A stretch of DNA of 64,000 nucleotides from Dietzia alimentaria 72 (GTDB taxonomy: Bacteria > Actinomycetota > Actinomycetes > Mycobacteriales > Mycobacteriaceae), in contig NZ_AGFF01000007.1 of the NCBI RefSeq assembly GCF_000226215.1, positions 186,001 to 250,000 of the forward strand. The letters run 5' to 3'. Below the pieces are notes generated by a model. That model was not told where the DNA came from, did not search any database, and was given only the letters and a program-made list of their open reading frames with translations. The translations under genes were made by a program, and so were the position numbers. Each line of letters opens with the position of its first letter. Positions within the stretch are counted from its first letter, which is position 1. Positions 1 to 64,000 of the stretch are shown in pieces.

Positions 1-2012
1 GCGAACCCGCCGGCCCGGATCGCCGCGGAGACAGCCGCGACAGCGGCCACGCGCGAGGGCCTTACAGGTGTAGATGAGAGTTCGATCGCGCCCAGGCGCC
101 TGACGCGTCGCCCGGTCAGCGCACCACCTCGGAAGCACGCGGTCTCGTCGTCGTCGAGCAGATCGTGGGCCGCGTACTCCGCGCCCCTCCGGTCCAGGGC
201 CGCGGCAGCGCGGATCACCGCCCCCGCCTCACCCGCCGCCCGGCCGGAGGCGCGCCCCACCTCGGCCACCGCGAGCCACTCGTTGCCGGCGAGCGCGGAC
301 CCGGGCGGCAGGACGGCCGCGGTCCCGGAAGCGAACGTGTACTGGGCGCCCCGACGGCAGGCGACGCGTCCGGGGTGCGCCATCGCCACCACCGGGCCCA
401 CCGCGTCGTCGAGGGGGGATTCATGCGCGGCGGCCTCGCCGGCGTGGTTCCGGGCGAGCCGCTCGAGACGTCGGGCCTCGCGTTCCCACGCCGCGGAGTC
501 CGGTGCCCGGCCGGACCGCAGCGCACGTAAGTCGGCGACCAGATCGCCGGCGTGGGATCGTCGCCCCGAAGTCAGCACGGCCACCACTTCGGCGGCGGTC
601 CGGGGACCCACGAGACCGGCTCCGTCCAGCAGTGCGCGGGCGTGCCGGGGGTCGGCCGGCACCCGCGCCAGGTCGCGACCACGACCGGTCGCTCTACCGT
701 CGTCGTCGAGGGCGCCGAGGCCCTGTAGTGCGGACTCGGCGCGGGCCATCTCGCCGGTCGGCGGCGGATCCGGCAACGCCAACCCTTCGCCTCGCGGCGC
801 GCCCCAGCAGGCGACATCGAGCGCGAAGGTCGTGAGGTCTGAGGTAGCGATGGCCGGCGTGCGGTGGGCGGAAAGGTGAGTGAACTCCTGCTCGGTCAGG
901 CAACGCACCGCCACACCGGGGCCGAGGCGGGCGGCTCGACCTGCGCGCTGGACGCACGAATCCCGCGACGCCGACACGGTGACGAGCCCCGTCATGTCAC
1001 GAGCGACGTCCCGGCGCGGCTCACGGCTCAAGCACGCGTCCACCACCAGGCGCACGCCGGGCACTGTGAGGGAGGACTCGGCGAGGTCGGTCGACACCAC
1101 GATCCGCGGTCGTGCCGCGCCCGTCGCGTCCCCTGACCGGTCCCGCCCGGAAACCGCCCGGTCCTGCGCGGCCGCGTCCAGCCCACCGTGCAGCGGCAGG
1201 ACCTCCGCGCGGTCGCCCAGACGCGAGGCCAGCGACCGGACGACCCGCTCGATCTCGCGAACGCCCGGAAGGAACACCAGGGTGTCGGCGGCACCGACCA
1301 AGGCCTCGTCGGCGGTCACCGCGGCCACGTGATCCAGGAACCCGTTCGTCACGCCGCGGGCGTCCAGTCGTGCGACCGGAGCGGGGGCGTAGCGCGTCTC
1401 CAACGGGTGCAGGGTCGCGGGAACATCCACGATGGGTGCCGGGCCTTCACCGGCGCCGCTCCCGTCCGCGCCGTTCCCGCCGCGCAGCAGTCGAGCGAAC
1501 CGGTCGGCCTCCACGGTCGCGGACATCGCCACCACGGGCAGGTCGTCGCGCAGTTGACGGAGCTCGCACAGCAGGGCGAACGCCAGGTCGGACTCGACAT
1601 CGCGCTCGTGGACCTCGTCGAGCACCACGGCGCCGACCCCGGTCAGGTCCGGGTCCGCGATCAGCCGCCGTACCAGCACGCCCGGGGTCACGAACTCCAC
1701 GAGGGTCTCCCGACCGACCCGGGAATCCCCCCGGACCGAGTAGCCGACCACTCCGCCGAGTTCGGTTCCGGTGAGCGCGGCCAGTCTGCGCGCTGCGGAC
1801 CGTGCGGCTACGCGGCGCGGCTGCGTCACCACCACGCGTCCGCTCACCCCGTCGGCCACCGCGACGGCGGGCGGCACCACGGTGGTCTTACCGGTCCCGG
1901 GCGGTGCCTGGACCACGGCGGTCCCGCCCGCTGCGAGCGCCTCGTGCAGGGCTGGCACGGCGTCAGTGAACGGAAGGCCGGCCCCGATCCGCCCCAGATC
2001 GAACGGGCTCAC
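1..2012 (-). CDS. hrpB: ATP-dependent RNA helicase HrpB (C-terminus beyond window)
   Basis: DEAH-box helicase of the HrpB family; its cellular role is poorly known. The frame is open from a GTG at 2012 to the window edge, giving 670 visible codons of a protein usually near 820-850 residues. Visible motifs are Walker A APPGTGKT (residues 36-43), DEVH (132-135), SAT (164-166) and motif VI QRAGRAAR (355-362), followed by the start of the HrpB C-terminal region. The GTG was chosen because the ATG at 2032 runs into a stop after seven codons. The gene diverges from clpC. In M. tuberculosis lsr2 lies at this position, so the clpC-proximal neighbour differs here. Function beyond RNA/DNA-dependent ATPase is not evident. 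Confidence 0.88.
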   Translation of the reverse strand, partial: MSPFDLGRIGAGLPFTDAVPALHEALAAGGTAVVQAPPGTGKTTVVPPAVAVADGVSGRVVVTQPRRVAARSAARRLAALTGTELGGVVGYSVRGDSRVGRETLVEFVTPGVLVRRLIADPDLTGVGAVVLDEVHERDVESDLAFALLCELRQLRDDLPVVAMSATVEADRFARLLRGGNGADGSGAGEGPAPIVDVPATLHPLETRYAPAPVARLDARGVTNGFLDHVAAVTADEALVGAADTLVFLPGVREIERVVRSLASRLGDRAEVLPLHGGLDAAAQDRAVSGRDRSGDATGAARPRIVVSTDLAESSLTVPGVRLVVDACLSREPRRDVARDMTGLVTVSASRDSCVQRAGRAARLGPGVAVRCLTEQEFTHLSAHRTPAIATSDLTTFALDVACWGAPRGEGLALPDPPPTGEMARAESALQGLGALDDDGRATGRGRDLARVPADPRHARALLDGAGLVGPRTAAEVVAVLTSGRRSHAGDLVADLRALRSGRAPDSAAWEREARRLERLARNHAGEAAAHESPLDDAVGPVVAMAHPGRVACRRGAQYTFASGTAAVLPPGSALAGNEWLAVAEVGRASGRAAGEAGAVIRAAAALDRRGAEYAAHDLLDDDETACFRGGALTGRRVRRLGAIELSSTPVRPSRVAAVAAVSAAIRAGGF

Positions 2013-2252
2013 CCGTGTATCCCGGGCACCATCGTCAACCCGGCGTCGCGCACGAGATACCTCCAGTTGAGTCGGATGGGACGATGTTATCCGGCATTCC
2101 GGGAGCGTTCGCTGACGGCGTACACGATTCGGCAATGATTCCCCTACCTGCCGCGTTGCATAGAGATGACGGGCCGACTGCCACTCCTGTGGCTCCGGGC
2201 GTCAGACCGGGCCACTACAGTGGTGAAAACCCGAGGAATGTGAGGTAGCACG

Positions 2253-4907
<2,655 letters not shown>

Positions 4908-4930
4908 TCGCCACGGGGATAGTCGCTACG

Positions 4931-4962
4931 GACGACCCCCGCCTTCACCGGCGGGGGTCGTC
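4931..4962 (+). terminator. clpC terminator hairpin
   Basis: Perfect 13-bp stem GACGACCCCCGCC / GGCGGGGGTCGTC with a 6-nt loop, 24 bp after the clpC stop. There is no T-run, as is common for actinobacterial intrinsic terminators. The 207 bp between it and the flavin reductase stop show nothing recognisable. Confidence 0.8.
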
Positions 4963-5169
4963 CCCACTTGGCTGCCGCTCCCTTCGCCGCCGCCCCCGGC
5001 CGCCTCCGATGCTCGTCAAGCCGCGGCTGCCCGGCGCCCAATAGTCTCGAACCGAAGGACTCCACAAAGCCGGCGCTGCTCTGGGACGGTCCGGAGCCGC
5101 ACGGCTTGGGGCTTAGCGAGGTTGAACGCAGCGACGTGTCGAGCTCGCCGAGCTGGAGGTGGCTCGCGA

Positions 5170-5694
5170 CTAGCGAGTGGAACTCGATACCGAACGGAAG
5201 TCGCCATCGAGGATCACTAAGGGGTCGGCGGGCTCCTCGTCGAACCAGGCGTCGAGCAAGCGAGCGATCACCAGGACGTGATCGCCAGCGGGCACAAGAC
5301 GGTCCAAGGCGACCCGGAGCCGGATTCTTCCGCCGCGGAGCAGTGGTTCACCAGTCTCTGTACGGGTCCACAGCGCCGTGTCGGCGAACCGCAGATGCGA
5401 CGGGCCGGCAAAACGGAGCGCCAGGTGCTCATCTCCTTCGCCGAGCAGATGCACGACAGCGGTGCGGGCCTCGAGCACGGCTGTCAGACTCGACGAGGAG
5501 AACCCCACGTTGAAACTGATCAGGGCGGGCTCGGCTGACAGGCTCGAGATGGACGACGCGGTGAAGCCGACGGGTCTGTCCGAACCGTTCAGAGTGACAA
5601 TCGTGACGCCGGCGGGATGCGTCCGCATTGCACGCCGGTGGACCTCGTGAGAAACCGACGGGCGGATATTGGACAACGATTGATATTCAGGCAT
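5170..5694 (-). CDS. Flavin reductase (HpaC/DszD-like)
   Basis: Short-chain flavin reductase domain protein (about 174 residues) that would use NAD(P)H to make FMNH2 or FADH2 for a partner monooxygenase. The family-typical start HRRAMRTHPAGVTIVT, the central GFTASSISSLS flavin-contact segment and a C-terminal DHVLVIARLLD strand are visible. The ATG at 5694 is used; an upstream GTG at 5760 would add 22 residues unlike the family, and neither start has a good SD. The gene lies 42 bp or more downstream of the ROK regulator on the same strand. Both diverge from ssuD, whose two-component FMNH2-dependent monooxygenase needs exactly such a reductase. It is therefore probably the local SsuE replacement, although it is not of the SsuE fold. 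Confidence 0.85.
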   Translation of the reverse strand: MPEYQSLSNIRPSVSHEVHRRAMRTHPAGVTIVTLNGSDRPVGFTASSISSLSAEPALISFNVGFSSSSLTAVLEARTAVVHLLGEGDEHLALRFAGPSHLRFADTALWTRTETGEPLLRGGRIRLRVALDRLVPAGDHVLVIARLLDAWFDEEPADPLVILDGDFRSVSSSTR

Positions 5695-5802
5695 ATCGAA
5701 AGTCTGCGATCCGCCCGCTACAGATGTCGAAAATTCTGTTCGCGGCGATGCAAAGTGCACCAGGGTCGGACGCAGGACATTACGGCGTCGAAAAGTCCAG
5801 TC

Positions 5803-6978
5803 CTACGATGCCGACAGCGCCCGACCCGCGAGCGCAGCCGTAGGGTCTGCGGAAATTGTGTCCAAAGCGACCGCCATGGCGGCGAACTGCTGGATGCGTC
5901 CTCCTGCCGTCGAGATACGCAGGTCTGGCACCCCGCCCACAAGCCGGGTTTCGCGGGTCGCCCTGACGAGTGCCGGCAAGTAACGCGGATGGTCTGTGAA
6001 TGCCTGACCGCACAGGACGACGGTATCGGGCCGGGTGATGGAGGACAGCAGTCCCACTACTCGGCCCAGAACCGTGGCGCGCTCAACGAGGATCGCTTCC
6101 GAGACCGCATCCCGACGCGCTCTCACGGCGAGTTCCGCCACCGATCCCACTTCTATTCCGTGGCGACCCGCAGCCCGGACCACCCCAGAGTCGCCGACCA
6201 CGTCCAGCAGGCCGTTGCCGCCGTCAGCGAGCAATTGTGTGGGCCCAACCGGCAGGTGCGTGAGATCGGGGGAGCCCGCCCGCGGTTGATGGACGACACC
6301 GTCGATCACGAGGGCGGAACCCAAATGCTCGCGCGCGTAAACTACGAGCGTGGTGCCCTGGTGTGTCTCGTGCCCAACCAGTAGTTCTGTCGCGGCCATG
6401 GCCTCGACGTGCGGGGCCACTGAGAACGGGACTCCAATCCGGTCGGCGAACAGGTCGGTAACCGGCACGTCCTCCCATCCGAGCAGGTCGTGGTCGATCC
6501 GCCCCGTCTCGGTGATCCGGGCGGCGGTGGCGATCCCGCCGCGGACCAGCCGGCGGTCGCGGTAACCATCCAGAAGACGGAACGCGACCGCGGTCAGCTC
6601 GTCGGCGATCCGCGCCGGTTCACGGCCGGGGGTGCTGATCGCGTGCTCAGACAAGATGCGGCACGCGAGGTCGCATACCGCCACCACGCTGCGATGTAGG
6701 CCGATGTGCACGGCGATGGTCACCGGGCCGGACGGGTCGATTTCCACCGGGATGCTCGGGCGCCCGACCGATCCATCGTGCATTGCAGCGGGACGTTCAC
6801 GGATGACGCCCGCGGCCACTAGCGCGGATGTCGCGCGTCCGACAGTGGCCACGGACAGCCCGGTTCTCGCTGCGATCTCGGGCCGGGAGACGGGCCCCCG
6901 GAAGCGAATCGCCCGCATGACCCGCGCCGAGCTGTTGTCAGAGAGACGCAGGCCGGCCACAGGGGACTGGAATGGCAT
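5803..6978 (-). CDS. ROK-family transcriptional regulator (zinc motif absent)
   Basis: A 391-residue regulator with an N-terminal winged helix (about residues 15-70, ISRPEIAARTGLS-type helix-turn-helix) followed by a ROK (repressor, ORF, kinase) domain. The ROK half is degenerate. Where family members carry the Cys-x-Cys-Gly-x-x-Gly-Cys zinc motif, this protein reads PVGPTQLLADGG and has no cysteines, and the ExGH sugar-contact motif is not recognisable. ROK regulators usually sense sugars, so binding of another effector, perhaps a sulfonate, is plausible. The gene diverges from ssuDCBA across 144 bp containing a strong palindrome (7002-7017), and probably forms an operon with the flavin reductase. 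Its role as local regulator is inferred from position. Confidence 0.82.
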   Translation of the reverse strand: MPFQSPVAGLRLSDNSSARVMRAIRFRGPVSRPEIAARTGLSVATVGRATSALVAAGVIRERPAAMHDGSVGRPSIPVEIDPSGPVTIAVHIGLHRSVVAVCDLACRILSEHAISTPGREPARIADELTAVAFRLLDGYRDRRLVRGGIATAARITETGRIDHDLLGWEDVPVTDLFADRIGVPFSVAPHVEAMAATELLVGHETHQGTTLVVYAREHLGSALVIDGVVHQPRAGSPDLTHLPVGPTQLLADGGNGLLDVVGDSGVVRAAGRHGIEVGSVAELAVRARRDAVSEAILVERATVLGRVVGLLSSITRPDTVVLCGQAFTDHPRYLPALVRATRETRLVGGVPDLRISTAGGRIQQFAAMAVALDTISADPTAALAGRALSAS

Positions 6979-7001
6979 GACGGTGACAGTAACACAGGAA
7001 A

Positions 7002-7017
7002 TAGACAGATCGGTCTA
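7002..7017. promoter_or_regulatory. Candidate operator between ROK regulator and ssuD
   Basis: TAGAC-A-GATC-G-GTCTA, a 16-bp palindrome with one mismatched pair. It lies 24 bp upstream of the ROK gene start and 106 bp before the ssuD GTG. It is the only strong inverted repeat in the divergent intergenic region. Assignment to the ROK protein is inferred. Confidence 0.55.
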
Positions 7018-7122
7018 GTCGGATTAAGGGTTTCGTCCGCAGTGACCATAACTCTGGGTTTCCGGAGCCGCCAGCTTCACGATAGGTCGGTCCCACATTG
7101 AGATCGACCCGAGGAGCCATCT

Positions 7123-8382
7123 GTGGCCGACCATCCGACCGACCCCACCCCAGTGAACGAGGCTCTGCACTTTCACTGGTTCCTACCCACGTACGGCGAT
7201 TCGAGAAATCTTGTAGCCGGAGGCCACGGCACCTTCATGTCGGGCGACCGGCCCGCGACCCTGCCGTACCTGCGGCAGATCGTGGCCGCAGCCGAGCACA
7301 ACGGGTTCGAGTCATTACTCACGCCGACCGGTGCGTGGTGCGAAGACGCGCTGCTGACCTCGGCGTTGCTCGCCGAATCTAGCGAGCGAATCAAGTTCCT
7401 CGTGGCGGTAAGGCCCGGTTTGATGAGCCCCACCCTCGCCGCGCAAATGGCGACGACCTTCCAATGGCAGACCCGCGGCCGACTGTTGCTCAACGTGGTC
7501 ACCGGTGGGGAGTCACGCGAGCAGCGCGCCTACGGGGACTTTCTCGACAAGCAGGGCCGCTACGCCCGGGCGGACGAGTTCCTAGAGATCGTACGCGGAC
7601 TATGGGCTTCGCCGGAGCCGTTCTCGTTCACGGGTGACCACCTCACTGTTGTCGACTCCATGCTGGGGCGACGCCCCGACCCCACCCCGTCGATCTTCTT
7701 CGGCGGCTCTTCCGCTGCCGGCATCCGCGTAGCCGCGCGCCACGCGGACACCTACTTGACCTGGGGCGAGTCCCCGGTCTCCGTTGCGGAGAAACTCGCC
7801 CGCGTCCGGGTGGCGGCTGCCGCGAACGGTCGGAAGCCGTCTTTTGGGATCCGACTCCATGTGATCTCCCGCGACACCTCGGAGCAGGCGTGGGCCGAGG
7901 CCGAACGACTCCTCCGGGGAATCGATCCGGCAGACATTGAGCGTGTGCAGACGTCTCTGCGTGCCAGCGAGTCGGAGGGCCAGCGCCGGATGCTCGATCT
8001 TCATAGGGGTCGGACCGACTCGCTGGAGATCGCGCCGAACCTCTGGGCCGGCGTTGGGCTGGTTCGCGGAGGCGCGGGTACGGCGCTGGTGGGATCGCAC
8101 GAGGAGGTGGCCGACCGGATCGCGGAGTACGCGGAGCTGGGCCTGAGCCACTTCGTGTTCTCCGGGTATCCACACCTGGAGGAGGCCTTCACCTTCGGCG
8201 AGGGCGTGCTCCCGGTGCTCGCGCGGCGCGGCCTGTGGACCCCGCCGCACGCCGCCGGCGGCTCCGCCCAGCACCCCGGAGCGGTGCCGTTCGCCGGCTC
8301 CGGATCCGACATTGCGGGCCCGGCCACCGCGTCGGCCCGTCCGGCCTCGCACACCCGAGAGCCTGCCCGTGTCGGCGGCTGA
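7123..8382 (+). CDS. ssuD: FMNH2-dependent alkanesulfonate monooxygenase SsuD
   Basis: Luciferase-like (LLM) monooxygenase that cleaves the C-S bond of alkanesulfonates with FMNH2 and O2, giving an aldehyde and sulfite. SsuD-type segments are visible: HWFLPTYGDSR near the N-terminus, the LLNVVTGGE loop, YARADEFLEIVRGLW, and FFGGSSAAGIRVAARHADTYLTWGE. It is 419 residues against about 380 in E. coli because of an Ala/Ser/Pro-rich C-terminal tail. A GAGGAG SD lies 10 bases before the GTG start. It heads ssuDCBA, an order that puts the enzyme first. The exact substrate cannot be read; other LLM desulfonating enzymes (methanesulfonate- or sulfoquinovose-type) are alternatives. Confidence 0.87.
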   Translation: MADHPTDPTPVNEALHFHWFLPTYGDSRNLVAGGHGTFMSGDRPATLPYLRQIVAAAEHNGFESLLTPTGAWCEDALLTSALLAESSERIKFLVAVRPGLMSPTLAAQMATTFQWQTRGRLLLNVVTGGESREQRAYGDFLDKQGRYARADEFLEIVRGLWASPEPFSFTGDHLTVVDSMLGRRPDPTPSIFFGGSSAAGIRVAARHADTYLTWGESPVSVAEKLARVRVAAAANGRKPSFGIRLHVISRDTSEQAWAEAERLLRGIDPADIERVQTSLRASESEGQRRMLDLHRGRTDSLEIAPNLWAGVGLVRGGAGTALVGSHEEVADRIAEYAELGLSHFVFSGYPHLEEAFTFGEGVLPVLARRGLWTPPHAAGGSAQHPGAVPFAGSGSDIAGPATASARPASHTREPARVGG

Positions 8383-8404
8383 CCCACTGGAGAGGGGACC
8401 GATC

Positions 8405-9331
8405 GTGGCCACGACCGTACGTTCGCAGCCTGCCGTGGCACCACCGCCCGCCCCGTTCGGCTCCCCGATGGACGCCCCGGGCACGGTGTCGCCCGCAATC
8501 GCACCCACGAGCACTGAGCCGGGCCCGACCACGAACGGGCCCCCGCCGCTCGGCGCCGGGAGAAGACCACGACGACGACAACGACACAGTGGTCTCACCT
8601 GGCTGCGGTGGCTCAGCCCGCTTGTGCTTATCGTGGTCTGGCAGTTGGCCGCGGCTACCGGAGTCCTCCCTGAGCGGACTTTGCCGGCGCCCCAGCTGAT
8701 CGCCGAATCCGCGGTCGAACTCCTGGCTTCAGGGGAGATCGTGGACGCCCTGGCCGTATCCAGTCTTCGTGTCCTGCAGGGCTTCACGCTGGGAGCGGTC
8801 GCGGGGCTCGTACTGGGAGTGCTGGTGGGCTCGGCTCGTTACGCGGATGCGATCCTCGACCCGCCGCTGCAGATGCTCCGAGCACTGCCCCACCTGGGAT
8901 TGATCCCGCTGTTCATCCTGTGGTTCGGTATCGGTGAGGCGCCCAAGGTGCTGCTCATCGCACTGGGTGTGGTCTTCCCCATCTACCTCAACACCGCCTC
9001 GGGGCTGCGCCAGGTCGACCCGAAGCTGCTCGATATGGCCACGGTGTTCGGCCTGTCGCACCGGCAGCGGTTAACCGAGGTGGTCCTGCCGTCCATCGCG
9101 CCGCAGGTGCTGGTGGGAGTACGGCAGTCGCTGGCGATCGCGTGGCTCACGCTCATCGTGGCCGAGCAGCTCAACGCCACCACCGGCCTGGGATACCTCA
9201 TCATGAACGCCCGCGACTTCTTCCGGATCGACGTAATCATCGTGGGTCTAATCGTGTACGCCCTGCTGGGGATCACCACCGACGCCCTCGTCCGTGCCGC
9301 CGAGGCCCGAGCGTTGCGGCACTACCGCTGA
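8405..9331 (+). CDS. ssuC: Sulfonate ABC transporter permease SsuC
   Basis: Inner-membrane permease of the NitT/TauT family, partner of SsuB and SsuA. After roughly 60 unusually Pro/Ala-rich and then Arg-rich cytoplasmic residues, the core has about six membrane segments. It carries the coupling loop near GLRQVDPKLLDMATVFGLSHRQRL and ends with the GLGYLIMNARDFF helix typical of SsuC. The GTG at 8405 has a GGAGAGG SD. An alternative GTG at 8369 overlaps the ssuD stop and would lengthen the odd tail. The N-terminal extension is absent from classical SsuC and has no recognised domain. Confidence 0.88.
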   Translation: MATTVRSQPAVAPPPAPFGSPMDAPGTVSPAIAPTSTEPGPTTNGPPPLGAGRRPRRRQRHSGLTWLRWLSPLVLIVVWQLAAATGVLPERTLPAPQLIAESAVELLASGEIVDALAVSSLRVLQGFTLGAVAGLVLGVLVGSARYADAILDPPLQMLRALPHLGLIPLFILWFGIGEAPKVLLIALGVVFPIYLNTASGLRQVDPKLLDMATVFGLSHRQRLTEVVLPSIAPQVLVGVRQSLAIAWLTLIVAEQLNATTGLGYLIMNARDFFRIDVIIVGLIVYALLGITTDALVRAAEARALRHYR

Positions 9332-9360
9332 CGACCGCCCACACTCCCCGGAGGACATCC

Positions 9361-10092
9361 ATGCCCACTACTCTCACCCCGGCCGGGGCCCTGCACGATG
9401 TCACCCGGCAGTTCGACGGCACCACCGTTCTCGACGGGCTCGACCTGGAGATTCCGCGCGGGCAGATCGTCGCGCTGCTCGGCCACAGCGGGAGCGGTAA
9501 GTCGACCGCGTTGCGAATCCTGGCCGGGCTCGACCACGATCACGGCGGCACCGCCTACATCGACGGGGCGCCCGCCGTGGTGTTCCAAGACGCCCGCCTT
9601 CTGCCGTGGCGCACCGTCGCCGCCAACGTGCGCCACGGGCTCAACCGGGTCGACGTGGGCCGCGCTGAGAAGACCGATCGAGTGTCGCAGATGCTCGACG
9701 AGGTGGGGCTGGCCGGCCGGGAGGACGCTTACCCGGGCGAGCTGTCCGGCGGGCAGGCCCAGCGCACGTCGTTGGCCCGCGCCCTTGTCGCTGAGCCCTC
9801 GCTGCTGTTGCTCGACGAACCATTCGGCGCGCTCGACGCGCTCACGCGGCGCTCCATGCACGACCTGTTACTGCGGCTGTGGCGCCGCCACGGACTGGGG
9901 ATCCTGCTGGTCACGCACGATATCGACGAGTCGATCGCGTTGGCCGACAGGGCCCTCGTTTTGGACCACGGCGCCGTCGCGCACAGCGAGACGATTGACC
10001 GACCCCGCGGCGGCGGGCAGATCGGCCACCACCGACGATCACTTCTCGATGCCTTGGGCGTCGACCACTCAGACGAGGACTATTCGATATGA
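9361..10092 (+). CDS. ssuB: Sulfonate ABC transporter ATPase SsuB
   Basis: ATP-binding subunit, 243 residues, with Walker A GHSGSGKST (41-49), a Q-loop in VVFQDARLLPW, signature LSGGQAQR, Walker B LLLLDEPFGALD and the switch histidine in VTHDIDES. The VFQDARLLPWRTV stretch is characteristic of NitT/TauT/Ssu ATPases. The ATG at 9361 follows a GGAGGACATCC SD. The stop overlaps the ssuA start (ATGA), implying coupled translation. Confidence 0.92.
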   Translation: MPTTLTPAGALHDVTRQFDGTTVLDGLDLEIPRGQIVALLGHSGSGKSTALRILAGLDHDHGGTAYIDGAPAVVFQDARLLPWRTVAANVRHGLNRVDVGRAEKTDRVSQMLDEVGLAGREDAYPGELSGGQAQRTSLARALVAEPSLLLLDEPFGALDALTRRSMHDLLLRLWRRHGLGILLVTHDIDESIALADRALVLDHGAVAHSETIDRPRGGGQIGHHRRSLLDALGVDHSDEDYSI

Positions 10093-11135
10093 CCACCACC
10101 GTTTCCGATATCCGCAGGCGACACTCGGTACTGATCGCACTCTTCGCGCTGGCCGTGGTCGTGATGATCGCTGGTGCGGGATGCGCCAGCCGGGAGTCGC
10201 AGGCCCAGGCGCCCGTCCCGGACCGGGTGGACCCGGCGGAGCTGTCCGACCTCGTGCTGCGGGTGGGGGACCAGAAGGGTGGCACAGAGGCGCTACTGAC
10301 CGCGTCAGGGCAGCTCGAGGGCCTGTCTTACCAAGTGGAGTTCTCCACCTTCACCTCCGGACCGCCGCAGATCGAGGCGCTCAACGCCGGGCAAATCGAC
10401 GTGGCCGTCACCGGAAACACCCCGCCTGTGTTCGGGACCGCGGCCGGGGCGCGCGCGTCCGTCGTGTCCGCCTACGCCAACGACGGGGAGGGCGACCAGA
10501 TCCTTGTTCCGGCCGACTCGGACGTGCAGTCCGTGGTGGACCTGGTCGGCAAGAAGGTGTTGGTGGCCAAGGGGACCTCCGCCCACGGCCACCTGCTGCT
10601 GCAGCTCCGTAAGGCCGGGGTCGACCCGGAGGGCGTGGAGCTGGTGTACCTCCAGCCCGCCGAAGCGGGGTCGGCATTCTCCCGCGGCGACGCTGACGCG
10701 TGGGCCATCTGGGATCCGTACACCGCGATCACCCAGACCACCTCCGACGTCCGCACACTTACCACCGCGGCCGGGACGACCAACGGGTTCGGGTTCGGCG
10801 TGGCGTCTAACGAGGCCCTGGCGGACCCGCGCCGACAGACCGCGATCGCCGACCTGCTGGTCCGGATCGGCGAGGCAGGGAAGTGGGCGGCAGAGGACCC
10901 GACCGGGTGGGCGGACTACTACGGAAAGGCGGTGGGCATCTCACCGGAGGCCGCCGAGCTCTCGCAGGGCCGTAGTAGCCGGGTGCCGGTCGCGCTGGCG
11001 GACACGATCGCCAGCGAACAGGAACTGGCCGACGTGTTCACCGAGGACGGCCAGATCAACGCTGTCGATCTGAAGGCGCTGGTGGACGAGCGGTTCGCTG
11101 ATGACCTGGCGCCCGTGGTGGGCGCACTGCCCTAA
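10089..11135 (+). CDS. ssuA: Sulfonate-binding lipoprotein SsuA
   Basis: Periplasmic-space or cell-surface solute-binding protein of the NMT1/SsuA family, 348 residues. A basic start and hydrophobic stretch (residues 13-28) lead to a lipobox-like IAGAGC with Cys32 as the likely lipidated residue; the -3 position is Gly, so the lipobox is not ideal. The mature part shows the family segments ALNAGQIDVAVTGNTPP, KKVLVAKGTSAHGHL and DADAWAIWDPYTA, typical of aliphatic sulfonate binders. It is last in the operon. Downstream genes are on the opposite strand. Confidence 0.9.
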   Translation: MTTTVSDIRRRHSVLIALFALAVVVMIAGAGCASRESQAQAPVPDRVDPAELSDLVLRVGDQKGGTEALLTASGQLEGLSYQVEFSTFTSGPPQIEALNAGQIDVAVTGNTPPVFGTAAGARASVVSAYANDGEGDQILVPADSDVQSVVDLVGKKVLVAKGTSAHGHLLLQLRKAGVDPEGVELVYLQPAEAGSAFSRGDADAWAIWDPYTAITQTTSDVRTLTTAAGTTNGFGFGVASNEALADPRRQTAIADLLVRIGEAGKWAAEDPTGWADYYGKAVGISPEAAELSQGRSSRVPVALADTIASEQELADVFTEDGQINAVDLKALVDERFADDLAPVVGALP

Positions 11136-11168
11136 GCTGAACCGTAGCCTCGGGCCCGGGTTGCCAGG

Positions 11169-11561
11169 TCAGGCGGCGATCCGTTCACAGACTGTCGCGA
11201 TCGCCGCCCACCCAACCAGGCCGACCGTGGAGTACAGCAGCGCCCATAGTGCGGAGCCTACGGTCACTGCCAGTAGGTAGCGGCGCAGCGGCATACCCGC
11301 GAAGCCTGCGCTGAAGTTGACCGCGGTCTGCACCCCCACGGTGAGGAAGGACAGTGGCACCGCGACCACCCCGTACCGTGCGGCCAATCGCTGGGCCCGC
11401 TGCACGGTGGGGCCTTCGAGACGGTGGGAAAATCGCCGACTGAGGTGGCCTCCGCCGAAGGCTCCACGGCCTAACCAGTAGGTGGCATTGGCGCGCAGCA
11501 TGACTATCACGAAGAGTGCGGCAAAGGCGATGCCGAAAGGTTGCTGCGCGATCCGGTCCAT
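11169..11561 (-). CDS. Small VTT/DedA-like membrane protein
   Basis: Integral membrane protein of 130 residues with about three or four hydrophobic segments. The central RAQRLAARYGVVAVPLSFLTVGVQTAVNFSAGFAGMPLRRYLLAVTVGS resembles the re-entrant core of the VTT (SNARE-associated/DedA) family, whose members are linked to lipid flipping and membrane homeostasis. It is shorter than usual DedA proteins (about 200 residues) and may represent only the core. It is the last gene of a probable mutY-mhuD operon, 22 bp after mhuD. No substrate is suggested by the sequence. Confidence 0.7.
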   Translation of the reverse strand: MDRIAQQPFGIAFAALFVIVMLRANATYWLGRGAFGGGHLSRRFSHRLEGPTVQRAQRLAARYGVVAVPLSFLTVGVQTAVNFSAGFAGMPLRRYLLAVTVGSALWALLYSTVGLVGWAAIATVCERIAA

Positions 11562-11583
11562 GGGACGAGGGGCTACCGGCCGG

Positions 11584-11892
11584 TCAGGCGGACGGCTTGA
11601 CGTCCATCACCACGTCGAACTCCAACAGGTTCGCGCCCTCCGCGACAGGCTTGCCGTGCTCGCCCTTGTGTGCGGCGCGGGCGTCGCCGTCACGCCACGC
11701 GGCGAACGACTCCTCGTCCTCCCAGGTGGTGACGACGAAGTACCGGGTCTCGCCGCCGGTGGGGCGCAGCAGTTGGAAACCGAGGAATCCGGGGGAGTTC
11801 TCGACGGTGTGCGCGCGCTCGGAGAAGCGGCGCTCGAGCTCGGAGCCGGCCTGCGGCGGGACATTGAGGGCATTGATCTTCACGACGGCCAT
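11584..11892 (-). CDS. mhuD: MhuD-type heme-degrading monooxygenase
   Basis: ABM-fold (ferredoxin-like dimer) enzyme of 102 residues, close to mycobacterial MhuD (Rv3592), which degrades heme to mycobilin and releases iron in the cytoplasm. The residues known to matter in MhuD occur at identical positions: Asn7 in VVKIN, Trp66 in FAAW and His75 in RAAH. The HTVENSPGFLGFQLLRP segment is also near-identical to the mycobacterial family. It sits 26 bp after mutY, as in the M. tuberculosis neighbourhood. No IdeR-type iron box was recognised upstream, so iron control may act on the mutY promoter or be absent. Confidence 0.93.
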   Translation of the reverse strand: MAVVKINALNVPPQAGSELERRFSERAHTVENSPGFLGFQLLRPTGGETRYFVVTTWEDEESFAAWRDGDARAAHKGEHGKPVAEGANLLEFDVVMDVKPSA

Positions 11893-11918
11893 ATAGGTCA
11901 GGCTACCCTCAGTCGCGC

Positions 11919-12788
11919 TCAGGTCGGAAGCGAGTACAGACCGTCGGAGCGCTCGACCAGCCCATCGCCGACAAGCGAGGCCAGCGCGCGCGCCCGCTGG
12001 GCCTCATCCGGCCAGACCGCGTCGAGCCGCGCGGCGGTCGCAGTGCCGTCGCCGTCGCGCAGGACGTCGAGCAGCATCCCGCGGACCTGGCGGTCGGTGC
12101 CGGCGTAGGTCTGCGTCCGGCGCCGCGGGCCGTCCCAGGCCGGGCGGCCGGCGGCGACCCACGCGCACGATGAAGCGATCGGGCAGACGTCGCAGTCAGG
12201 AGAGCGCGCGGTGCACACGAGCGCCCCCAGCTCCATGATCGCCACGGAGAACGCCACCGCGTCCTCCCGCCCTGCGGGGAGCAGGGCCTCGACGGCGGCG
12301 TGATCGCGACGGTTGGACGGCGGCCCGGCCTCGGCCACCCCGTTGACCGCGCGCGCGACCACGCGCCGCACATTGGTGTCGACCACCGGGACGGCCTGCC
12401 CGTGCGCGAAGCAGGCCACGGCGCGCGCGGTGTAGTCGCCGACGCCGGGGAGGGAGAGCAGGTCGTCGACCTCGGTGGGAACCTCGCCGCCGAACTTCTC
12501 GACGACGACAGCAGCGCACTCCCGCAGCCGCAGCGCACGCCGGGGATAACCGAGCTTGCCCCACATACGTATCACGTCGCCTGGTGCGGCGGCCGCGAGT
12601 TCGGCAGGGCCGGGCCAGCGTTCGAGCCACGCCCGCCAGGCCGGCTCCACCCGGGCCACCGGTGTCTGCTGACTCATAACCTCACACAGCAGGATCTCCC
12701 AGGCGCTCACCCCGTCCTCGCGCCAGGGGAGGGAGCGTCCAGCTCCGGAGAACCAGGAGAGGAGCGCCGGGGTATCGAAGGAGGTCAA
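11919..12788 (-). CDS. mutY: A/G-specific adenine glycosylase MutY
   Basis: Base-excision repair glycosylase that removes adenine opposite 8-oxoguanine. Visible features are the catalytic Glu in CEVMSQQT (Glu36), the helix-hairpin-helix LPGVGDYTARAV, the catalytic Asp in VVDTNVRRV, and the [4Fe-4S] ligands Cys-x6-Cys-x2-Cys-x5-Cys. It is about 289 residues, as in other actinobacteria. The TTG at 12788 is preferred because an AAGG lies upstream and it begins MTSFDTPALLSWF; a TTG at 12818 would leave only 8 bp to divergent canB. It is probably first in a mutY-mhuD-VTT operon. Confidence 0.92.
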   Translation of the reverse strand: MTSFDTPALLSWFSGAGRSLPWREDGVSAWEILLCEVMSQQTPVARVEPAWRAWLERWPGPAELAAAAPGDVIRMWGKLGYPRRALRLRECAAVVVEKFGGEVPTEVDDLLSLPGVGDYTARAVACFAHGQAVPVVDTNVRRVVARAVNGVAEAGPPSNRRDHAAVEALLPAGREDAVAFSVAIMELGALVCTARSPDCDVCPIASSCAWVAAGRPAWDGPRRRTQTYAGTDRQVRGMLLDVLRDGDGTATAARLDAVWPDEAQRARALASLVGDGLVERSDGLYSLPT

Positions 12789-12826
12789 CGGTCGGCACCT
12801 TCGCGGGCCGGTGCACAATATGAGCC

Positions 12827-13480
12827 ATGCCTCATACCAATCCCATCAGTGCGTGGGCCTCGCTGCGCGACGGCAATCACCGTTTTGTCGATTGCGAGAT
12901 GCGTCATCCCAGTCAGAATACCCAGCGGCGGGAGGACCTCGTCGCCGCGCAGCACCCCAAGGCCGTGCTGTTCGGGTGCTCGGACTCGCGGGTGGCGGCC
13001 GAGATCATCTTCGATCAGGGGCTAGGGGATCTTTTCGTGATCCGGACGGCCGGGCACATCATCGACACGGCGGTGCTCGGTTCGATCGAGTACGCGGTCC
13101 ACTTACTGGACACGCCGCTGATCGTGGTGCTGGGCCACGACAACTGTGGCGGCGTCGCCGCCGCTGTCGAGGCGTTGGAGACGGGCGAGATCCCGCCCGG
13201 GTTCCTTCGGGATGTGGTGGAAAAGGTGTCGCCGTCGATCCTCAACGGTCGACGCGAGGGACTCACAACCACCGACGACTTCGAGGCGCGGCACATCCTG
13301 GAGACGGGAGAACTGCTCGAGCAGCGGTCGAAGATCATCAGCGAAAGGATCGACGCCGGGGAACTCGCGATCGTCGGCGTGACCTACAAGCTCAGTGATG
13401 GCCGGGCCTACCTGCGCAGTGTGATCGGCGACGTGGACGACGTGGCACACGGCCCGGGCGAGGAGATGGTGGCGATCTGA
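12827..13480 (+). CDS. canB: Beta-class carbonic anhydrase
   Basis: Zinc enzyme interconverting CO2 and bicarbonate, 217 residues. The zinc and catalytic motif CSDSRV gives Cys51, Asp53 and Arg55; His103 and Cys106 lie in GHDNCGG, completing the beta-CA site. It corresponds to M. tuberculosis CanB (Rv3588c) in both sequence and position beside mutY. It diverges from mutY with under 40 bp between the starts, so the promoters must overlap or the transcript is leaderless. Confidence 0.95.
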   Translation: MPHTNPISAWASLRDGNHRFVDCEMRHPSQNTQRREDLVAAQHPKAVLFGCSDSRVAAEIIFDQGLGDLFVIRTAGHIIDTAVLGSIEYAVHLLDTPLIVVLGHDNCGGVAAAVEALETGEIPPGFLRDVVEKVSPSILNGRREGLTTTDDFEARHILETGELLEQRSKIISERIDAGELAIVGVTYKLSDGRAYLRSVIGDVDDVAHGPGEEMVAI

Positions 13481-13523
13481 GACCACTGTTCGCAGGACAC
13501 GCCACGCCGCAGGTGGAGACGGT

Positions 13524-14207
13524 GTGCGGGTCGGTTATAGAGTTGGGCTCGTGCAGGAACCCCAGGGCGATCTACCGCGTGAAGTCTATGTGCGTCGCCG
13601 CGTCGCCGCGGTCGTCGTCGCGGTCATCGCCGTCCTGGCGGTGATTCTGGCGCTGTTCCTGGCGTCCCGGGACAGTGGCACCGATACGCAGCAGAACGCG
13701 GCCGACGGAGAGAGCGGCTCGTCAGAGGCGGTCGATACCTCGGAGTCGTCCGTCAGCGAGACAACCGAGCCGGATGATGGTGGCGCCTCCCGCGGACGAT
13801 GCGCGGACGAGGACCTGCGCTTGAACGTCTGGCCCGCCGAGCCGAATGTGCCGGAGGGCCAGGACGTCCGCTTCTTCGTCAACATCGCCAACGTGTCGGA
13901 CACGACGTGCGATCGGGACTTGTCGGAGGCCCCGTTGTCGTTCGAGGTCTACCGTCTCGACACCAACGTCAAGGTGTGGTCAAGCATCGACTGCACCACG
14001 CCCCGTGACGAGGACAAGGTAGAACTTCGTCCCGAGATTCCGGAGCCGCGGCAGATCGACTGGACCGGCCGCCGCTCGGCGGAGGGTTCGTGCTCGGAGG
14101 CAGACCGTACGCCCGTCGAGGTGGGCGCCTACCAGGTGTACGCGCTGGTCGGGACTGTCTTCAGCCCTGCCGCCACATTCAACGTGGTAGAGGCACCAGA
14201 AGCCTGA
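13524..14207 (+). CDS. Conserved single-pass membrane protein (Rv3587c-like)
   Basis: Unknown function. A short cytoplasmic head and one hydrophobic segment (about residues 27-47) are followed by an acidic Ser/Thr/Glu-rich linker (50-90). An extracytoplasmic domain with four cysteines follows, which may pair. It matches the place and architecture of Rv3587c between canB and disA in mycobacteria, where it is conserved but uncharacterised. The GTG at 13524 has a GGAG six bases upstream; a GTG at 13551 is an alternative. The 3' end converges on disA. Confidence 0.75.
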   Translation: MRVGYRVGLVQEPQGDLPREVYVRRRVAAVVVAVIAVLAVILALFLASRDSGTDTQQNAADGESGSSEAVDTSESSVSETTEPDDGGASRGRCADEDLRLNVWPAEPNVPEGQDVRFFVNIANVSDTTCDRDLSEAPLSFEVYRLDTNVKVWSSIDCTTPRDEDKVELRPEIPEPRQIDWTGRRSAEGSCSEADRTPVEVGAYQVYALVGTVFSPAATFNVVEAPEA

Positions 14208-14235
14208 CGCGCCGTCCTACGGGATGCCGTGTCGG

Positions 14236-15306
14236 TCAGCTGCTGCCGAGGCCGGTGAGTCGCTGACGAACGTGGCGTGCCCAGAGCGAGCCCACCCCTT
14301 CGACGTCCGCGAAGTCCGACTGCTCGGCGGCCAGGAGCGCCGGCACAGACCCAAAGCGTTCCACCAGCGCGGCGATCTGCACGGGCCGGAGGCGGGGGAT
14401 ATGGGCGAGCATCCGGTGCCCGCGCGCGGTGACCTGCTCGTCCAGGTCCTCGGGTTCGGCCGGTAGCCCCAGGCATCGAGCCACCGGCGCCGGGAGCAGC
14501 AGGTCCGCGTCGGTGAGGGAGTCAAGACGCTGGAGCCCCAGCTGCACCTGCTCGGCTGTGGGGATCGGACGCGGGTCCTGCCCTGGCGGCCCCACCACGA
14601 GGTGATCCGCGACCAGCCCCCACAGTTCGTCGGGGGTGTCGGAGAGTAGCTCTTCCAGCTGCAGCGTGGTCTGGCGTCCGTATTCGCCCATCTCGACCGC
14701 CAGCTCGGCCAGCTCAGAGCCCAGTCGCTCGAGGCGGAGCAGCATCTGTGCCATCGTCACCACATCGCGGATCGCGGCGTAGCCGCCGAGCTCAGCACGG
14801 TCGAGACGAGCCCGGGCGCGGCTCGTGCGCGCGACATGGCGCTCCATGGTGGCGACGGTCTGATCGGCGCGGGCTAATAGCACCACCGGGTCGGCCAACA
14901 CGCGGGCGAGCCCCCCGGCGTAGACAGTCACGGTGGTCATGGACGCGGACACGGCCACAGCGGGAACCCCGGTGTGCAGTGCGGTCCGTTCGGCCGCGCG
15001 GTGACGGGTACCCGTCTCGACGGCGGGCAGCGACGGGTCGGGAACCAGGTGGACGTTGGCACCGGTGATCCGCGTGCCGTCGGTGGCCAGCACCACCGCA
15101 CCGTCCATCTTGCTCAACTCGCGCAGCCGGGCTGGGGTGAACTCCACATCCAACTCCACGCCACCGTCGCAGATCGCTCGCACCTGCGGGTCGTCACCGA
15201 GCACGACGAGGCCGCCGGTCCCGCTACGGCGGACCCGGTCAAGTGCGTCACGGAGGGGCGTGCCAGGGGCTAACCGCCGAAGGACGGCACGCATCTGCGG
15301 GTCCAC
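14236..15306 (-). CDS. disA: DNA integrity scanning diadenylate cyclase DisA
   Basis: Synthesises c-di-AMP from two ATP while scanning DNA, 356 residues. The DAC domain shows DGA (residues 68-70) and GTRHRAAER with RHR at 101-103. A helical linker and a C-terminal helix-hairpin-helix DNA-binding region (FADVEGVGSLWARHVRQRL) follow. The GTG start gives MDPQMRAVLRRLAPGT, matching the mycobacterial N-terminus. It lies 49 bp downstream of lpqE on the same strand. radA, normally between the two, is absent. Confidence 0.95.
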   Translation of the reverse strand: MDPQMRAVLRRLAPGTPLRDALDRVRRSGTGGLVVLGDDPQVRAICDGGVELDVEFTPARLRELSKMDGAVVLATDGTRITGANVHLVPDPSLPAVETGTRHRAAERTALHTGVPAVAVSASMTTVTVYAGGLARVLADPVVLLARADQTVATMERHVARTSRARARLDRAELGGYAAIRDVVTMAQMLLRLERLGSELAELAVEMGEYGRQTTLQLEELLSDTPDELWGLVADHLVVGPPGQDPRPIPTAEQVQLGLQRLDSLTDADLLLPAPVARCLGLPAEPEDLDEQVTARGHRMLAHIPRLRPVQIAALVERFGSVPALLAAEQSDFADVEGVGSLWARHVRQRLTGLGSS

Positions 15307-15355
15307 GGGCGAACCGTCAGCCGCTCGGGCGGAGAGGGCGGAGAGGGCGGACGTG

Positions 15356-15928
15356 TCAGTGCTCCTCGGACTCGCCGACGTACTCCGTCGGACGCGTGTA
15401 CTCGCCGACCTCGATGATGTCCCCCATCACGGCGGCTTCGGTGTCGATCTGCTCGCCGTTGGAGAAGCTCACGGTCGCGGGAACGGAGACGCCGATCTTC
15501 AGGTCGCCGGCGTCAGAAAGGGTAGCGGTGGTCGTCTCCAGGCAGATGCCGTCGGGTGCGGGCGCCGGCTCGGCGTTCTCACGGGCGTCCACGACGACCG
15601 AGCAGCCGCGCTCCATCGGCTTGGTCTGGCCGAGCTGGGCCTTCTTGCCGTCGATCTCGACGCTCTCCAGGGAGATGGGCTCGCCGAGACCGGAACCGGA
15701 GAACGAAGCCACGAACCCCACGCGGGCGTCACCACCGTCTTCGGCCAGAGTCACCAGGAGATCGTTCACGTTGAGGTCGCCGACGGAACCGTTGCCACCG
15801 TCGACCGCAGCAACCTGGTTGGCGGTCTGGGATATCTGCCCGGAGCCGCAGGCCGACGCCCCGAGGGCGGCACCCACGGCCAGGACTACGAGCGCGGTGC
15901 GGCGCAGGCCAGTGTTCGGTGAAGTCAC
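15356..15928 (-). CDS. lpqE: LpqE-like lipoprotein
   Basis: Secreted lipoprotein of unknown function, 190 residues. From the GTG at 15928 it reads MTSPNTGLRRTALVVLAVG with lipobox ASAC (Cys near residue 27). A beta-rich mature domain follows, of the type annotated as copper-chaperone-like in some actinobacterial LpqE proteins; no His/Met copper motif is obvious here. An upstream TTG at 16066 would add 46 residues before the signal peptide and is unlikely. The position between carD (divergent) and disA matches Rv3584. Confidence 0.82.
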   Translation of the reverse strand: MTSPNTGLRRTALVVLAVGAALGASACGSGQISQTANQVAAVDGGNGSVGDLNVNDLLVTLAEDGGDARVGFVASFSGSGLGEPISLESVEIDGKKAQLGQTKPMERGCSVVVDARENAEPAPAPDGICLETTTATLSDAGDLKIGVSVPATVSFSNGEQIDTEAAVMGDIIEVGEYTRPTEYVGESEEH

Positions 15929-16127
15929 GTCAGGCTCCTCGGGGGAATGGTCGTCTCTCAGGCCGGTCTCATCGTAGTCCACGGCCGGTCCGGACCGGCG
16001 GCAGAGTGGTCCCGTCACACCCTTCCCAAGCAGTTCTCCGACCGTTCGGGTTGCTGACCTGCGCAAACGGAAAACGCCTGAACTGAGGCCGTGCTAAGCT
16101 GGGTCCGTCGAAAGGGGAAAGCCACTC

Positions 16128-16622
16128 ATGGAGTTCAAGGTCGGCGACACCGTCGTCTACCCGCATCACGGCGCCGCGACTATTCAGGCGATCGAGATGC
16201 GGACGGTAAAGGGCACCGAGAAGGAATACCTCGTCCTCAAGGTTTCGCAGGGCGACCTCACGGTCAAGGTCCCGGCCGAGAACGCCGAATACGTGGGCGT
16301 GCGCGACGTGGTCGACGAGGCGGGGCTCGACAAGGTCTTCGAGGTCCTGCGTACCGAGCACGCGGAGGAGCCCACCAACTGGTCCCGCCGCTACAAGGCC
16401 AACGGCGAGAAGCTCGCCTCCGGTGACGTGAACAAGGTGGCCGAGGTCGTTCGTGACCTCTGGCGCCGCGACCTCGACCGCGGCCTGTCCGCGGGCGAGA
16501 AGCGCATGCTGGCCAAGGCCCGTCAGGTGCTCGTGGGTGAGCTCGCGCTCGCCGAAGGTGCCGACGAGGAGCGCGCGGACGCGCTCCTGGACGAGGTCCT
16601 CGGTTCCGCAGCCCCCGCGTGA
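16128..16622 (+). CDS. carD: RNA-polymerase-binding transcription factor CarD
   Basis: Stabilises RNA polymerase open complexes at rRNA and housekeeping promoters; 164 residues. The N-terminal Tudor-like RNAP-interaction domain begins [19 protein letters not shown]. The C-terminal helical DNA-binding domain contains the conserved minor-groove Trp context ([21 protein letters not shown]). AAAGGGG lies upstream of the ATG. It is divergent from lpqE and starts carD-ispD-ispF as in mycobacteria. Confidence 0.97.
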
Positions 16623-16650
16623 CTCGCTCCCGAGAACACAGCGTTACCTG

Positions 16651-17424
16651 GTGAATCACCACCACACTGACGGCCACCCCGCCCCCACCGGCCGGGTGGC
16701 CGCCGTCGTTCCCGCTGCCGGGGCGGGGGTTCGCCTGGGCGCCGGGATGCCCAAGGCGTTCGTCGAACTCAGCGGCCGCACCATGCTTGAGCGGGCAGTC
16801 GAGGGGCTGCTCGCCTCCGGGGTCGTGGACGACGTGGTGGCCGTGGTCCCCGACGACCGCGTCGCGCAGGCCGAATCGATGCTCGCGGCCCTGGCGGGAG
16901 ACGACCACCTCGTCGTCGTCACCACCGGGGGCGCGGAGCGCACCGACTCCGTCCGCAACGGCCTCGCGGCACTGGGCGCCGCCCACCCGGACGGCGCCGC
17001 GGTATATGACGTTCTCCTGGTGCACGACGCCGCACGCTGCCTCACCCCTGCGGCGCCCGTCCGGCGCGTGGTGGAGGCGGTCCGGTCCGGCCGGGTCGCT
17101 GTAGTACCCACGATCCCCGTGATCGACACGGTCAAACAGGTCGACGACGAGGGTTATGTGGTGGGCACGCCCGACCGTTCTGCTCTCCGCGCCGTCCAGA
17201 CACCGCAGGGCTTCACCCCCGCCATCCTGCTCGCCGCCTACGACTCCATCGGGGACGTGGCCACCGACGACGCGGGTCTGGTCGAACGGTACGGCGAGCG
17301 CGTCTCCACCGTCGACGGCGACCCGGCCGCCTTCAAGATCACCACCGCGGAGGACCGGGCCCGCGCACTCACGGACCTCGCGGGCGTCCCCCCGGGCCCC
17401 GCCCGACCCCAGGAGAACCAGTGA
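16651..17424 (+). CDS. ispD: 2-C-methyl-D-erythritol 4-phosphate cytidylyltransferase
   Basis: Third step of the MEP isoprenoid pathway: CTP plus MEP gives CDP-ME. It is 257 residues from a GTG start at 16651, with a short His-rich leader. The nucleotide-binding motif is [40 protein letters not shown] and the C-terminal [18 protein letters not shown] complete the IspD signature. Its last codons overlap the ispF GTG, so the pair is coupled as in most actinobacteria. Confidence 0.95.
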
Positions 17425-17903
17425 CCGAACCAGTGATCCCCCGCGTGGGCATCGGCACCGACGCGCACCGCGTGGAACCCGGCAAGCCCTGCATGATGGC
17501 CTGCCTGCACTTCCCCGACGACCACGGCTGCGAGGGGCACTCCGACGGCGACGTAGTGGCTCACTCGCTGGTCGACGCGTTATTGTCCGCCGCCGGGCTC
17601 GGAGACCTGGGCACACTGGTCGGGACCGGGCGACCCGAGTATGACGACGTCTCCGGCGAACGTCTGCTGCACGAGGCCGTGGCCGAACTCGCGGCCCACG
17701 GGTGGGCGATCGGCAACGGGGCCGTACAGATGGTGGGCAACCGGCCCAAGATGGGCCCGCGTCGCCTCGAGGCCGAGGAGCGGTTGTCGGAGATCATTGG
17801 CGCCCCCGTCTCCGTCTCCGCCACCACCACCGATGGTCTGGGCTTCACCGGCCGCGCTGAGGGTGTCTCCGCGGTCGCCACCGCGCTGGTTTACCGCGCC
17901 TGA
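17421..17903 (+). CDS. ispF: 2-C-methyl-D-erythritol 2,4-cyclodiphosphate synthase
   Basis: Fifth step of the MEP pathway, forming MEcDP from CDP-ME 2-phosphate; 160 residues, a trimeric zinc enzyme. Zinc ligands are Asp14 and His16 in GIGTDAHRV plus the His in [11 protein letters not shown]. The substrate loop GHSDGD and the [11 protein letters not shown] cytidine-site segment are intact. The GTG start overlaps the ispD stop by 4 bp. Confidence 0.96.
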
Positions 17904-17965
17904 CTGCCCCACACCGCGCGCGACGAGGCGGGCGGACGGCCCCGTCACCGGTAGACTCGGCCACC

Positions 17966-19378
17966 GTGACGCTCCATCTGTACGACACCGCCACCCGCTC
18001 CCTCCGGGAATTCACCCCGGTCCGTCAGGGTCACGCGTCCGTATACCTGTGTGGCGCCACCCCGCAATCGGTCCCACACATCGGGCACGTCCGCTCCGGC
18101 GTGGCCTTTGACGTGCTGCGCCGCTGGCTCCAGGCCTCCGGACTCGACGTGGCGTTCGTGCGGAACGTGACCGATATCGACGACAAGATCCTCACCAAGG
18201 CTGCCGAGAACGGTCGTCCGTGGTGGGAGTGGGTCGCCACCCACGAACGCGAGTTCACCCGCGCCTACGACGCGCTCGGCGTGCTGCCGCCGTCCACCGA
18301 ACCACGGGCGACCGGCCACATCACGCAGATGATCGAGTACATGGAGCGGCTCATCGAGCGCGGCTTCGCCTACCCGGCCGAGGGGTCCGTCTACTTCGAC
18401 GTGGCCGCGTGGTCGGCGGCGCCGGAGGGCGACTACGGTCACCTGTCCGGACACCGACTCGACGAAGTCGACCAGGGGGAGGGCGCGGACCTGCGCGGCA
18501 AGCGGGACCCGAGGGACTTCGCCCTCTGGAAGGCGGCCAAGGAGGGTGAGCCCAGTTGGCCCACCCCGTGGGGCGACGGACGGCCCGGCTGGCACCTCGA
18601 GTGCTCGGCCATGGCCACCTGGTACCTCGGCGCCACCTTCGACATCCACGGTGGCGGCCTGGACCTGCAGTTCCCGCACCACGAGAACGAGGCGGCCCAG
18701 TCCCACGCCGCCGGTGACGGCTTCGCCCGCTACTGGATGCACAACGGCTGGGTGACCATGGCCGGTGAGAAGATGAGCAAGTCGCTCGGCAACGTGCTGA
18801 GTGTGCCCAATATCCTCACCTCGGTCAGGCCGGTTGAACTGCGTTACTACCTCGGTAGCGCCCACTACCGCTCGATGCTCGAGTACTCGCCGGAGGCGCT
18901 CCACGAGGCGGCCGCCGGGTACCGGCGGATCGAAGCGTTGGTCAAGCGCGTCGCCGAGGCGCAGGAGGTGCCGGTGGGCACCTGGACAGACGGATTCGCC
19001 GCCGCGATGGACGACGACCTGGGGGTCCCGGCCGCACTGGCCGAGATCCACGGCCGCGTCCGGGCCGGAAACACCGCACTCTCCGCCGGGGACACGGCGT
19101 CCGCTCTGGAGGCTGCCTCTTCCATCCGGGCGATGACCTCGGTGCTGGGCGTGGATCCGCTGGATCCCCAATGGGCCGCCGGCGGGGGCGGGGACGACGC
19201 CGCCCTGACCGCACTCGACCTACTCGTGCGGGCAGAACTCGACGCCCGTGAGAACGCGCGGGCGAACAAGGACTTCGCCACCTCCGATGCCATCCGTGAC
19301 CGACTGGTCGCGGCGGGCATCGAGGTGGCCGACACCGCGGACGGCCAGAAGTGGTCGCTCGCCAACCGGAAGGACTGA
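17966..19378 (+). CDS. cysS: Cysteinyl-tRNA synthetase
   Basis: Class I aminoacyl-tRNA synthetase, 470 residues. The zinc Cys29 is in [12 protein letters not shown] is at residues 38-41, further zinc ligands are in LECSAM and HHENE, and the class I loop KMSKS lies near residue 270. CysS is preferred over the mycothiol ligase MshC because of its length, the DALR-type C-terminal region and its position between ispF and rlmB, exactly that of M. tuberculosis cysS1. The GTG start is 62 bp after ispF. Confidence 0.95.
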
Positions 19379-19379
19379 T

Positions 19380-20348
19380 ATGGCGGGCAACTCGAGCCGG
19401 CGCGGAGCGATTCGCAAGACCGGTACGAAGAAGGGCCAGGTCGTCGGCTCCGGCGGCCAGCGTCGCCGTGGACTCGAGGCGCGTGGCGCCACCCCCAAGG
19501 CGGAGGACCGCACGTACCACGCGGCCCACCGCAAGGCTAAGTCGGCGGACCGCAAGGCGCAGAGCGTGCAGCAGCGTCGCCGGTATGCAGAGAAGAAGGC
19601 GGACGGTCCCGAGCTGGTCGTGGGCCGCAACCCCGTGGTCGAATGTTTGCGGGCCGGTGTCCCGGCCACCGCGCTGTTCGTGGCCGTGGGCGCCGACAAC
19701 GACGAGCGACTGACCGAGGCCGTCCGGTTCGCGGCCGACAAGGGGATCTCGATTCTCGAGGTGCCGCGCAATGATCTCGACCGCATGACGTCCAACGGCA
19801 TGCACCAGGGGATCGGACTGCAGGTCCCGGCTTACGAGTACGCGGACCCGAACGACCTTATCGAGAGCGCCATGCACTCGTCGCGACCCGCGCTGCTCGT
19901 CGCGCTGGACAACATCACGGACCCCCGCAACCTCGGCGCCGTGATTCGGTCGACCGCGGCATTCGGCGGTCATGGTGTGCTGATCCCGGAGCGACGTAGT
20001 GCCTCGATCACCGCGGTGGCCTGGCGGACCTCTGCCGGAGCCGCGGCGCGGCTGCCCGTCGCCCGGGCCACCAACCTCAACCGCACACTGCTGGACTGGG
20101 CCAAGTCGGGCGCGCAGCTCGTCGGCCTCGACGCCGATGGCGATGTGTCCCTGGACGACTATGACGGCACCGGCCCCACCGTGATCGTGGTGGGATCCGA
20201 GGGTAAGGGCCTGTCCCGCCTCGTCCGCGAGAACTGCGACTCGATCCTGTCCGTGCCCATTGCCTCGGGAGTGGAGAGCCTTAACGCCTCCGTCGCCGCG
20301 GGTGTGGTGCTGTCCGAGTTCTCGCGTCAGCGTCGCATCAAGGGCTGA
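19380..20348 (+). CDS. rlmB: 23S rRNA (guanosine-2'-O-)-methyltransferase RlmB
   Basis: SpoU/TrmH-type (SPOUT) methyltransferase acting on a G in the 23S rRNA peptidyl-transferase region. The first 70-75 residues are a basic, disordered extension typical of the mycobacterial protein. Next come the substrate-binding domain ([13 protein letters not shown]) and the SPOUT motifs [28 protein letters not shown] and [14 protein letters not shown] that form the SAM trefoil knot. The ATG overlaps the last base of the cysS stop. Confidence 0.94.
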
Positions 20349-20354
20349 CTGTCT

Positions 20355-21311
20355 TTAGGCCCGCGGGCGGCGGGGCGACCGACACCGGTCGAACGTCGCC
20401 CGCGCGTACGCCCACGTTTCCTCGCCGTAGTACAGGTGGCCGGCGAGCGTGTAGAGCCCCGCCAGCCGCTGGTAGGTCCACGCCCGGTCGAGGAACGTGG
20501 CATCCACCGGGCCGACATACCTGGCCAGGACGTCCCCGACGAATCGTGGGCCGTACTCGTATAGCTCCGCGAAGTCGATGGCCGGGTCGCCCAGGCACAT
20601 ATCGGTGAAATCTATGAGCCCCAGGCGGCCTGGCTCGGACTCTCCCTGCGCACCGCGACGATCCCAATACAGGTGCCGCGCATGGATGTCGTAGTGCAGA
20701 AACACCCTCGGCAGAAGCGTGGACTGCAACGCGGCCACCTCGTCGCAGATCTCGCGTGCCGTGCGCATCTCATCCGCCGTGAAAACGTCCGGCAGGTTGT
20801 TCTCCACGATCCCGCGGACGAAGTCCAGGTTCTCGGGCTGGTACGAGTGCGGAACCAGGTCCATCGGCGGCGCTGACGTGTCCTGCAGGTGGAATGCCGC
20901 CAGTAGGGCGCCGAGTTGGCTGGCGATCAGCGTCTTCTCTGTGGTGGGCAACTGGTGGAACAACTCCGGGGTGAGGCGGTCCCCTCTGATCAACGGATAG
21001 CCGGCGAATGCCAGGCCGTGGGGCACGTGGGTGTAGCGAGGAATCGATGCCTCTACACGGCCGGCCAGGTGGTCGAGGACCGCGATCTCGGCGGGCAACT
21101 GCGTGTGCGCCTGCTCATCGGTGGGGAACCGGAACACCAGGTTGGTGTGGCCCAACGCGTCGTCTCCACTGCATCCGTGGCAGAGAATCACCACGTGGTC
21201 CCAACCTTCCTCGATCCGCGTGGCCCGGTCCCAGGTCAGCGCGGGGTACGAGGCACGGATTGCATTGATTTCTGGGGACGAGTCGGCTGCGGGTGCGGGG
21301 TCGGGGCTCAC
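20355..21311 (-). CDS. APH-family phosphotransferase
   Basis: Protein-kinase-like phosphotransferase (aminoglycoside/choline kinase superfamily), 318 residues. The Brenner-type catalytic motif is FLHYDIHARHLYWD, and the metal-binding LGLIDFTDMCLGDPAIDFAE follows. It starts with a GTG at 21311. There is no gene-context evidence for drug resistance; the protein may act on a small molecule or sugar alcohol. It is convergent with rlmB (6 bp apart). Confidence 0.82.
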   Translation of the reverse strand: MSPDPAPAADSSPEINAIRASYPALTWDRATRIEEGWDHVVILCHGCSGDDALGHTNLVFRFPTDEQAHTQLPAEIAVLDHLAGRVEASIPRYTHVPHGLAFAGYPLIRGDRLTPELFHQLPTTEKTLIASQLGALLAAFHLQDTSAPPMDLVPHSYQPENLDFVRGIVENNLPDVFTADEMRTAREICDEVAALQSTLLPRVFLHYDIHARHLYWDRRGAQGESEPGRLGLIDFTDMCLGDPAIDFAELYEYGPRFVGDVLARYVGPVDATFLDRAWTYQRLAGLYTLAGHLYYGEETWAYARATFDRCRSPRRPRA

Positions 21312-21392
21312 CCGATAGACGCTAGAGCGCCGAGCAGAGGATTTCGTGCAACGCCACTCGGTCGATGCAGGCGTTTTCCTCTGCGCGGCGAA

Positions 21393-21460
21393 GGGGCGGG
21401 CGCGGGCGAGGGGCGGGCGCGGGCGAGCGGCGGGGGTGACGAAGGGGCGGGCGCCGGCGA
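21393..21460. repeat. G-rich tandem repeats
   Basis: Two identical 17-mers, GGGGCGGGCGCGGGCGA, lie head to tail at 21393-21409 and 21410-21426. A third copy with one mismatch is at 21444-21460. They lie in the gap between the phosphotransferase start and the metal permease stop. The G-runs could form a quadruplex on the plus strand. Confidence 0.75.
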
Positions 21461-21472
21461 CGGGCGGGTGCG

Positions 21473-22321
21473 TCAGCGGCGGAGCGCGCCGACCGCCCGG
21501 CAGGCCAGATAGATCAGGAACGAGATGGTGGTGACGAAGACCGAGACCGGGACACCGGGCGCTAGGGACAGCAGCATCCCGCCGACTGCCGCGACCTCGG
21601 CGAACAGAATCGTCAGCCCGATCGCGCGCAGCGGGCTGGACGTGACGGCTGCCGCGGCGGCTGCCGGGGTGATGAGCAGGGACAGTACGAGCAGCGCGCC
21701 CACCACCTGCACGGCCTGGGCGGCAGCGAGCCCCACGAGGACGGCGAAGATCATATTGATCGCCCGCACGGGCACGCCGCGCGCCTCGGCGACCTCGGGG
21801 TCGGCTGAGGAGAAGACGAGCGGTCGGTAGAGGAAGATCAGCGAGCCGCAGATGATGGCCGCGACCACCGCCATCTGCACCAGTCCATGCTCGGACACGC
21901 CCACGATCTGCCCTGTGAGCAGGGAGAAGCTGGTTCCGGACCGGCCGGGGTAGAGGTGGATGAACAGTACGGCCAGGCCGAGGCCGAACGCAAGGACGAC
22001 GCCGATGGAGGAGTCGCGTTGGGACGCGCGGGAGCCCATCATCCCGAACATCAGGGCAGCGATCACGGACCCGACGATCGCGCCAGCCCCCAGGTCGAGC
22101 CCGAACAACAGGGCGGCGGCGGCGCCGGTCAGGGCGAGTTCGCTGGCCCCGTGGACGGAGAACGACATCTGCCGCATCACGACGAACGGGCCGATCGCTC
22201 CGGCCAGCAGCCCGAGGAGCGCGATGGCCGCGAGGCCGTAGAGCACGAAGTCCTGCTGCAGCAGGTGTGCGGTGACCTCGGTGTCGCCGATAGACCCGAA
22301 GATCTCGAGCAGTCGGTCCAT
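21473..22321 (-). CDS. znuB: Zn/Mn ABC transporter permease
   Basis: Metal ABC-3 family permease of about 282 residues with eight or nine hydrophobic segments. It shows the SFSVHGASELALTGAA and VVGALLVLSLLITPAAAA segments that define ZnuB/MntB/TroC permeases. The ATG at 22321 overlaps the stop of the ATPase gene (ATGA); an upstream start at 22369 would intrude into that gene. It is last in the znuA-znuC-znuB operon. Confidence 0.88.
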   Translation of the reverse strand: MDRLLEIFGSIGDTEVTAHLLQQDFVLYGLAAIALLGLLAGAIGPFVVMRQMSFSVHGASELALTGAAAALLFGLDLGAGAIVGSVIAALMFGMMGSRASQRDSSIGVVLAFGLGLAVLFIHLYPGRSGTSFSLLTGQIVGVSEHGLVQMAVVAAIICGSLIFLYRPLVFSSADPEVAEARGVPVRAINMIFAVLVGLAAAQAVQVVGALLVLSLLITPAAAAAAVTSSPLRAIGLTILFAEVAAVGGMLLSLAPGVPVSVFVTTISFLIYLACRAVGALRR

Positions 22322-23193
22322 CAGTGGGCTCCGTGGTCGTCGTCGTGGTGGTGATGTCCGGTGGACCACGGTTCGGTCACCAGGTGGTGGGTATCGCCCA
22401 CCACAACGATCTGCCCGCGGACCCGCAGGACCTCGACGGGGGACGAGTACAGATCGGACATGACCTCGGTGGTGAACACCTCGTCGGGCGTGCCGATGCG
22501 GTGTCGGCCGTCGACCAGGTAGACGATCCGGTCGACCATCGGCAGCACCGGGTTGATCTCATGGGTGACAAACACGATGGCGGTGTCGTCCTCGCGCCGG
22601 CGGTGATCGAGTACCGAGGCGACGGTGCGTTGACCGGTGAGGTCGAGGCTCAGCAGGGGTTCGTCGCACAACATGACGCAGGGGTCGCACGCAATGGCCT
22701 GGGCGACGCGCACGCGTTGCTGCTCGCCGCCGGACATGCGGCCGAGGGGTTTGTCGGCGAGTTTGCGGGCGTCGAGTCGTTCCAGCGAGTCCTCTACGAT
22801 CCGTTGCTTCTCGGCGCGTCGGCCGGGCCAACCGGGGCCCCATCGAGTGCCGTCGATGCCGAGTCCCACGAGGTCGCGCCCGCGGAGGGTGATGCCGGGA
22901 TCGAAGGCGCGTTGCTGCGGCACGTAGCCGAGGTGGGTGCCGCGGTGGCCGGGGGCGCGGCCGTCGACGAGCACGGAGCCGGTGTCAGGTCGGTGTTCGC
23001 CGAGCAGCACCTTGAGCAGTGTGGTCTTGCCCGCGCCGTTGGGTCCGAGAACGGCGACGAACTCGCCTGGTTTGATCTCGAGGTCGAGGTCGCGGATGAG
23101 GGTGCGGCCGCCGCGTGAGACGGTCACCCCCTGCAGGGAGACGACAGGTCCGGGGCCGGGGATCCCGCGGACGTGATCGCCGCCGACGGTCAT
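22321..23193 (-). CDS. znuC: Zn/Mn ABC transporter ATPase
   Basis: ATPase of 290 residues with Walker A GPNGAGKTT (50-58), Q-loop GYVPQQRAFD, signature MSGGEQQR, Walker B VMLCDEPLLSLD and H-loop VTHEIN. The C-terminus ends in a His/Asp cluster (HHHHDDDHGAH), a plausible metal-binding or metal-sensing tail that supports zinc as substrate. The ATG overlaps the stop of the binding-protein gene (ATGA). A much longer open frame upstream only reflects antisense reading through that gene. Confidence 0.9.
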   Translation of the reverse strand: MTVGGDHVRGIPGPGPVVSLQGVTVSRGGRTLIRDLDLEIKPGEFVAVLGPNGAGKTTLLKVLLGEHRPDTGSVLVDGRAPGHRGTHLGYVPQQRAFDPGITLRGRDLVGLGIDGTRWGPGWPGRRAEKQRIVEDSLERLDARKLADKPLGRMSGGEQQRVRVAQAIACDPCVMLCDEPLLSLDLTGQRTVASVLDHRRREDDTAIVFVTHEINPVLPMVDRIVYLVDGRHRIGTPDEVFTTEVMSDLYSSPVEVLRVRGQIVVVGDTHHLVTEPWSTGHHHHDDDHGAH

Positions 23194-24158
23194 CGCGGTC
23201 CGTCGGCGGTCGCGGCGGCCACCTCGTCGACGATGCCGGTGATCCAACCGAGGTAGTCGGCGCCCTCGGGGAGTGTCTCGGCGAGGTCGACGACGACGAG
23301 GTCCGCCTCCTCGGCAGCCTTCCGGACCCGGGCCGTCACGGAGGTCTCGGTCTGAGCGTTGTAGGCCAGGAAGGTGGCCCGCCGATCGTCCAGCAGGGAG
23401 AGCATGGCGGCGAGGTCGGCTGCGGACGGGTCGGTGTCGTCCTCGACGGAGTTGAGGAATCCGCGTGGCGTGAGGTCGACCAGGTGTGCGGTGTCGAACA
23501 GGTGTTGGCCGACCCGCTCGGTCTGGACGTACTCGAGGTGCCCGCGATGCTGGATGCGGTCGAGTCGTTCTTCGAGCGGGGTCAGGGATTCGGTGAACCC
23601 GCGGGCGTTGTCCCGGTACTCGTCGGCGTTGTCCGGGTCGATCTCCGCCAGTTCGTCGGCCACCCGCTCGGCCACGGCGGCAGCGGTGGGCAGGCTGAAC
23701 CACACGTGCTCGTTCGAGGCTTCCTCGCCGGTGGCCAGTGCGTACTCGTCCACGGCGCGGACCACCGGCACCTCACCGGCGTTGTCGAGGGCGAGGTCGA
23801 CAAAGGAGTCGTAGCCGCCGCCGTTGTAGACCACCAGGTCGGCGGTGGTCATGGCGGCGGAGTCGGCCGGGCTGGCCTCGTACGAGTGGGGGTCGGCGGT
23901 GGGGTCGGCGATCACGGACTGCACGGTCGCGTTGTCCCCGGCGACCCGGCCGGCGATGTCCGCGTAGACGGTCGTCGACGCCACTATCTCGGGGCTGTCC
24001 GATCCCGGCCCGGCGTCCGAGGTGCTGCAGGCCGTCAGGGCGCCCCCGCCCAGCAGGGCGACCGTTGCCAGCGCCATTCGACGACGGTTACGGGGGCTAC
24101 GGATGCTGTGGGAGGGAGACGACGACAAGAGCACCACTCTCGTAGTAATGGGAACCAT
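23190..24158 (-). CDS. znuA: Zn/Mn-binding lipoprotein of ABC transporter
   Basis: Cluster A-I metal-binding protein of about 322 residues. The signal peptide ends in lipobox LTAC. Likely metal ligands are the His of TADPHSYEASP, the His of NEHVWFS, a His in the GQHLF region, and a C-terminal acidic residue. The His-rich loop of classical ZnuA is missing, so Mn cannot be excluded. The minus strand shows TTGCAC (24197-24192), a 19-bp spacer and TACACT (24172-24167), then the ATG eight bases later. This fits a leaderless transcript from the ATG at 24158, which overlaps a metal-regulator-like palindrome. Confidence 0.87.
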   Translation of the reverse strand: MVPITTRVVLLSSSPSHSIRSPRNRRRMALATVALLGGGALTACSTSDAGPGSDSPEIVASTTVYADIAGRVAGDNATVQSVIADPTADPHSYEASPADSAAMTTADLVVYNGGGYDSFVDLALDNAGEVPVVRAVDEYALATGEEASNEHVWFSLPTAAAVAERVADELAEIDPDNADEYRDNARGFTESLTPLEERLDRIQHRGHLEYVQTERVGQHLFDTAHLVDLTPRGFLNSVEDDTDPSAADLAAMLSLLDDRRATFLAYNAQTETSVTARVRKAAEEADLVVVDLAETLPEGADYLGWITGIVDEVAAATADGPR

Positions 24159-24159
24159 T
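24147..24159. promoter_or_regulatory. Candidate Zur/MntR operator of znuACB
   Basis: AATGG-GAA-CCATT, a perfect inverted repeat covering the expected transcription start and start codon of znuA, just after a -10-like TACACT. Repressor binding here would block initiation. Assignment to Zur rather than MntR is inferred from the operon. Confidence 0.5.
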
Positions 24160-24208
24160 GTCGTTAAGTGTAGAACCGGGGGCGACGCTGCGTGCAACCC
24201 CGGGGCGA

Positions 24209-24994
24209 TCACCGGGTCGAATCGCGCAGGTCCGCCAGCGTTCCCAGCAGTCGGATGACCGCGGGGATATCTGCCACGCGGTGGGCGGCGGCCGTCTCGC
24301 CGTCGCCGACCTTGATGCCCACGTCGTCCGGGCGTAGGCGGGCGAAGCCGCGTTCGTCGGTCACGTCGTCCCCGATGAACACCGCGAGTTCGGCGCCGGT
24401 CTCCTCGACGAGTTTCTCGATCGCAGTGCCCTTGCTCGCCTCGCGGACCGCGATCTCCACGACGTTCTTGCCCTCGGTCACAAACACCCCGTCGAGCGTC
24501 GCCGGCCCGGACATCGCCTCGGACATCGCGCGCTCGCGCGCCGCGGGGTCGGCCACTGGCCGGACGTGCAGTACGGCGGCGGTGGGTTTGGACTCGACGT
24601 GCGCTCCGGGGGTGCGACCGGCGATCTCCCCGAGTTCCGTGTGCAGGCGAGACAGGAGCGTCACCTCGTCGTCGTCGAGGGGGGTCGCGAATCCCCCCTC
24701 CCACTCCGACCCGTGGCTGCCCACCAGGACCACCGGATCGGCCGTGCCGCTGACCTCTGCCAATGCGGCGCGGTTGCGGCCCGACAGCAGTGCGACGGTG
24801 GTGCGGGGCAGTCCGGCCAACCGCATCAGCGTCTCGATGCCGCCGGGGGCGGGCACGGCGAGGGTGGGGTCGTCGACGAACGGGGCGAGGGTCCCGTCGT
24901 AGTCGCAGGCGATCACCAGGGTCGGTGCGACTGCGGCGCGGCGCAGGGCCTCGGCGAGGTCGGGTGAGAGGTCCGGTACGGCGGCGTGGCTCAT
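24209..24994 (-). CDS. otsB: Trehalose-6-phosphate phosphatase OtsB
   Basis: HAD-superfamily phosphatase converting trehalose-6-phosphate to trehalose, 261 residues. Motif I is CDYDGTLAPF, motif II LLSGRN, the substrate-cap region includes GSHGSEWEGG, and motif IV is FIGDDVTDERGF. It is shorter than the mycobacterial OtsB2 because the N-terminal extension is absent. Trehalose here feeds osmoprotection and mycolate glycolipids in this order. It lies 50 bp upstream of znuA, which appears to have its own promoter. Confidence 0.92.
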   Translation of the reverse strand: MSHAAVPDLSPDLAEALRRAAVAPTLVIACDYDGTLAPFVDDPTLAVPAPGGIETLMRLAGLPRTTVALLSGRNRAALAEVSGTADPVVLVGSHGSEWEGGFATPLDDDEVTLLSRLHTELGEIAGRTPGAHVESKPTAAVLHVRPVADPAARERAMSEAMSGPATLDGVFVTEGKNVVEIAVREASKGTAIEKLVEETGAELAVFIGDDVTDERGFARLRPDDVGIKVGDGETAAAHRVADIPAVIRLLGTLADLRDSTR

Positions 24995-25045
24995 GGCTCC
25001 AGGGTAGGAGGCCGCGGGCGGTCCGGGGCGCGATGGGCGGGTCTC

Positions 25046-25085
25046 TTGACGAAGATGCGCTCAACTGTAGGATTGTCGACAATCC
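25046..25085 (+). promoter_or_regulatory. Promoter with 16-bp operator for the amidase-gntR-transporter operon
   Basis: -35 TTGACG (25046-25051), a 16-bp spacer and -10 TAGGAT (25068-25073). The perfect palindrome GGATTGTCGACAATCC (25070-25085) overlaps the -10 and the start region, 16 bp before the amidase ATG. The half-site spacing suits a FadR/FCD-type GntR protein, and one is encoded in the operon. A close copy lies at 37395-37408. Confidence 0.72.
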
Positions 25086-25101
25086 AACGGAAGGTGCACA
25101 G

Positions 25102-26574
25102 ATGACCGTGTCACTCACCGCCCTAGAGCTCGCCGAACGCTTCCGCGCCGGCGAGCTCTCCCCGGTCGACGCCGCGCGCGACGCACTCGACGCCGTCGAG
25201 TTGATCGACTCGCAACTCAACGCCTTCTGTCATCTCGACCGTGACGCGACGCTGGGGGCGGCCCGCGAAGCAGAGCAGCGGTACAGGGACGGCTCCGAGA
25301 TCGGACCGATCGATGGCGTGCCCACCACGATCAAAGACATCTTCTACACCCGCGGTGTTCCCACCCTGCGCGGTTCGCGACTGCTCGCGGACAAGCCTGG
25401 CGCCGCCGACCCCGACTCGTGGCCCGACGACGCACCCGTCACCGCGGCGACCCTCGAGGCGGGCTGTGTGGTGATCGGCAAGACCACCACCCCGGAATTC
25501 GCGTGGAAGGGTGTCACCGACAACACGCTCACCGGTATCACTCGGAACCCCCACGACCCCGCGCTGACGCCGGGCGGCTCGAGCGGTGGCGCAGCGGCGG
25601 CCGTGGCTGCGGGCCTCGGCCCCCTCGCGTTGGGCACCGACGGCGGCGGCTCGGTCCGGATCCCGGCAGCGTTCTGCGGGATCGTCGCGCTCAAGCCCAC
25701 CTACGGCGTGATCCCCATGTTTCCGTCAAGCCCATTCGGAACCCTCGCGCACGCGGGGCCCCTGACGCGCACGGTCGGTGACACCGCCGCGTTCATGGAC
25801 GCGCTACTGCGCCCCGACCCCCGCGACTGGTCCGCGGTCCCCGCCCGCGCCACGACGCCCGGCCCCGGCGGCTACTTGGCCGCGGCAGTAGAAGGCACCC
25901 GGGGCGACAGGCCGCTCGAAGGACTGCGCGTGGCGTACAGCCCGACGCTGGGATTCGGTCGCAACGACGCCGACGTGGAGCGCGAGGTCACCCGTGCAGT
26001 GGGCGTGTTCGAGTCGCTCGGCGCGCGGGTGGACGCAGTGGATCCGGGCGTGACCGATCCCGTCGACGCGTTCCATGTGCTGTGGTTCGCCGGGCTCGCG
26101 GCGGTCCTGGCGCCCCACGGCCCGGGCGCGGTCGACCGCGTGGACCCATCGATGCGCGACGCCCTGGGCAGATATCACGACTTCACCGCTGCCGACTACC
26201 TCGACGCGGTAGCCGTACGGATGGCGCTCGGCGCACGGATGGCAGACTTCCATCAGGCCTATGACCTGCTCATCACGCCCACCACCCCGATCCCGGCGTT
26301 CGCCGCGGGCTCCGATGTGCCCCCGGACTGGCACAGCCCCGACTGGACCTCGTGGACGCCGTACACCTACCCGTTCAACATGACCCAGCAGCCGGCGCTG
26401 AGCATCCCGTGTGGCACGACCGACTCCGGTCTCCCGGTGGGGTTGCAGATCGTCGGGGCGCGATTCGAGGACCGGCTCGTCGTGCGCGCCGGGGCCGCGC
26501 TCGAGGCCGCGCTCGGCGACGTGGTGCCGGCCCCGCGGATCCATGCCGCCGGCTCCGCGAAAGGTGCCCGATGA
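25102..26574 (+). CDS. Amidase-signature family hydrolase
   Basis: Ser-Ser-Lys amidase of 490 residues that would hydrolyse a small amide. Lys78 is in TIKDI, the cis-Ser region is GGSSGG (Ser160-Ser161), and the nucleophile Ser184 is in GTDGGGSVRIP; the triad is intact. It starts at an ATG after GGAAGG and overlaps gntR (ATGA). As the first gene of an operon with an EhuBCDA-like importer it probably acts on the imported substrate or a derivative, perhaps opening a cyclic amidine or removing an acyl group. That role is inferred; the family is too broad to fix the substrate. Confidence 0.85.
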   Translation: MTVSLTALELAERFRAGELSPVDAARDALDAVELIDSQLNAFCHLDRDATLGAAREAEQRYRDGSEIGPIDGVPTTIKDIFYTRGVPTLRGSRLLADKPGAADPDSWPDDAPVTAATLEAGCVVIGKTTTPEFAWKGVTDNTLTGITRNPHDPALTPGGSSGGAAAAVAAGLGPLALGTDGGGSVRIPAAFCGIVALKPTYGVIPMFPSSPFGTLAHAGPLTRTVGDTAAFMDALLRPDPRDWSAVPARATTPGPGGYLAAAVEGTRGDRPLEGLRVAYSPTLGFGRNDADVEREVTRAVGVFESLGARVDAVDPGVTDPVDAFHVLWFAGLAAVLAPHGPGAVDRVDPSMRDALGRYHDFTAADYLDAVAVRMALGARMADFHQAYDLLITPTTPIPAFAAGSDVPPDWHSPDWTSWTPYTYPFNMTQQPALSIPCGTTDSGLPVGLQIVGARFEDRLVVRAGAALEAALGDVVPAPRIHAAGSAKGAR

Positions 26575-27290
26575 CGAGTTCCGATCCCGCCGTCGACCTC
26601 GACCCGGTGATCCGGGAGTCCACGCCCGCGCTCATCGCCCGTGCCCTGCGGCGCGCGGTCTCCGACGGGACGTTCCCGCCGGGCGCGCAGATGGGGGAGG
26701 CGGCGCTCGCCCGCTCGCTCGAGGTGAGCCGCGGTCCTCTCCGTGAGGCCATGCAGCGGCTCACCCAGGAGGGACTGCTGGTCTCCCACCGCAACCGAGG
26801 CCTGTTCGTCGCCGACCTGACGCCCGAGGCGGTGGAGGACATGTACCTCATGCGTACGACCATCGAGACCGCGGCTCTCGACCGTGTTCTGGACCTCGGG
26901 CTGGGACAGGAGACGGCGCGTGCGCTCGACGCGGCGGTCGACGCCATGGCGGCCCTGGCGGATGAACCCCGGTCCACCGCCATGGTGGAGGCGGACCTCG
27001 ACTTTCACCATGCGCTGGTCGAAGCCGCACGCAGCCCCCGGTTGTCGCGCGTCCACGAGACGGTCCTGGTGGAGACCAGCATGTGCCTGCACGCGATGAG
27101 CGGCACGTATTCGGACGCTGGTTCACGACTGACCGAACACCGCGCCATCGCCGACGCGGTGCGTGCCGGGGAGCCCGTCGTCGCCAAGAACCTGCTGGTA
27201 GAACACATGAGGGACGGGCATGACCGCGTCCGCTCGGGAGGGGCGCATTCTGATGCCGGGGTAACGGCGAGGTCACGCTTGGTCCGTTAG
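26571..27290 (+). CDS. GntR/FadR-family (FCD) transcriptional regulator
   Basis: Regulator of 239 residues. The N-terminal winged helix (about 15-80) includes EAALARSLEVSRGPLREAMQRLTQEGLL, and an FCD ligand domain follows with the metal-binding pattern Asp-x3-His in ADLDFHHALV and a later His in TEHRAIADAV. It is coupled to the amidase gene by an ATGA overlap and is autoregulated if it binds the palindrome at 25070-25085. The second copy at 37395-37408 suggests it also controls the divergent aminotransferase operon. Confidence 0.87.
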   Translation: MTSSDPAVDLDPVIRESTPALIARALRRAVSDGTFPPGAQMGEAALARSLEVSRGPLREAMQRLTQEGLLVSHRNRGLFVADLTPEAVEDMYLMRTTIETAALDRVLDLGLGQETARALDAAVDAMAALADEPRSTAMVEADLDFHHALVEAARSPRLSRVHETVLVETSMCLHAMSGTYSDAGSRLTEHRAIADAVRAGEPVVAKNLLVEHMRDGHDRVRSGGAHSDAGVTARSRLVR

Positions 27291-27357
27291 GTGACGGGGA
27301 TCGCGACGGGGGCCATACCGTCGGATGGACGTTAATTTCCGGACGACGGAGGCACCG

Positions 27358-28236
27358 ATGGGCACGAACATCACGCGACGACAATTGTTCCGGGGCGCGC
27401 TGGCGCTGGGAGGGGTGGTGGCCGTCGGCGGCTCGCTGGCCGCCTGCTCCACCACCGAGACCGGCGGTCCCGCGGCCGGCGGCGGAGGCGGGCTCCTCGA
27501 ACGCGCCCGTCAGGAGGGCCTGCGGATCGCGATCGGCAACGAGCCCCCGTACACCGAACTCGCCGCCGACGGCACCGTGACCGGCGCTGAGCCGGACGTG
27601 CTCAAAGCCGTCTGTGCGCGCATGGGGATCGACAATGTCGAGGGCATCGTCTCCGGCTACGACGCGATGATCCCGGGGCTCAAGGCCAACCGCTGGGACG
27701 CCATCGCGGCGGGCCTGTTCATGAAGCAGTCGAGGTGCAGCGAGGTCAGTTACGCCTCGCCCGTGATCGTGTCCACCGAGTCGTTCGGCGTCCGGCCGGG
27801 CAACCCGAAGAACATCCTGACGATCGCCGATGTCAAGGACCGCGGCGACCTGCGCGTAGGCGTGGTGCCCGGCGGATTCGAGCAGGGCATCCTCGAGGCG
27901 GCGGGCGTCGACGCCGGCCGGATCGTCAACGTCACCGACGCCCGCGGCGGCTCCGACGCGCTGGGCGCCGACCGCATCGACGCGTTCCTCCTGCCCACGC
28001 TCTCTCTGCGGGAGCTCGACGGCGTCGAGGTCACCGACCCGATCGAGGACGCCCCCAGCACCGGATCCTCCGCGGCCTTCCGCCCCGACGACGCAGACTT
28101 CCTCGAGGCCTACAACACCGAGCTCGAGGCGTTCAAGACCGAGCCCGAGTTCGCCGGGATCCTCGAGAAGTGGGGCTTCGACCCGACAGTCGTCGACGGG
28201 GTGACGACCGAGGAACTCTGTTCCGTCGACGGCTGA
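27358..28236 (+). CDS. ehuB: EhuB-like ABC transporter binding lipoprotein
   Basis: Family-3 (polar amino acid type) solute-binding protein of 292 residues. The ATG at 27358 has a GGAGG SD five bases away; an ATG at 27325 lacks one. The N-terminus has a Tat-like RRQLF motif, a hydrophobic stretch and a LAAC lipobox, so it is likely an exported lipoprotein. The mature start GNEPPYTELAADGTVTGAEPDVLKAVCARMGI and the IPGLKANRWDAIAAGLF segment resemble EhuB ectoine/hydroxyectoine binders more than glutamine or histidine binders. Substrate is inferred by similarity and by the nearby ectD. Confidence 0.78.
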   Translation: MGTNITRRQLFRGALALGGVVAVGGSLAACSTTETGGPAAGGGGGLLERARQEGLRIAIGNEPPYTELAADGTVTGAEPDVLKAVCARMGIDNVEGIVSGYDAMIPGLKANRWDAIAAGLFMKQSRCSEVSYASPVIVSTESFGVRPGNPKNILTIADVKDRGDLRVGVVPGGFEQGILEAAGVDAGRIVNVTDARGGSDALGADRIDAFLLPTLSLRELDGVEVTDPIEDAPSTGSSAAFRPDDADFLEAYNTELEAFKTEPEFAGILEKWGFDPTVVDGVTTEELCSVDG

Positions 28237-28245
28237 CCCGGCTTC

Positions 28246-28941
28246 ATGGATGCGATAGTCGACTACCTACCGCTGATCCGGCAGGGATTTATCACCACCA
28301 TCCAGGTGACGGTCCTGGGCGCGGCGCTCGCGTTGGTCGTGGCGTTTGTTCTGGGGTTGGCGAGGCTCTCCACGCACCGTTGGTTGAGGTGGCCGGCGGC
28401 GTGCATCGTCGAGTTCCTGCGAGGCACCTCGCTGGTCGTCCAGCTGTTCTGGTTGTTCTTCGCCCTCCCGTTCTTCGGAATCCAGCTCACCGCACTGTTC
28501 GCCGGTGTGCTTGCCCTGGGACTCAACGAGGGGTCGTACGCCTCCGAGGTGGTCCGCGGATCCATCGCCTCCCGGCCCCGGGGGCAGACGGAGGCGGCGA
28601 TCGCGCTCAACATGACACCTGCCCAGCGGATGCGCCGGATCCTGCTCCCGCAGTCGGTGCCGGCCATGCTCCCGCCCATGGGCAACGTCATGGTGGACCT
28701 GCTCAAAAACAGTTCGCTGGTCTCGTTGGTCACCGTGGCCGACCTGACCTTCAACGCCGGCCTCATCCGGTCCTCAACGGGCGAGACGGCACTGATCTAC
28801 GCGATCATCCTGGTGCTGTACTTCCTGCTGTCGCTGGTGATCTCCGGGATTGTGGCGGCGCTCGAGCGGGTGTTCGCCCCTACCCGTGACAAGCGGTCAT
28901 TCCTCACCGCGCTCACGGGACGAACGCAGGAGGTGAGCTGA
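28246..28941 (+). CDS. ehuC: EhuC-like ABC permease
   Basis: His/Glu/Gln/Arg-type membrane permease, 231 residues, about five membrane segments. It carries the conserved EFLRGTSLVVQLFW entry and the coupling-loop segment SRPRGQTEAAIALNMTPAQRMRRILLPQ. It follows ehuB by 9 bp and its stop shares bases with the next start, so the four transporter genes are co-translated. The pairing with EhuD gives a heterodimeric channel. Confidence 0.83.
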   Translation: MDAIVDYLPLIRQGFITTIQVTVLGAALALVVAFVLGLARLSTHRWLRWPAACIVEFLRGTSLVVQLFWLFFALPFFGIQLTALFAGVLALGLNEGSYASEVVRGSIASRPRGQTEAAIALNMTPAQRMRRILLPQSVPAMLPPMGNVMVDLLKNSSLVSLVTVADLTFNAGLIRSSTGETALIYAIILVLYFLLSLVISGIVAALERVFAPTRDKRSFLTALTGRTQEVS

Positions 28942-29597
28942 TGATCTGGGACAACGCGTTCGCGATCAGCATCATCCCCGACCTGCTCCGGGGCCTGCTC
29001 ACCACTGTGCAGATCACGTTCCTCGGCATGGCGATCGCCGCCTCGCTGGGGCTGGTGGTCGCGGTCTTCCGGTATCTGCGGATCCCGGTCCTGTCGCAGG
29101 TTCTCGGATTCGGTGTCTACTTCATCCGCGGAACTCCGCTGCTGGTCCAGGCCTTCTTCGTGTTCTACGTGTTGCCCGAGTACGGCATCACGATGAGTGC
29201 ACTCGTCACGGGCACCCTGGTGATCGGCGTGAACTACAGCGCCTACACGGCGGAGGTCTACCGGTCGGGCATCGAGGGGGTGCCCAAGGGACAGTGGGAG
29301 GCGTCGACGGCGCTCAACCTTCCCCGCGCGCGCACATGGACCGCCATCGTCCTGCCGCAGGCCGTCCGACGCGTGGTCCCGCTCCTGGGCAACTACCTCA
29401 TCCAGATGTTCAAGGACTCGGCGATCCTCTCCGCGATCACCGTTTTTGAGCTCATGTCGGTGGCCAAGGCGATCGGCCAGTCCGAGTTCCGCTATATCGA
29501 ACCGTTCACGCTCGCGGCGCTGCTGTTCCTCATCGTGAGCGTCCCGTGCACCCTCGTCCTCCGTCGATTGGAGATCCGTTATGGCACCGTCCACTGA
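28941..29597 (+). CDS. ehuD: EhuD-like ABC permease
   Basis: Second permease of the importer, 218 residues. It carries the family motif YFIRGTPLLVQAFFVFYVLPE and the coupling loop GVPKGQWEASTALNLPRARTW followed by IVLPQAVRR. The ATG overlaps the ehuC stop by one base (TGATG). Its 3' end overlaps ehuA by 17 bp. Confidence 0.83.
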   Translation: MIWDNAFAISIIPDLLRGLLTTVQITFLGMAIAASLGLVVAVFRYLRIPVLSQVLGFGVYFIRGTPLLVQAFFVFYVLPEYGITMSALVTGTLVIGVNYSAYTAEVYRSGIEGVPKGQWEASTALNLPRARTWTAIVLPQAVRRVVPLLGNYLIQMFKDSAILSAITVFELMSVAKAIGQSEFRYIEPFTLAALLFLIVSVPCTLVLRRLEIRYGTVH

Positions 29598-30378
29598 ACC
29601 CGGTACACCGGGGGAACCGATGGTCCGGTTCGAGAGGGTGAGCAAGAACTGGGGGGAGAACCACGTCCTCCGCGAGCTCGACTTCTCGGTGAACCGGGGC
29701 GACAAGATCTCCATCATCGGCCCGTCCGGCTCGGGCAAGACCACGATTCTCCGCGTGCTCATGACCCTCGAATACCCCACCTCGGGCCGGGTGCTCGTCG
29801 AGGGGCGGGAGCTCTGGAACACCAATGGCGCGCGCAAGCATCCGCGCGAGACCAAGCAGTTGCGTCAGATCCGCAGCCGCATCGGGATGGTCTTCCAGCA
29901 GTTCAACCTGTTCCCGCACATGACGGCGGTGGAGAACGTCATGGAGGCGCCGGTTCACGTGCTGGGCAAGAACAAGGGCGAGGCGCGCAAGGAGGCGCTG
30001 GACCTGCTCGGGATGGTCGGCCTGGCGGACCATGCGCACAAGAAGCCCCCGCAGCTGTCCGGTGGGCAGCAGCAGCGGGTGGCCATCGCCCGCGCCATGG
30101 CCACCAAGCCGGACATCATGTTGTTCGACGAGCCCACCTCCGCGCTCGACCCGGAGCTGGTGGGCGAGGTGCTCAAAGTGATCCGAGACCTGGCCAACGA
30201 CTCCTCCATGACCATGCTCATGGTGACCCACGAGATGAACTTCGCGCGTGAGATCTCGGACCTGGTGGTGATGTTCGACGGCGGGGTCGCGGTGGAGGTG
30301 GCGCCGCCTGCGCAGTTCTTCGACGCGCCGCAGAACGAGCGCACCAAACGCTTCCTCGGGGCGGTTCAGGGCTACTAG
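29581..30378 (+). CDS. ehuA: EhuA-like ABC ATPase
   Basis: Polar amino-acid-type ATPase of 265 residues. Walker A is GPSGSGKTT (47-55), the Q-loop MVFQQFNLFPHM, signature LSGGQQQR, Walker B IMLFDEPTSALDPE and H-loop VTHEMN. It ends ...GAVQGY with a TAG stop whose first two bases are the TA target duplication of the adjacent IS630 element and whose G is the first IS base. The preceding sequence is repeated right of the element. The protein looks full length, so insertion appears harmless to it. Confidence 0.86.
   Translation: MAPSTEPGTPGEPMVRFERVSKNWGENHVLRELDFSVNRGDKISIIGPSGSGKTTILRVLMTLEYPTSGRVLVEGRELWNTNGARKHPRETKQLRQIRSRIGMVFQQFNLFPHMTAVENVMEAPVHVLGKNKGEARKEALDLLGMVGLADHAHKKPPQLSGGQQQRVAIARAMATKPDIMLFDEPTSALDPELVGEVLKVIRDLANDSSMTMLMVTHEMNFAREISDLVVMFDGGVAVEVAPPAQFFDAPQNERTKRFLGAVQGY
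30360..30375 (+). repeat. 16-bp direct repeat, left of IS element
   Basis: GGCGGTTCAGGGCTAC, the last codons of ehuA. An identical copy lies at 31528-31543, immediately right of the insertion element. Confidence 0.9.
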
Positions 30379-31527
30379 TGTCGTGCGTGTGAAGTAGTTT
30401 TACAGTTGGGTTTGTGAAATCATGGGGCATGGCGAATCGACCTGCCCCGGCATTGATGTTGCGTCCCGGCGATCGCGAGAGAAGCTTGAGAGAATGACGC
30501 GCTCGCAGTCGATGTCGGCAGGCATGGTGCAGCGAGCACGCATCGTGCTGCTGGCTTCGGAGGGCCGGCGCAATGCGGAGATCGCCGAGTTGGCCGGGGC
30601 GTCGCGGCCGAAGGTGAACCTCTGGCGGTCCAGGTACGAGGACAAGGGCATCGGGGGCCTGGCTGATGAGAAGCGTTCTGGTCGGCCGCGCACGATCGAT
30701 CACGCGGAGATCGTGACGGCGACCTTGATGCCGCCGCCGAAGTCTCTGGGCGTGACCCACTGGTCGTCGCGGCTGCTGGCGACACGGTTGAAGGTCTCGG
30801 CCTCGACGGTGGTCACGGCGTGGCGTGCCTACGGGATCAAGCCGTGGCGCTCGGAGTCGTTCCGGTTCTCCACCGATCCTGAGCTGGTCGGCAAAGTCAC
30901 CGACATCTGCGGCCTGTACCTGGCGCCGCCGGAGAACGCGATCGTGTTGTGCGTGGATGAGAAGTCCCAGATCCAGGCACTGGATCGTACTCAGCCGATC
31001 TTGCCGATGCAGCCCGGCCTGATCGAGCGGCGCAGCCACGACTACGTCCGGCACGGCACCAGCACCCTGTTCGCGGCGCTGGACATCGCCACCGGTCAGG
31101 TCACTGCCGCACTCAAACCGCGGCATCGCAACCAAGAGTTCCTGGCGTTCCTGAAGCAGATCGAGCGGGCGTACCGTCATGTCGTCGATGCCGACGGTCA
31201 GCCAGTTGAGCTGCACCTGGTGATGGACAACTACGCCGCCCACAAGCACGCAAACGTTAAGGCCTGGCTGGCCGAAAATCCCCGGTTCAAGGTCCACTTC
31301 ACACCCACCCACGCGTCGTGGATGAACCTGGTCGAGGTGTGGTTCGGCATCGTCGAACGCCAGGCCATCCGCCGTGGGGTCTTTACATCCGTCAAGGACC
31401 TCAACGCGAAGATCCGCGCCTTCATCGACGGCTGGAACCACCGATCCCACCCCTTCGTCTGGACGAAAACCGCCGACGAAGTCCTCAAGAAAGCCAACCG
31501 TAAGAAGACTTCAAATGCGGACCACTA
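30376..31527 (+). mobile_element. IS630-family insertion sequence
   Basis: About 1.15 kb including TA at each end (30376-30377 and 31526-31527), the IS630 target duplication. Imperfect terminal inverted repeats of roughly 40 bp are visible: the left end reads TAGTGTCGTGCG then TGTGAAGT, and the right end reversed reads TAGTGGTCCGC then TTTGAAGT. Both continue with a TTAC-GTTGG-TTT pattern. One full-length transposase gene lies inside. The element sits exactly between ehuA and the convergent aldehyde dehydrogenase gene. Confidence 0.88.
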
Positions 31528-31528
31528 G
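30422..31528 (+). CDS. IS630-family transposase
   Basis: DDE transposase of 368 residues in a single frame. An N-terminal helix-turn-helix (EIAELAGASRPKVNLWRSRYEDKGIGGLADEKRSGRP) precedes the catalytic core: first Asp in LCVDEKSQIQALDRTQP, second in LVMDNYAAHK, and Glu in SWMNLVEVWF. Nothing is broken, so the element may be active. Its TAG stop uses the right-hand TA duplication plus the first base of flanking DNA. Confidence 0.93.
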   Translation: MGHGESTCPGIDVASRRSREKLERMTRSQSMSAGMVQRARIVLLASEGRRNAEIAELAGASRPKVNLWRSRYEDKGIGGLADEKRSGRPRTIDHAEIVTATLMPPPKSLGVTHWSSRLLATRLKVSASTVVTAWRAYGIKPWRSESFRFSTDPELVGKVTDICGLYLAPPENAIVLCVDEKSQIQALDRTQPILPMQPGLIERRSHDYVRHGTSTLFAALDIATGQVTAALKPRHRNQEFLAFLKQIERAYRHVVDADGQPVELHLVMDNYAAHKHANVKAWLAENPRFKVHFTPTHASWMNLVEVWFGIVERQAIRRGVFTSVKDLNAKIRAFIDGWNHRSHPFVWTKTADEVLKKANRKKTSNADH

Positions 31529-31543
31529 GCGGTTCAGGGCTAC
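31528..31543 (+). repeat. 16-bp direct repeat, right of IS element
   Basis: Second copy of GGCGGTTCAGGGCTAC (first at 30360-30375). Beyond it the flanks differ. Confidence 0.9.
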
Positions 31544-31577
31544 CGGGCGGTGCCGGGTCCTCTCGGAGGCCCCGGGC

Positions 31578-33041
31578 TCAGCGCACCGGGATCGCGACGA
31601 GCTTGGTCTCGATGAACTCCTCGATACCGCTGAGACCGCCCTCGCGACCCAGTCCGGACTGTTTGATCCCGCCGAACGGGGCCGCGGGGTTGGATACCAC
31701 GCCCACGTTGATGCCGACCATTCCCGCCTCCAGACGCTCGGACATGGACAGCGCGCGGTCGAGGTTCTCGGTCATCACGAACGAGACCAGCCCGAACTCG
31801 GTGTCGTTGGCCATCTGAACGGCCTGGTCGTCGGTATCGAATGAGATGAGGGCGGCCACCGGGCCGAAGATCTCGGTGGTCATCAGCTGGGCGTCGGGGG
31901 CGACGCCGGTCAGGACGGTGGGCGGGTAGAAGAAGCCGGGCCCGTCCCCGCGCGTACCGCCGGTGAGGACCTCTGCGCCGCGGTGCACGGCGTCGTCGAC
32001 CAGGTCCACGACCTTGGTCACGGCCTTCTCCTCGACCAGTGGGCCCACGTCGGTGCCGTCGGCGGCGCCGTCGCCCACGGTGAGTGCGGCCATCCGTTCG
32101 GCCAGGCGTCGTCCGAACTCGTCGATCACCGACGAATGCACGAGGATTCGGTTCGCGGACGTGCAGGCCTCGCCCATATTCCGCATCTTGGCCGCCATGG
32201 CGGCGTCCACCGCCACGTCCAAGTCGGCGTCGGAGCACACCACGAACGGCGCGTTGCCGCCGAGTTCCATGGAGGTGCGCAGGACACCGCGCGCGCACTG
32301 CTCGAGTAGTTTGCGGCCCACGGGCGTGGACCCCGTGAAGGAGAGTTTTCGGGCGATGCCGGAGTCGATCCACGGCTCCACCACACTGCCGGCGTCGGAC
32401 GTGCACACCACGTTGAGAACGCCGTCGGGCAGTCCGGCCTGGCGGAGTAGGTCCACCACGTAGAGCGAGGTCAGCGGGGTAAGTTCGGCGGGCTTGAACA
32501 CCATGGTGCAGCCGGCGGCGATGGCCGGACCGATCTTGCGGGTGGCCATGGCCAACGGGAAATTCCACGGGGTGATCAGAATGCAGGGGCCCACGGGTTC
32601 GCTGGTCACCATGAGCCGGGTCTTACCGTCGGGGGAGCGGCGCGCGTCCCCCCGGATGCGGCAGGCCTCCTCGGAGAACCAGCGGAAGAACTCGGCTCCG
32701 TAGGTGACCTCGCCGCGGGCCTCGGCCAAGGGTTTACCCATCTCGGTGGTCATGAGCAGGGCGAGCTCGTCGGCGCGTTCGGTGAGTAGTTCGAAGGCCC
32801 GGCGCAGGATCTCGGAGCGTTCGCGGGCGGGTACGGCGGCCCAACCGGCCTGGGCCCGGCCGGCGGCCTCGATGGCGGCGGTGGCGTCTCGGTCCCCGCC
32901 GTCGGCGACGTTCGCCACGACCTGACCGTTGGCCGGGTTGATGACCTGGAAGGTGGCTCCGGAGCTGGCGTCGCGCCAGGTGCCGTCCACGTGGATGCCG
33001 GTGCCGAGTCCGGCGATGATGTCGGTTGCGGATCGGGTCAT
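31578..33041 (-). CDS. gabD: NAD(P)-dependent aldehyde dehydrogenase (succinate-semialdehyde type)
   Basis: ALDH of 487 residues, closest in appearance to succinate-semialdehyde dehydrogenases. The general base Glu259 is in MELGGNAPF, the nucleophile Cys293 in GEACTSANR, and the cofactor segments are ITPWNFPLAM and FTGSTPVGRKL. It is last in a three-gene operon; its ATG overlaps the stop of the FAD oxidase gene (ATGA). Directly downstream of an aminotransferase it would oxidise the semialdehyde produced, such as succinate or aspartate semialdehyde. The comparable SsdH/DoeC role in ectoine degradation is inferred. Confidence 0.86.
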   Translation of the reverse strand: MTRSATDIIAGLGTGIHVDGTWRDASSGATFQVINPANGQVVANVADGGDRDATAAIEAAGRAQAGWAAVPARERSEILRRAFELLTERADELALLMTTEMGKPLAEARGEVTYGAEFFRWFSEEACRIRGDARRSPDGKTRLMVTSEPVGPCILITPWNFPLAMATRKIGPAIAAGCTMVFKPAELTPLTSLYVVDLLRQAGLPDGVLNVVCTSDAGSVVEPWIDSGIARKLSFTGSTPVGRKLLEQCARGVLRTSMELGGNAPFVVCSDADLDVAVDAAMAAKMRNMGEACTSANRILVHSSVIDEFGRRLAERMAALTVGDGAADGTDVGPLVEEKAVTKVVDLVDDAVHRGAEVLTGGTRGDGPGFFYPPTVLTGVAPDAQLMTTEIFGPVAALISFDTDDQAVQMANDTEFGLVSFVMTENLDRALSMSERLEAGMVGINVGVVSNPAAPFGGIKQSGLGREGGLSGIEEFIETKLVAIPVR

Positions 33042-36000
33042 GACTGCCTCCTGGGGGCGGGGTCGGGGTCGAGGAGTTCGAACAGATGCTGGCCGGCGCG
33101 GGCGCCGGTGCTCGGGTCGGTGCCGGCCAGGTGGTCCACCTGGGTGGCGCAGGAGAAGCCGTCGGTGAGGACGGGGGCGTCGGTGTCAGCGCGTAGGGCG
33201 GGGCCGAGGGCCTGTTCGGCGACAGCCGCGGTAACGGCCTCGTGCCCGATCGTGAAGCCGAAGTCTCCGGCGACGCCGCAGCAGCCGGTGGCCTCGCGGA
33301 CGGAACCCACGCCCAGGGCGATGAGGGTGGCGCGCTGCACGCGATTGCCGAAGGTGGAGTATTCGTGGCAGTGCGGCTGGACGGTCACGCGGTCCGGGGC
33401 GATGCCGTCAGGCCAGGCGGGGGCGCGTCCGTCGGCGGCGAGGTGTCCGAGGTGTTCGGCCGACGAGCGGATCCGGGCGGCGACGCGGCGGGCAGCGGCG
33501 GCGGTGGCGGCGTCGACGGGGGAGCCGGGGCCCTCGGCGAGGAGGCGGGGCATGTCGCCGCGCAGGGCGGCGGCGCAGCTCGGTTCCACGACGACGACGG
33601 GGACCTCCGCCCCGTCGGGCCCGCGGATCGCGTCGAGGTGCAGTGCGGTCCGTGTCATGGTGCGCCGGGCTGCGTCCAGTCGGCCTGTGGTGACGTGGGT
33701 GAGGCCGCAGCAGTGGCGGGCGCTGCAGGCCACGGAGGTGTGCGAGCCGCCGAGGACGCGGGCGGCCGCGCCGGCGACCCCGGGTCGCAGCCCGCGGGTG
33801 AACGAGTCGAGGAACAGCACGACCTCGGCGGAGGTGCGGGTAGTGGTCCCGTTATCGGGGCCGGCGGGCGCGTGCGGGGCGGTCCACACGCTGTCGGGTA
33901 CGCGGGCCAACTCGTCGCGCAGGTGGCGGGCGGACGCGAAGCGGGGCAGGGTGCGGTCGGACGCGACCCCGCCCAGCCTGGCTGCGGCCCGACCGGCCCT
34001 CAAGCCCATGAGGGCGTTGAGAGGGCCGGCGACCCGAGTGGTGGCCCGCAGCCACAGGGGCAGTAGGCCGAGCGAGTAGTGCTCGCGGGGCCGGAGTCGG
34101 TTCTTGTAGCGGCGGTGCAGCGCCTCGGATTTGAACGTGGCCATGTCCACTCCGGTGGGGCAGTCCGATGAGCACGCCTTGCAGGCCAGGCAGAGGTCCA
34201 GGGACTCCTCGACGGCCGGGTCGTCGATCGGCAGGGTGCCGCGCACGACCTCTTGCAGGACGCGGGCGCGGCCGCGGGTGGAGTCCTTCTCGTCCCCGGT
34301 CGCGCGGAACGACGGGCACATCACGCCACCGGTGGAGGTGCGGCAGCGGCCCACGCCTATGCACGCCTGGACCGGGTGGGCACCGTCGGAGGAGGTGAGC
34401 AGCCCCAGGTCGTGCGGGTAACGCCGGTCGGGCACGCCGGCCAGGGACAGGTCGACGTCCAGCGGGCGGGTGGCGGTGAGCCCTCCGGGGGCCAGGATGC
34501 CGGCGGGGTCCCAGGTGCGGGCGAAGCGGTCGAAGGCGCCGAGGATCTCGGGCGAGTACATGATCGGCAGCAGTTCGGACCGGGCCCGGCCGTCGCCGTG
34601 CTCCCCGGACAGCGATCCCCCGTGGCGCACGGCCAGGCGCGCGGCGTCGGTGCAGAAGGCCCGGAAGACCGCCCGGCCGTCGTCGGTGCGTAGGTCAAAG
34701 GTGATGCGGATGTGCATGCATCCGGCGCCGAAGTGGCCGTACATCACGCCGGTCAGGCCGTGGTCGTCCAGCAGGTCGCGGAACTCGTCAAGATAGTCGG
34801 CCAGTCGCTCGGGTGGGACCGCGGAATCCTCCCACCCCGGCCAGGACTCGATGATCCGGCCGGTGGCGGGGTCGGCAAGGCGGGAGCTCAGGCCGGCTCC
34901 GTCCTCGCGGACCCGCCACAGGTCGGCGCGGGCCACCGGGTCCGTCACGACGAGGGCCTCGACGGCGTGACCGGACCGCGTCAGCTGATCGGCCAGTTCC
35001 GCCACCCGCGCCTCGAGCGCACCGGCGGCGGAGCCCGGGGGATGGTAGCCCCCGTCGTCGTCGAGTTCGATGAACAACCACGCCCGCCCGTCCGGGAGGT
35101 CGGCCACGGAGTCGGCGCCGCGGCGCTCGCGCATGGTCGCGACGATCACCTCGTCCACTCCCTCTACGGCCGTAGGATGGAAGCGCAGGATGGCGGGCAC
35201 GTCGCGAGCGGCCTCCACCACGTCGGCGTAGCCCACCACCAGCAAGGCTGTCTCCTCCGAGCGCGGCACGATCCGCATAGTGGCGGCCGTGACGATCGCG
35301 CACGTGCCCTCGGATCCGACCAGTGCGCGGGCCACGTCAAAGCGCTCCTCGGGCAGCAGGTGCCGCAGGTGGTAACCGGACACCTGGCGCGGGATGCGGC
35401 CGAGCTCGGTGCGAATCGCTGCCAGGTGTGTGGCGGCGAGGTCGGCGAGTTCGGTCGTCAGGTGCTCCGCGCGCGCGGCGGCGGCGTCGTCGTCGGGATC
35501 GGTGGCCTCGATGCCGGACCGGGTGGCGGTCACGCGCAGGCCGTCGGCGGTCACCAGGCGCAGTGATTCGACGTGGTCGGCGGTCCGGCCGTGGCGCACC
35601 GAGTGATTGCCGCAGGCGTCGTTGCCGATCGCCCCACCCACACAGGCGCGGGATTGGCTGGAGGGATCGGGTGCGAACGTGAGTCGGCCCCCCGTGGCAT
35701 CGTGCACCGCGGCACGCAGGTCCGTCAGTACCGTGCCGGCGTCAGCGGTCACCACCCGGGCGTCGACATCCACCCCGAGTACGCGGTGCATGTGCCGGGA
35801 CAGGTCCAGGATGAGGCCGGTCCCGAGGGCGTTGCCGGCCATCGACGTGCCGCCGCCACGCGCGGTCACGGGCACGCCCAGCCGATGGCACACCTTCAGC
35901 GCAGCGGCGACCTCGGCCTCGGACCGCGGGAACAGCACGGCGTGCGGGACGACGCGGTAGTTAGAGGCGTCGTACGAATACTCGGCCACCCGGCGTGGGT

Positions 36001-36082
36001 CGGCCTCGGGCGCGAGGCCCACCGCGACGAGTTCGGCGACCAGCGCCTCCGCCGCGACCTCGGTGGGGGCCCCGGTGGTCAC
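33038..36082 (-). CDS. FAD-linked oxidase/4Fe-4S/CCG-domain dehydrogenase (D-2-hydroxyglutarate dehydrogenase-like)
   Basis: Large flavo-iron-sulfur protein of about 1014 residues, YdiJ-like. The N-terminal FAD-binding domain has ARGGGTSMAGNALGTGLILDLSR, followed by the FAD-oxidase C-terminal domain. A ferredoxin-type motif Cys-x2-Cys-x2-Cys-x3-Cys-Pro (CLACKACSSDCP) follows, then CCG-domain cysteines (SARHCCGLTH and ATGCCGVAGDFGF). Such enzymes oxidise D-2-hydroxyglutarate or D-lactate and pass electrons to quinone. The GTG at 36082 gives a GTGA overlap with the aminotransferase stop; a GTG at 36097 is possible. Its place between aminotransferase and ALDH suggests removal of a 2-hydroxyacid side product or intermediate. 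Confidence 0.83.
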   Translation of the reverse strand: MTTGAPTEVAAEALVAELVAVGLAPEADPRRVAEYSYDASNYRVVPHAVLFPRSEAEVAAALKVCHRLGVPVTARGGGTSMAGNALGTGLILDLSRHMHRVLGVDVDARVVTADAGTVLTDLRAAVHDATGGRLTFAPDPSSQSRACVGGAIGNDACGNHSVRHGRTADHVESLRLVTADGLRVTATRSGIEATDPDDDAAAARAEHLTTELADLAATHLAAIRTELGRIPRQVSGYHLRHLLPEERFDVARALVGSEGTCAIVTAATMRIVPRSEETALLVVGYADVVEAARDVPAILRFHPTAVEGVDEVIVATMRERRGADSVADLPDGRAWLFIELDDDGGYHPPGSAAGALEARVAELADQLTRSGHAVEALVVTDPVARADLWRVREDGAGLSSRLADPATGRIIESWPGWEDSAVPPERLADYLDEFRDLLDDHGLTGVMYGHFGAGCMHIRITFDLRTDDGRAVFRAFCTDAARLAVRHGGSLSGEHGDGRARSELLPIMYSPEILGAFDRFARTWDPAGILAPGGLTATRPLDVDLSLAGVPDRRYPHDLGLLTSSDGAHPVQACIGVGRCRTSTGGVMCPSFRATGDEKDSTRGRARVLQEVVRGTLPIDDPAVEESLDLCLACKACSSDCPTGVDMATFKSEALHRRYKNRLRPREHYSLGLLPLWLRATTRVAGPLNALMGLRAGRAAARLGGVASDRTLPRFASARHLRDELARVPDSVWTAPHAPAGPDNGTTTRTSAEVVLFLDSFTRGLRPGVAGAAARVLGGSHTSVACSARHCCGLTHVTTGRLDAARRTMTRTALHLDAIRGPDGAEVPVVVVEPSCAAALRGDMPRLLAEGPGSPVDAATAAAARRVAARIRSSAEHLGHLAADGRAPAWPDGIAPDRVTVQPHCHEYSTFGNRVQRATLIALGVGSVREATGCCGVAGDFGFTIGHEAVTAAVAEQALGPALRADTDAPVLTDGFSCATQVDHLAGTDPSTGARAGQHLFELLDPDPAPRRQS

Positions 36083-37368
36083 GCCGCCCCGTTGCACACC
36101 CGGTGCACGGCGCGGGTGAAGCGCTCGACGCCCGTGTCCACCTCGGCGGCGGTCACCACCAGCGCGGGGATGACGCGCACCACGGAGCCGGTGGGGCCGC
36201 AGGTCAGGGTGAGTAGATCCTCGTCGATGCAGGCCTGCTGCACGGCCCCGGCCAGGCGGGCGGCCTCGAGCGCACCCGCGCTGCCGGCTGGTGCGGTGGG
36301 GTCTCCGAACTCGATTCCCAGCATGAGTCCGGTCCCGCGGATATCGCAGATCTGGGCCACGTCGCCGAGGCTACGCCGCAGACCGCTGAGAAGTTGCGTT
36401 CCGCGCTCTTCCGCGTTGGTCACCAGGTCCTCGCGCTCGACCACTCCGAGGGTCGCCACGCCGGCTGCGGCGGCCACCGCGTTGCCGCCGTACGTGCCGC
36501 CCTGGGACCCGGGCCAGGCCTTGGCCATGAGCGACTCGGGGGCGGCGATGGCGGAGATGGGGAAGCCGGAGGCGATGCCCTTCGCTGTGATAATGATGTC
36601 GGGCACCAGGTCCTCGGTGTGCTGATGGCCCCAGAACCGCCCGGTGCGTCCGATGCCGGCCTGCACCTCGTCCAAGACCAGAAGCGCGCCGATCGCATCT
36701 GCTCGCTCGCGAAGTCCCTGCAGGTAACGCGGGGGAGTGGCCATGTAGCCGCCGTCGCCGAGGACGGGCTCGATGAGAAACGCCGCGATCTCCTTGGCGT
36801 CGACCCGGGTGGCCATGAGGTAGTCGAGTTCGGCCAGTGCGAAGTCCACGGCGTCGTCCACTGTCCATCCGTGGCGCAGTGCGTGGGGGAACGGTGTCAT
36901 CACCACTCCACCCATGAGTGGGGCGAAGCCGGCGGAGAAGCGGGTGCCGGCCGTGGTGAGGCTGGCCGCGGCCACAGTGCGGCCGTGGAATCCTCCCTGC
37001 ACGGTGACGATGTTGGGTCGCCCGGTGGCCATACGGGCCAGGCGGACCGCTGCTTCGACGGCCTCGGAACCAGAGTTGGCGTAGAAGACCGAGTCGATGC
37101 CCTCCGGCAGGTGCTCGCCGAGCTTCTCGGTGAGTTCGAGCAGCGGCGTGTGCATGACGGTCGTGTACTGGGCGTGGATGATTTTCCCGCACTGCTCGCG
37201 GGCTGCGGCCACGACGTCAGGATGGCAGTGGCCGGTGCTCGTCACGCCGATGCCGGTGGTGAAGTCGAGGTAGTCACGCCCGTCCGTCCCGTGGATCCAC
37301 GAGCCCAGGGCGTGGTCCACCACGACGGGCGTGGCCTGCTTGAGGAGGGGAGACAGGTGCGCGGTCAT
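36079..37368 (-). CDS. Class III PLP aminotransferase (GABA/diamino-acid type)
   Basis: Omega-aminotransferase of 429 residues from the ATG at 37368. The PLP lysine is Lys263 in ITAKGIASGFP, the cofactor Asp is in LVLDEVQAGIGRTG, and SGSEAVEAAVRLAR and GGFHGRT are family motifs. It resembles 4-aminobutyrate and diaminobutyrate aminotransferases. It heads the aminotransferase, FAD oxidase, ALDH operon; a GntR-type palindrome lies 27 bp upstream of its start, matching the one before the amidase operon. Substrate is inferred only; DoeD/Atf-like action on diaminobutyrate is one option and GABA another. Confidence 0.86.
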   Translation of the reverse strand: MTAHLSPLLKQATPVVVDHALGSWIHGTDGRDYLDFTTGIGVTSTGHCHPDVVAAAREQCGKIIHAQYTTVMHTPLLELTEKLGEHLPEGIDSVFYANSGSEAVEAAVRLARMATGRPNIVTVQGGFHGRTVAAASLTTAGTRFSAGFAPLMGGVVMTPFPHALRHGWTVDDAVDFALAELDYLMATRVDAKEIAAFLIEPVLGDGGYMATPPRYLQGLRERADAIGALLVLDEVQAGIGRTGRFWGHQHTEDLVPDIIITAKGIASGFPISAIAAPESLMAKAWPGSQGGTYGGNAVAAAAGVATLGVVEREDLVTNAEERGTQLLSGLRRSLGDVAQICDIRGTGLMLGIEFGDPTAPAGSAGALEAARLAGAVQQACIDEDLLTLTCGPTGSVVRVIPALVVTAAEVDTGVERFTRAVHRVCNGAA

Positions 37369-37394
37369 ATCGCCAGTCTGTGACCAGCCGGCAA

Positions 37395-37408
37395 GATTGT
37401 CAACAATC
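37395..37408. promoter_or_regulatory. Second copy of GntR-type operator
   Basis: GATTGT-CA-ACAATC, arms identical to those of the palindrome at 25070-25085 (GATTGT-CG-ACAATC). It lies 27-40 bp upstream of the aminotransferase start. The shared site suggests co-regulation of the two operons, 12 kb apart. Confidence 0.68.
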
Positions 37409-37485
37409 CGACGATCCTTGATTCGCGAGGCGCCGTGAGCGTTGATGTGTGCCGTCAAGGCTGCCTCCGCCCCGCCCGCAGCATC

Positions 37486-37547
37486 CGCGACCGTCGATGA
37501 ACTCGCGCGTGTGCAGCGGCGGTCGCGCGAGTTCATCGACAGTCGCG
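37486..37547. repeat. Dispersed long palindrome, copy A
   Basis: Inverted repeat with 17-bp perfect inner arms (37493-37509 and 37524-37540, GTCGATGAACTCGCGCG and its complement) and a 14-nt loop. A further 6-bp outer arm (CGCGAC/GTCGCG) follows after one mismatch. It lies between two divergent genes, so it is not a simple terminator. It shares CGATGAACTC and CGCGCGAGTTCATCG with copy B at 54754-54817. Confidence 0.8.
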
Positions 37548-37619
37548 CCTGTGTGACGGGCGTACAGGCGCGGGTGCGGATGCAGGTGCCACGCGTGCTG
37601 CGATCGCTACGGTGGGGCC

Positions 37620-38606
37620 ATGACGCCCAACGCTGAGTCCGAGACCCGACCCACCGTTGTCCTGCTCACCGCCGACGGCGTGCTGCCACCGACCGGCCTC
37701 GATGAGGTCCGCGAGGTCGCCGACGTGCGCGAATGCACCGCGGACACCCTCGCGGAGGCGTTACCAGGAGCCGAGATCCTGTGGGTTTGGGACATCTTCT
37801 CCGGAGCCCTCGCCTCCGCCTGGCACGCCGCCGACGCCCTGCGCTGGATTCACGTGGCCGCCGCCGGGGTGGACAAGCTGCTATTCGACGAATTGAGAGA
37901 CTCCGACGTCCTGGTGACCAATGCCAAGGGCGTGTTCGACGGGCCCATCGCCGAGTATGTGCTGGCCTGCGTCATGGCCCACGACAAGCTCCTGCACCAG
38001 ACCGAGGCCCTGCAGCGGGCGGGCGTCTGGCGTCATCGCGAGACCACCCGGGTCGCGGGCCGGCGGGCACTGGTGGTGGGAACCGGCGGGATCGGACGGG
38101 CCACCGCGCGTCTCCTCCGGGCGGTCGGGCTCGACGTCCGCGGGGCGGGGCGGAGACAGCGTGACGACGACGAGGACTTCGGCACCGTCCTGGATTCGGC
38201 CCGCCTGGCCGAGCACCTGGGCGAGGTGGACCACCTCGTGATGGTGGCACCCCTGACCGACGCCACACGCGGGATGCTCGGGCCCGCCGAGCTCGCGGCA
38301 TTGCCCGACGGCGCCCACGTGGTGAACGTGGGCCGCGGTGAGCTCGTGGACCAGCAGGCGCTCTCGGACGAGATCGCGACCGGCAGGCTCGAGGCGCATC
38401 TGGACGTCCTCGTCGTCGAGCCCCTCCCCGAGGCGGACCCGCTCTGGACGCTCGAGGGCGCGTACATCAGCCCGCACATGTCTGGTGACGTGACCGGCTG
38501 GCGTGACACCCTCTCCGAGCAGTTCCGCCGCCACCTGCGCACATGGCTGTCCGGCGGCGACCCGGGCCCGGCGATCGACAAGGGTCGAGGATACGCGAGC
38601 GGCTGA
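37620..38606 (+). CDS. D-isomer-specific 2-hydroxyacid dehydrogenase
   Basis: NAD(P)-dependent dehydrogenase of 328 residues in the phosphoglycerate/glyoxylate-hydroxypyruvate reductase family. The Rossmann motif is VVGTGGIGRATARLL, the catalytic Arg lies in VNVGRGELVD, a Glu in VVEPLPEADPLW and the His in YISPHMSGD. The adenine-loop region carries Gly-Arg-Arg, suggesting NADPH preference. It would interconvert a 2-oxoacid and a D-2-hydroxyacid, which pairs logically with the FAD-linked D-2-hydroxyacid dehydrogenase opposite. It lies 80 bp before ectD on the same strand. Confidence 0.85.
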   Translation: MTPNAESETRPTVVLLTADGVLPPTGLDEVREVADVRECTADTLAEALPGAEILWVWDIFSGALASAWHAADALRWIHVAAAGVDKLLFDELRDSDVLVTNAKGVFDGPIAEYVLACVMAHDKLLHQTEALQRAGVWRHRETTRVAGRRALVVGTGGIGRATARLLRAVGLDVRGAGRRQRDDDEDFGTVLDSARLAEHLGEVDHLVMVAPLTDATRGMLGPAELAALPDGAHVVNVGRGELVDQQALSDEIATGRLEAHLDVLVVEPLPEADPLWTLEGAYISPHMSGDVTGWRDTLSEQFRRHLRTWLSGGDPGPAIDKGRGYASG

Positions 38607-38686
38607 CCGGTTGTCAGTGTTCACAGCCCCTTCTACGGTCGGATTCAGGACGCGAAAAGTAAGCGTCACCGACCGAGAGGAGAACC

Positions 38687-39550
38687 ATGACACTGGCCGT
38701 CGATGACTACACAACCCGTGTGAGCGGAGCTCCGGCCATCCTCGACCGTCCGGACCCGGTGGTGTGGTCCGGGACCGACGACCCCGAGATCGCCCGCTTC
38801 GCCGACCGCGGATACATCCAGCGTGAGGGCGCTCTCGACGGCGCGCAGGTCGATGCCTGCCTCGAGGAGATGCGGCGGATCGGCTCTGACCCCGCCATGG
38901 CCGACGACCCCCGCGTCATCCGCGAGTCCGGCAGTGAGGCAGTGCGCTCGATCTTCGACGTGCACGAGCTGAGCGACGTGGTGTGGGAGGCGGTCAACCG
39001 CTCCGGCGCCATCGAGCTGGCCCGCGAGATCCTCGGCTCCGACGTCTACGTCCACCAGAGCCGCCTCAACTACAAGCCGGGCTTCGCGGGCGGCGCCTTC
39101 TACTGGCACTCGGATTTCGAGACCTGGCACGCCGAGGACGGCATGCCCCGACCACGCGCCTGCAGCGCCTCGCTCGCGCTGACCCGCAACGAGGTCTACA
39201 ACGGGCCGCTGATGATCATGCCCGGCACCCAGAAATACTTCGTCCAGTGCGCTGGCGAAACCCCGGATGACTACTACCGGGAGTCGCTCGTCTCCACCAC
39301 GCCCCGGGTGGGCGTGCCGTCGGAGGAGCACATCGCCGAGTTGTACCGCTCGCACGGACTCGACGTCCTCACCGGCGGCGCCGGGTCCATGACCATGTTC
39401 GACTGCAACGCCCTGCACGCCTCCGGCGGCAACATCACGCCGATCCCGCGAGCGAACGTCTTTGTGGTGTTCAACAGCGTGGAGAACGGGCTGTCCGAGC
39501 CGTACGCGGGGACCCCGCCGAGGCCGGAATTCCTCGCCCGCCGGCCCTGA
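38687..39550 (+). CDS. ectD: Ectoine hydroxylase EctD (orphan)
   Basis: Fe(II)/2-oxoglutarate dioxygenase of the PhyH superfamily, 287 residues, that converts ectoine to 5-hydroxyectoine. The EctD signature F-x-W-H-S-D-F-E-T-W-H-x-E-D-G-M-P occurs intact at residues 138-154. Iron ligands are His141, Asp143 and His244 (ALHASGGN), and the substrate-side QSRLNYKPGF and NGPLMIMPG segments are also present. A GAGGAG SD precedes the ATG. No ectABC genes are in the window, so the enzyme either hydroxylates ectoine imported by the EhuBCDA-like system or serves ectABC encoded elsewhere. A dioxygenase on a related substrate remains possible. Confidence 0.86.
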   Translation: MTLAVDDYTTRVSGAPAILDRPDPVVWSGTDDPEIARFADRGYIQREGALDGAQVDACLEEMRRIGSDPAMADDPRVIRESGSEAVRSIFDVHELSDVVWEAVNRSGAIELAREILGSDVYVHQSRLNYKPGFAGGAFYWHSDFETWHAEDGMPRPRACSASLALTRNEVYNGPLMIMPGTQKYFVQCAGETPDDYYRESLVSTTPRVGVPSEEHIAELYRSHGLDVLTGGAGSMTMFDCNALHASGGNITPIPRANVFVVFNSVENGLSEPYAGTPPRPEFLARRP

Positions 39551-39567
39551 TCCAGCCCCGATCCGGC

Positions 39568-40491
39568 TCAGGCCAGGCGCTCGGGCGGCGCCAGTCCCAG
39601 CTCAAGCGCGGCCTCCCTGAACGCTTCGATGAAGGCCTGCAACGGCCCGCGGCGACCGTCCCGTATGCGGTGCGTGATGGACACGGTCCTGGTAAGGGGA
39701 TCGCTCAACGGGAGCACGTCGACGTTCGCCGAGGATGTGCTCAGACCCAGGTCGGAGGCGAGGGTCACGCCGAGACCGGCTGAGACAAGTGCCAGCGCCG
39801 TGGACTGCTCACCGGCCTCGTGGCGGACATCGGGTTCGAAACCGGCGTCCCGGCAGGCGATACGGACAGCCCGCCCGTAGTGCGAGCGCGGGTGGGCGAT
39901 CACCCAAGGAGCAGCGGCCAGATCGGCCAGGGAGGCCTTCTCGGACTGCAACGAACCGCGGGGGACCACCGCATGCAGGGTCTCTACCGCGATCGGTACG
40001 CGCGCGAGATCGGGCACGTCCGCCATCAGGTAGGTGGAGTAGTCGAGTACGAACGACAGGTCGAGCGAGCCGTCGCGGACCGCTCCGGTTGTGTCTTCCG
40101 GCGCGAGTTCCCGAGAACGCACCGCGATGCCCGGATGATCGCGCGCCAACACCCGGATCCCCGCCGGCAGCAGCGTCGTGGCGACCGAAGCCCAGACCCC
40201 GGCTGTCAACGTGGTGCCGACCCCGGCGCGGGCCGACTCCATGGCGTGGCCGGCGTCCTCCACCGCGGCCAGGATCGTCCGTGCGTGCTCGGCCAGCACC
40301 AGGCCGGCGTCGGTGAGGGCGATGCCGCGGCCACGCCGTTCGAACAGGGCGGTCCCCGCCTCCCGTTCGAGGAGCGCAAGCTGCTGCGACACCGCCGAGA
40401 CGGTGTAGTCCAGTGCGGCGGCCACCGCGGTCACGGTCGACCGCCGCTCCAGTTCGCGGAGCAACCTGAGGCGGTGCAGGGACGGCTCCAT
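39568..40491 (-). CDS. LysR-family transcriptional regulator
   Basis: LTTR of 307 residues from the ATG at 40491. The N-terminal winged helix (LHRLRLLRELERRSTVTAVAAALDYTVSAVSQQLALLEREAG) is followed by the periplasmic-binding-protein-like effector domain with the usual GLGVTLASDLGL segment. It diverges from the amino-acid dehydrogenase gene and converges on ectD. By the LTTR rule it probably controls the divergent dehydrogenase. GGTGG-GGT-CCACC at 40551-40563 in the 165-bp intergenic region is a possible site. Confidence 0.87.
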   Translation of the reverse strand: MEPSLHRLRLLRELERRSTVTAVAAALDYTVSAVSQQLALLEREAGTALFERRGRGIALTDAGLVLAEHARTILAAVEDAGHAMESARAGVGTTLTAGVWASVATTLLPAGIRVLARDHPGIAVRSRELAPEDTTGAVRDGSLDLSFVLDYSTYLMADVPDLARVPIAVETLHAVVPRGSLQSEKASLADLAAAPWVIAHPRSHYGRAVRIACRDAGFEPDVRHEAGEQSTALALVSAGLGVTLASDLGLSTSSANVDVLPLSDPLTRTVSITHRIRDGRRGPLQAFIEAFREAALELGLAPPERLA

Positions 40492-40656
40492 GAACAGCAG
40501 CGTAGGACGGGAACGCGGCCGGGGGAGCGGACCGTGCAGGAAAAGTGAAAGGTGGGGTCCACCAAATACCTCTAGACCCGGTGCCACCTGCGGGTTCATG
40601 CTTGGGGTGCAGCCCCGAACCGGGCTTTTCCCTTATCGTCCAAGGAGGCGAGCGCC

Positions 40657-41886
40657 TTGACTTCTCTCGAGATTCCCGGCACCACACCGAGCCAGACGGG
40701 CGCCCTCGCGGCGAGCCCGGCCGGCGGCACGTCGCCCACCCGTGAGCCGTATCTGCGGCTGCACTGGGAGGACGATCAGACCGGAGCTCGCGGCTATCTC
40801 GTTGTGGACACGCTTGTCGGTGGCCTGGCCACCGGCGGCACTCGCATGCGCGCTGGCTGCACCATGCGTGAGGTCGAGGATCTGGCTCGCGGGATGACCC
40901 GCAAGACCGCCGCGTTCGACCTACCGATCGGTGGTGCGAAGGGGGGAATCGACTTTGATCCGAAGGACCCGCGCGCGGTGGACGTGCTGACCCGCTTCTT
41001 CGAGGCCATGCACCCGTTCCTCGACCGGCACTGGGTGACCGCCGAGGACCTGGGCGTGACGCAGCAACTCATCGACGAGGTGTTCGCCCGCCTCGGGATG
41101 CGCCAGTCGTACCACGCGGCCATCGAACGTTCGACGAACCGTGCGGCCACGGCCGAGCGCATCTACCGGGGTCTGAACGCAGAGGTCCCGGGCGGTCTGC
41201 TCGGCGACGTGATCGGTGGCTACGGAGTGGCCCAGGCCTGCCTGGCCGCGGCGTATGTCCGCGGGATGGAGGTCGAGCGCACCTCGGTCGCGGTCCAAGG
41301 GGTGGGCACCATGGGCGGTGGCGCGGCCTGGTACCTGCATGAGGCGGGAATGCGGGTGGTCGCACTAGCTGACGCCGGTGGCACCCTCTATGACCCCGCG
41401 GGCCTGGATGTGCCAGCACTGCTGGAGACGCGGGACCGCTACGGCGAGATAGACCGCGCTGCCGTGCCCGCCCGGGTGCGGCAGATGGGCCGCGACGAGA
41501 TCCTGGGTATGGATGTGGACATCCTGGTCCCGGCGGCGGTCTCGTACGCGATCACGGCGCAGAACTGTGTCCGGGTGACCGCTCCGATCGTGGTGGAGGC
41601 CGCGAACGCTGCCACCACGATGGATGCCGAGCTCGACCTCACCGCTCGCGGCATCGCCGTACTACCCGACTTCGTGGCCAACGCTGGCGCCGTGGCCTGG
41701 GCATGGTGGCTCATTCTCGGTGAAGTCGACGAACAGCCTGAGTCTTCTTTCCTGCGACTCAGCAGGGAGATGACGGCCAAGGTCGCAGATCTTCTCACCG
41801 GGTGGGTGCCCGCCGACGGCCCGCTGCGCTGGGCGGCTGACGTATCAGGCGTGGTCCGTCAGGTCCCTCCGATTACGGTTCCCTGA
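40657..41886 (+). CDS. Glu/Leu/Phe/Val dehydrogenase
   Basis: NAD(P)-dependent oxidative deaminase of 409 residues from a TTG start with an AAGGAGG SD. The glycine-rich substrate loop with catalytic Lys is GGAKGGIDFDPKDPRA, preceded by the RKTAAFDLP segment. A Rossmann segment VQGVGTMGGGAAWYL and the LPDFVANAGAVAWAWW region follow. The family includes glutamate, leucine and phenylalanine dehydrogenases, and the residues seen do not settle the substrate. It may recycle amino nitrogen, such as glutamate made by the nearby aminotransferase. Confidence 0.82.
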   Translation: MTSLEIPGTTPSQTGALAASPAGGTSPTREPYLRLHWEDDQTGARGYLVVDTLVGGLATGGTRMRAGCTMREVEDLARGMTRKTAAFDLPIGGAKGGIDFDPKDPRAVDVLTRFFEAMHPFLDRHWVTAEDLGVTQQLIDEVFARLGMRQSYHAAIERSTNRAATAERIYRGLNAEVPGGLLGDVIGGYGVAQACLAAAYVRGMEVERTSVAVQGVGTMGGGAAWYLHEAGMRVVALADAGGTLYDPAGLDVPALLETRDRYGEIDRAAVPARVRQMGRDEILGMDVDILVPAAVSYAITAQNCVRVTAPIVVEAANAATTMDAELDLTARGIAVLPDFVANAGAVAWAWWLILGEVDEQPESSFLRLSREMTAKVADLLTGWVPADGPLRWAADVSGVVRQVPPITVP

Positions 41887-41898
41887 CGGAGTCGTCAG
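41883..41898. terminator. Short hairpin between convergent dehydrogenase and kstR
   Basis: CTGACG-GAGT-CGTCAG covers both stop codons of the two convergent genes. The stem is only 6 bp, so termination strength is doubtful. Confidence 0.4.
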
Positions 41899-42605
41899 CG
41901 GTCGAGCGGGGCCTCGGAATCGCCGTTCCCGCTCGCGATCGCGTTGTGCAGGCGTGCGCGCCGGGGCGAGTCGTCGGTGCCCAGGATGAGGTCGATGGTC
42001 ATACCGAGCCGGGCGCTGACGTCTGCGGCCGTGGAGCGCCGGGTCAACCAGGAGACGAGGTTGGACATCCACACGTCCGAGATGACACGTGCGATCGACA
42101 GTTGCACCTCGTCGGGCTCGCCCTGGGCCATCGCGCGGGCGATCATGCGGTCCATGTAGAAGGCCACTTCTTCGACCTCGGTGGCCACGGACGCGTCGGC
42201 GAACATGAACGCGCGGGTCATGGCCTCGGTGAGGTTGGGCTGGCTCTGCATGGACTTGGTGATCATGTCCACCACGACCTTCATGCGTTCCTGGGCGGTG
42301 TCGCCGGGCGGGGCGCTGCGCTCGGTGCGCTGGTCCAGCCGACGGAACTCGCGGGCCAGGGCGGAGGTCAGCAGATGCACCTTGGAAGGGAAGTAGCGGT
42401 AGAGGGTGCCCACGGCGACCTCGGCCTTCTCTGCAACGGCGCGCATCTGTACGGCCTCGTACCCGCCCTTGGCGGCGAGGGCGAGCGTGGCGTCGAGGAT
42501 CCGACGACGACGCTCCCGCTGTGACGACGTGGAAGGCTCGTCACCCCGGGTGGCGGGGCCCGACGGGGTGGGGTCGGAGCCGGTCTCGATCGAGCTCTTG
42601 GTCAT
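41895..42605 (-). CDS. kstR: Cholesterol-catabolism repressor KstR
   Basis: TetR-family repressor of 236 residues. The N-terminal RRRRILDATLALAAKGGYEAVQMRAVAEKAEVAVGTLYRYFPSKVHLL helix-turn-helix and the PNLTEAMTRAFMFAD and ISDVWMSNLVSWLTRR stretches match mycobacterial KstR (Rv3574), which releases DNA on binding a 3-oxo-steroid-CoA. The ATG at 42605 has an AGAAGG SD. It is divergent from fadE34, exactly as in M. tuberculosis, with two KstR boxes in the shared region, so it is autoregulated. Confidence 0.94.
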   Translation of the reverse strand: MTKSSIETGSDPTPSGPATRGDEPSTSSQRERRRRILDATLALAAKGGYEAVQMRAVAEKAEVAVGTLYRYFPSKVHLLTSALAREFRRLDQRTERSAPPGDTAQERMKVVVDMITKSMQSQPNLTEAMTRAFMFADASVATEVEEVAFYMDRMIARAMAQGEPDEVQLSIARVISDVWMSNLVSWLTRRSTAADVSARLGMTIDLILGTDDSPRRARLHNAIASGNGDSEAPLDR

Positions 42606-42688
42606 CCAGAACCTTCTGCGCTGTCGGATCAGTGTGATGGTCTGTGTGTGGGGCCCGGGTATACAGGTTTGGCCCCGCTCGTGCATTC

Positions 42689-42716
42689 TAGAACACGTTT
42701 CCTAGAACAGGTTCTA
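42689..42716. promoter_or_regulatory. Tandem KstR boxes in kstR-fadE34 divergent promoter
   Basis: Two adjoining sites fit the KstR pattern T-N2-AAC-N2-GTT-N2-A: TAGAACACGTTTCC (42689-42702, last base off) and TAGAACAGGTTCTA (42703-42716, perfect). A -10-like TATTAT (42715-42720) for fadE34 overlaps the second. TAGAAT on the minus strand (42690-42685) overlaps the first and suits kstR. Confidence 0.85.
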
Positions 42717-42792
42717 TTATGTCGAGGAGAGCGTGGACCGGAGTGTCCACGTAGGTCAGGTACACCACCCCAGTCGCGCCGAGGAGCACCCC

Positions 42793-44964
42793 GTGAGCAT
42801 CGCCACCACCCCGGATCAGACCGAGATCCAGAACTCGATCAAGGCCTGGGCTAAGTCCGCCAATCCAGTGGACACGGTACGCGCCCAGGAGAACGACCCC
42901 GACGCCTGGAAGGCCTTGTGGTCCCAGCTGGCCGAGCTCGGCCTCTTCGGGGTGGCGGTGGCGGAGGAGTTCGGTGGTGCCGGTGCCGAGATCGTGGATC
43001 TCGCCTGCATGCTCGAGGCCGCGACGGCTCGCATGGCACCCGGCCCGGTTCTGTCGACGGCCGTGACCGGCGTGCTGGTCTCCCGCGCCGGCGGTGCGGT
43101 GGCCCAGGCGCTCGGGGAGAAGATCGCCGAAGGCGGCCTGCCCGTCGGCATCTGCCTGGGCATCGGCGTGGCAACTCTGGACGGATCTGGCGCGGTCACC
43201 GGTGACCCGGGCCTCGCCTACGGCGGCACCACGGGCGGCGGTCTGCTGCTTCCCGTCGAGATCGACGGCGGCACTCGCTGGGCGCTGCTCGATGCCGGAA
43301 CCGAGGGTGTCAGCGTGACCGCGGCGACCCCGTTCGACATCTCCGCTTCTCTCGGTCACGTGAGCCTGGAGGGCGTGCAGGTCCCGGCAGACCGGATCCT
43401 CGAGGGGATCACCACGGACGACGTCCATCAGCTGTTCGTGACCCTCGCTGCCGCCGAAGCCGCCGGTGTGGCCGAGTACACGCTCACCACCTCGGTGGAC
43501 TATGCCAAGATCCGCGAACAGTTCGGCCGCACCATCGGCTCCTTCCAGTCCATCAAGCACCTCGCCGCCGACATGCTGTGCCGGACCGAGCAGGTCCGAG
43601 CGCTCGCCTGGGATGCAGCCGTCGCGGCCGAGGACATGGGCACCGAGGACTCCGAGTTGGCCGTGGCCGCGTCGGTGGCCGGTGCGCTCGCTTTTGACAA
43701 CGCCGTGCGTAACTCACAGGACTGCATCCAGATCCTCGGCGGCATCGGGTTCACGTTCGAGCACGATGCCCACTTCTACATGCGCCGGGCGAGCGCACTA
43801 CGCCAGGCGATCGGTGGTGCATCCCGCTGGCGCCGCTCGCTCGCCGACCTCACGCTGGCGGGCAGGCGACGCCACCTGGACATCGATCTCTCCGAGATCG
43901 AGGGCATCGACGCCAAGCGCGAGGAGATCAAGGCCCTGGTGGCCAAGGTCGCCGCCGTGGACGGCGACGAGCGCAAGCAGGCTCTGGCCGACACCGGGCT
44001 GTTCATGCCCCACCTGCCCGAGCCGTGGGGCCTGGGTGCGTCGCCGGCCGAGCAGCTCATGATCGACGAGGAACTCGAGGCCGCGGGAGTGGCCCGCCAC
44101 GACATCACCATCGGCGGCTGGGCCGTCCCGACGATCCTTCAGGCGGCTCCCGAGCACGCCGATCTCCTGGTCCGCGACACCATGGCCGGGAAGGTCAAGT
44201 GGTGCCAGCTGTTCTCGGAGCCCGGCGCCGGCTCAGACCTGGCCGCGCTGCGCGCCACCGCGGAGAAGGTCGACGGTGGTTGGAAGCTCAACGGTCAGAA
44301 GGTGTGGACCTCGCTGGCACGCGAGGCCGACTGGGCCATGTGCCTGGCGCGCACCGACAAGGACGCGCCCAAGCACAAGGGCATCACCTACTTCCTCGTG
44401 GACATGCGCTCCGAGGGCATCCGCACCTCGCCGCTGCGCGAGATCACAGGCGAGGCGCTGTTCAACGAGGTGTACCTCGAGGACCTCTTCGTGCCGGACG
44501 AATTCCAGGTGGGCACGGTCAACGAAGGGTGGAAGATCGCCCGCACCACGCTCGCCAACGAGCGCGTGGCCATGGGTGGCGGCTCGTCGCTCGGTGACGC
44601 GGCCGAGGAGATCATCGGCCTCATCGAGACCGCCGGGGTCGCCGGCGACGCACTGGTCTTGGACGAGCTCGGCAAGCACATCGCCGACGGCGTGGTGGGG
44701 AACCTGCTCGACCTGCGGACCGCCCTGCGCAGTCTCACCGGGTCCGGCCCGGGCGCGGAGTCCTCGGTCCGCAAGATCGTGGGCGTGCGCCACCGCCAGG
44801 ACGTTGCGGAGTTCGGGCTCGAACTCACCGGAACCCGCGGCGTCGAGTTCACCGAGCAGGGGCGCAAGTTCCTCATGGTGCGTTGCCTCTCGATCGCCGG
44901 TGGCACCGAGCAGGTGCTGCTCAACGTCGTGGGCGAGCGCATCCTCGGCCTGCCGCGCGACTAG
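42793..44964 (+). CDS. fadE34: FadE34-type two-domain steroid acyl-CoA dehydrogenase
   Basis: Acyl-CoA dehydrogenase of 723 residues made of two tandem ACAD modules, as in M. tuberculosis FadE34 (Rv3573c, ChsE3), which acts on the steroid side-chain CoA thioester. The N-half ends with IQILGGIGFTFEHDAHFYMRRA; the C-half begins near residue 375 and carries LFSEPGAGSDLAALRA, NGQKVWTSLA and the terminal VRCLSIAGGTEQVLLNVVGERILGLPR. The GTG at 42793 has a GAGGAG SD. It is the first gene of a probable five-gene side-chain operon under KstR control. Confidence 0.9.
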   Translation: MSIATTPDQTEIQNSIKAWAKSANPVDTVRAQENDPDAWKALWSQLAELGLFGVAVAEEFGGAGAEIVDLACMLEAATARMAPGPVLSTAVTGVLVSRAGGAVAQALGEKIAEGGLPVGICLGIGVATLDGSGAVTGDPGLAYGGTTGGGLLLPVEIDGGTRWALLDAGTEGVSVTAATPFDISASLGHVSLEGVQVPADRILEGITTDDVHQLFVTLAAAEAAGVAEYTLTTSVDYAKIREQFGRTIGSFQSIKHLAADMLCRTEQVRALAWDAAVAAEDMGTEDSELAVAASVAGALAFDNAVRNSQDCIQILGGIGFTFEHDAHFYMRRASALRQAIGGASRWRRSLADLTLAGRRRHLDIDLSEIEGIDAKREEIKALVAKVAAVDGDERKQALADTGLFMPHLPEPWGLGASPAEQLMIDEELEAAGVARHDITIGGWAVPTILQAAPEHADLLVRDTMAGKVKWCQLFSEPGAGSDLAALRATAEKVDGGWKLNGQKVWTSLAREADWAMCLARTDKDAPKHKGITYFLVDMRSEGIRTSPLREITGEALFNEVYLEDLFVPDEFQVGTVNEGWKIARTTLANERVAMGGGSSLGDAAEEIIGLIETAGVAGDALVLDELGKHIADGVVGNLLDLRTALRSLTGSGPGAESSVRKIVGVRHRQDVAEFGLELTGTRGVEFTEQGRKFLMVRCLSIAGGTEQVLLNVVGERILGLPRD

Positions 44965-45018
44965 TTCGCCAACCTCTTACTGCACACCCCTCCCAGACCC
45001 GAACAGGACTGATCCCCC

Positions 45019-47364
45019 GTGGACTTCACCCGTACCGAGACCCAGGCAGCCGTCGCCGAGGCCGTGGCAGGCGCGCTCTCCACGGCCGCCCCGGCCGAGG
45101 AACTGCTCACCGCACTGCCCAGCCGCAGCGTCGAGGACGCGGGCTACGACGAGCGCCTGTGGACCGCGTTCGCCGAGTCAGGACTGCTGTCCCTGGGGCT
45201 GCCCGAGGCACTCGGTGGCGATGACCTCAACGCCGCCGATATCGCCGTGGTGCTGGAGGAGGTCGGCCGAGCCGGCGTCGTGATCCCCGCCCTGGAGACG
45301 CTGGGTTTCGGTGTCCTGCCGATCATCGCTCTGGGCTCGCCGGCGCAACAGGAGCGACTGCTGTCCGGGATCGAGGACGGGCGCATCATCACCGCGGCAG
45401 TCGCCGAGCCGGGTAGCCCGCTCCCGCTCGAGCCCACGGTGCGTCTGGACGGAGGGAAGCTCACGGGAACGGTCACCGCCGTGCGGTACGCGGCCCAGGC
45501 GAGTTCTGTGCTGGTTCCGGCGACAACGTCCGAGGGGACCGCCCTCGTCGTCGTCGCCCCGGACGCTCCGGGAGTCACCCTGACCCCCACCCTCGGCTCG
45601 CTGGGGGTGCCCGAGTACGCGATGCGGCTCGAGGCCACCCCGGTCGATGACGACGAGGTACTGCGCGGCGCGGGATCAGAGCCCGCCCTCGAGGTGTTCC
45701 GACGTCTCGTCCTGTCGGCCTGCATCGCGCACGGCGACGGGCTGATCGCCGGCGCGTTGGACATGACGGCGGGTTACCTCAAGGACCGGGTGCAGTTCGG
45801 TAAGCCGCTCGGATCGTTCCAGGCGGTCCAGCAGGAACTCGCGGACGTCTACATCATCTCGCAGACGCTGCACGTGATCGGACAGTCGGTGGCGTGGCGC
45901 GTCTCCGAGGGACTGGCCGGACCGGGTGACCGATACGAGACCGACCCGGCGATCGGTGCCTACTGGTTGGCGACCGAGGGGCCACGGGCGGTGCAGATCC
46001 TGCATCACCTCCACGGTGGGGTCGGGGTGGACGTCACCTACCCGATGTTCAAGTTCTCCTCCGCGGTCAAGGATTTGGCCAGGTTCGTCGGCGGCGCGCA
46101 GCTGCACCTCGACGCACTCGGTAAGGCGGTCGCCGCGGACCCGGTCGAGCAGGTGGCGCCCGCCGCCACCGACGCCGGCGCGGCCTCGGAGGGCGCGTTC
46201 ATCGACCTGACGCCCGAGCAGCGGGCGCTCCAGGCGGAGCTGCGCGAATACTTCTCTACACTGATCTCGCCGCAGGAGGCGGCGGACATCGCCACCACCC
46301 GCCACGGTGACACCTATGCCGAGATCGTCAAGCGTATGGGCCGCGACGGCTGGCTGGGCGTCGGATGGCCCACCGAGTACGGCGGGAAGGGTTTCGGGCA
46401 CATCGAGCAGCTGATCTTCACCAATGAGGCCACCCGCGCCGACATCCCGTTGCCCTCGGTGACGCTGCAGACGGTGGGACCGACGCTGCAGAACTACGGG
46501 ACCCAGGCCCAGAAGGACAAGTTCCTGCCCGGGATCCTTTCCGGTGAGATCCACTTCGCGATCGGCTACTCCGAGCCCGATGCCGGCACCGACCTGGCCG
46601 CTCTGCGCACGACCGCGAAGCGCGACGAGGCCACCGGCGACTGGATCATCAACGGTCAGAAGATGTGGACGACCGGCGGGCACCACGCAGACTACGTCTG
46701 GCTGGCAGCCCGCACCGGCACCCCGGATTCCCGCCACCGCGGGCTGACGATCTTCATCGTGGACACCACCGACCCCGGCTTCTCGTTCACGCCGATCATC
46801 ACCTGCGACGGCGCCCACCACGTCAACGCCACCTACTACACCGACGTGCGCGTCCCGGCGGACATGGTGGTGGGCGAGGTCGACGGTGGCTGGAAGATGC
46901 TCACCACCCAGCTCAACCATGAGCGCGTCATGCTGGCGCCGTCCGGTCGTCCGGGCGGGTACTACGACGCGCTGGCGTCCTGGGCCCGGGGCACCGGCCC
47001 GGACGGGGTGCGCTATCTGGACCGGCCCGAGGTTCGCGACGGCCTGGCCGAGATCTTCTCGATCGTGCGGCTCAACGAACTCGTCAACTGGCAGGTCTCC
47101 TCGGCCGGCGACGACCCCTCGATGGCCGACTCCGCAGCCTCCAAGGTGTTCTCGACGGAGCAGATCCAGCACCTGGGCCGGATCGTCGAGGAACTCATCG
47201 GGAGGTTCGGCGACCCGACCCATCCCCGCATCGCGGAACTGCAGCGTTACTTCGACATGATGAACAAGCGCAACGTCGTGATCACCTTTGGTGGCGGCGT
47301 CAACGAGGTCATGCGCGAACTGGTCTGTATGGGAGGTCTCGGCATGCCCCGCACCTCCCGCTAG
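45019..47364 (+). CDS. FadE28-FadE29 (ChsE1-ChsE2) fusion acyl-CoA dehydrogenase
   Basis: A 781-residue protein whose first half matches FadE28 (MDFTRTE..., GALDMTAGYLKDRVQFGKPLGSFQ, HHLHGGVGVDVTYPM). From about residue 394 the second half matches FadE29 (FIDLTPEQRALQAELREYFSTLISP, VTLQTVGPTLQNYGTQAQK, VITFGGGVNEVMRE). In M. tuberculosis these are two genes (Rv3544c, Rv3543c) whose products form an alpha2beta2 complex that dehydrogenates the 3-carbon side-chain CoA intermediate. Here one gene with an Ala/Pro-rich linker (about 375-393) replaces both. It is followed by chsH2, chsH1 and ltp2 as in the igr operon. Confidence 0.9.
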   Translation: MDFTRTETQAAVAEAVAGALSTAAPAEELLTALPSRSVEDAGYDERLWTAFAESGLLSLGLPEALGGDDLNAADIAVVLEEVGRAGVVIPALETLGFGVLPIIALGSPAQQERLLSGIEDGRIITAAVAEPGSPLPLEPTVRLDGGKLTGTVTAVRYAAQASSVLVPATTSEGTALVVVAPDAPGVTLTPTLGSLGVPEYAMRLEATPVDDDEVLRGAGSEPALEVFRRLVLSACIAHGDGLIAGALDMTAGYLKDRVQFGKPLGSFQAVQQELADVYIISQTLHVIGQSVAWRVSEGLAGPGDRYETDPAIGAYWLATEGPRAVQILHHLHGGVGVDVTYPMFKFSSAVKDLARFVGGAQLHLDALGKAVAADPVEQVAPAATDAGAASEGAFIDLTPEQRALQAELREYFSTLISPQEAADIATTRHGDTYAEIVKRMGRDGWLGVGWPTEYGGKGFGHIEQLIFTNEATRADIPLPSVTLQTVGPTLQNYGTQAQKDKFLPGILSGEIHFAIGYSEPDAGTDLAALRTTAKRDEATGDWIINGQKMWTTGGHHADYVWLAARTGTPDSRHRGLTIFIVDTTDPGFSFTPIITCDGAHHVNATYYTDVRVPADMVVGEVDGGWKMLTTQLNHERVMLAPSGRPGGYYDALASWARGTGPDGVRYLDRPEVRDGLAEIFSIVRLNELVNWQVSSAGDDPSMADSAASKVFSTEQIQHLGRIVEELIGRFGDPTHPRIAELQRYFDMMNKRNVVITFGGGVNEVMRELVCMGGLGMPRTSR

Positions 47365-47396
47365 ACCCCCTCCCACAACCGAACGAGAAGGCACCC

Positions 47397-48473
47397 ATGA
47401 GTGACGAGCAGGCCGGCCGCATACTCGCCGCGGCCGAGGAGGTCCGCGCCTCCGGCGGTAGCGCCCCCCGTGCGGGCCGCGACCCCATCAACATGCCGAT
47501 GATCCGGAACTGGACCGAGGCGATCGGCGATGCCAACCCGATCTACGAGTCCGAGGACGCGGCCGTCGCGGCCGGTCACGGCGGACTCGTGGCGCCGCCC
47601 GCGATGGCGCAGGTGTGGACCATGCGCGGACTCGGCAAGACGCGCGAGTCCGACGACCCGCTCGGCCGGATGACGGACCTCCTCGACGCCGAGGGCTTCA
47701 CATCCGTCGTGGCCACCAACTGCGATTCGACCTACCACCGCTACACGAGGCCCGGCGAGGAGGTGACGATCTCCTCGGAACTGACCGACGTCGTGGGTCC
47801 CAAGAAAACCGGCCTGGGGGAAGGCTGGTTCTTCACTACTCGCAATTACTGGAGTGTGGGCAACGAGGTGGTGGCCGAGATGGATTTCCGGATTCTCAAG
47901 TTCCGTCCGCCGGCCAAGGAAGCACAGACACCCGCGTCCGCCGCCGATCAGATCGTGGCGAGCTCCTGCTCGGCCACCGACGACCTAGTGGTGGGCAAGG
48001 TCATGCGCCCATCCGTCTCTCAGGACACCCGCTTCTTTTGGGACGGCGTTGCCGCTCATGAACTCCGCATCCAGAAGCGCGAGGACGGCTCGCTGCAGCA
48101 CCCGCCCGTGCCAGCGCTGTGGAAGGACAAGACCGAGCAGACCGACTACGTCGTGGCCTCCGGTCGCGGCACGGTGTTCAGTTTCGTCACCCATCACGCC
48201 CCACGGGTCCCGGGCCGCACTCGGTTCCCATTCGTGATCGCTCTGGTGGAGCTGTCCGAGGGCGTACGGATGCTCGGCGAGCTGCGCGATGTCGACCCTG
48301 CCGAGGTCACGATCGGCATGGAGGTCGAGGTGGAGTTCCTCGACATGCCCGGAGACACCAGCGAGGACGCCGCGTTCGGCACCGAGCCGTGGACGCTGTA
48401 CGCGTGGCGGCCCGCCGGGGCCCCGCCCATCGACCGTCAAATGCCCGAAGTCGCGGAAGGTGGCGCCAAGTGA
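47397..48473 (+). CDS. chsH2: Steroid enoyl-CoA hydratase large subunit ChsH2 (MaoC-DUF35)
   Basis: Protein of 358 residues: an N-terminal MaoC-like hot-dog domain (to about 180; INMPMIRNWTEAIGDANPIY) and a C-terminal DUF35 domain (about 195-340; PVSQDTRFFWDG-type start and the FPFVIALVELSEG segment). It pairs with ChsH1 to hydrate the C17-propenoyl-CoA steroid. The DUF35 part docks onto Ltp2. It follows the fused dehydrogenase by 32 bp and overlaps chsH1 (GTGA). Confidence 0.92.
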   Translation: MSDEQAGRILAAAEEVRASGGSAPRAGRDPINMPMIRNWTEAIGDANPIYESEDAAVAAGHGGLVAPPAMAQVWTMRGLGKTRESDDPLGRMTDLLDAEGFTSVVATNCDSTYHRYTRPGEEVTISSELTDVVGPKKTGLGEGWFFTTRNYWSVGNEVVAEMDFRILKFRPPAKEAQTPASAADQIVASSCSATDDLVVGKVMRPSVSQDTRFFWDGVAAHELRIQKREDGSLQHPPVPALWKDKTEQTDYVVASGRGTVFSFVTHHAPRVPGRTRFPFVIALVELSEGVRMLGELRDVDPAEVTIGMEVEVEFLDMPGDTSEDAAFGTEPWTLYAWRPAGAPPIDRQMPEVAEGGAK

Positions 48474-48919
48474 GCGAGAACAGTGCTGTGACCGACGCGG
48501 TCTGCCCGGCCGAACCGCCGACCGTTGCGGTGGGGGACGCTCTCCCCGAACTGCAGGTCGAAGGCACCCCCACGTTCATCGTGGCGTCAGCCCTGGCGAC
48601 GCGTGACTTCCAGGATGTTCACCACGATCGTGACCTGGCCCATCAGAAGGGCTCCAAGGACATCTTCGTCAACATCCTCACCGATACCGGCCTGGTGCAG
48701 CGGTACGTCACCGACTGGGCCGGACAGAAGGCGCGGATCACCTCCATCAAGCTCCGCCTCGGCGTGCCCTGGTACGCCTACGACACCCTCATCCTGACCG
48801 GCGAGGTCACGGAGATCGCGGCAGACGGCCTAGTCACTTTGAAGATCGTCGGCAATGACTCCCTGGGCGCACACGTCACCTCGACCGCGACCCTTTACAT
48901 GAATGGAGACCCGCAGTGA
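48470..48919 (+). CDS. chsH1: Steroid enoyl-CoA hydratase small subunit ChsH1 (MaoC)
   Basis: Single hot-dog MaoC domain, 149 residues, matching ChsH1 (Rv3541c). The segment TRDFQDVHHDRDLAHQKGSKDIFVNILTDTGL provides the hydratase-type Asp/His surface. The GTG at 48470 overlaps the chsH2 stop. The downstream ltp2 GTG overlaps its own stop, giving a tight translational chain that fits the ChsH1-ChsH2-Ltp2 complex. Confidence 0.91.
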   Translation: MSENSAVTDAVCPAEPPTVAVGDALPELQVEGTPTFIVASALATRDFQDVHHDRDLAHQKGSKDIFVNILTDTGLVQRYVTDWAGQKARITSIKLRLGVPWYAYDTLILTGEVTEIAADGLVTLKIVGNDSLGAHVTSTATLYMNGDPQ

Positions 48920-50088
48920 GCACCCTTGCCGACAAGGCGGCGATCGTCGGTATCGGCGCCACCGACTTCTCCAAAAACTCCGGCCGCTCTGAGCTCCGAT
49001 TGGCAGCGGAGGCCGTGCAGGCCGCAGTGGCTGACGCCGGGCTCAAGCCCTCGGACGTCGACGGCCTGGTGTCGTTCACCATGGACACCAACACCGAGAT
49101 TGCCGTGGCCCGCGCCGCCGGCATCGGCCACCTCAACTTCTTCTCGCGAATCCATTACGGAGGCGGCGCGGCGTGCGCCACCGTGCAGCAGGCAGCCATG
49201 GCCGTTGCCACGGGCGTCGCGGAAGTGGTCGTCTGTTACCGCGCGTTCAACGAGCGCTCCGGAATGCGGTTCGGGCAGGTCAACTCGGCACTGGTGCAGC
49301 AGGTCAACTCCTCCGGCACCGACAACGCCTTCTCCTACCCGCACGGTCTGTCCACGCCCGCCGGGTTCGTTGCCATGGTGGCCCAGCGCTACATGCACGA
49401 GTACGGGGCTACCAGCGAAGACTTCGGCCGCGTTGCCGTGGTGGACCGCAAGCACGCCGCCGCCAATCCGGCCGCGTTCTTCTACGGCAAGCCCATCACG
49501 CTCGCCGACCACCAGAACTCCCGCTACATTGCGGAGCCGCTGCACCTGCTGGACTGCTGCCAGGAGTCGGACGGCGGCCAGGCGATAGTGGTGACTACTC
49601 CCGAGCGGGCCAGGGATCTGCCGCACAAGCCGGTCTCGATCGCCGCCGCGGCCTCGGGCTCGGGCCCGGATCAATACATCATGACCTCGTACTACCGGCC
49701 GGAGCTCGCGGGACTGCCCGAGATGGGCATCGTCGGCGACCAACTGTGGTCCCAGTCGGGCCTGCGTCCTGAAGATATGGACATGGCGGTCCTGTACGAC
49801 CACTTCACGCCCTACGTCCTCATGCAGCTCGAAGAACTGGGCTTCTGCGGCCGCGGGGAGGCCAAGGACTTCGTCCGTGAGCCCGGTGCTCTTGAAGTGG
49901 GCGGTCGATTGCCACTGAACACGCACGGCGGCCAGCTGGGCGAGGCGTACATCCACGGCATGAACGGCATCGCCGAGGGGGTCCGGCAGCTGCGCGGTGA
50001 GTCGGTGAACCAGGTCGACGGCGCCGAGAGGCTCGTCGTGACCGCCGGTACGGGCGTGCCGACCTCGGGGCTGGTGCTCACCGTCTGA
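48916..50088 (+). CDS. ltp2: Steroid side-chain retro-aldolase Ltp2
   Basis: Thiolase-fold protein of 390 residues (SCP-x/LTP type). With ChsH1-ChsH2 it cleaves the 17-hydroxy-steroid-C3-CoA to a 17-ketosteroid and propionyl-CoA. Thiolase-like segments include KAAIVGIGATDFSKNSGRSELRLAAEAV, GGGAACATVQQAAMAVATG and the C-terminal NTHGGQLGEAYIHGMNGIAEGVRQLRGE. The GTG start overlaps chsH1. A strong hairpin follows the stop. cyp125, the igr operon's usual first gene in M. tuberculosis, is not here. Confidence 0.92.
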   Translation: MSTLADKAAIVGIGATDFSKNSGRSELRLAAEAVQAAVADAGLKPSDVDGLVSFTMDTNTEIAVARAAGIGHLNFFSRIHYGGGAACATVQQAAMAVATGVAEVVVCYRAFNERSGMRFGQVNSALVQQVNSSGTDNAFSYPHGLSTPAGFVAMVAQRYMHEYGATSEDFGRVAVVDRKHAAANPAAFFYGKPITLADHQNSRYIAEPLHLLDCCQESDGGQAIVVTTPERARDLPHKPVSIAAAASGSGPDQYIMTSYYRPELAGLPEMGIVGDQLWSQSGLRPEDMDMAVLYDHFTPYVLMQLEELGFCGRGEAKDFVREPGALEVGGRLPLNTHGGQLGEAYIHGMNGIAEGVRQLRGESVNQVDGAERLVVTAGTGVPTSGLVLTV

Positions 50089-50099
50089 GTGGCTGCCGG

Positions 50100-50131
50100 G
50101 GCTGCCTGCGCGGTCAGCCGCGCAGGCAGCC
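50100..50131. terminator. Bidirectional terminator between ltp2 and esterase
   Basis: Perfect 14-bp stem GGCTGCCTGCGCGG / CCGCGCAGGCAGCC with a TCAG loop, 12 bp after the ltp2 stop. It overlaps the last codons of the convergent esterase gene. Confidence 0.8.
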
Positions 50132-51193
50132 GCGCACGAACGACCCGATGTCGCGCACCGCGAGCTTGGCCTCCGGGACCAACGGGTGGAACACCTGGAA
50201 CACGTGGAACTGGTGAGGCCACAGCTGGAACTCGTGGATCACGTCGTGCTCGGCGAAGTTCTCGGCCATCGTCTCGATCCCGCCGCTGAAGATCTCCGCA
50301 CCACCGCACTGGATGAGGAACGGCGGCCAGTCCGGCGAGGGCGTGTACTGGATCGGGGAGATGGCCGGATCTGCGGAGTCCACGCCCGGCGCGTACTGGG
50401 CGCGGCACAGCTCCGCGAGCCCGAGAGCCAGGAACGGGTCCTTCTTGGCCTTGTCGCGGGCGGTCATGTCGGTGAAGTCCAGGTCCACCCACGGGGAGAG
50501 GAGGACTACGCCGGCTGGCATGTCCCCTCCGGTTCTCTCGAGATGGGCCACCAGTTGAATGGCGAGGTTGCCGCCGGCCGAGTCGCCCGCCACCACGATG
50601 TTCTCCGCCGGGAAGCCCATGTCGATGAGCCACTCCCATCCGGCGACGGCGTCTTCCGTGGCCGCGGGGTGCGGGTTCTCGGGGGCGAGCCGGTAGTCGG
50701 GTAGGAAAACGGGGACGCCGGTCTCCGCAGCGATCCGCGAGGCCAAGGGCTTGTGCGACCACGGTGATCCGAACGTGAATCCGCCGCCGTGGAGGTGGTA
50801 GATCACCTTGTCCGAGTCGAAGAACCGCTTGCGGCCCACCCACAGTCCGGGCACCGGGCCGTCAGACGACCAGTCGTTGGTCGTCTCGAGCGCAGCGGCC
50901 CGGCCCGCGCCCGATGTCAGGGCACGTAATCTGTTCAGGGAGACATCAGTGGCGGGCATGCGGTCGAGGGCGGGTCGAACGAACAGTCGCAGGCCTCCGG
51001 CCAATCCACGCGAGCGCAGGGTGCCATGCTCGCCCGGGCCGCCCAGTGCGGGCTTCCGGTGGGACGGGCGGTCGGCCTCCCGGTCTGCTGCCCACTTGCC
51101 GTCCTGGGGAACGTCGCCGGATCCCGTCGACCGGGGTAGTTGCAGACCTCCGTCAGAAGACGTTCCGGCACGCCGGGACCGCGATCCACTCAT
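50114..51193 (-). CDS. Hormone-sensitive-lipase-family esterase
   Basis: Alpha/beta hydrolase of 359 residues. The oxyanion-hole motif is HLHGGGFTFGSP, the nucleophile is in GDSAGG, the acidic residue is in SADPAISPI, and the catalytic His is in PHQFHVFQVF. The ATG at 51193 keeps the RPALDRMPAT lead-in seen in mycobacterial Lip proteins; an ATG at 51253 is less likely. It is divergent from the CoA ligase across a KstR box, so probably steroid-induced. It may hydrolyse sterol esters or a pathway ester; substrate not readable. Confidence 0.85.
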   Translation of the reverse strand: MSGSRSRRAGTSSDGGLQLPRSTGSGDVPQDGKWAADREADRPSHRKPALGGPGEHGTLRSRGLAGGLRLFVRPALDRMPATDVSLNRLRALTSGAGRAAALETTNDWSSDGPVPGLWVGRKRFFDSDKVIYHLHGGGFTFGSPWSHKPLASRIAAETGVPVFLPDYRLAPENPHPAATEDAVAGWEWLIDMGFPAENIVVAGDSAGGNLAIQLVAHLERTGGDMPAGVVLLSPWVDLDFTDMTARDKAKKDPFLALGLAELCRAQYAPGVDSADPAISPIQYTPSPDWPPFLIQCGGAEIFSGGIETMAENFAEHDVIHEFQLWPHQFHVFQVFHPLVPEAKLAVRDIGSFVRGCLRG

Positions 51194-51252
51194 GAGGGAA
51201 ATGTAGGCGGTCGGGGAGAGGGGGGCGGGACGAATCGCCGGGGACCCCACCA

Positions 51253-51281
51253 TTGGCCGTAGAACGTGTTTCTGTTATAAA
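51253..51281 (+). promoter_or_regulatory. KstR-controlled promoter of the CoA ligase operon
   Basis: -35-like TTGGCC (51253-51258), a 17-bp spacer and -10 TATAAA (51276-51281). The KstR-like box TAGAACGTGTTTCT (51260-51273; last base departs from consensus) fills the spacer. The leader to the ATG is about 95 nt. Confidence 0.75.
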
Positions 51282-51381
51282 CGATTATCGCAGGCCAGAT
51301 AGGCCGTGTAGACATGAGAACAAGTTCAGGTCACAATGTGAGAACAGCCACATCTCACCCCCTCGAAAAGGACTCTTCCCG

Positions 51382-53037
51382 ATGACCGACGCCGTTGCCG
51401 ATAAGTCGAACGACCCACTCGCCGGAACCAACCCGGACATGAACCAGGCCGCGGTGTTCGAGGCCGTTGTGGACAAGACCCCTGACAACCTGCTTCTCAC
51501 CGTGGACGGGGTGGATCACACTTATCGACAGGTCGACGATCTGGCCAACCAGATGGGGCACATGCTCAAGGCGCACGGCGCCGAGCCGGGCAGCCATCTT
51601 GCGCTGTACATGAAGAACAGCACGACGCACATGGCCGCGATCATTGCCACCATGAAGATCCGGGTCGCGGGCATCAACGTGAACTATCGCTACACCCCGG
51701 CCGAGTTGGTCTATCTCTTCAACGACTCGCAGTCGTCCGGCGTCATGGTGGACGCCGAGTTCGCCGAAACGATGGCGGCCGCGGTGCCCAAGCTCGAGAC
51801 CGTCCGGACGATCTACTCCGTGGGCGGAGTGCCCGAGGTCCTGGCCGCCGCGTGTGCAGAGCACGGTCTCGCGCTGGTCGACGTGGACGCCGAGATGCCC
51901 ACCCATTCCACCGCGCGGGACTTCGAGCCCGCCCGGGGCGACGACAAGTGGATCGTCTACACCGGCGGCACCACCGGCTTCCCCAAGGGAGTGCAGTGGA
52001 ACCACTCGGACTACTACTACGCATGCCTGTCCGGCGGTAACCCGTACGGCGACAAGCGCCACAGCCCGGCCGAGGTCGCAGAGCACGTATCGGCCGAAGG
52101 CGGTGGCCTCAAGGTGGTCGTCTCGGCGCCGCTCATGCACGGTGCCGGACTGTTCACCCTGCTCACGTTTGTCAACCTCGGTGGGCACCTGCTCATGTTC
52201 CGTGACTTCGACGCGGAGGAGATCGTCCGCACGGTCGCCGAACGTCAGGGACAGATCCTGGTGTTCGTGGGCGACGGCATGGCCGTACCCATCACCGACG
52301 CGATCGTGGCCAACAAAGACACGCTCGACTTCAGCTCACTGTTCATGGTCGCGTCGGGTGGCGGTATCTGGTCCAAGGCCACGCGTGACCGTCTCCTCGA
52401 GGTCCTGCCCAACATCATGACGCGCGACAACTTCGGTGCGTCGGAGTCGGGTAACGACGGCGAGCTGGCGATCACCGACAAGTCCGAGCTGACGATCCCG
52501 TCCAGCGCCAGGATCGGCCTGATCGACGAGTCGAACAACCCGATCAGGCCCGGCTCGGACGAGATCGGCTACATCGTGCGTCGCGGACACATCCCCGTGG
52601 GCTACTGGAATGATCCGGAGAAGACCGCCAAGACGTTCCCCGTGGTCGAGGGGCACCGCGTATCGGTGCTCGGTGACATGGGGCAGATCCGCGAGGACGG
52701 CACCATCGTGTTCCTCGGCCGCGGCTCGGGCACCATCAACACCGGTGGCGAGAAGGTGTTCCCGGAGGAGGTCGAGCAGGCGCTCAAGGCCCACCCGGCG
52801 GTCCACGATGCCCTGGTCGCCGGAGCTCCCGATGACCGCTACGGCCAGAAGGTCGCCGCCGTGGTGTCGTTCCGGGAGGGCCAGTCGGCCTCCGATGAGG
52901 AGCTCACCGAGTTCCTGCGCGGGTCGCTCGCCAATTACAAGGTCCCTAAGACGATCGTCGATGTGCCCGAGATTCGGCGTTCGCCCGCAGGTAAGGCCGA
53001 CTACAAGTGGGCCAAGGAGCAGATCTCGTCCGAGTAG
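51382..53037 (+). CDS. Steroid-type acyl-CoA ligase (FadD19-like)
   Basis: AMP-forming ligase of 551 residues. The P-loop is YTGGTTGFPKG (193-203) and the hinge/adenylate region is LGDMGQIREDGTIVFLGRGSGTINTGGEKVFPEEVE. The A10 Lys is in SPAGKADYKWAKEQ, close to the SPAGKPDYRWAKEQ of mycobacterial FadD19. FadD19 activates the C8 sterol side-chain acid; FadD17-like specificity is an alternative. The ATG at 51382 follows AAAAGGA. A KstR box upstream ties it to the regulon. Two small genes and an F420-type oxidoreductase follow in the same direction. Confidence 0.87.
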   Translation: MTDAVADKSNDPLAGTNPDMNQAAVFEAVVDKTPDNLLLTVDGVDHTYRQVDDLANQMGHMLKAHGAEPGSHLALYMKNSTTHMAAIIATMKIRVAGINVNYRYTPAELVYLFNDSQSSGVMVDAEFAETMAAAVPKLETVRTIYSVGGVPEVLAAACAEHGLALVDVDAEMPTHSTARDFEPARGDDKWIVYTGGTTGFPKGVQWNHSDYYYACLSGGNPYGDKRHSPAEVAEHVSAEGGGLKVVVSAPLMHGAGLFTLLTFVNLGGHLLMFRDFDAEEIVRTVAERQGQILVFVGDGMAVPITDAIVANKDTLDFSSLFMVASGGGIWSKATRDRLLEVLPNIMTRDNFGASESGNDGELAITDKSELTIPSSARIGLIDESNNPIRPGSDEIGYIVRRGHIPVGYWNDPEKTAKTFPVVEGHRVSVLGDMGQIREDGTIVFLGRGSGTINTGGEKVFPEEVEQALKAHPAVHDALVAGAPDDRYGQKVAAVVSFREGQSASDEELTEFLRGSLANYKVPKTIVDVPEIRRSPAGKADYKWAKEQISSE

Positions 53038-53081
53038 CTCGCTCGCCCGGCCAGGCGGTCCGGCGCAGTAGGATTCCGGGT

Positions 53082-53345
53082 ATGCGGAGGTTCGACCCGG
53101 TGGGCACAGTGCGCGGCCTGGAGCGGTCGTACAGGGGGAGGCACGGCCGACGCGCGGCGGCGCTCGCGGCACTCCTGGACGGGGCCGACGACGAGGTGGT
53201 CATCCGCCCCTGGGAGGTGCGCCTTCCCCGGTTGGTCATCCTGGCGGCGGCCCGGAGCAGGGGACTGGAAGCCGTCGGAGGTCTCCAGTCCCTCGCGCTG
53301 CAGGGCCCGTGGGTCGAGCCCATGCACTTCAGGAGGCAGCAGTGA
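53082..53345 (+). CDS. Small basic protein of unknown function
   Basis: A protein of 87 residues that is Arg-rich at the start (MRRFDPVGTVRGLERSYRGRHGRRAAALAALL). A mixed hydrophobic/charged part follows with no domain I recognise. It lies 44 bp after the CoA ligase and overlaps the next gene through GTGA. Base composition and coupling support a real gene. The steroid-operon position is the only hint at function. Confidence 0.6.
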   Translation: MRRFDPVGTVRGLERSYRGRHGRRAAALAALLDGADDEVVIRPWEVRLPRLVILAAARSRGLEAVGGLQSLALQGPWVEPMHFRRQQ

Positions 53346-53686
53346 ACGCGGGCTGGGTGCTCGTGGTCCTGGCGCTGCTGCCCCTGACGGCCTGGCTTGC
53401 CGCGTTCGCCGCGGTGGCTGTCCGCGGTGTACTGCGTCGCCGGGGCGACGAACAGACGCGTCGTCTGCGACTGATCAGGATGTTGGGACGTGCGGACCTC
53501 GTCGTCGTCCCCACCTCCGACGTCGATCTGCCCGAGCACACCGTCCGCGACGTGGCCGCCGAGGTGGGCTTCCGCCTTCTCGGATACGAGCGCACGGAGT
53601 CGCCACTGCGTCGTCGGGTCGGCGTGTTCGTGCGGGAAGGCGGCGCGGTCGACGCGGTGATCGAAGGAGCCCGGGCGCCCCGGTAG
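53342..53686 (+). CDS. Small membrane-anchored protein of unknown function
   Basis: A protein of 114 residues with one hydrophobic N-terminal helix (about 4-28, VLVVLALLPLTAWLAAFAAVAV). A basic stop-transfer (RRRGDEQTRRLR) and a soluble, probably cytoplasmic, domain of about 70 residues follow. The GTG start overlaps the preceding small gene, so the two may form a pair. The LLM oxidoreductase starts 10 bp after it. No family recognised. Confidence 0.6.
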   Translation: MNAGWVLVVLALLPLTAWLAAFAAVAVRGVLRRRGDEQTRRLRLIRMLGRADLVVVPTSDVDLPEHTVRDVAAEVGFRLLGYERTESPLRRRVGVFVREGGAVDAVIEGARAPR

Positions 53687-53696
53687 TGTCGACCAC

Positions 53697-54740
53697 ATGC
53701 GCATCGGAATGACCCTGAACTACAGCGGCGGCTTCGCCGAGACCGCGGCCGAGGCCGCCGACCTCGAGCGGGCGGGTCTGGACATCGCCTTTGTCCCCGA
53801 GGCCTATTCCTTTGACGCCGTGAGCCAGTTGGGCTATCTCGCGGCCCGCACCTCGACCATGGAACTAGCGTCGGGCATCCTGCAGATCTACACGCGGACG
53901 CCGACCCTCACCGCCATGACGGCCGCGGGGCTGGACTTCGTCTCCGACGGCCGCTTCACCCTTGGTCTGGGCGCTTCCGGTCCGCAGGTGGTGGAGGGCT
54001 TCCACGGCGTCAAGTACGACGCACCGCTGGCCCGCACTCGCGAGATCATCGAGATCTGCCGCAAGGTGTGGCGTCGCGAGAAGGTGGTCCACGACGGCGC
54101 GAAGTACCAGATCCCGTTACCCGCTGATCAGGGCACCGGCCTGGGCAAGCCGCTCAAGCTGATCAACCACCCAGTGCGGGAGAACATCCCCATCGTGCTG
54201 GCCGCGCTGGGTCCGAAGAACGTGGAGCTCGCCGCCGAGATCGCGGACGGCTGGCAGCCCATTTTCTACCATCCGGAGAAGGCGCACCTGGCGTGGGGCG
54301 ACCCGCTGGCCAAGGGGCTCGCCAAGCGTGATCCGTCCCTCGGTGAGCTCGAGGTGTACGCCGGCCCGCCGTTGGCGATCTGCGAGGAGAACGAGGTGCC
54401 GGGGTACCTGGACTTCGTCCGCCCGCATCTGGCCCTCTACATCGGCGGTATGGGTGCGCGTGGCAAAAATTTCTACAACGAGCTCGCCTGCCGCTACGGC
54501 TACGAGGCCGAGGCCAAAGAAATCCAGGACCTCTTCCTGGACGGGAAGAAGGACGAGGCCGCGGCGGCTGTCCCCGACGAGTTGGTGCGCTCGGTCTCGC
54601 TCATCGGTCCCGCCTCGTATGTGGCGGAGCGGGTCGAGGCGTTCCGCGAGGCGGGAGCCACCACCCTCACCGTGGTCCCCATGGCCATGGATGCGCCGGG
54701 TCGCATCAAGCTGGTGGAGCAGTTCCGCGAGCTCTGCTGA
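53697..54740 (+). CDS. F420-dependent LLM-class oxidoreductase (Rv3520c-like)
   Basis: Luciferase-like TIM-barrel protein of 347 residues. MRIGMTLNYSGGFAETAAEAADLERAGLDIAFVPEAYSFDAVSQLGYLAART and LGLGASGPQVVEGFHGVKYD resemble the F420-dependent group containing Rv3520c, a member of the KstR regulon in mycobacteria. The exact steroid reaction is not established. It is probably last in the CoA-ligase operon. A long palindrome lies 13 bp after its stop. Confidence 0.84.
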   Translation: MRIGMTLNYSGGFAETAAEAADLERAGLDIAFVPEAYSFDAVSQLGYLAARTSTMELASGILQIYTRTPTLTAMTAAGLDFVSDGRFTLGLGASGPQVVEGFHGVKYDAPLARTREIIEICRKVWRREKVVHDGAKYQIPLPADQGTGLGKPLKLINHPVRENIPIVLAALGPKNVELAAEIADGWQPIFYHPEKAHLAWGDPLAKGLAKRDPSLGELEVYAGPPLAICEENEVPGYLDFVRPHLALYIGGMGARGKNFYNELACRYGYEAEAKEIQDLFLDGKKDEAAAAVPDELVRSVSLIGPASYVAERVEAFREAGATTLTVVPMAMDAPGRIKLVEQFRELC

Positions 54741-54753
54741 ACCAGCTCCGCAG

Positions 54754-54817
54754 CCGCCACCGGCGATGAACTCCCGCCGCCGCCGGGGCGCACGCGCGAG
54801 TTCATCGCCGGTGGCGG
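54754..54817. repeat. Dispersed long palindrome, copy B
   Basis: Perfect 20-bp arms CCGCCACCGGCGATGAACTC (54754-54773) and complement (54798-54817) around a 24-nt GC-rich loop. Position downstream of the LLM gene would allow a terminator role, but it shares CGATGAACTC and CGCGCGAGTTCATCG with copy A at 37486-37547, which is not at a gene end. Confidence 0.8.
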
Positions 54818-54888
54818 ATAGCTGGCGCACACCCGAGCTGAGGGAGTGGCGCATCGAGACTGCGGAGCTTCCCAGTCGAGGAATACGA

Positions 54889-54921
54889 CAACACCCCGCG
54901 ACTCTGGGCCGCGGGGTGTTG
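54889..54921 (-). terminator. Terminator of kstD-chsH3 operon
   Basis: Perfect 12-bp stem CAACACCCCGCG / CGCGGGGTGTTG with a 9-nt loop, 19 bp past the stop of the Rv3538-type hydratase on the minus strand. Confidence 0.75.
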
Positions 54922-54939
54922 ATCGATGAGATTCGACGT

Positions 54940-55800
54940 TCAGGCGAGGTCGACCACTACGTTCTTGAGAACGGGGGCGTCGTCGCGCTCGACGACGGTC
55001 GCCGCCACGAGCAGGCGCGAGTCGTCTTCCCACACGCGGATACGCATGGTCTCGCCGGGGAAGAAGATGCCGCCGAAGGTCACGCCGTAGCCGCGGACCT
55101 TGTCGACGTCGCCGCCCAGCACGTTGTCGACGACCGCCCGCAGCACGAGCCCGTACGAGCAGAGACCGTGCAGGATCGGCCGCGGGAACCCGGCTGCCTC
55201 AGCGAACGCGGGATCGGAGTGCAGCGGGTTGCGGTCGCCGCACAGGCGGTAGAGAAGCGCCTGCTGCGGGAGGCTCGCCACCTCGATGGTGTGGTCGGCC
55301 TCGCGCTCCGGGTACTGGACCTTCTCGGAGGTTCCGCGTTCGCCCCCGAAGCCGCCCTCGTCACGGGCGAAGATGCCCGAGCGGGCCGTCCACAGCTTCT
55401 CACCCTCAGCGGAGACCGTCTCGGACTCCTGGATGATCACCGCAGCCGAACCCTTGTCCTGGATCTCGGCGATCCTGGTGGTAGTGGTGGCGGTCCCGGC
55501 GGCCGGGATCGGGCGGTGCAGCTGGACGTACTGGCTGCCGTGGACGACCTTCGCCAGATCGATCTCGACACCGGGGAACGAGACCCGCGGTGCCTCGGTG
55601 ACGTTCATCGTGGCGGCGACGGTGGCGAACGAGGGCAGCACCTTGGGCGCGGAGTCGTCGATGTACGCCAGTCCGGCGGTGTCCATGGGGTCGGCGGCCG
55701 CGCCCACGCCGAGCGCGTACAGCGCCACGTCGGAGGCTGTCCAGGAGAACTCCTGCGACGGCAGTTCGGCGCCGAGGGCCTTGTTCAGGTCGATGGGCAC
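54940..55800 (-). CDS. chsH3: Double hot-dog enoyl-CoA hydratase (Rv3538/ChsH3-type)
   Basis: MaoC-like hydratase of 286 residues, the same length as Rv3538 (Hsd4B, also called ChsH3), used in an earlier cycle of sterol side-chain beta-oxidation. The N-terminal non-catalytic hot-dog begins MPIDLNKALGAELPSQEFSWTASDVALYALGVGA. The C-terminal catalytic fold has the hydratase-2 motif YRLCGDRNPLHSDPAFAEAAGFPRPILHG with Asp and His. Its ATG lies 1 bp after the kstD stop, so the two form an operon, as in M. tuberculosis (Rv3537-Rv3538). Confidence 0.9.
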   Translation of the reverse strand: MPIDLNKALGAELPSQEFSWTASDVALYALGVGAAADPMDTAGLAYIDDSAPKVLPSFATVAATMNVTEAPRVSFPGVEIDLAKVVHGSQYVQLHRPIPAAGTATTTTRIAEIQDKGSAAVIIQESETVSAEGEKLWTARSGIFARDEGGFGGERGTSEKVQYPEREADHTIEVASLPQQALLYRLCGDRNPLHSDPAFAEAAGFPRPILHGLCSYGLVLRAVVDNVLGGDVDKVRGYGVTFGGIFFPGETMRIRVWEDDSRLLVAATVVERDDAPVLKNVVVDLA

Positions 55801-55801
55801 G

Positions 55802-57505
55802 TCAGACTCCCGTCTTCTCGGTGGGGGTGGAGGCCAGCATGTTCTCGACGGCCAGGTAGCCGAACACGAGCGCGGGGCCGATGGTGGCCCCGGGGCCCGC
55901 GTAGGTGTGGCCCATGACCGGCGACGACGCGTTACCGGCGGCGTAGAGCCCCTCGATCACGGAGCCGTCCTCTCGCAGGACACGACCGTGTACGTCGGTG
56001 TTTGCGCCACCCTTGGTACCCAGGTCGCCCGGAACCATCTTGGCGGCGTAGTACGGCGCCTTGCGGACCGGGCCGAGGCTCGGGTTGGGCTTGTTGGTCG
56101 GGTCGCCGTAGTAGTGGTCGTACCCGGACTCGCCACGGCTGAAGTCCTCGTCAACGCCCCGTGCTGCAAAGTCGTTGAATCGCGCGGTTGTCTTCTCCAG
56201 CGCTTCCGCCGGCACGTCGATCAGCGCAGCCAGTTCGGCGAGGGTGTCTGCCTTGTGGAAGTTCTCCGACTCGAGCCACTTCTTGGGCAGCGGCTGCTTG
56301 GCCTGGAGTCCGGCGAAGAGGTACCGGTTCTTGTACTCCTGGTCAAACACGATCCAGGCCGGGACGTTCTCTCCGGGGCCCTCGCCCTGACCGAACTCGC
56401 CGCCGTACATTCTGTGGCCGGCCTCGACGTAGGGCAGGGACTCGTTCATGAACCGCTCGCCACGTCCATTGACCATGAAGGAACATGGCAGTGACCGCTC
56501 GGCCAACGCGAACCACGGTCCGCGCGGCATGACGATGGTCGGGCCCCACCAGGAGTCCTCCATGAAGGACAGGGCGGCGCCGGTCTTCTCCATGTACTCG
56601 ATGCCCTCACCGGTGTTGGCGGCGGCGCCGACCGACCACGAGGTGGGGATGGGCTGACGCTGGTACTTGTCGCGCATCTCCTGGTTGTGCTCGAAACCAC
56701 CCGAGCCCATGACCACACCGCGACGGGCGCGGAGGATGACCTCTTCGCCGTTCCGGGTGACGGTAATGCCGACGACCCGCTCGTCGTTACCAGAGCCCTC
56801 CGTGACCAGCCCGGTCATCGGCGTCTCGAGCCACACCGGCACGCCGACGTCGAGAAGACCCTTGCGCATGGCGGCGATGAGCGCACGGCCCATGCCCACC
56901 GAGTTCTGGCGGCGGGCCTTGGCGAGGAACATCCGCGCGGCGACCCGGATCGAGCGCCGGATGCCCTTGGTGTGCGGCCGCTGGAGGAGGTTCAGCCAGC
57001 GGTAGTCGGACTGCATGATGACCATGTTGACCGGTGCCTTGGCGTAACCCGGCTCCAGCTTGTCCGCTTCCGAACCGAGCTGGTTCAGGTCGAAGGGCTT
57101 GGGCTCGACCGAGCGGCCACCGAGACGACCGCCGGGGGCCTCCGGGTAGTAGTCGGAGTAGTCCTTGACCCACTCGAGCTGCAGCGGACTGTTGGCGAGG
57201 ATGAAGTCGAGAACCTCGGGCCCGCGGTCGATGTAGGTGTCGATCCGTTCGGGTGCCACGACGTCCCCGATGATCGACCGGAGGTAGGTCCGTGCGGCCT
57301 CCGGGGTGTCCAAGACGCCATCGCGTTGGAGCACCGAGTTGCCCGGGATCCACACGCCGCCACCGGAGCGGGCTGTAGACCCTCCATAGTGGGGTGCCTT
57401 CTCCACGAGGACCACGCTGAGGCCCTTCTTTGCTGCCGCGAGGGCGGCCGTCATGCCTGCTCCACCGCTGCCCACGACGACGACGTCGAATTCCTGGTCT
57501 GCCAT
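55802..57505 (-). CDS. kstD: 3-ketosteroid delta1-dehydrogenase KstD
   Basis: FAD enzyme of 567 residues introducing the C1-C2 double bond in the steroid A-ring. The N-terminal FAD motif is VVVVGSGGAGMTAALAAAKKGLSVVLVEK, followed by GGSTARSGGGVWIPGN. The C-terminal FAD/active-site region has LYAAGNASSPVMGHTYAGPGATIGPALVFGYLA. The ATG at 57505 reads MADQEFDVVVVGSG. TATAAC on the minus strand (57520-57515) ends nine bases before this ATG, consistent with a leaderless or nearly leaderless transcript. A KstR box covers that -10. Confidence 0.95.
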   Translation of the reverse strand: MADQEFDVVVVGSGGAGMTAALAAAKKGLSVVLVEKAPHYGGSTARSGGGVWIPGNSVLQRDGVLDTPEAARTYLRSIIGDVVAPERIDTYIDRGPEVLDFILANSPLQLEWVKDYSDYYPEAPGGRLGGRSVEPKPFDLNQLGSEADKLEPGYAKAPVNMVIMQSDYRWLNLLQRPHTKGIRRSIRVAARMFLAKARRQNSVGMGRALIAAMRKGLLDVGVPVWLETPMTGLVTEGSGNDERVVGITVTRNGEEVILRARRGVVMGSGGFEHNQEMRDKYQRQPIPTSWSVGAAANTGEGIEYMEKTGAALSFMEDSWWGPTIVMPRGPWFALAERSLPCSFMVNGRGERFMNESLPYVEAGHRMYGGEFGQGEGPGENVPAWIVFDQEYKNRYLFAGLQAKQPLPKKWLESENFHKADTLAELAALIDVPAEALEKTTARFNDFAARGVDEDFSRGESGYDHYYGDPTNKPNPSLGPVRKAPYYAAKMVPGDLGTKGGANTDVHGRVLREDGSVIEGLYAAGNASSPVMGHTYAGPGATIGPALVFGYLAVENMLASTPTEKTGV

Positions 57506-57506
57506 G

Positions 57507-57520
57507 TAGAACACGTTATA
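57507..57520. promoter_or_regulatory. KstR box between kstD and hsaE
   Basis: TAGAACACGTTATA, a full match to T-N2-AAC-N2-GTT-N2-A, directly before the kstD start. It overlaps the minus-strand -10 TATAAC and lies 46 bp upstream of the hsaE ATG. Confidence 0.85.
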
Positions 57521-57552
57521 GAACCGAGGGCTTTCGCGCCAGACTGGGCAGG

Positions 57553-57558
57553 TAGAAT
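57553..57558 (+). promoter_or_regulatory. -10 element of leaderless hsaE promoter
   Basis: TAGAAT seven bases before the hsaE ATG and with no SD in between, so transcription would start at or next to the start codon. Confidence 0.55.
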
Positions 57559-57565
57559 CCCTCTC

Positions 57566-58351
57566 ATGCTAAACGATGAGACCCGCGCTGCTCTCGCACA
57601 ACGCCTCTGGGACGCCGAAGCAGACGTCGCTCCGATCGCGCCGCTGACCGACGATCATCCGGATCTGACCCCGGACGACGCCTTTGAGATCCAGCTGGTC
57701 AATATTCGCCGCAAGCTCAACGACGGCGCCGTGGTCACGGGCCACAAGGTCGGCCTGGCCTCCAAGGCGATGCAGGAGATGATGGGCGTCGACGAGCCCG
57801 ACTACGGCCACCTCCTCGACACCATGGAGTACCCGGAAGGCACCCCGATCGAGGCCGCGCGTTTCTGCTTTCCCCGCGTCGAGGTGGAGGTGGGCTTCAT
57901 CCTGGGCGCGGACATTCCGCCGGAAGGCTGTTCCCAGGAGGAGGCAGCCGCCGCGATCGAGTGGGTGGTTCCGTCGATCGAGCTGATCGATTCCCGAATC
58001 CGGGACTGGAAGATCACGCTGGGAGACACGATCGCGGACAACGCCTCGTCCTGCGGTTACGTGGTGGGCAGCAATCGGGTGCGGCTGGCGGATATCGACG
58101 TCGCAGCCATCGACGCGACCCTCTACAAGAATGGCGAATTCCTCGCATCCGGCCGGTCCGACGCAGTTCTGGGCAACCCGCTCAACTCGGTGGGCTGGTT
58201 GGCTTCGACGGTCGCCAAGTTCGGCGTGCGTTTGCGCAAGGGCGACGTGATCCTGCCCGGTACCGCTATCCGCGCCATGGACGCGACACCGGGTGACAGC
58301 TTCCGCGCCGAGTTCGCCGGTCTGGGCGACGTGAGTACGGAATTTCGCTAG
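57566..58351 (+). CDS. hsaE: 2-hydroxypenta-2,4-dienoate hydratase HsaE
   Basis: Hydratase of 261 residues that hydrates 2-hydroxyhexa-2,4-dienoate, released by HsaD during steroid A/B-ring cleavage, to 4-hydroxy-2-oxohexanoate. Motifs of the MhpD/XylJ family: GHKVGLASKAMQEMMGVDEPDYGHLLD, the metal-binding FCFPRVEVEVGFIL and VPSIELIDSRI. In M. tuberculosis hsaE, hsaG and hsaF are adjacent; here hsaG begins 4 kb away. Its stop overlaps that of the convergent regulator. Confidence 0.93.
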   Translation: MLNDETRAALAQRLWDAEADVAPIAPLTDDHPDLTPDDAFEIQLVNIRRKLNDGAVVTGHKVGLASKAMQEMMGVDEPDYGHLLDTMEYPEGTPIEAARFCFPRVEVEVGFILGADIPPEGCSQEEAAAAIEWVVPSIELIDSRIRDWKITLGDTIADNASSCGYVVGSNRVRLADIDVAAIDATLYKNGEFLASGRSDAVLGNPLNSVGWLASTVAKFGVRLRKGDVILPGTAIRAMDATPGDSFRAEFAGLGDVSTEFR

Positions 58352-59001
58352 CGGTCACGCATGCGGACAGTGCAGGCCTGCGGTGAGGTGAACGCGAACA
58401 GTTCAACGGTCGTCTGACCGCCGGCGCGGTCGGCGTCGGCTAGTCCGTCCAGCATCCCCGCGTGGAGTGCGCAGACCAGATTGTCTCGTGAATCGACGAG
58501 TTCGCGGAACGGGCAGTTCCGAAGTTCCAGCACACTCCCGTTTGGATCGAGGCCCGCCGTGTTCGCAGCATCTGTAGTCGGCTCGAAGCCCAGCTCGTCC
58601 AGAACGGCGACGATTCGCTCACTGGGTTCCTGGGCTTGCCGTCCGTTCGCGATCTTCCGACCCCAGGTTCGACCGACGCGTCGGGCTTCGCCGGTCGCCT
58701 CGCTGCCGGCCCGACCTAGTTCGGAAAGCAGTAGCGAGGCGAGCAGCTGGTAGTCGCGTCGGCCGGTCCATGCGCCGCTAGAGGTGGTGCGATAGGTGAC
58801 CTGCGGTCGGCCGCGCCCTCCACCCGCGCGATTTTCCTGGACGATCATCCCCGCATCTTTGAGCGCGGCGGCGTGCAGCCGCACCGAGTTGGGGTGCAGT
58901 CCGAGCGAGTCGGAGATCTCTCGCACCGTTGGCGGGGTCGGGGCCGTGCGGATCGCCGCGAGCACGTTCTCGTGGATAATTCCAGAATCGTCGTCGTCCA
59001 T
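58348..59001 (-). CDS. HTH regulator with conserved cysteines (SufR/COG2345-like)
   Basis: A protein of 217 residues. An N-terminal winged helix (TVREISDSLGLHPNSVRLHAAALKDAGMIVQE) with an RGRPQVTY wing is followed by an effector domain holding Cys163 (RNCPFRELV), Cys177 (NLVCALHAGMLDGL) and Cys210. The NCPF...C-x2-H pattern resembles regulators that bind an Fe-S cluster, but the full four-Cys SufR motif is not present. It is divergent from DUF2249 and hemerythrin genes across a palindrome, suggesting control of an NO/redox-stress response. No steroid link is seen. Confidence 0.75.
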   Translation of the reverse strand: MDDDDSGIIHENVLAAIRTAPTPPTVREISDSLGLHPNSVRLHAAALKDAGMIVQENRAGGGRGRPQVTYRTTSSGAWTGRRDYQLLASLLLSELGRAGSEATGEARRVGRTWGRKIANGRQAQEPSERIVAVLDELGFEPTTDAANTAGLDPNGSVLELRNCPFRELVDSRDNLVCALHAGMLDGLADADRAGGQTTVELFAFTSPQACTVRMRDR

Positions 59002-59031
59002 CGTCGCCTCTTTTCCGCTGTCAACGCAATT

Positions 59032-59052
59032 GATCACAAGTATACTGTGATC
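59032..59052. promoter_or_regulatory. Candidate operator of regulator/DUF2249-hemerythrin divergon
   Basis: GATCACA-N7-TGTGATC with perfect 7-bp arms in an AT-rich 84-bp intergenic region, 34 bp before the DUF2249 start and 31 bp before the regulator start. Confidence 0.65.
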
Positions 59053-59085
59053 TAATAGGGTCAGTCGCAATCGAAGGGATCCGAC

Positions 59086-59367
59086 ATGAACGATTTGCCC
59101 GTTACGGACGTTTCCGCTGGCTCCGAGCCCTCCAGTGGTCATGGCCTTCCTGAGCTCGACGCCCGCGTCATACCCCATGCGATTCGTCACGGTGCCGTGA
59201 TCGGCGCTTTCGGCCAGGTCCGCCCCGGGAAGGCGATGGTTTTGGTCGCGCCGCACAACCCGGTGCCGCTGCTGAACCAGCTCGCGGAAATCGAGGGCGA
59301 CTCGCTGGACGTCTCCTACTTGGAGGAGGGGCCGGAGGCATGGCGGTTGCGGCTCGCGCGAAAGTAG
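59086..59367 (+). CDS. DUF2249-domain protein
   Basis: A small soluble protein of 93 residues with the DUF2249 pattern: LDARVIPHAIRHGAVIGAFGQVRPGKAMVLVAPHNPVPLLNQL and EEGPEAWRLRLAR. The fold is TusA-like, without the Cys of sulfur carriers. Family members commonly sit beside hemerythrin-like proteins and denitrification or NO-response genes. It lies 7 bp upstream of the hemerythrin gene and is very probably co-expressed. Confidence 0.82.
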   Translation: MNDLPVTDVSAGSEPSSGHGLPELDARVIPHAIRHGAVIGAFGQVRPGKAMVLVAPHNPVPLLNQLAEIEGDSLDVSYLEEGPEAWRLRLARK

Positions 59368-59374
59368 CGGATCG

Positions 59375-59854
59375 ATGACCGTCGGACAGCGGCTCGAACA
59401 CGACCACCGCCGCATTGATGAGGGGTTCGCGCGATTCTCAGCGTCGCTCGCCGGGGTCGCTGCCGACAGGCCGGCGTTCGACGCTGCCGCCGAGGCGCTG
59501 CGCCACCACATCTACGTCGAGGAAGTGCTCCATTTCCCGGTGGTGAGGGCTTCTGGCCTCATGGCCGCGGTGTTGGTGATGTTGCGGGAGCACGGGGAAA
59601 TCTGGGACCTGTTGGACGCGATCACCGAGGCTCTCGACGGCGGCGACCATGCCACCGCCGGCCTCCTCTGGCCCCGACTGTCCGCCGTGCTGGATCAGCA
59701 CAATATGAAGGAAGAGCGGATCATCTATCCGGCGGGTGACGACACGCTCCCAGCCGAGGCCGCCGACGCGATCACTGACGAGCTCGGGCGCGGGACCACG
59801 CCGGCGGGTTGGTCCTGCCAGATGGCGGGACGTGGAACGCCGGTTGGCCCCTAG
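59375..59854 (+). CDS. Hemerythrin-domain (HHE) protein
   Basis: Four-helix di-iron protein of 159 residues. Likely ligands are His9 (EHDH), His44 (ALRHH), Glu49 or Glu50 (VEE), His53, His73 (REHGE), His109 (DQHN) and Glu113 or Glu114. Roles of such proteins include O2/NO sensing and repair of Fe-S damage (YtfE-like). The divergent cysteine-bearing regulator supports NO or redox stress. Its 3' end overlaps the convergent IclR gene by 4 bp. Confidence 0.83.
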   Translation: MTVGQRLEHDHRRIDEGFARFSASLAGVAADRPAFDAAAEALRHHIYVEEVLHFPVVRASGLMAAVLVMLREHGEIWDLLDAITEALDGGDHATAGLLWPRLSAVLDQHNMKEERIIYPAGDDTLPAEAADAITDELGRGTTPAGWSCQMAGRGTPVGP

Positions 59855-60612
59855 CGGTCTTCGGCCAAGGCGCGTCCAGCCGCCGCGGCGACCCGTGCCA
59901 CCAGCGGTTCCAGTCGGGCCAGGGCGCTCTCGTCCGACGCGCTGGCGGAGAGTGCTGCCACTGCTCGGGTCTCGCCGCCGCCGCCCTCGTCGTCGTCAAA
60001 AACCGGTGCCGCCACGCAGTACAGGCCGGGCGTGAGCTCGGCGCGATCCAGCGCGCGTCGCCTTCGCCGGATGTCGGCCAGTTCCATCGCCAGCTCGGCC
60101 GCCGAGGTGACCGTGGTATCGGTCCAGGCGACCATCGGACCCAGTGCGACGCGGCTGGCAGCCTCCTCGTCGAACGCCAGCATGGCTTTTCCCACGCCGG
60201 TGCAGTAGGCGGGCAATCCACCGCCGATCCGTGACGGCGACGGGATCGGCCGCGGGCCGTGCAGCTTGTTGAGGTAGACCACCTCGTCCCGGTGCATCGT
60301 TGCCAGATGCACCGTCGCGCGGGTGGCCTCGAAGAGGTGAGCGAGGAAGGGAGTGAGTACCCGCCGGATCCGTTCGTACGCCGGAGACGCCGGGATCGGG
60401 TCCAGTTCGTGGACAAGGGGTCCCAGACGGTAACGCTGACCAATGCGTGTCACCGCCCCATTTCGCTCCAGCGATACGAGTAGCCGCAACGTCGTGGATT
60501 TGGCGAGCCGCGTCTCGCGCGAGATCTCACTGAGCGTGAGTCCGTTTCCCGCCGCCGTTACTCGCAACACGTCGAAAGCCCTGTCGACGGGGGAGGCGGG
60601 GGGTTCGGTCAT
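59851..60612 (-). CDS. IclR-family transcriptional regulator
   Basis: Regulator of 253 residues. The N-terminal winged helix (GLTLSEISRETRLAKSTTLRLLVSLERNGAVTRIG) is followed by an IclR effector domain with HLATMHRDEVVYLNKLHGPRPI, LPAYCTGVGKAMLAF and GLYCVAAPVFDDD. Candidate targets are unclear: its own promoter, the neighbouring 13E12-type gene, or hsaG downstream. IclR proteins often control aromatic-acid catabolism, which would suit hsaGF, but that is a guess. Confidence 0.87.
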   Translation of the reverse strand: MTEPPASPVDRAFDVLRVTAAGNGLTLSEISRETRLAKSTTLRLLVSLERNGAVTRIGQRYRLGPLVHELDPIPASPAYERIRRVLTPFLAHLFEATRATVHLATMHRDEVVYLNKLHGPRPIPSPSRIGGGLPAYCTGVGKAMLAFDEEAASRVALGPMVAWTDTTVTSAAELAMELADIRRRRRALDRAELTPGLYCVAAPVFDDDEGGGGETRAVAALSASASDESALARLEPLVARVAAAAGRALAEDR

Positions 60613-60655
60613 GCGCCCAGTCTAACCGGGAAGAGCGGTTCGCGCGATCGTTAGT

Positions 60656-60692
60656 TCGAACTATTGTGCGAGCGTTTTTGTTGCGGTAGTAT
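60656..60692 (+). promoter_or_regulatory. Promoter with SOS-like (LexA) box before DUF222-HNH gene
   Basis: TCGAAC-TATT-GTGCGA (60656-60671) differs by one base from the actinobacterial LexA pattern TCGAAC-N4-GTTCGA. It overlaps a -35-like TTGTGC (60664-60669), which is 17 bp from -10 TAGTAT (60687-60692). Confidence 0.68.
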
Positions 60693-60735
60693 CGTACGTA
60701 CATTCGATCCCGATGCGAGCTGGGGGAGTGCTTTG

Positions 60736-62238
60736 ATGACGACGACGACTTCGCTGTTCGACCTTCCCGCATCTCTGGGCGTGGTGGACGTAGACGCGGT
60801 CAGCGAGGCGGCTCGGTCGGCGACGTTGGCGCAGAATATGGCCGCTGCCACCCGTCTGGAGGCCGCGCACGTCCTTGTGGATCAGATAGCTCGCGGTGCT
60901 GAATCAGGGAGTGAATCCCCTGGCGGGGCCGTGAAACGTCCCGCATATGCGCGACTTGATCCGGAGTCCCGGGCTCGGGATCATCTGGTGGCGGCGTGTC
61001 AGCTCTCGTGCTGGCATGCGGCACGCTTGGTGACGGCCGGGCGGCAGATTCACACCCGGCTCCCTCGATTGAGGTCGGCGGTGGCGCGCGGGTTGTGGCC
61101 GGAGCAATTGGCGATCGAGGCCGCGTGCCGTTTGTCCGAAGTGCCGGATGCAATCGTGGCGTCCGTGGAGCGCGACGTCGTCGGCGAGATCACCGAGGAT
61201 CTCAATGGAGGCCACCGCCCTACCCGAGCTTCGCTGGACGGACTGATCGACCGGGCTGTCGAGCGTCACGATCCCGCGGCGGCGGAGGACGCGGTTGATG
61301 CGGCCGCTAAATCGCGCGGGGTGCGGTTCCGGATGGGGCGGAACGGGATGGCGTCGATGTGGGCGCATCTGCCGGTGGCGGACGCGGAACTGCTGCGTCA
61401 GCGGATCGAGGCTGAAGCGCGCGTCGCTGCTGAGGATGGCGTACCGCGGACGACGGACCAGCTGAGGGCTGATGCGTTGGTGTCGTTGGCCGTCGTCTCC
61501 GGCGCAGGCGCTGCCCCGAGCCCTCACTCGAGCGATGAGTCCGACGTCGGGATCGAGCTCGGTGAAGTCCGCGTGGGCTCCGACCTGCCCCGACCCTCGC
61601 TCGGCAATGCCGCAGCGGCAGGACTGCCGATCCGCATCAGTGTGATCGCCGCCGCCTCGCGAGGAGTTCCGAACAGGGTGGAGTTCGTCCACGGCGCGTA
61701 CAGCAGCTTCGACTGGCTCTGCCGAGAACTGCTGGAAGGCGATGATGCGACGGTTCGCTTCGAGGTCATAGACCCGACGCCGGGTGTGTCAGATTCTCCG
61801 GACCGCGCGTTGCGGTACATGATCCCGCAAGTCCTGGCCGAGCGGGTTCGGCTGCGCGATGGCACATGCCGGCATCCGGGGTGTGCGGTGCCGGCCGAAG
61901 ACTGCGACGTAGATCATGTGATCGCCTTTGATCACACGGCTCCCGATCTGGGTGGGCCGACCAGCGAGTGGAATCTGATGTGCCTGTGTCGCAAGCATCA
62001 TCGGGAGAAAACGTTCGGAACCAACTCGTACCGCCCGGGCCCGTTGGGTGAGCTGATCATTTTTACCGATACCGGGCACGAGCATCGGACCAGGCCCCGC
62101 GGCCCACTGTCGCGGGCGCGGGACGAGATCCGGGAGCGGGCGTGGGACGTTCATCTGGAGCGGTTGATCGACGAGGACTGGCTGCTCACCAATCCGCCGG
62201 GGACGGAAAAGCCCGGCTCGCGCAACACTCAAACCTGA
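60736..62238 (+). CDS. DUF222/HNH endonuclease-domain protein (13E12 repeat family)
   Basis: Protein of 500 residues: an N-terminal DUF222 region (to about 400; ARAARLVTAGRQ-like helices and WPEQLAIEAACRLSEVPD) and a C-terminal HNH nuclease domain. The HNH motif reads CRHPGCAVPAEDCDVDHVIAFDHTAPDLGGPTSEWNLMCLCRKHHREKTF. Genes of this type are numerous, variable and mobile in Mycobacteriales; REP13E12 copies in M. tuberculosis host phage integration and some have LexA sites. The ATG at 60736 lies 44 bp after the SOS-like promoter. It lies between hsaE and hsaG, where no such gene is found in M. tuberculosis. Confidence 0.88.
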   Translation: MTTTTSLFDLPASLGVVDVDAVSEAARSATLAQNMAAATRLEAAHVLVDQIARGAESGSESPGGAVKRPAYARLDPESRARDHLVAACQLSCWHAARLVTAGRQIHTRLPRLRSAVARGLWPEQLAIEAACRLSEVPDAIVASVERDVVGEITEDLNGGHRPTRASLDGLIDRAVERHDPAAAEDAVDAAAKSRGVRFRMGRNGMASMWAHLPVADAELLRQRIEAEARVAAEDGVPRTTDQLRADALVSLAVVSGAGAAPSPHSSDESDVGIELGEVRVGSDLPRPSLGNAAAAGLPIRISVIAAASRGVPNRVEFVHGAYSSFDWLCRELLEGDDATVRFEVIDPTPGVSDSPDRALRYMIPQVLAERVRLRDGTCRHPGCAVPAEDCDVDHVIAFDHTAPDLGGPTSEWNLMCLCRKHHREKTFGTNSYRPGPLGELIIFTDTGHEHRTRPRGPLSRARDEIRERAWDVHLERLIDEDWLLTNPPGTEKPGSRNTQT

Positions 62239-62289
62239 CCGGTGCCGCCGCTGTTCCGTTAGATGGCACAGCTGATTGTGGTGTGGGTT

Positions 62290-62305
62290 CAGTGTCGCGA
62301 CACTG
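62290..62305. promoter_or_regulatory. Palindrome directly before hsaG
   Basis: CAGTGTCGCGACACTG, a perfect 16-bp palindrome ending 5 bp before the hsaG ATG, where an SD would normally be. It could be an operator on a short leader or occlude initiation. Confidence 0.5.
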
Positions 62306-62310
62306 TCCCT

Positions 62311-63228
62311 ATGACGGAGAAGAAGAAACTCAGTGCCGCGATCGTGGGGTCCGGCAACATCGGCACCGACCTCATGTACAAGCTCGAACGCAGCGAGTAC
62401 ATCGAACCCAAGTGGATGATCGGCATCGACGCCGAGTCCGAGGGAATGAAGCGCGCCGCAGACCACGGGCTCACGTGTATGTCCGGTGGGGCTGACGAGT
62501 TGCTCGCCTCGATCGAAGCCGGTGGAGAAAAGCCGGACCTGCTGTTCGAGGCCACCAGCGCGTACGTGCACAAGGAGTATGCGCCCAAGTACGAGGCCGC
62601 CGGCATCATCGCTATCGACCTCACGCCGGCCGCGGTGGGCCCGATGGTCATCCCGCCGGCGAACCTGCACGAGCACGTCGACGCGCCGAACCACAACATG
62701 GTCACCTGCGGTGGTCAGGCCACCATTCCGATGGTGCACGCAGTGTCGGAGGTCGTCCCGGTCGAGTACGCCGAGATCGTCGCCTCCGTCTCCTCGGAAT
62801 CGGCGGGCCCGGGCACGCGTGCCAACATCGACGAGTTCACCGAGACCACCAAGATGGCCATCGAGAAGGTCGGCGGCGCCAAGCGCGGCAAGGCCATCAT
62901 CATCCTCAACCCGGCAGAGCCGCCCATGATCATGCGCGACACGATCTTCTGCGCAATCCCTGAGGACGCGGACCAGGACCTCATCACCACTGCCATCCGC
63001 AAGCGGGAGAAAGAAATCCAGCAGTACGTGCCCGGATACCGCCTCCTGCAGGAGCCGCAGTTCGACCCGCCCACCGAGATCACCGGCGGCATGGCCCGCG
63101 TCGCGATCTTCGTCGAGGTCGAAGGCGCAGGAGACTTCCTGCCGCCGTACGCGGGCAACCTCGACATCATGACCGCCGCCGCCACCAAGGTCGGCGAGGA
63201 CATCGCCAAGACCAAGCTCGGAGTGTGA
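62311..63228 (+). CDS. hsaG: Acylating propanal/acetaldehyde dehydrogenase HsaG
   Basis: CoA-acylating aldehyde dehydrogenase of 305 residues. It takes propanal from HsaF through an intermolecular channel and makes propionyl-CoA. The Rossmann motif is GSGNIG (13-18), and the nucleophile Cys133 is in [23 protein letters not shown] and [12 protein letters not shown] are family hallmarks. No SD is visible before the ATG. It is followed 5 bp later by hsaF. Confidence 0.93.
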
Positions 63229-63233
63229 CAGAC

Positions 63234-64000
63234 ATGGATATGACAAACCCCTACAACGCCGATACCCGCGCGTACAGCTCCGAACTCGACATCCGGATCA
63301 CCGACTCGTCACTGCGTGACGGCTCGCATCACAAGCGCCACCAGTTCTCTGTTGACGATGTACGCAACGTCGTCGCAGCCCTGGACGGCGCCGGTGTCCC
63401 CGTCATCGAGGTCACCCACGGTGACGGTCTCGGCGGCGCGTCGTTCAACTACGGCTTCGCCAAGTCCTACGACCAGGAACTCATCAAGGTCGCGGCGGAG
63501 ACGGCCAAGCAGGCAAAGATCGCGTTCCTCACCCTCCCGGGGCTCGGGATCAAAGACGACATCCTCGCTGCACGCGATAACGGTGGCTCCATCTGCCGCA
63601 TCGCGACCCACTGCACCGAGGCGGACGTCTCCATCCAGCACTTCGGCTACGCCCGCGAGCTCGGCCTCGAGACCGTCGGCTTCCTGATGATGAGCCATAC
63701 CCAGACCCCCGAGGTATTGGCCAAGCAGGCGCGCATCATGGCTGACGCCGGCTGCCAGTGTGTCTACATCGTCGACTCCGCCGGTGCGCTCGTCATGGAC
63801 CAGGTCTCGGACCGCGTCGCCGCGGTGGTAGCCGAATTGGGTAACGACGCGCAGGTGGGCTTCCACGGACACGAGAACCTCGACGTGGGCGTGGGCAACT
63901 CCATCATGGCCATCCGTGCGGGCGCGCAGCAGATCGACGGCTCGACCCGCCGCTTCGGCGCAGGCGCCGGCAATACGCCCGTTGAGGCACTGGTCGGTGT
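63234..64000 (+). CDS. hsaF: 4-hydroxy-2-oxohexanoate aldolase HsaF (C-terminus beyond window)
   Basis: DmpG-type class II aldolase cleaving 4-hydroxy-2-oxohexanoate to pyruvate and propanal; partner of HsaG. The 255 visible codons of about 345 include the Arg-Asp metal/catalytic motif [41 protein letters not shown] and the metal-binding [16 protein letters not shown] codons at 63234 and 63240 are both possible. The frame is open to the window end. Confidence 0.93.

Follow-up and report, generated by a model that had tools for sequence, protein, structure and literature searches.

The alpha2beta2 ChsE1-ChsE2 (FadE28-FadE29) steroid acyl-CoA dehydrogenase of the igr operon of Mycobacterium tuberculosis is described as a two-subunit enzyme in sections of two publications (PMC6678751, PMC8399759), and enzymes of this type need both subunits for activity according to the relevant section of the second, a review. 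A two-module architecture has already been published for CasC, for which sections of the same review place the catalytic Glu in the C-terminal domain, state that the N-terminal domain is required for FAD, and report activity on C5 but not on shorter side chains (PMC8399759). FadE34 (ChsE3) and CasC share the order of a dead N-module followed by a catalytic C-module, while ChsE4-ChsE5 (FadE26-FadE27; PDB 4x28) and Tcur3483-Tcur3481 (6wy8) consist of separate chains. A comparative study names both Dietzia and Tsukamurella as cholesterol degraders, and its main text lacks any word that starts with "fused", "fusion", "FadE" or "ChsE" (PMC4810484); our searches of the open-access literature on FadE28/FadE29, steroid acyl-CoA dehydrogenases, the igr operon and Dietzia returned no report of a FadE28-FadE29 fusion.

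Here we describe a gene of Dietzia alimentaria 72, located in a 64-kb stretch of genomic DNA (the window, whose coordinates are used throughout), in which FadE28- and FadE29-type modules share a single open frame. The gene very probably encodes a single-polypeptide ChsE1-ChsE2 (FadE28-FadE29), a last-round cholesterol side-chain dehydrogenase with one active site formed from complementary modules, a reading in which the fusion, its conservation, the key residues and the operon are taken from sequence and the activity, substrate and assembly state of the enzyme are presumed.

Results

A single open frame joins two acyl-CoA dehydrogenase modules

The frame runs from a GTG start to a TAG stop with zero internal stops, and Pfam assigned Acyl-CoA_dh_N and Acyl-CoA_dh_1 to two stretches each of the encoded protein and the middle domain to one (Table 1). 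In phmmer searches of the PDB, the N-half (residues 1-375) best matched 4x28_D (E=2.2e-42) and the C-half (residues 395-781) best matched 4x28_A (E=1.5e-101), chains that represent the two unlike subunits of the M. tuberculosis ChsE4-ChsE5 complex; Tcur3483 and Tcur3481 (6wy8) followed as the next relatives of the halves, in agreement with the fold matches. Together with the module tree described below, the single frame and the two-subunit PDB matches bear out the claim of the earlier note that one 781-residue chain joins a FadE28-type and a FadE29-type module. On the opposite strand, a 572-codon open frame at window 45676-47394 (-) most likely arises as a shadow of the GC-rich coding sequence.

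Table 1 Features of the fused gene and its operon, in window coordinates.
Feature	Position	Strand	Basis or remark
kstR, TetR-type repressor of cholesterol catabolism	41895..42686	-	NCBIfam NF033703 transcr_KstR, 310.6 bits (cut-off 280)
KstR-operator-like palindrome TAGAACAGGTTCTA, between kstR and fadE34	42703..42716	+	
fadE34 (ChsE3-type), two-module acyl-CoA dehydrogenase	42733..44964	+	ORF, Pfam, module tree
Fused fadE28-fadE29 (ChsE1-ChsE2)	45019..47364	+	781 aa; ORF, Pfam, PDB, relatives, AlphaFold2
N-terminal FadE28/ChsE1-type (beta) module, residues 1-375	45019..46143	+	
Arg257 codon (KDRVQFG), N-module	45787..45789	+	
Linker core, residues 376-390, Ala/Asp-rich, predicted disordered	46144..46188	+	pLDDT under 50
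C-terminal FadE29/ChsE2-type (alpha, catalytic) module, residues 393-781	46195..47361	+	Matches to 4x28_A and 4x28_B
Glu635 codon (LNHERV), C-module, putative catalytic base	46921..46923	+	
Gly758 codon (TFGGGVNEV), C-module	47290..47292	+	Aligned with a Gly of Tcur3483
chsH2 (dehydratase region and OB-fold/DUF35)	47397..48473	+	Pfam PF01796 OB_ChsH2_C, PF13452
chsH1	48470..48919	+	Position, operon conservation
ltp2, thiolase-like aldolase	48916..50088	+	NCBIfam PRK07855, 706.6 bits; Pfam

An AlphaFold2 single-chain model of the fused protein had a mean pLDDT of 88.3 and a pTM of 0.91, and a fold search with this model aligned the C-module to 4x28_B with a TMt of 0.91. The longest very-low-confidence stretch of the model covered residues 376-390, the others being limited to residues 335-337 and 756-759 (3 and 4 residues), which agrees with the linker that the earlier note had located near residues 375-393; in the model, the ~15-20 residues between the modules are predicted to be flexible. 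Methylsuccinyl-CoA dehydrogenase, an ordinary acyl-CoA dehydrogenase with an N-terminal extension, is a longer single-chain member of the superfamily as well, and Foldseek aligned 582 and 581 model columns with its structures 6es9 and 8ciw, at 18-19% identity to the fused protein.

The fused gene lies in an igr-type operon

The order kstR, fadE34, fused gene, chsH2, chsH1, ltp2 is that of an igr-type operon, and the presence of chsH2, chsH1 and ltp2 fits the ChsE1-ChsE2 family. The genes are tightly spaced, with gaps of 54 bases between fadE34 and the fused gene and of 32 bases between the fused gene and chsH2, and overlaps of 4 bases each at chsH2/chsH1 and chsH1/ltp2. The true fadE34 start is probably ~60 bases further in than the ORF start, and at the limits applied neither Pfam nor NCBIfam matched chsH1. 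The kstR gene is divergent from the fadE34-led operon, and the pattern TNNAACNNGTTNNA, which we take to be the KstR operator consensus, occurs at 2 places in the 64-kb window, compared with 0.07 expected from shuffles. The second KstR-operator-like site, TAGAACACGTTATA, is at window 57507-57520, where the reverse-strand ORF 55802-57514 has its 5' end. Among 35 loci inspected for synteny, all 19 separate-gene relatives had the order E28-E29-H2-H1-ltp2 (ltp2 being cut by the end of the fetched stretch in 4 of them), and fadE34 lay upstream of E28-E29 in 15 of these 19.

Module phylogeny relates the fusion to FadE34

In the module tree, FadE28 and FadE29 each formed one clade (100/100) with the window's modules inside, where the FadE28/FadE29 assignment combines operon synteny with the tree and the clade names come from operon position and not from M. 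tuberculosis sequences. Read with these labels, the second half of the protein matches FadE29, as the earlier note had supposed. The N-half of FadE34 grouped with FadE28/FadE27 (bootstrap/SH-aLRT 100/98) and its C-half with FadE29/FadE26 (100/99), and because its halves group with different subunit types, FadE34 is an alpha/beta pair in one chain; a tandem duplication as its origin was rejected on the same ground. The fused gene does adjoin a two-module fadE34, so that the operon contains two consecutive two-module dehydrogenases. From this neighbourhood the earlier note had suggested that FadE34 arose by the same kind of fusion, of which the alpha/beta pair in one chain is upheld by the tree, while a fusion giving FadE34 and a splitting of the other enzymes fit that tree equally.

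The fused gene shares with FadE34/CasC the presence of two acyl-CoA dehydrogenase modules per chain with the catalytic Glu in the C-module only, but it lies outside FadE34, whose modules E34A and E34B form separate clades (100/100 each) in a tree built without CasC. As ChsE1-ChsE2 is defined by two chains and this gene has one open frame, we file it as a fused variant of ChsE1-ChsE2.

Cofactor and catalytic residues are divided between the modules

Arg257 of the N-module occupies the position that we take to be the FAD-pyrophosphate Arg of acyl-CoA dehydrogenases, and it was kept in 138/138 FadE28-type rows, as was Glu635 of the C-module in 138/138 FadE29-type rows (these counts hold three loci twice, giving 135 distinct loci). 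In a mixed alignment, the catalytic Glu was present in 13/13 FadE29 rows versus 0/13 FadE28 rows, and the FAD Arg in 13/13 FadE28 rows versus 2/13 FadE29 rows, the latter two possibly reflecting misalignment; the window fits the expected pattern for both residues. Gly758, whose counterpart in Tcur3483 is the residue changed to Ala in the G363A variant (6wy9), was Gly in all 138 FadE29-type and all 5 FadE26 rows, and its TFGGG motif falls in the 4-residue low-confidence loop of the model (residues 756-759).

The join is conserved in Dietzia

The earlier note had proposed looking for the fusion across Dietzia, and the frame proved to be open through the junction in 20 of the 23 genus genomes, the window's own included. 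In two of the remaining genomes (G001 and G009) the FadE29 half is present and cut at a contig end at the junction, and in the third (G018, 85% complete) the genus search matched only a FadE26-like paralogue and no fused copy. Named members of the genus set apparently include D. cinnamea, D. maris, D. natronolimnaea, D. cercidiphylli and D. aurantiaca. In all 20 loci the spacer between the module matches measured 42-111 nt, always a multiple of 3, and in 19 of them the start codon of the relatives' FadE29 (MFIDLT) has been replaced by Ala or Thr, the exception being the most divergent genus locus (G022), which alone keeps the ATG.

The fusion recurs in other Actinobacteria

The fusion is not unique to Dietzia and was also observed in Tsukamurella, in family f35 and in three further genus groups, the 135 distinct loci with an inspected junction giving 51 genomes with a fused pair and 84 with a separate pair, 3 of these genomes having both. 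The A+B set left out 30 of 146 loci, of which 8 were repeat fetches and 22, being paralogues or contig ends (e.g. G001, G009), had no FadE28-type match in front; L006 (a second view of the window's gene) and L181 are among the 30. Genus group g29, identified as Tsukamurella because its locus L170 is 100% identical to T. tyrosinosolvens WP_068741645.1, was fused in all 13 genomes examined, of 15 with a match, and WP_068741645.1 is annotated as one CDS, "acyl-CoA dehydrogenase". In g5 both states occur within one genus (5 of 8 fused, 3 separate), and in g8 a single locus of 19 is fused. Three g9 genomes carry a second, fused copy (L168, L169 and L181) and also keep the usual separate igr pair; these copies adjoin a FadE26/27-like pair, have no chsH2, chsH1 or ltp2 within the 5 kb fetched per side, and may serve another steroid.

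In family f35, a class search gave 9/9 fused at a cut-off of 1e-150, a fraction that is biased upward because this cut-off favours fused forms. An order-level search of 248 genomes passed three f12 genomes, two of which have a stop between the modules while the third matches the FadE29 half only. From a contig search of named genomes, the best 80 of 160 loci were kept, among which fused forms came only from Dietzia; the other rows were mostly FadE26-FadE27-type pairs, in which the catalytic gene comes first, unlike in the fused gene, alongside some lone matches and a small number of distant pairs (~30% identity) in the window's gene order. As its non-Dietzia rows are mostly of FadE26-FadE27 type, this search of the best 80 of 160 is silent on FadE28-FadE29 in other named genera.

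Two plasmid records also gave matches. The fused gene of Tsukamurella tyrosinosolvens NCTC13231 (L249 3881-6160) lies on an 18.7-kb "plasmid 6" record (NZ_LR134448.1), whose cluster could, as a guess, be a piece of the chromosomal steroid locus. A one-piece two-module acyl-CoA dehydrogenase match with ~32% identity was found at L250 3001-5103 on pBB1 of Cupriavidus necator N-1, a betaproteobacterial conjugative megaplasmid.

Fused and separate states changed several times

A careful tree of 76 rows (27 fused), in which L242 sits on a long branch beside the outgroup, required six changes between the fused and separate states, and six were also obtained from the 5% to the 95% bootstrap points; an initial quick tree, with 120 rows and f35 left out, gave five. 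A single clade of all fused rows was rejected (AU p 1.16e-09), as was one clade of Dietzia and Tsukamurella (p 1.63e-05), and one clade of Tsukamurella and the g9 second copies was marginally rejected (p 0.0335), all of these p-values leaning low because the groups were named after the tree had been seen. Given that the last rejection is only marginal, five rather than six changes are possible.

The arrangement of the separate genes suggests how a join could occur. Among 27 junctions inspected, 17 were separate, and in 8 of these the end of FadE28 lies within the opening codons of FadE29; such overlapping genes could be fused by no more than a slight shift of frame or the loss of a stop. In a first set of 75 separate loci, the two genes shared a frame in 10; of the out-of-frame pairs, 55 had an identical offset and 10 had the other one. 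Ten separate pairs (L047, L048, L049, L050, L051, L052, L053, L055, L137 and L144) are in frame with a stop and a spacer of 9 to 81 nt and are, by their sequences, near the fused state. In two fused frames, L056 (G251) and L031 (G022), the FadE29 ATG survives directly ahead of FIDLT; these have the appearance of more recent fusions, or might still allow FadE29 to start internally. Our inference is that, on several occasions in Actinobacteria, adjacent genes that often overlapped were joined through a change of frame and stop.

Discussion

The Dietzia gene resembles ChsE1-ChsE2 of the M. tuberculosis igr operon in operon order, in the Glu/Arg split and in the TFGGG Gly, with module identity given by the tree, and differs from it in being one 781-aa chain with a linker. 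That a stop and a start were lost through an error of assembly or sequencing has practically no probability left: the window's genome is a draft in 39 contigs, but the frame is open in 19 further genus genomes, six of which carry the gene on single contigs over 2.5 Mb, a fused gene is entered as one CDS in the named Tsukamurella record, and since relatives share the open frame a sequencing error is very unlikely, so that we reject this explanation. It is also highly improbable that the gene encodes a FadE34/CasC-type enzyme for C5 side chains or a FadE26-FadE27 pair. Its two-module order is common to FadE34/CasC and its best solved-structure matches are ChsE4-ChsE5 chains, but the tree places its modules with FadE28 and FadE29 and keeps both clades distinct from FadE34 and FadE26/27, the igr-operon synteny speaks for FadE28-FadE29, and the Gly758 position, which is Gly as in FadE29/FadE26, is Ala in 9/11 and Gly in only 2/11 FadE34 C-modules. 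Both rejected identities are moreover present elsewhere in the genome, as a separate fadE34 adjoining the fused gene and as a FadE26/27-like pair at G000:C33:322734-325185.

A single-chain FadE28-FadE29 raises the question of whether one polypeptide is what the cell makes. Some separate FadE29 made by internal initiation is possible, because at least one in-frame GTG falls within the 33 codons preceding the C-module in 17 of the 20 genus loci, that of the window among them, and the old ATG persists within the fused frame of G022 (as in that of G251); disordered linkers are also generally protease-prone, and this linker is predicted to be disordered. That two polypeptides are still what is made, with FadE29 coming mostly from the internal GTG or reinitiation or the chain being cut in the linker, is nevertheless quite improbable, given that the ancestral ATG is gone in 19/20 genus loci, that two (L016 and L018) have no in-frame ATG, GTG or TTG in those 33 codons, and that all 20 spacers are in frame, which a dispensable readthrough would not need. 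The reverse history, an ancestral fused state from which separate pairs split later, draws on change counts that are blind to gain versus loss and on FadE34, which is outermost on both sides of the module tree and one unbroken match in the five fetched loci that contain the gene nearly complete (L059, L183, L184, L185 and L226). We regard this history as unlikely: in g5 and g8 the fused clades sit within groups of separate pairs, the outgroup (FadE26/FadE27) consists of separate genes that follow each other in the opposite order, the linkers of different fused clades are unlike in both length and sequence, and each split would, on general grounds, need a new stop and a new ribosome site. Repeated gain is thus favoured by the nesting and by the unlike linkers.

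For the single-chain enzyme, we propose that the N-module is catalytically dead and would supply the FAD-holding Arg257, whereas the C-module would supply the catalytic Glu635 together with the greater part of the FAD and substrate site. The modules of one chain, or of two chains, may pack like the alpha-beta pair of ChsE4-ChsE5 and Tcur3483-Tcur3481, and the packed pair would then make one active site, as in FadE34/CasC, by analogy with which the fused enzyme likely works. If the modules pack in this way, two fused chains would equal an alpha2beta2 tetramer, and we would expect a dimer of fused chains and a fixed stoichiometry, both of which the earlier note had read from the fusion.

Two-module steroid acyl-CoA dehydrogenases (FadE34, CasC) and the two-subunit ChsE1-ChsE2 are known, and the recurrence of the fusion is the main new point, which suggests that the Dietzia fusion is a recurrent variant of a known enzyme and not a new enzyme kind. 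We lean towards viewing the ChsE1-ChsE2 pair as a fusion hotspot, with about six independent joins in Actinobacteria beyond FadE34/CasC, reached via frame changes between overlapping neighbours and pointing to selection that favours an equal dose or disfavours orphan subunits.

Such fusions may explain gene lists in which fadE28 is apparently missing. For the igr operon of Nocardioides simplex, one study assigns chsE2 (fadE29) to a single gene, KR76_12325, and its main text never mentions "fadE28" (PMC7807495); KR76_12325 may be a fusion. Because both subunits are needed, ChsE1-ChsE2-type enzymes are awkward to make and study, and the natural single-chain form in non-tuberculous Actinobacteria offers a one-gene version for structural work and enzymology, at a step that is close to androstenedione and of interest to steroid manufacture. 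The repeated fusions are also a natural experiment on what drives obligate heteromers to merge into a single chain.
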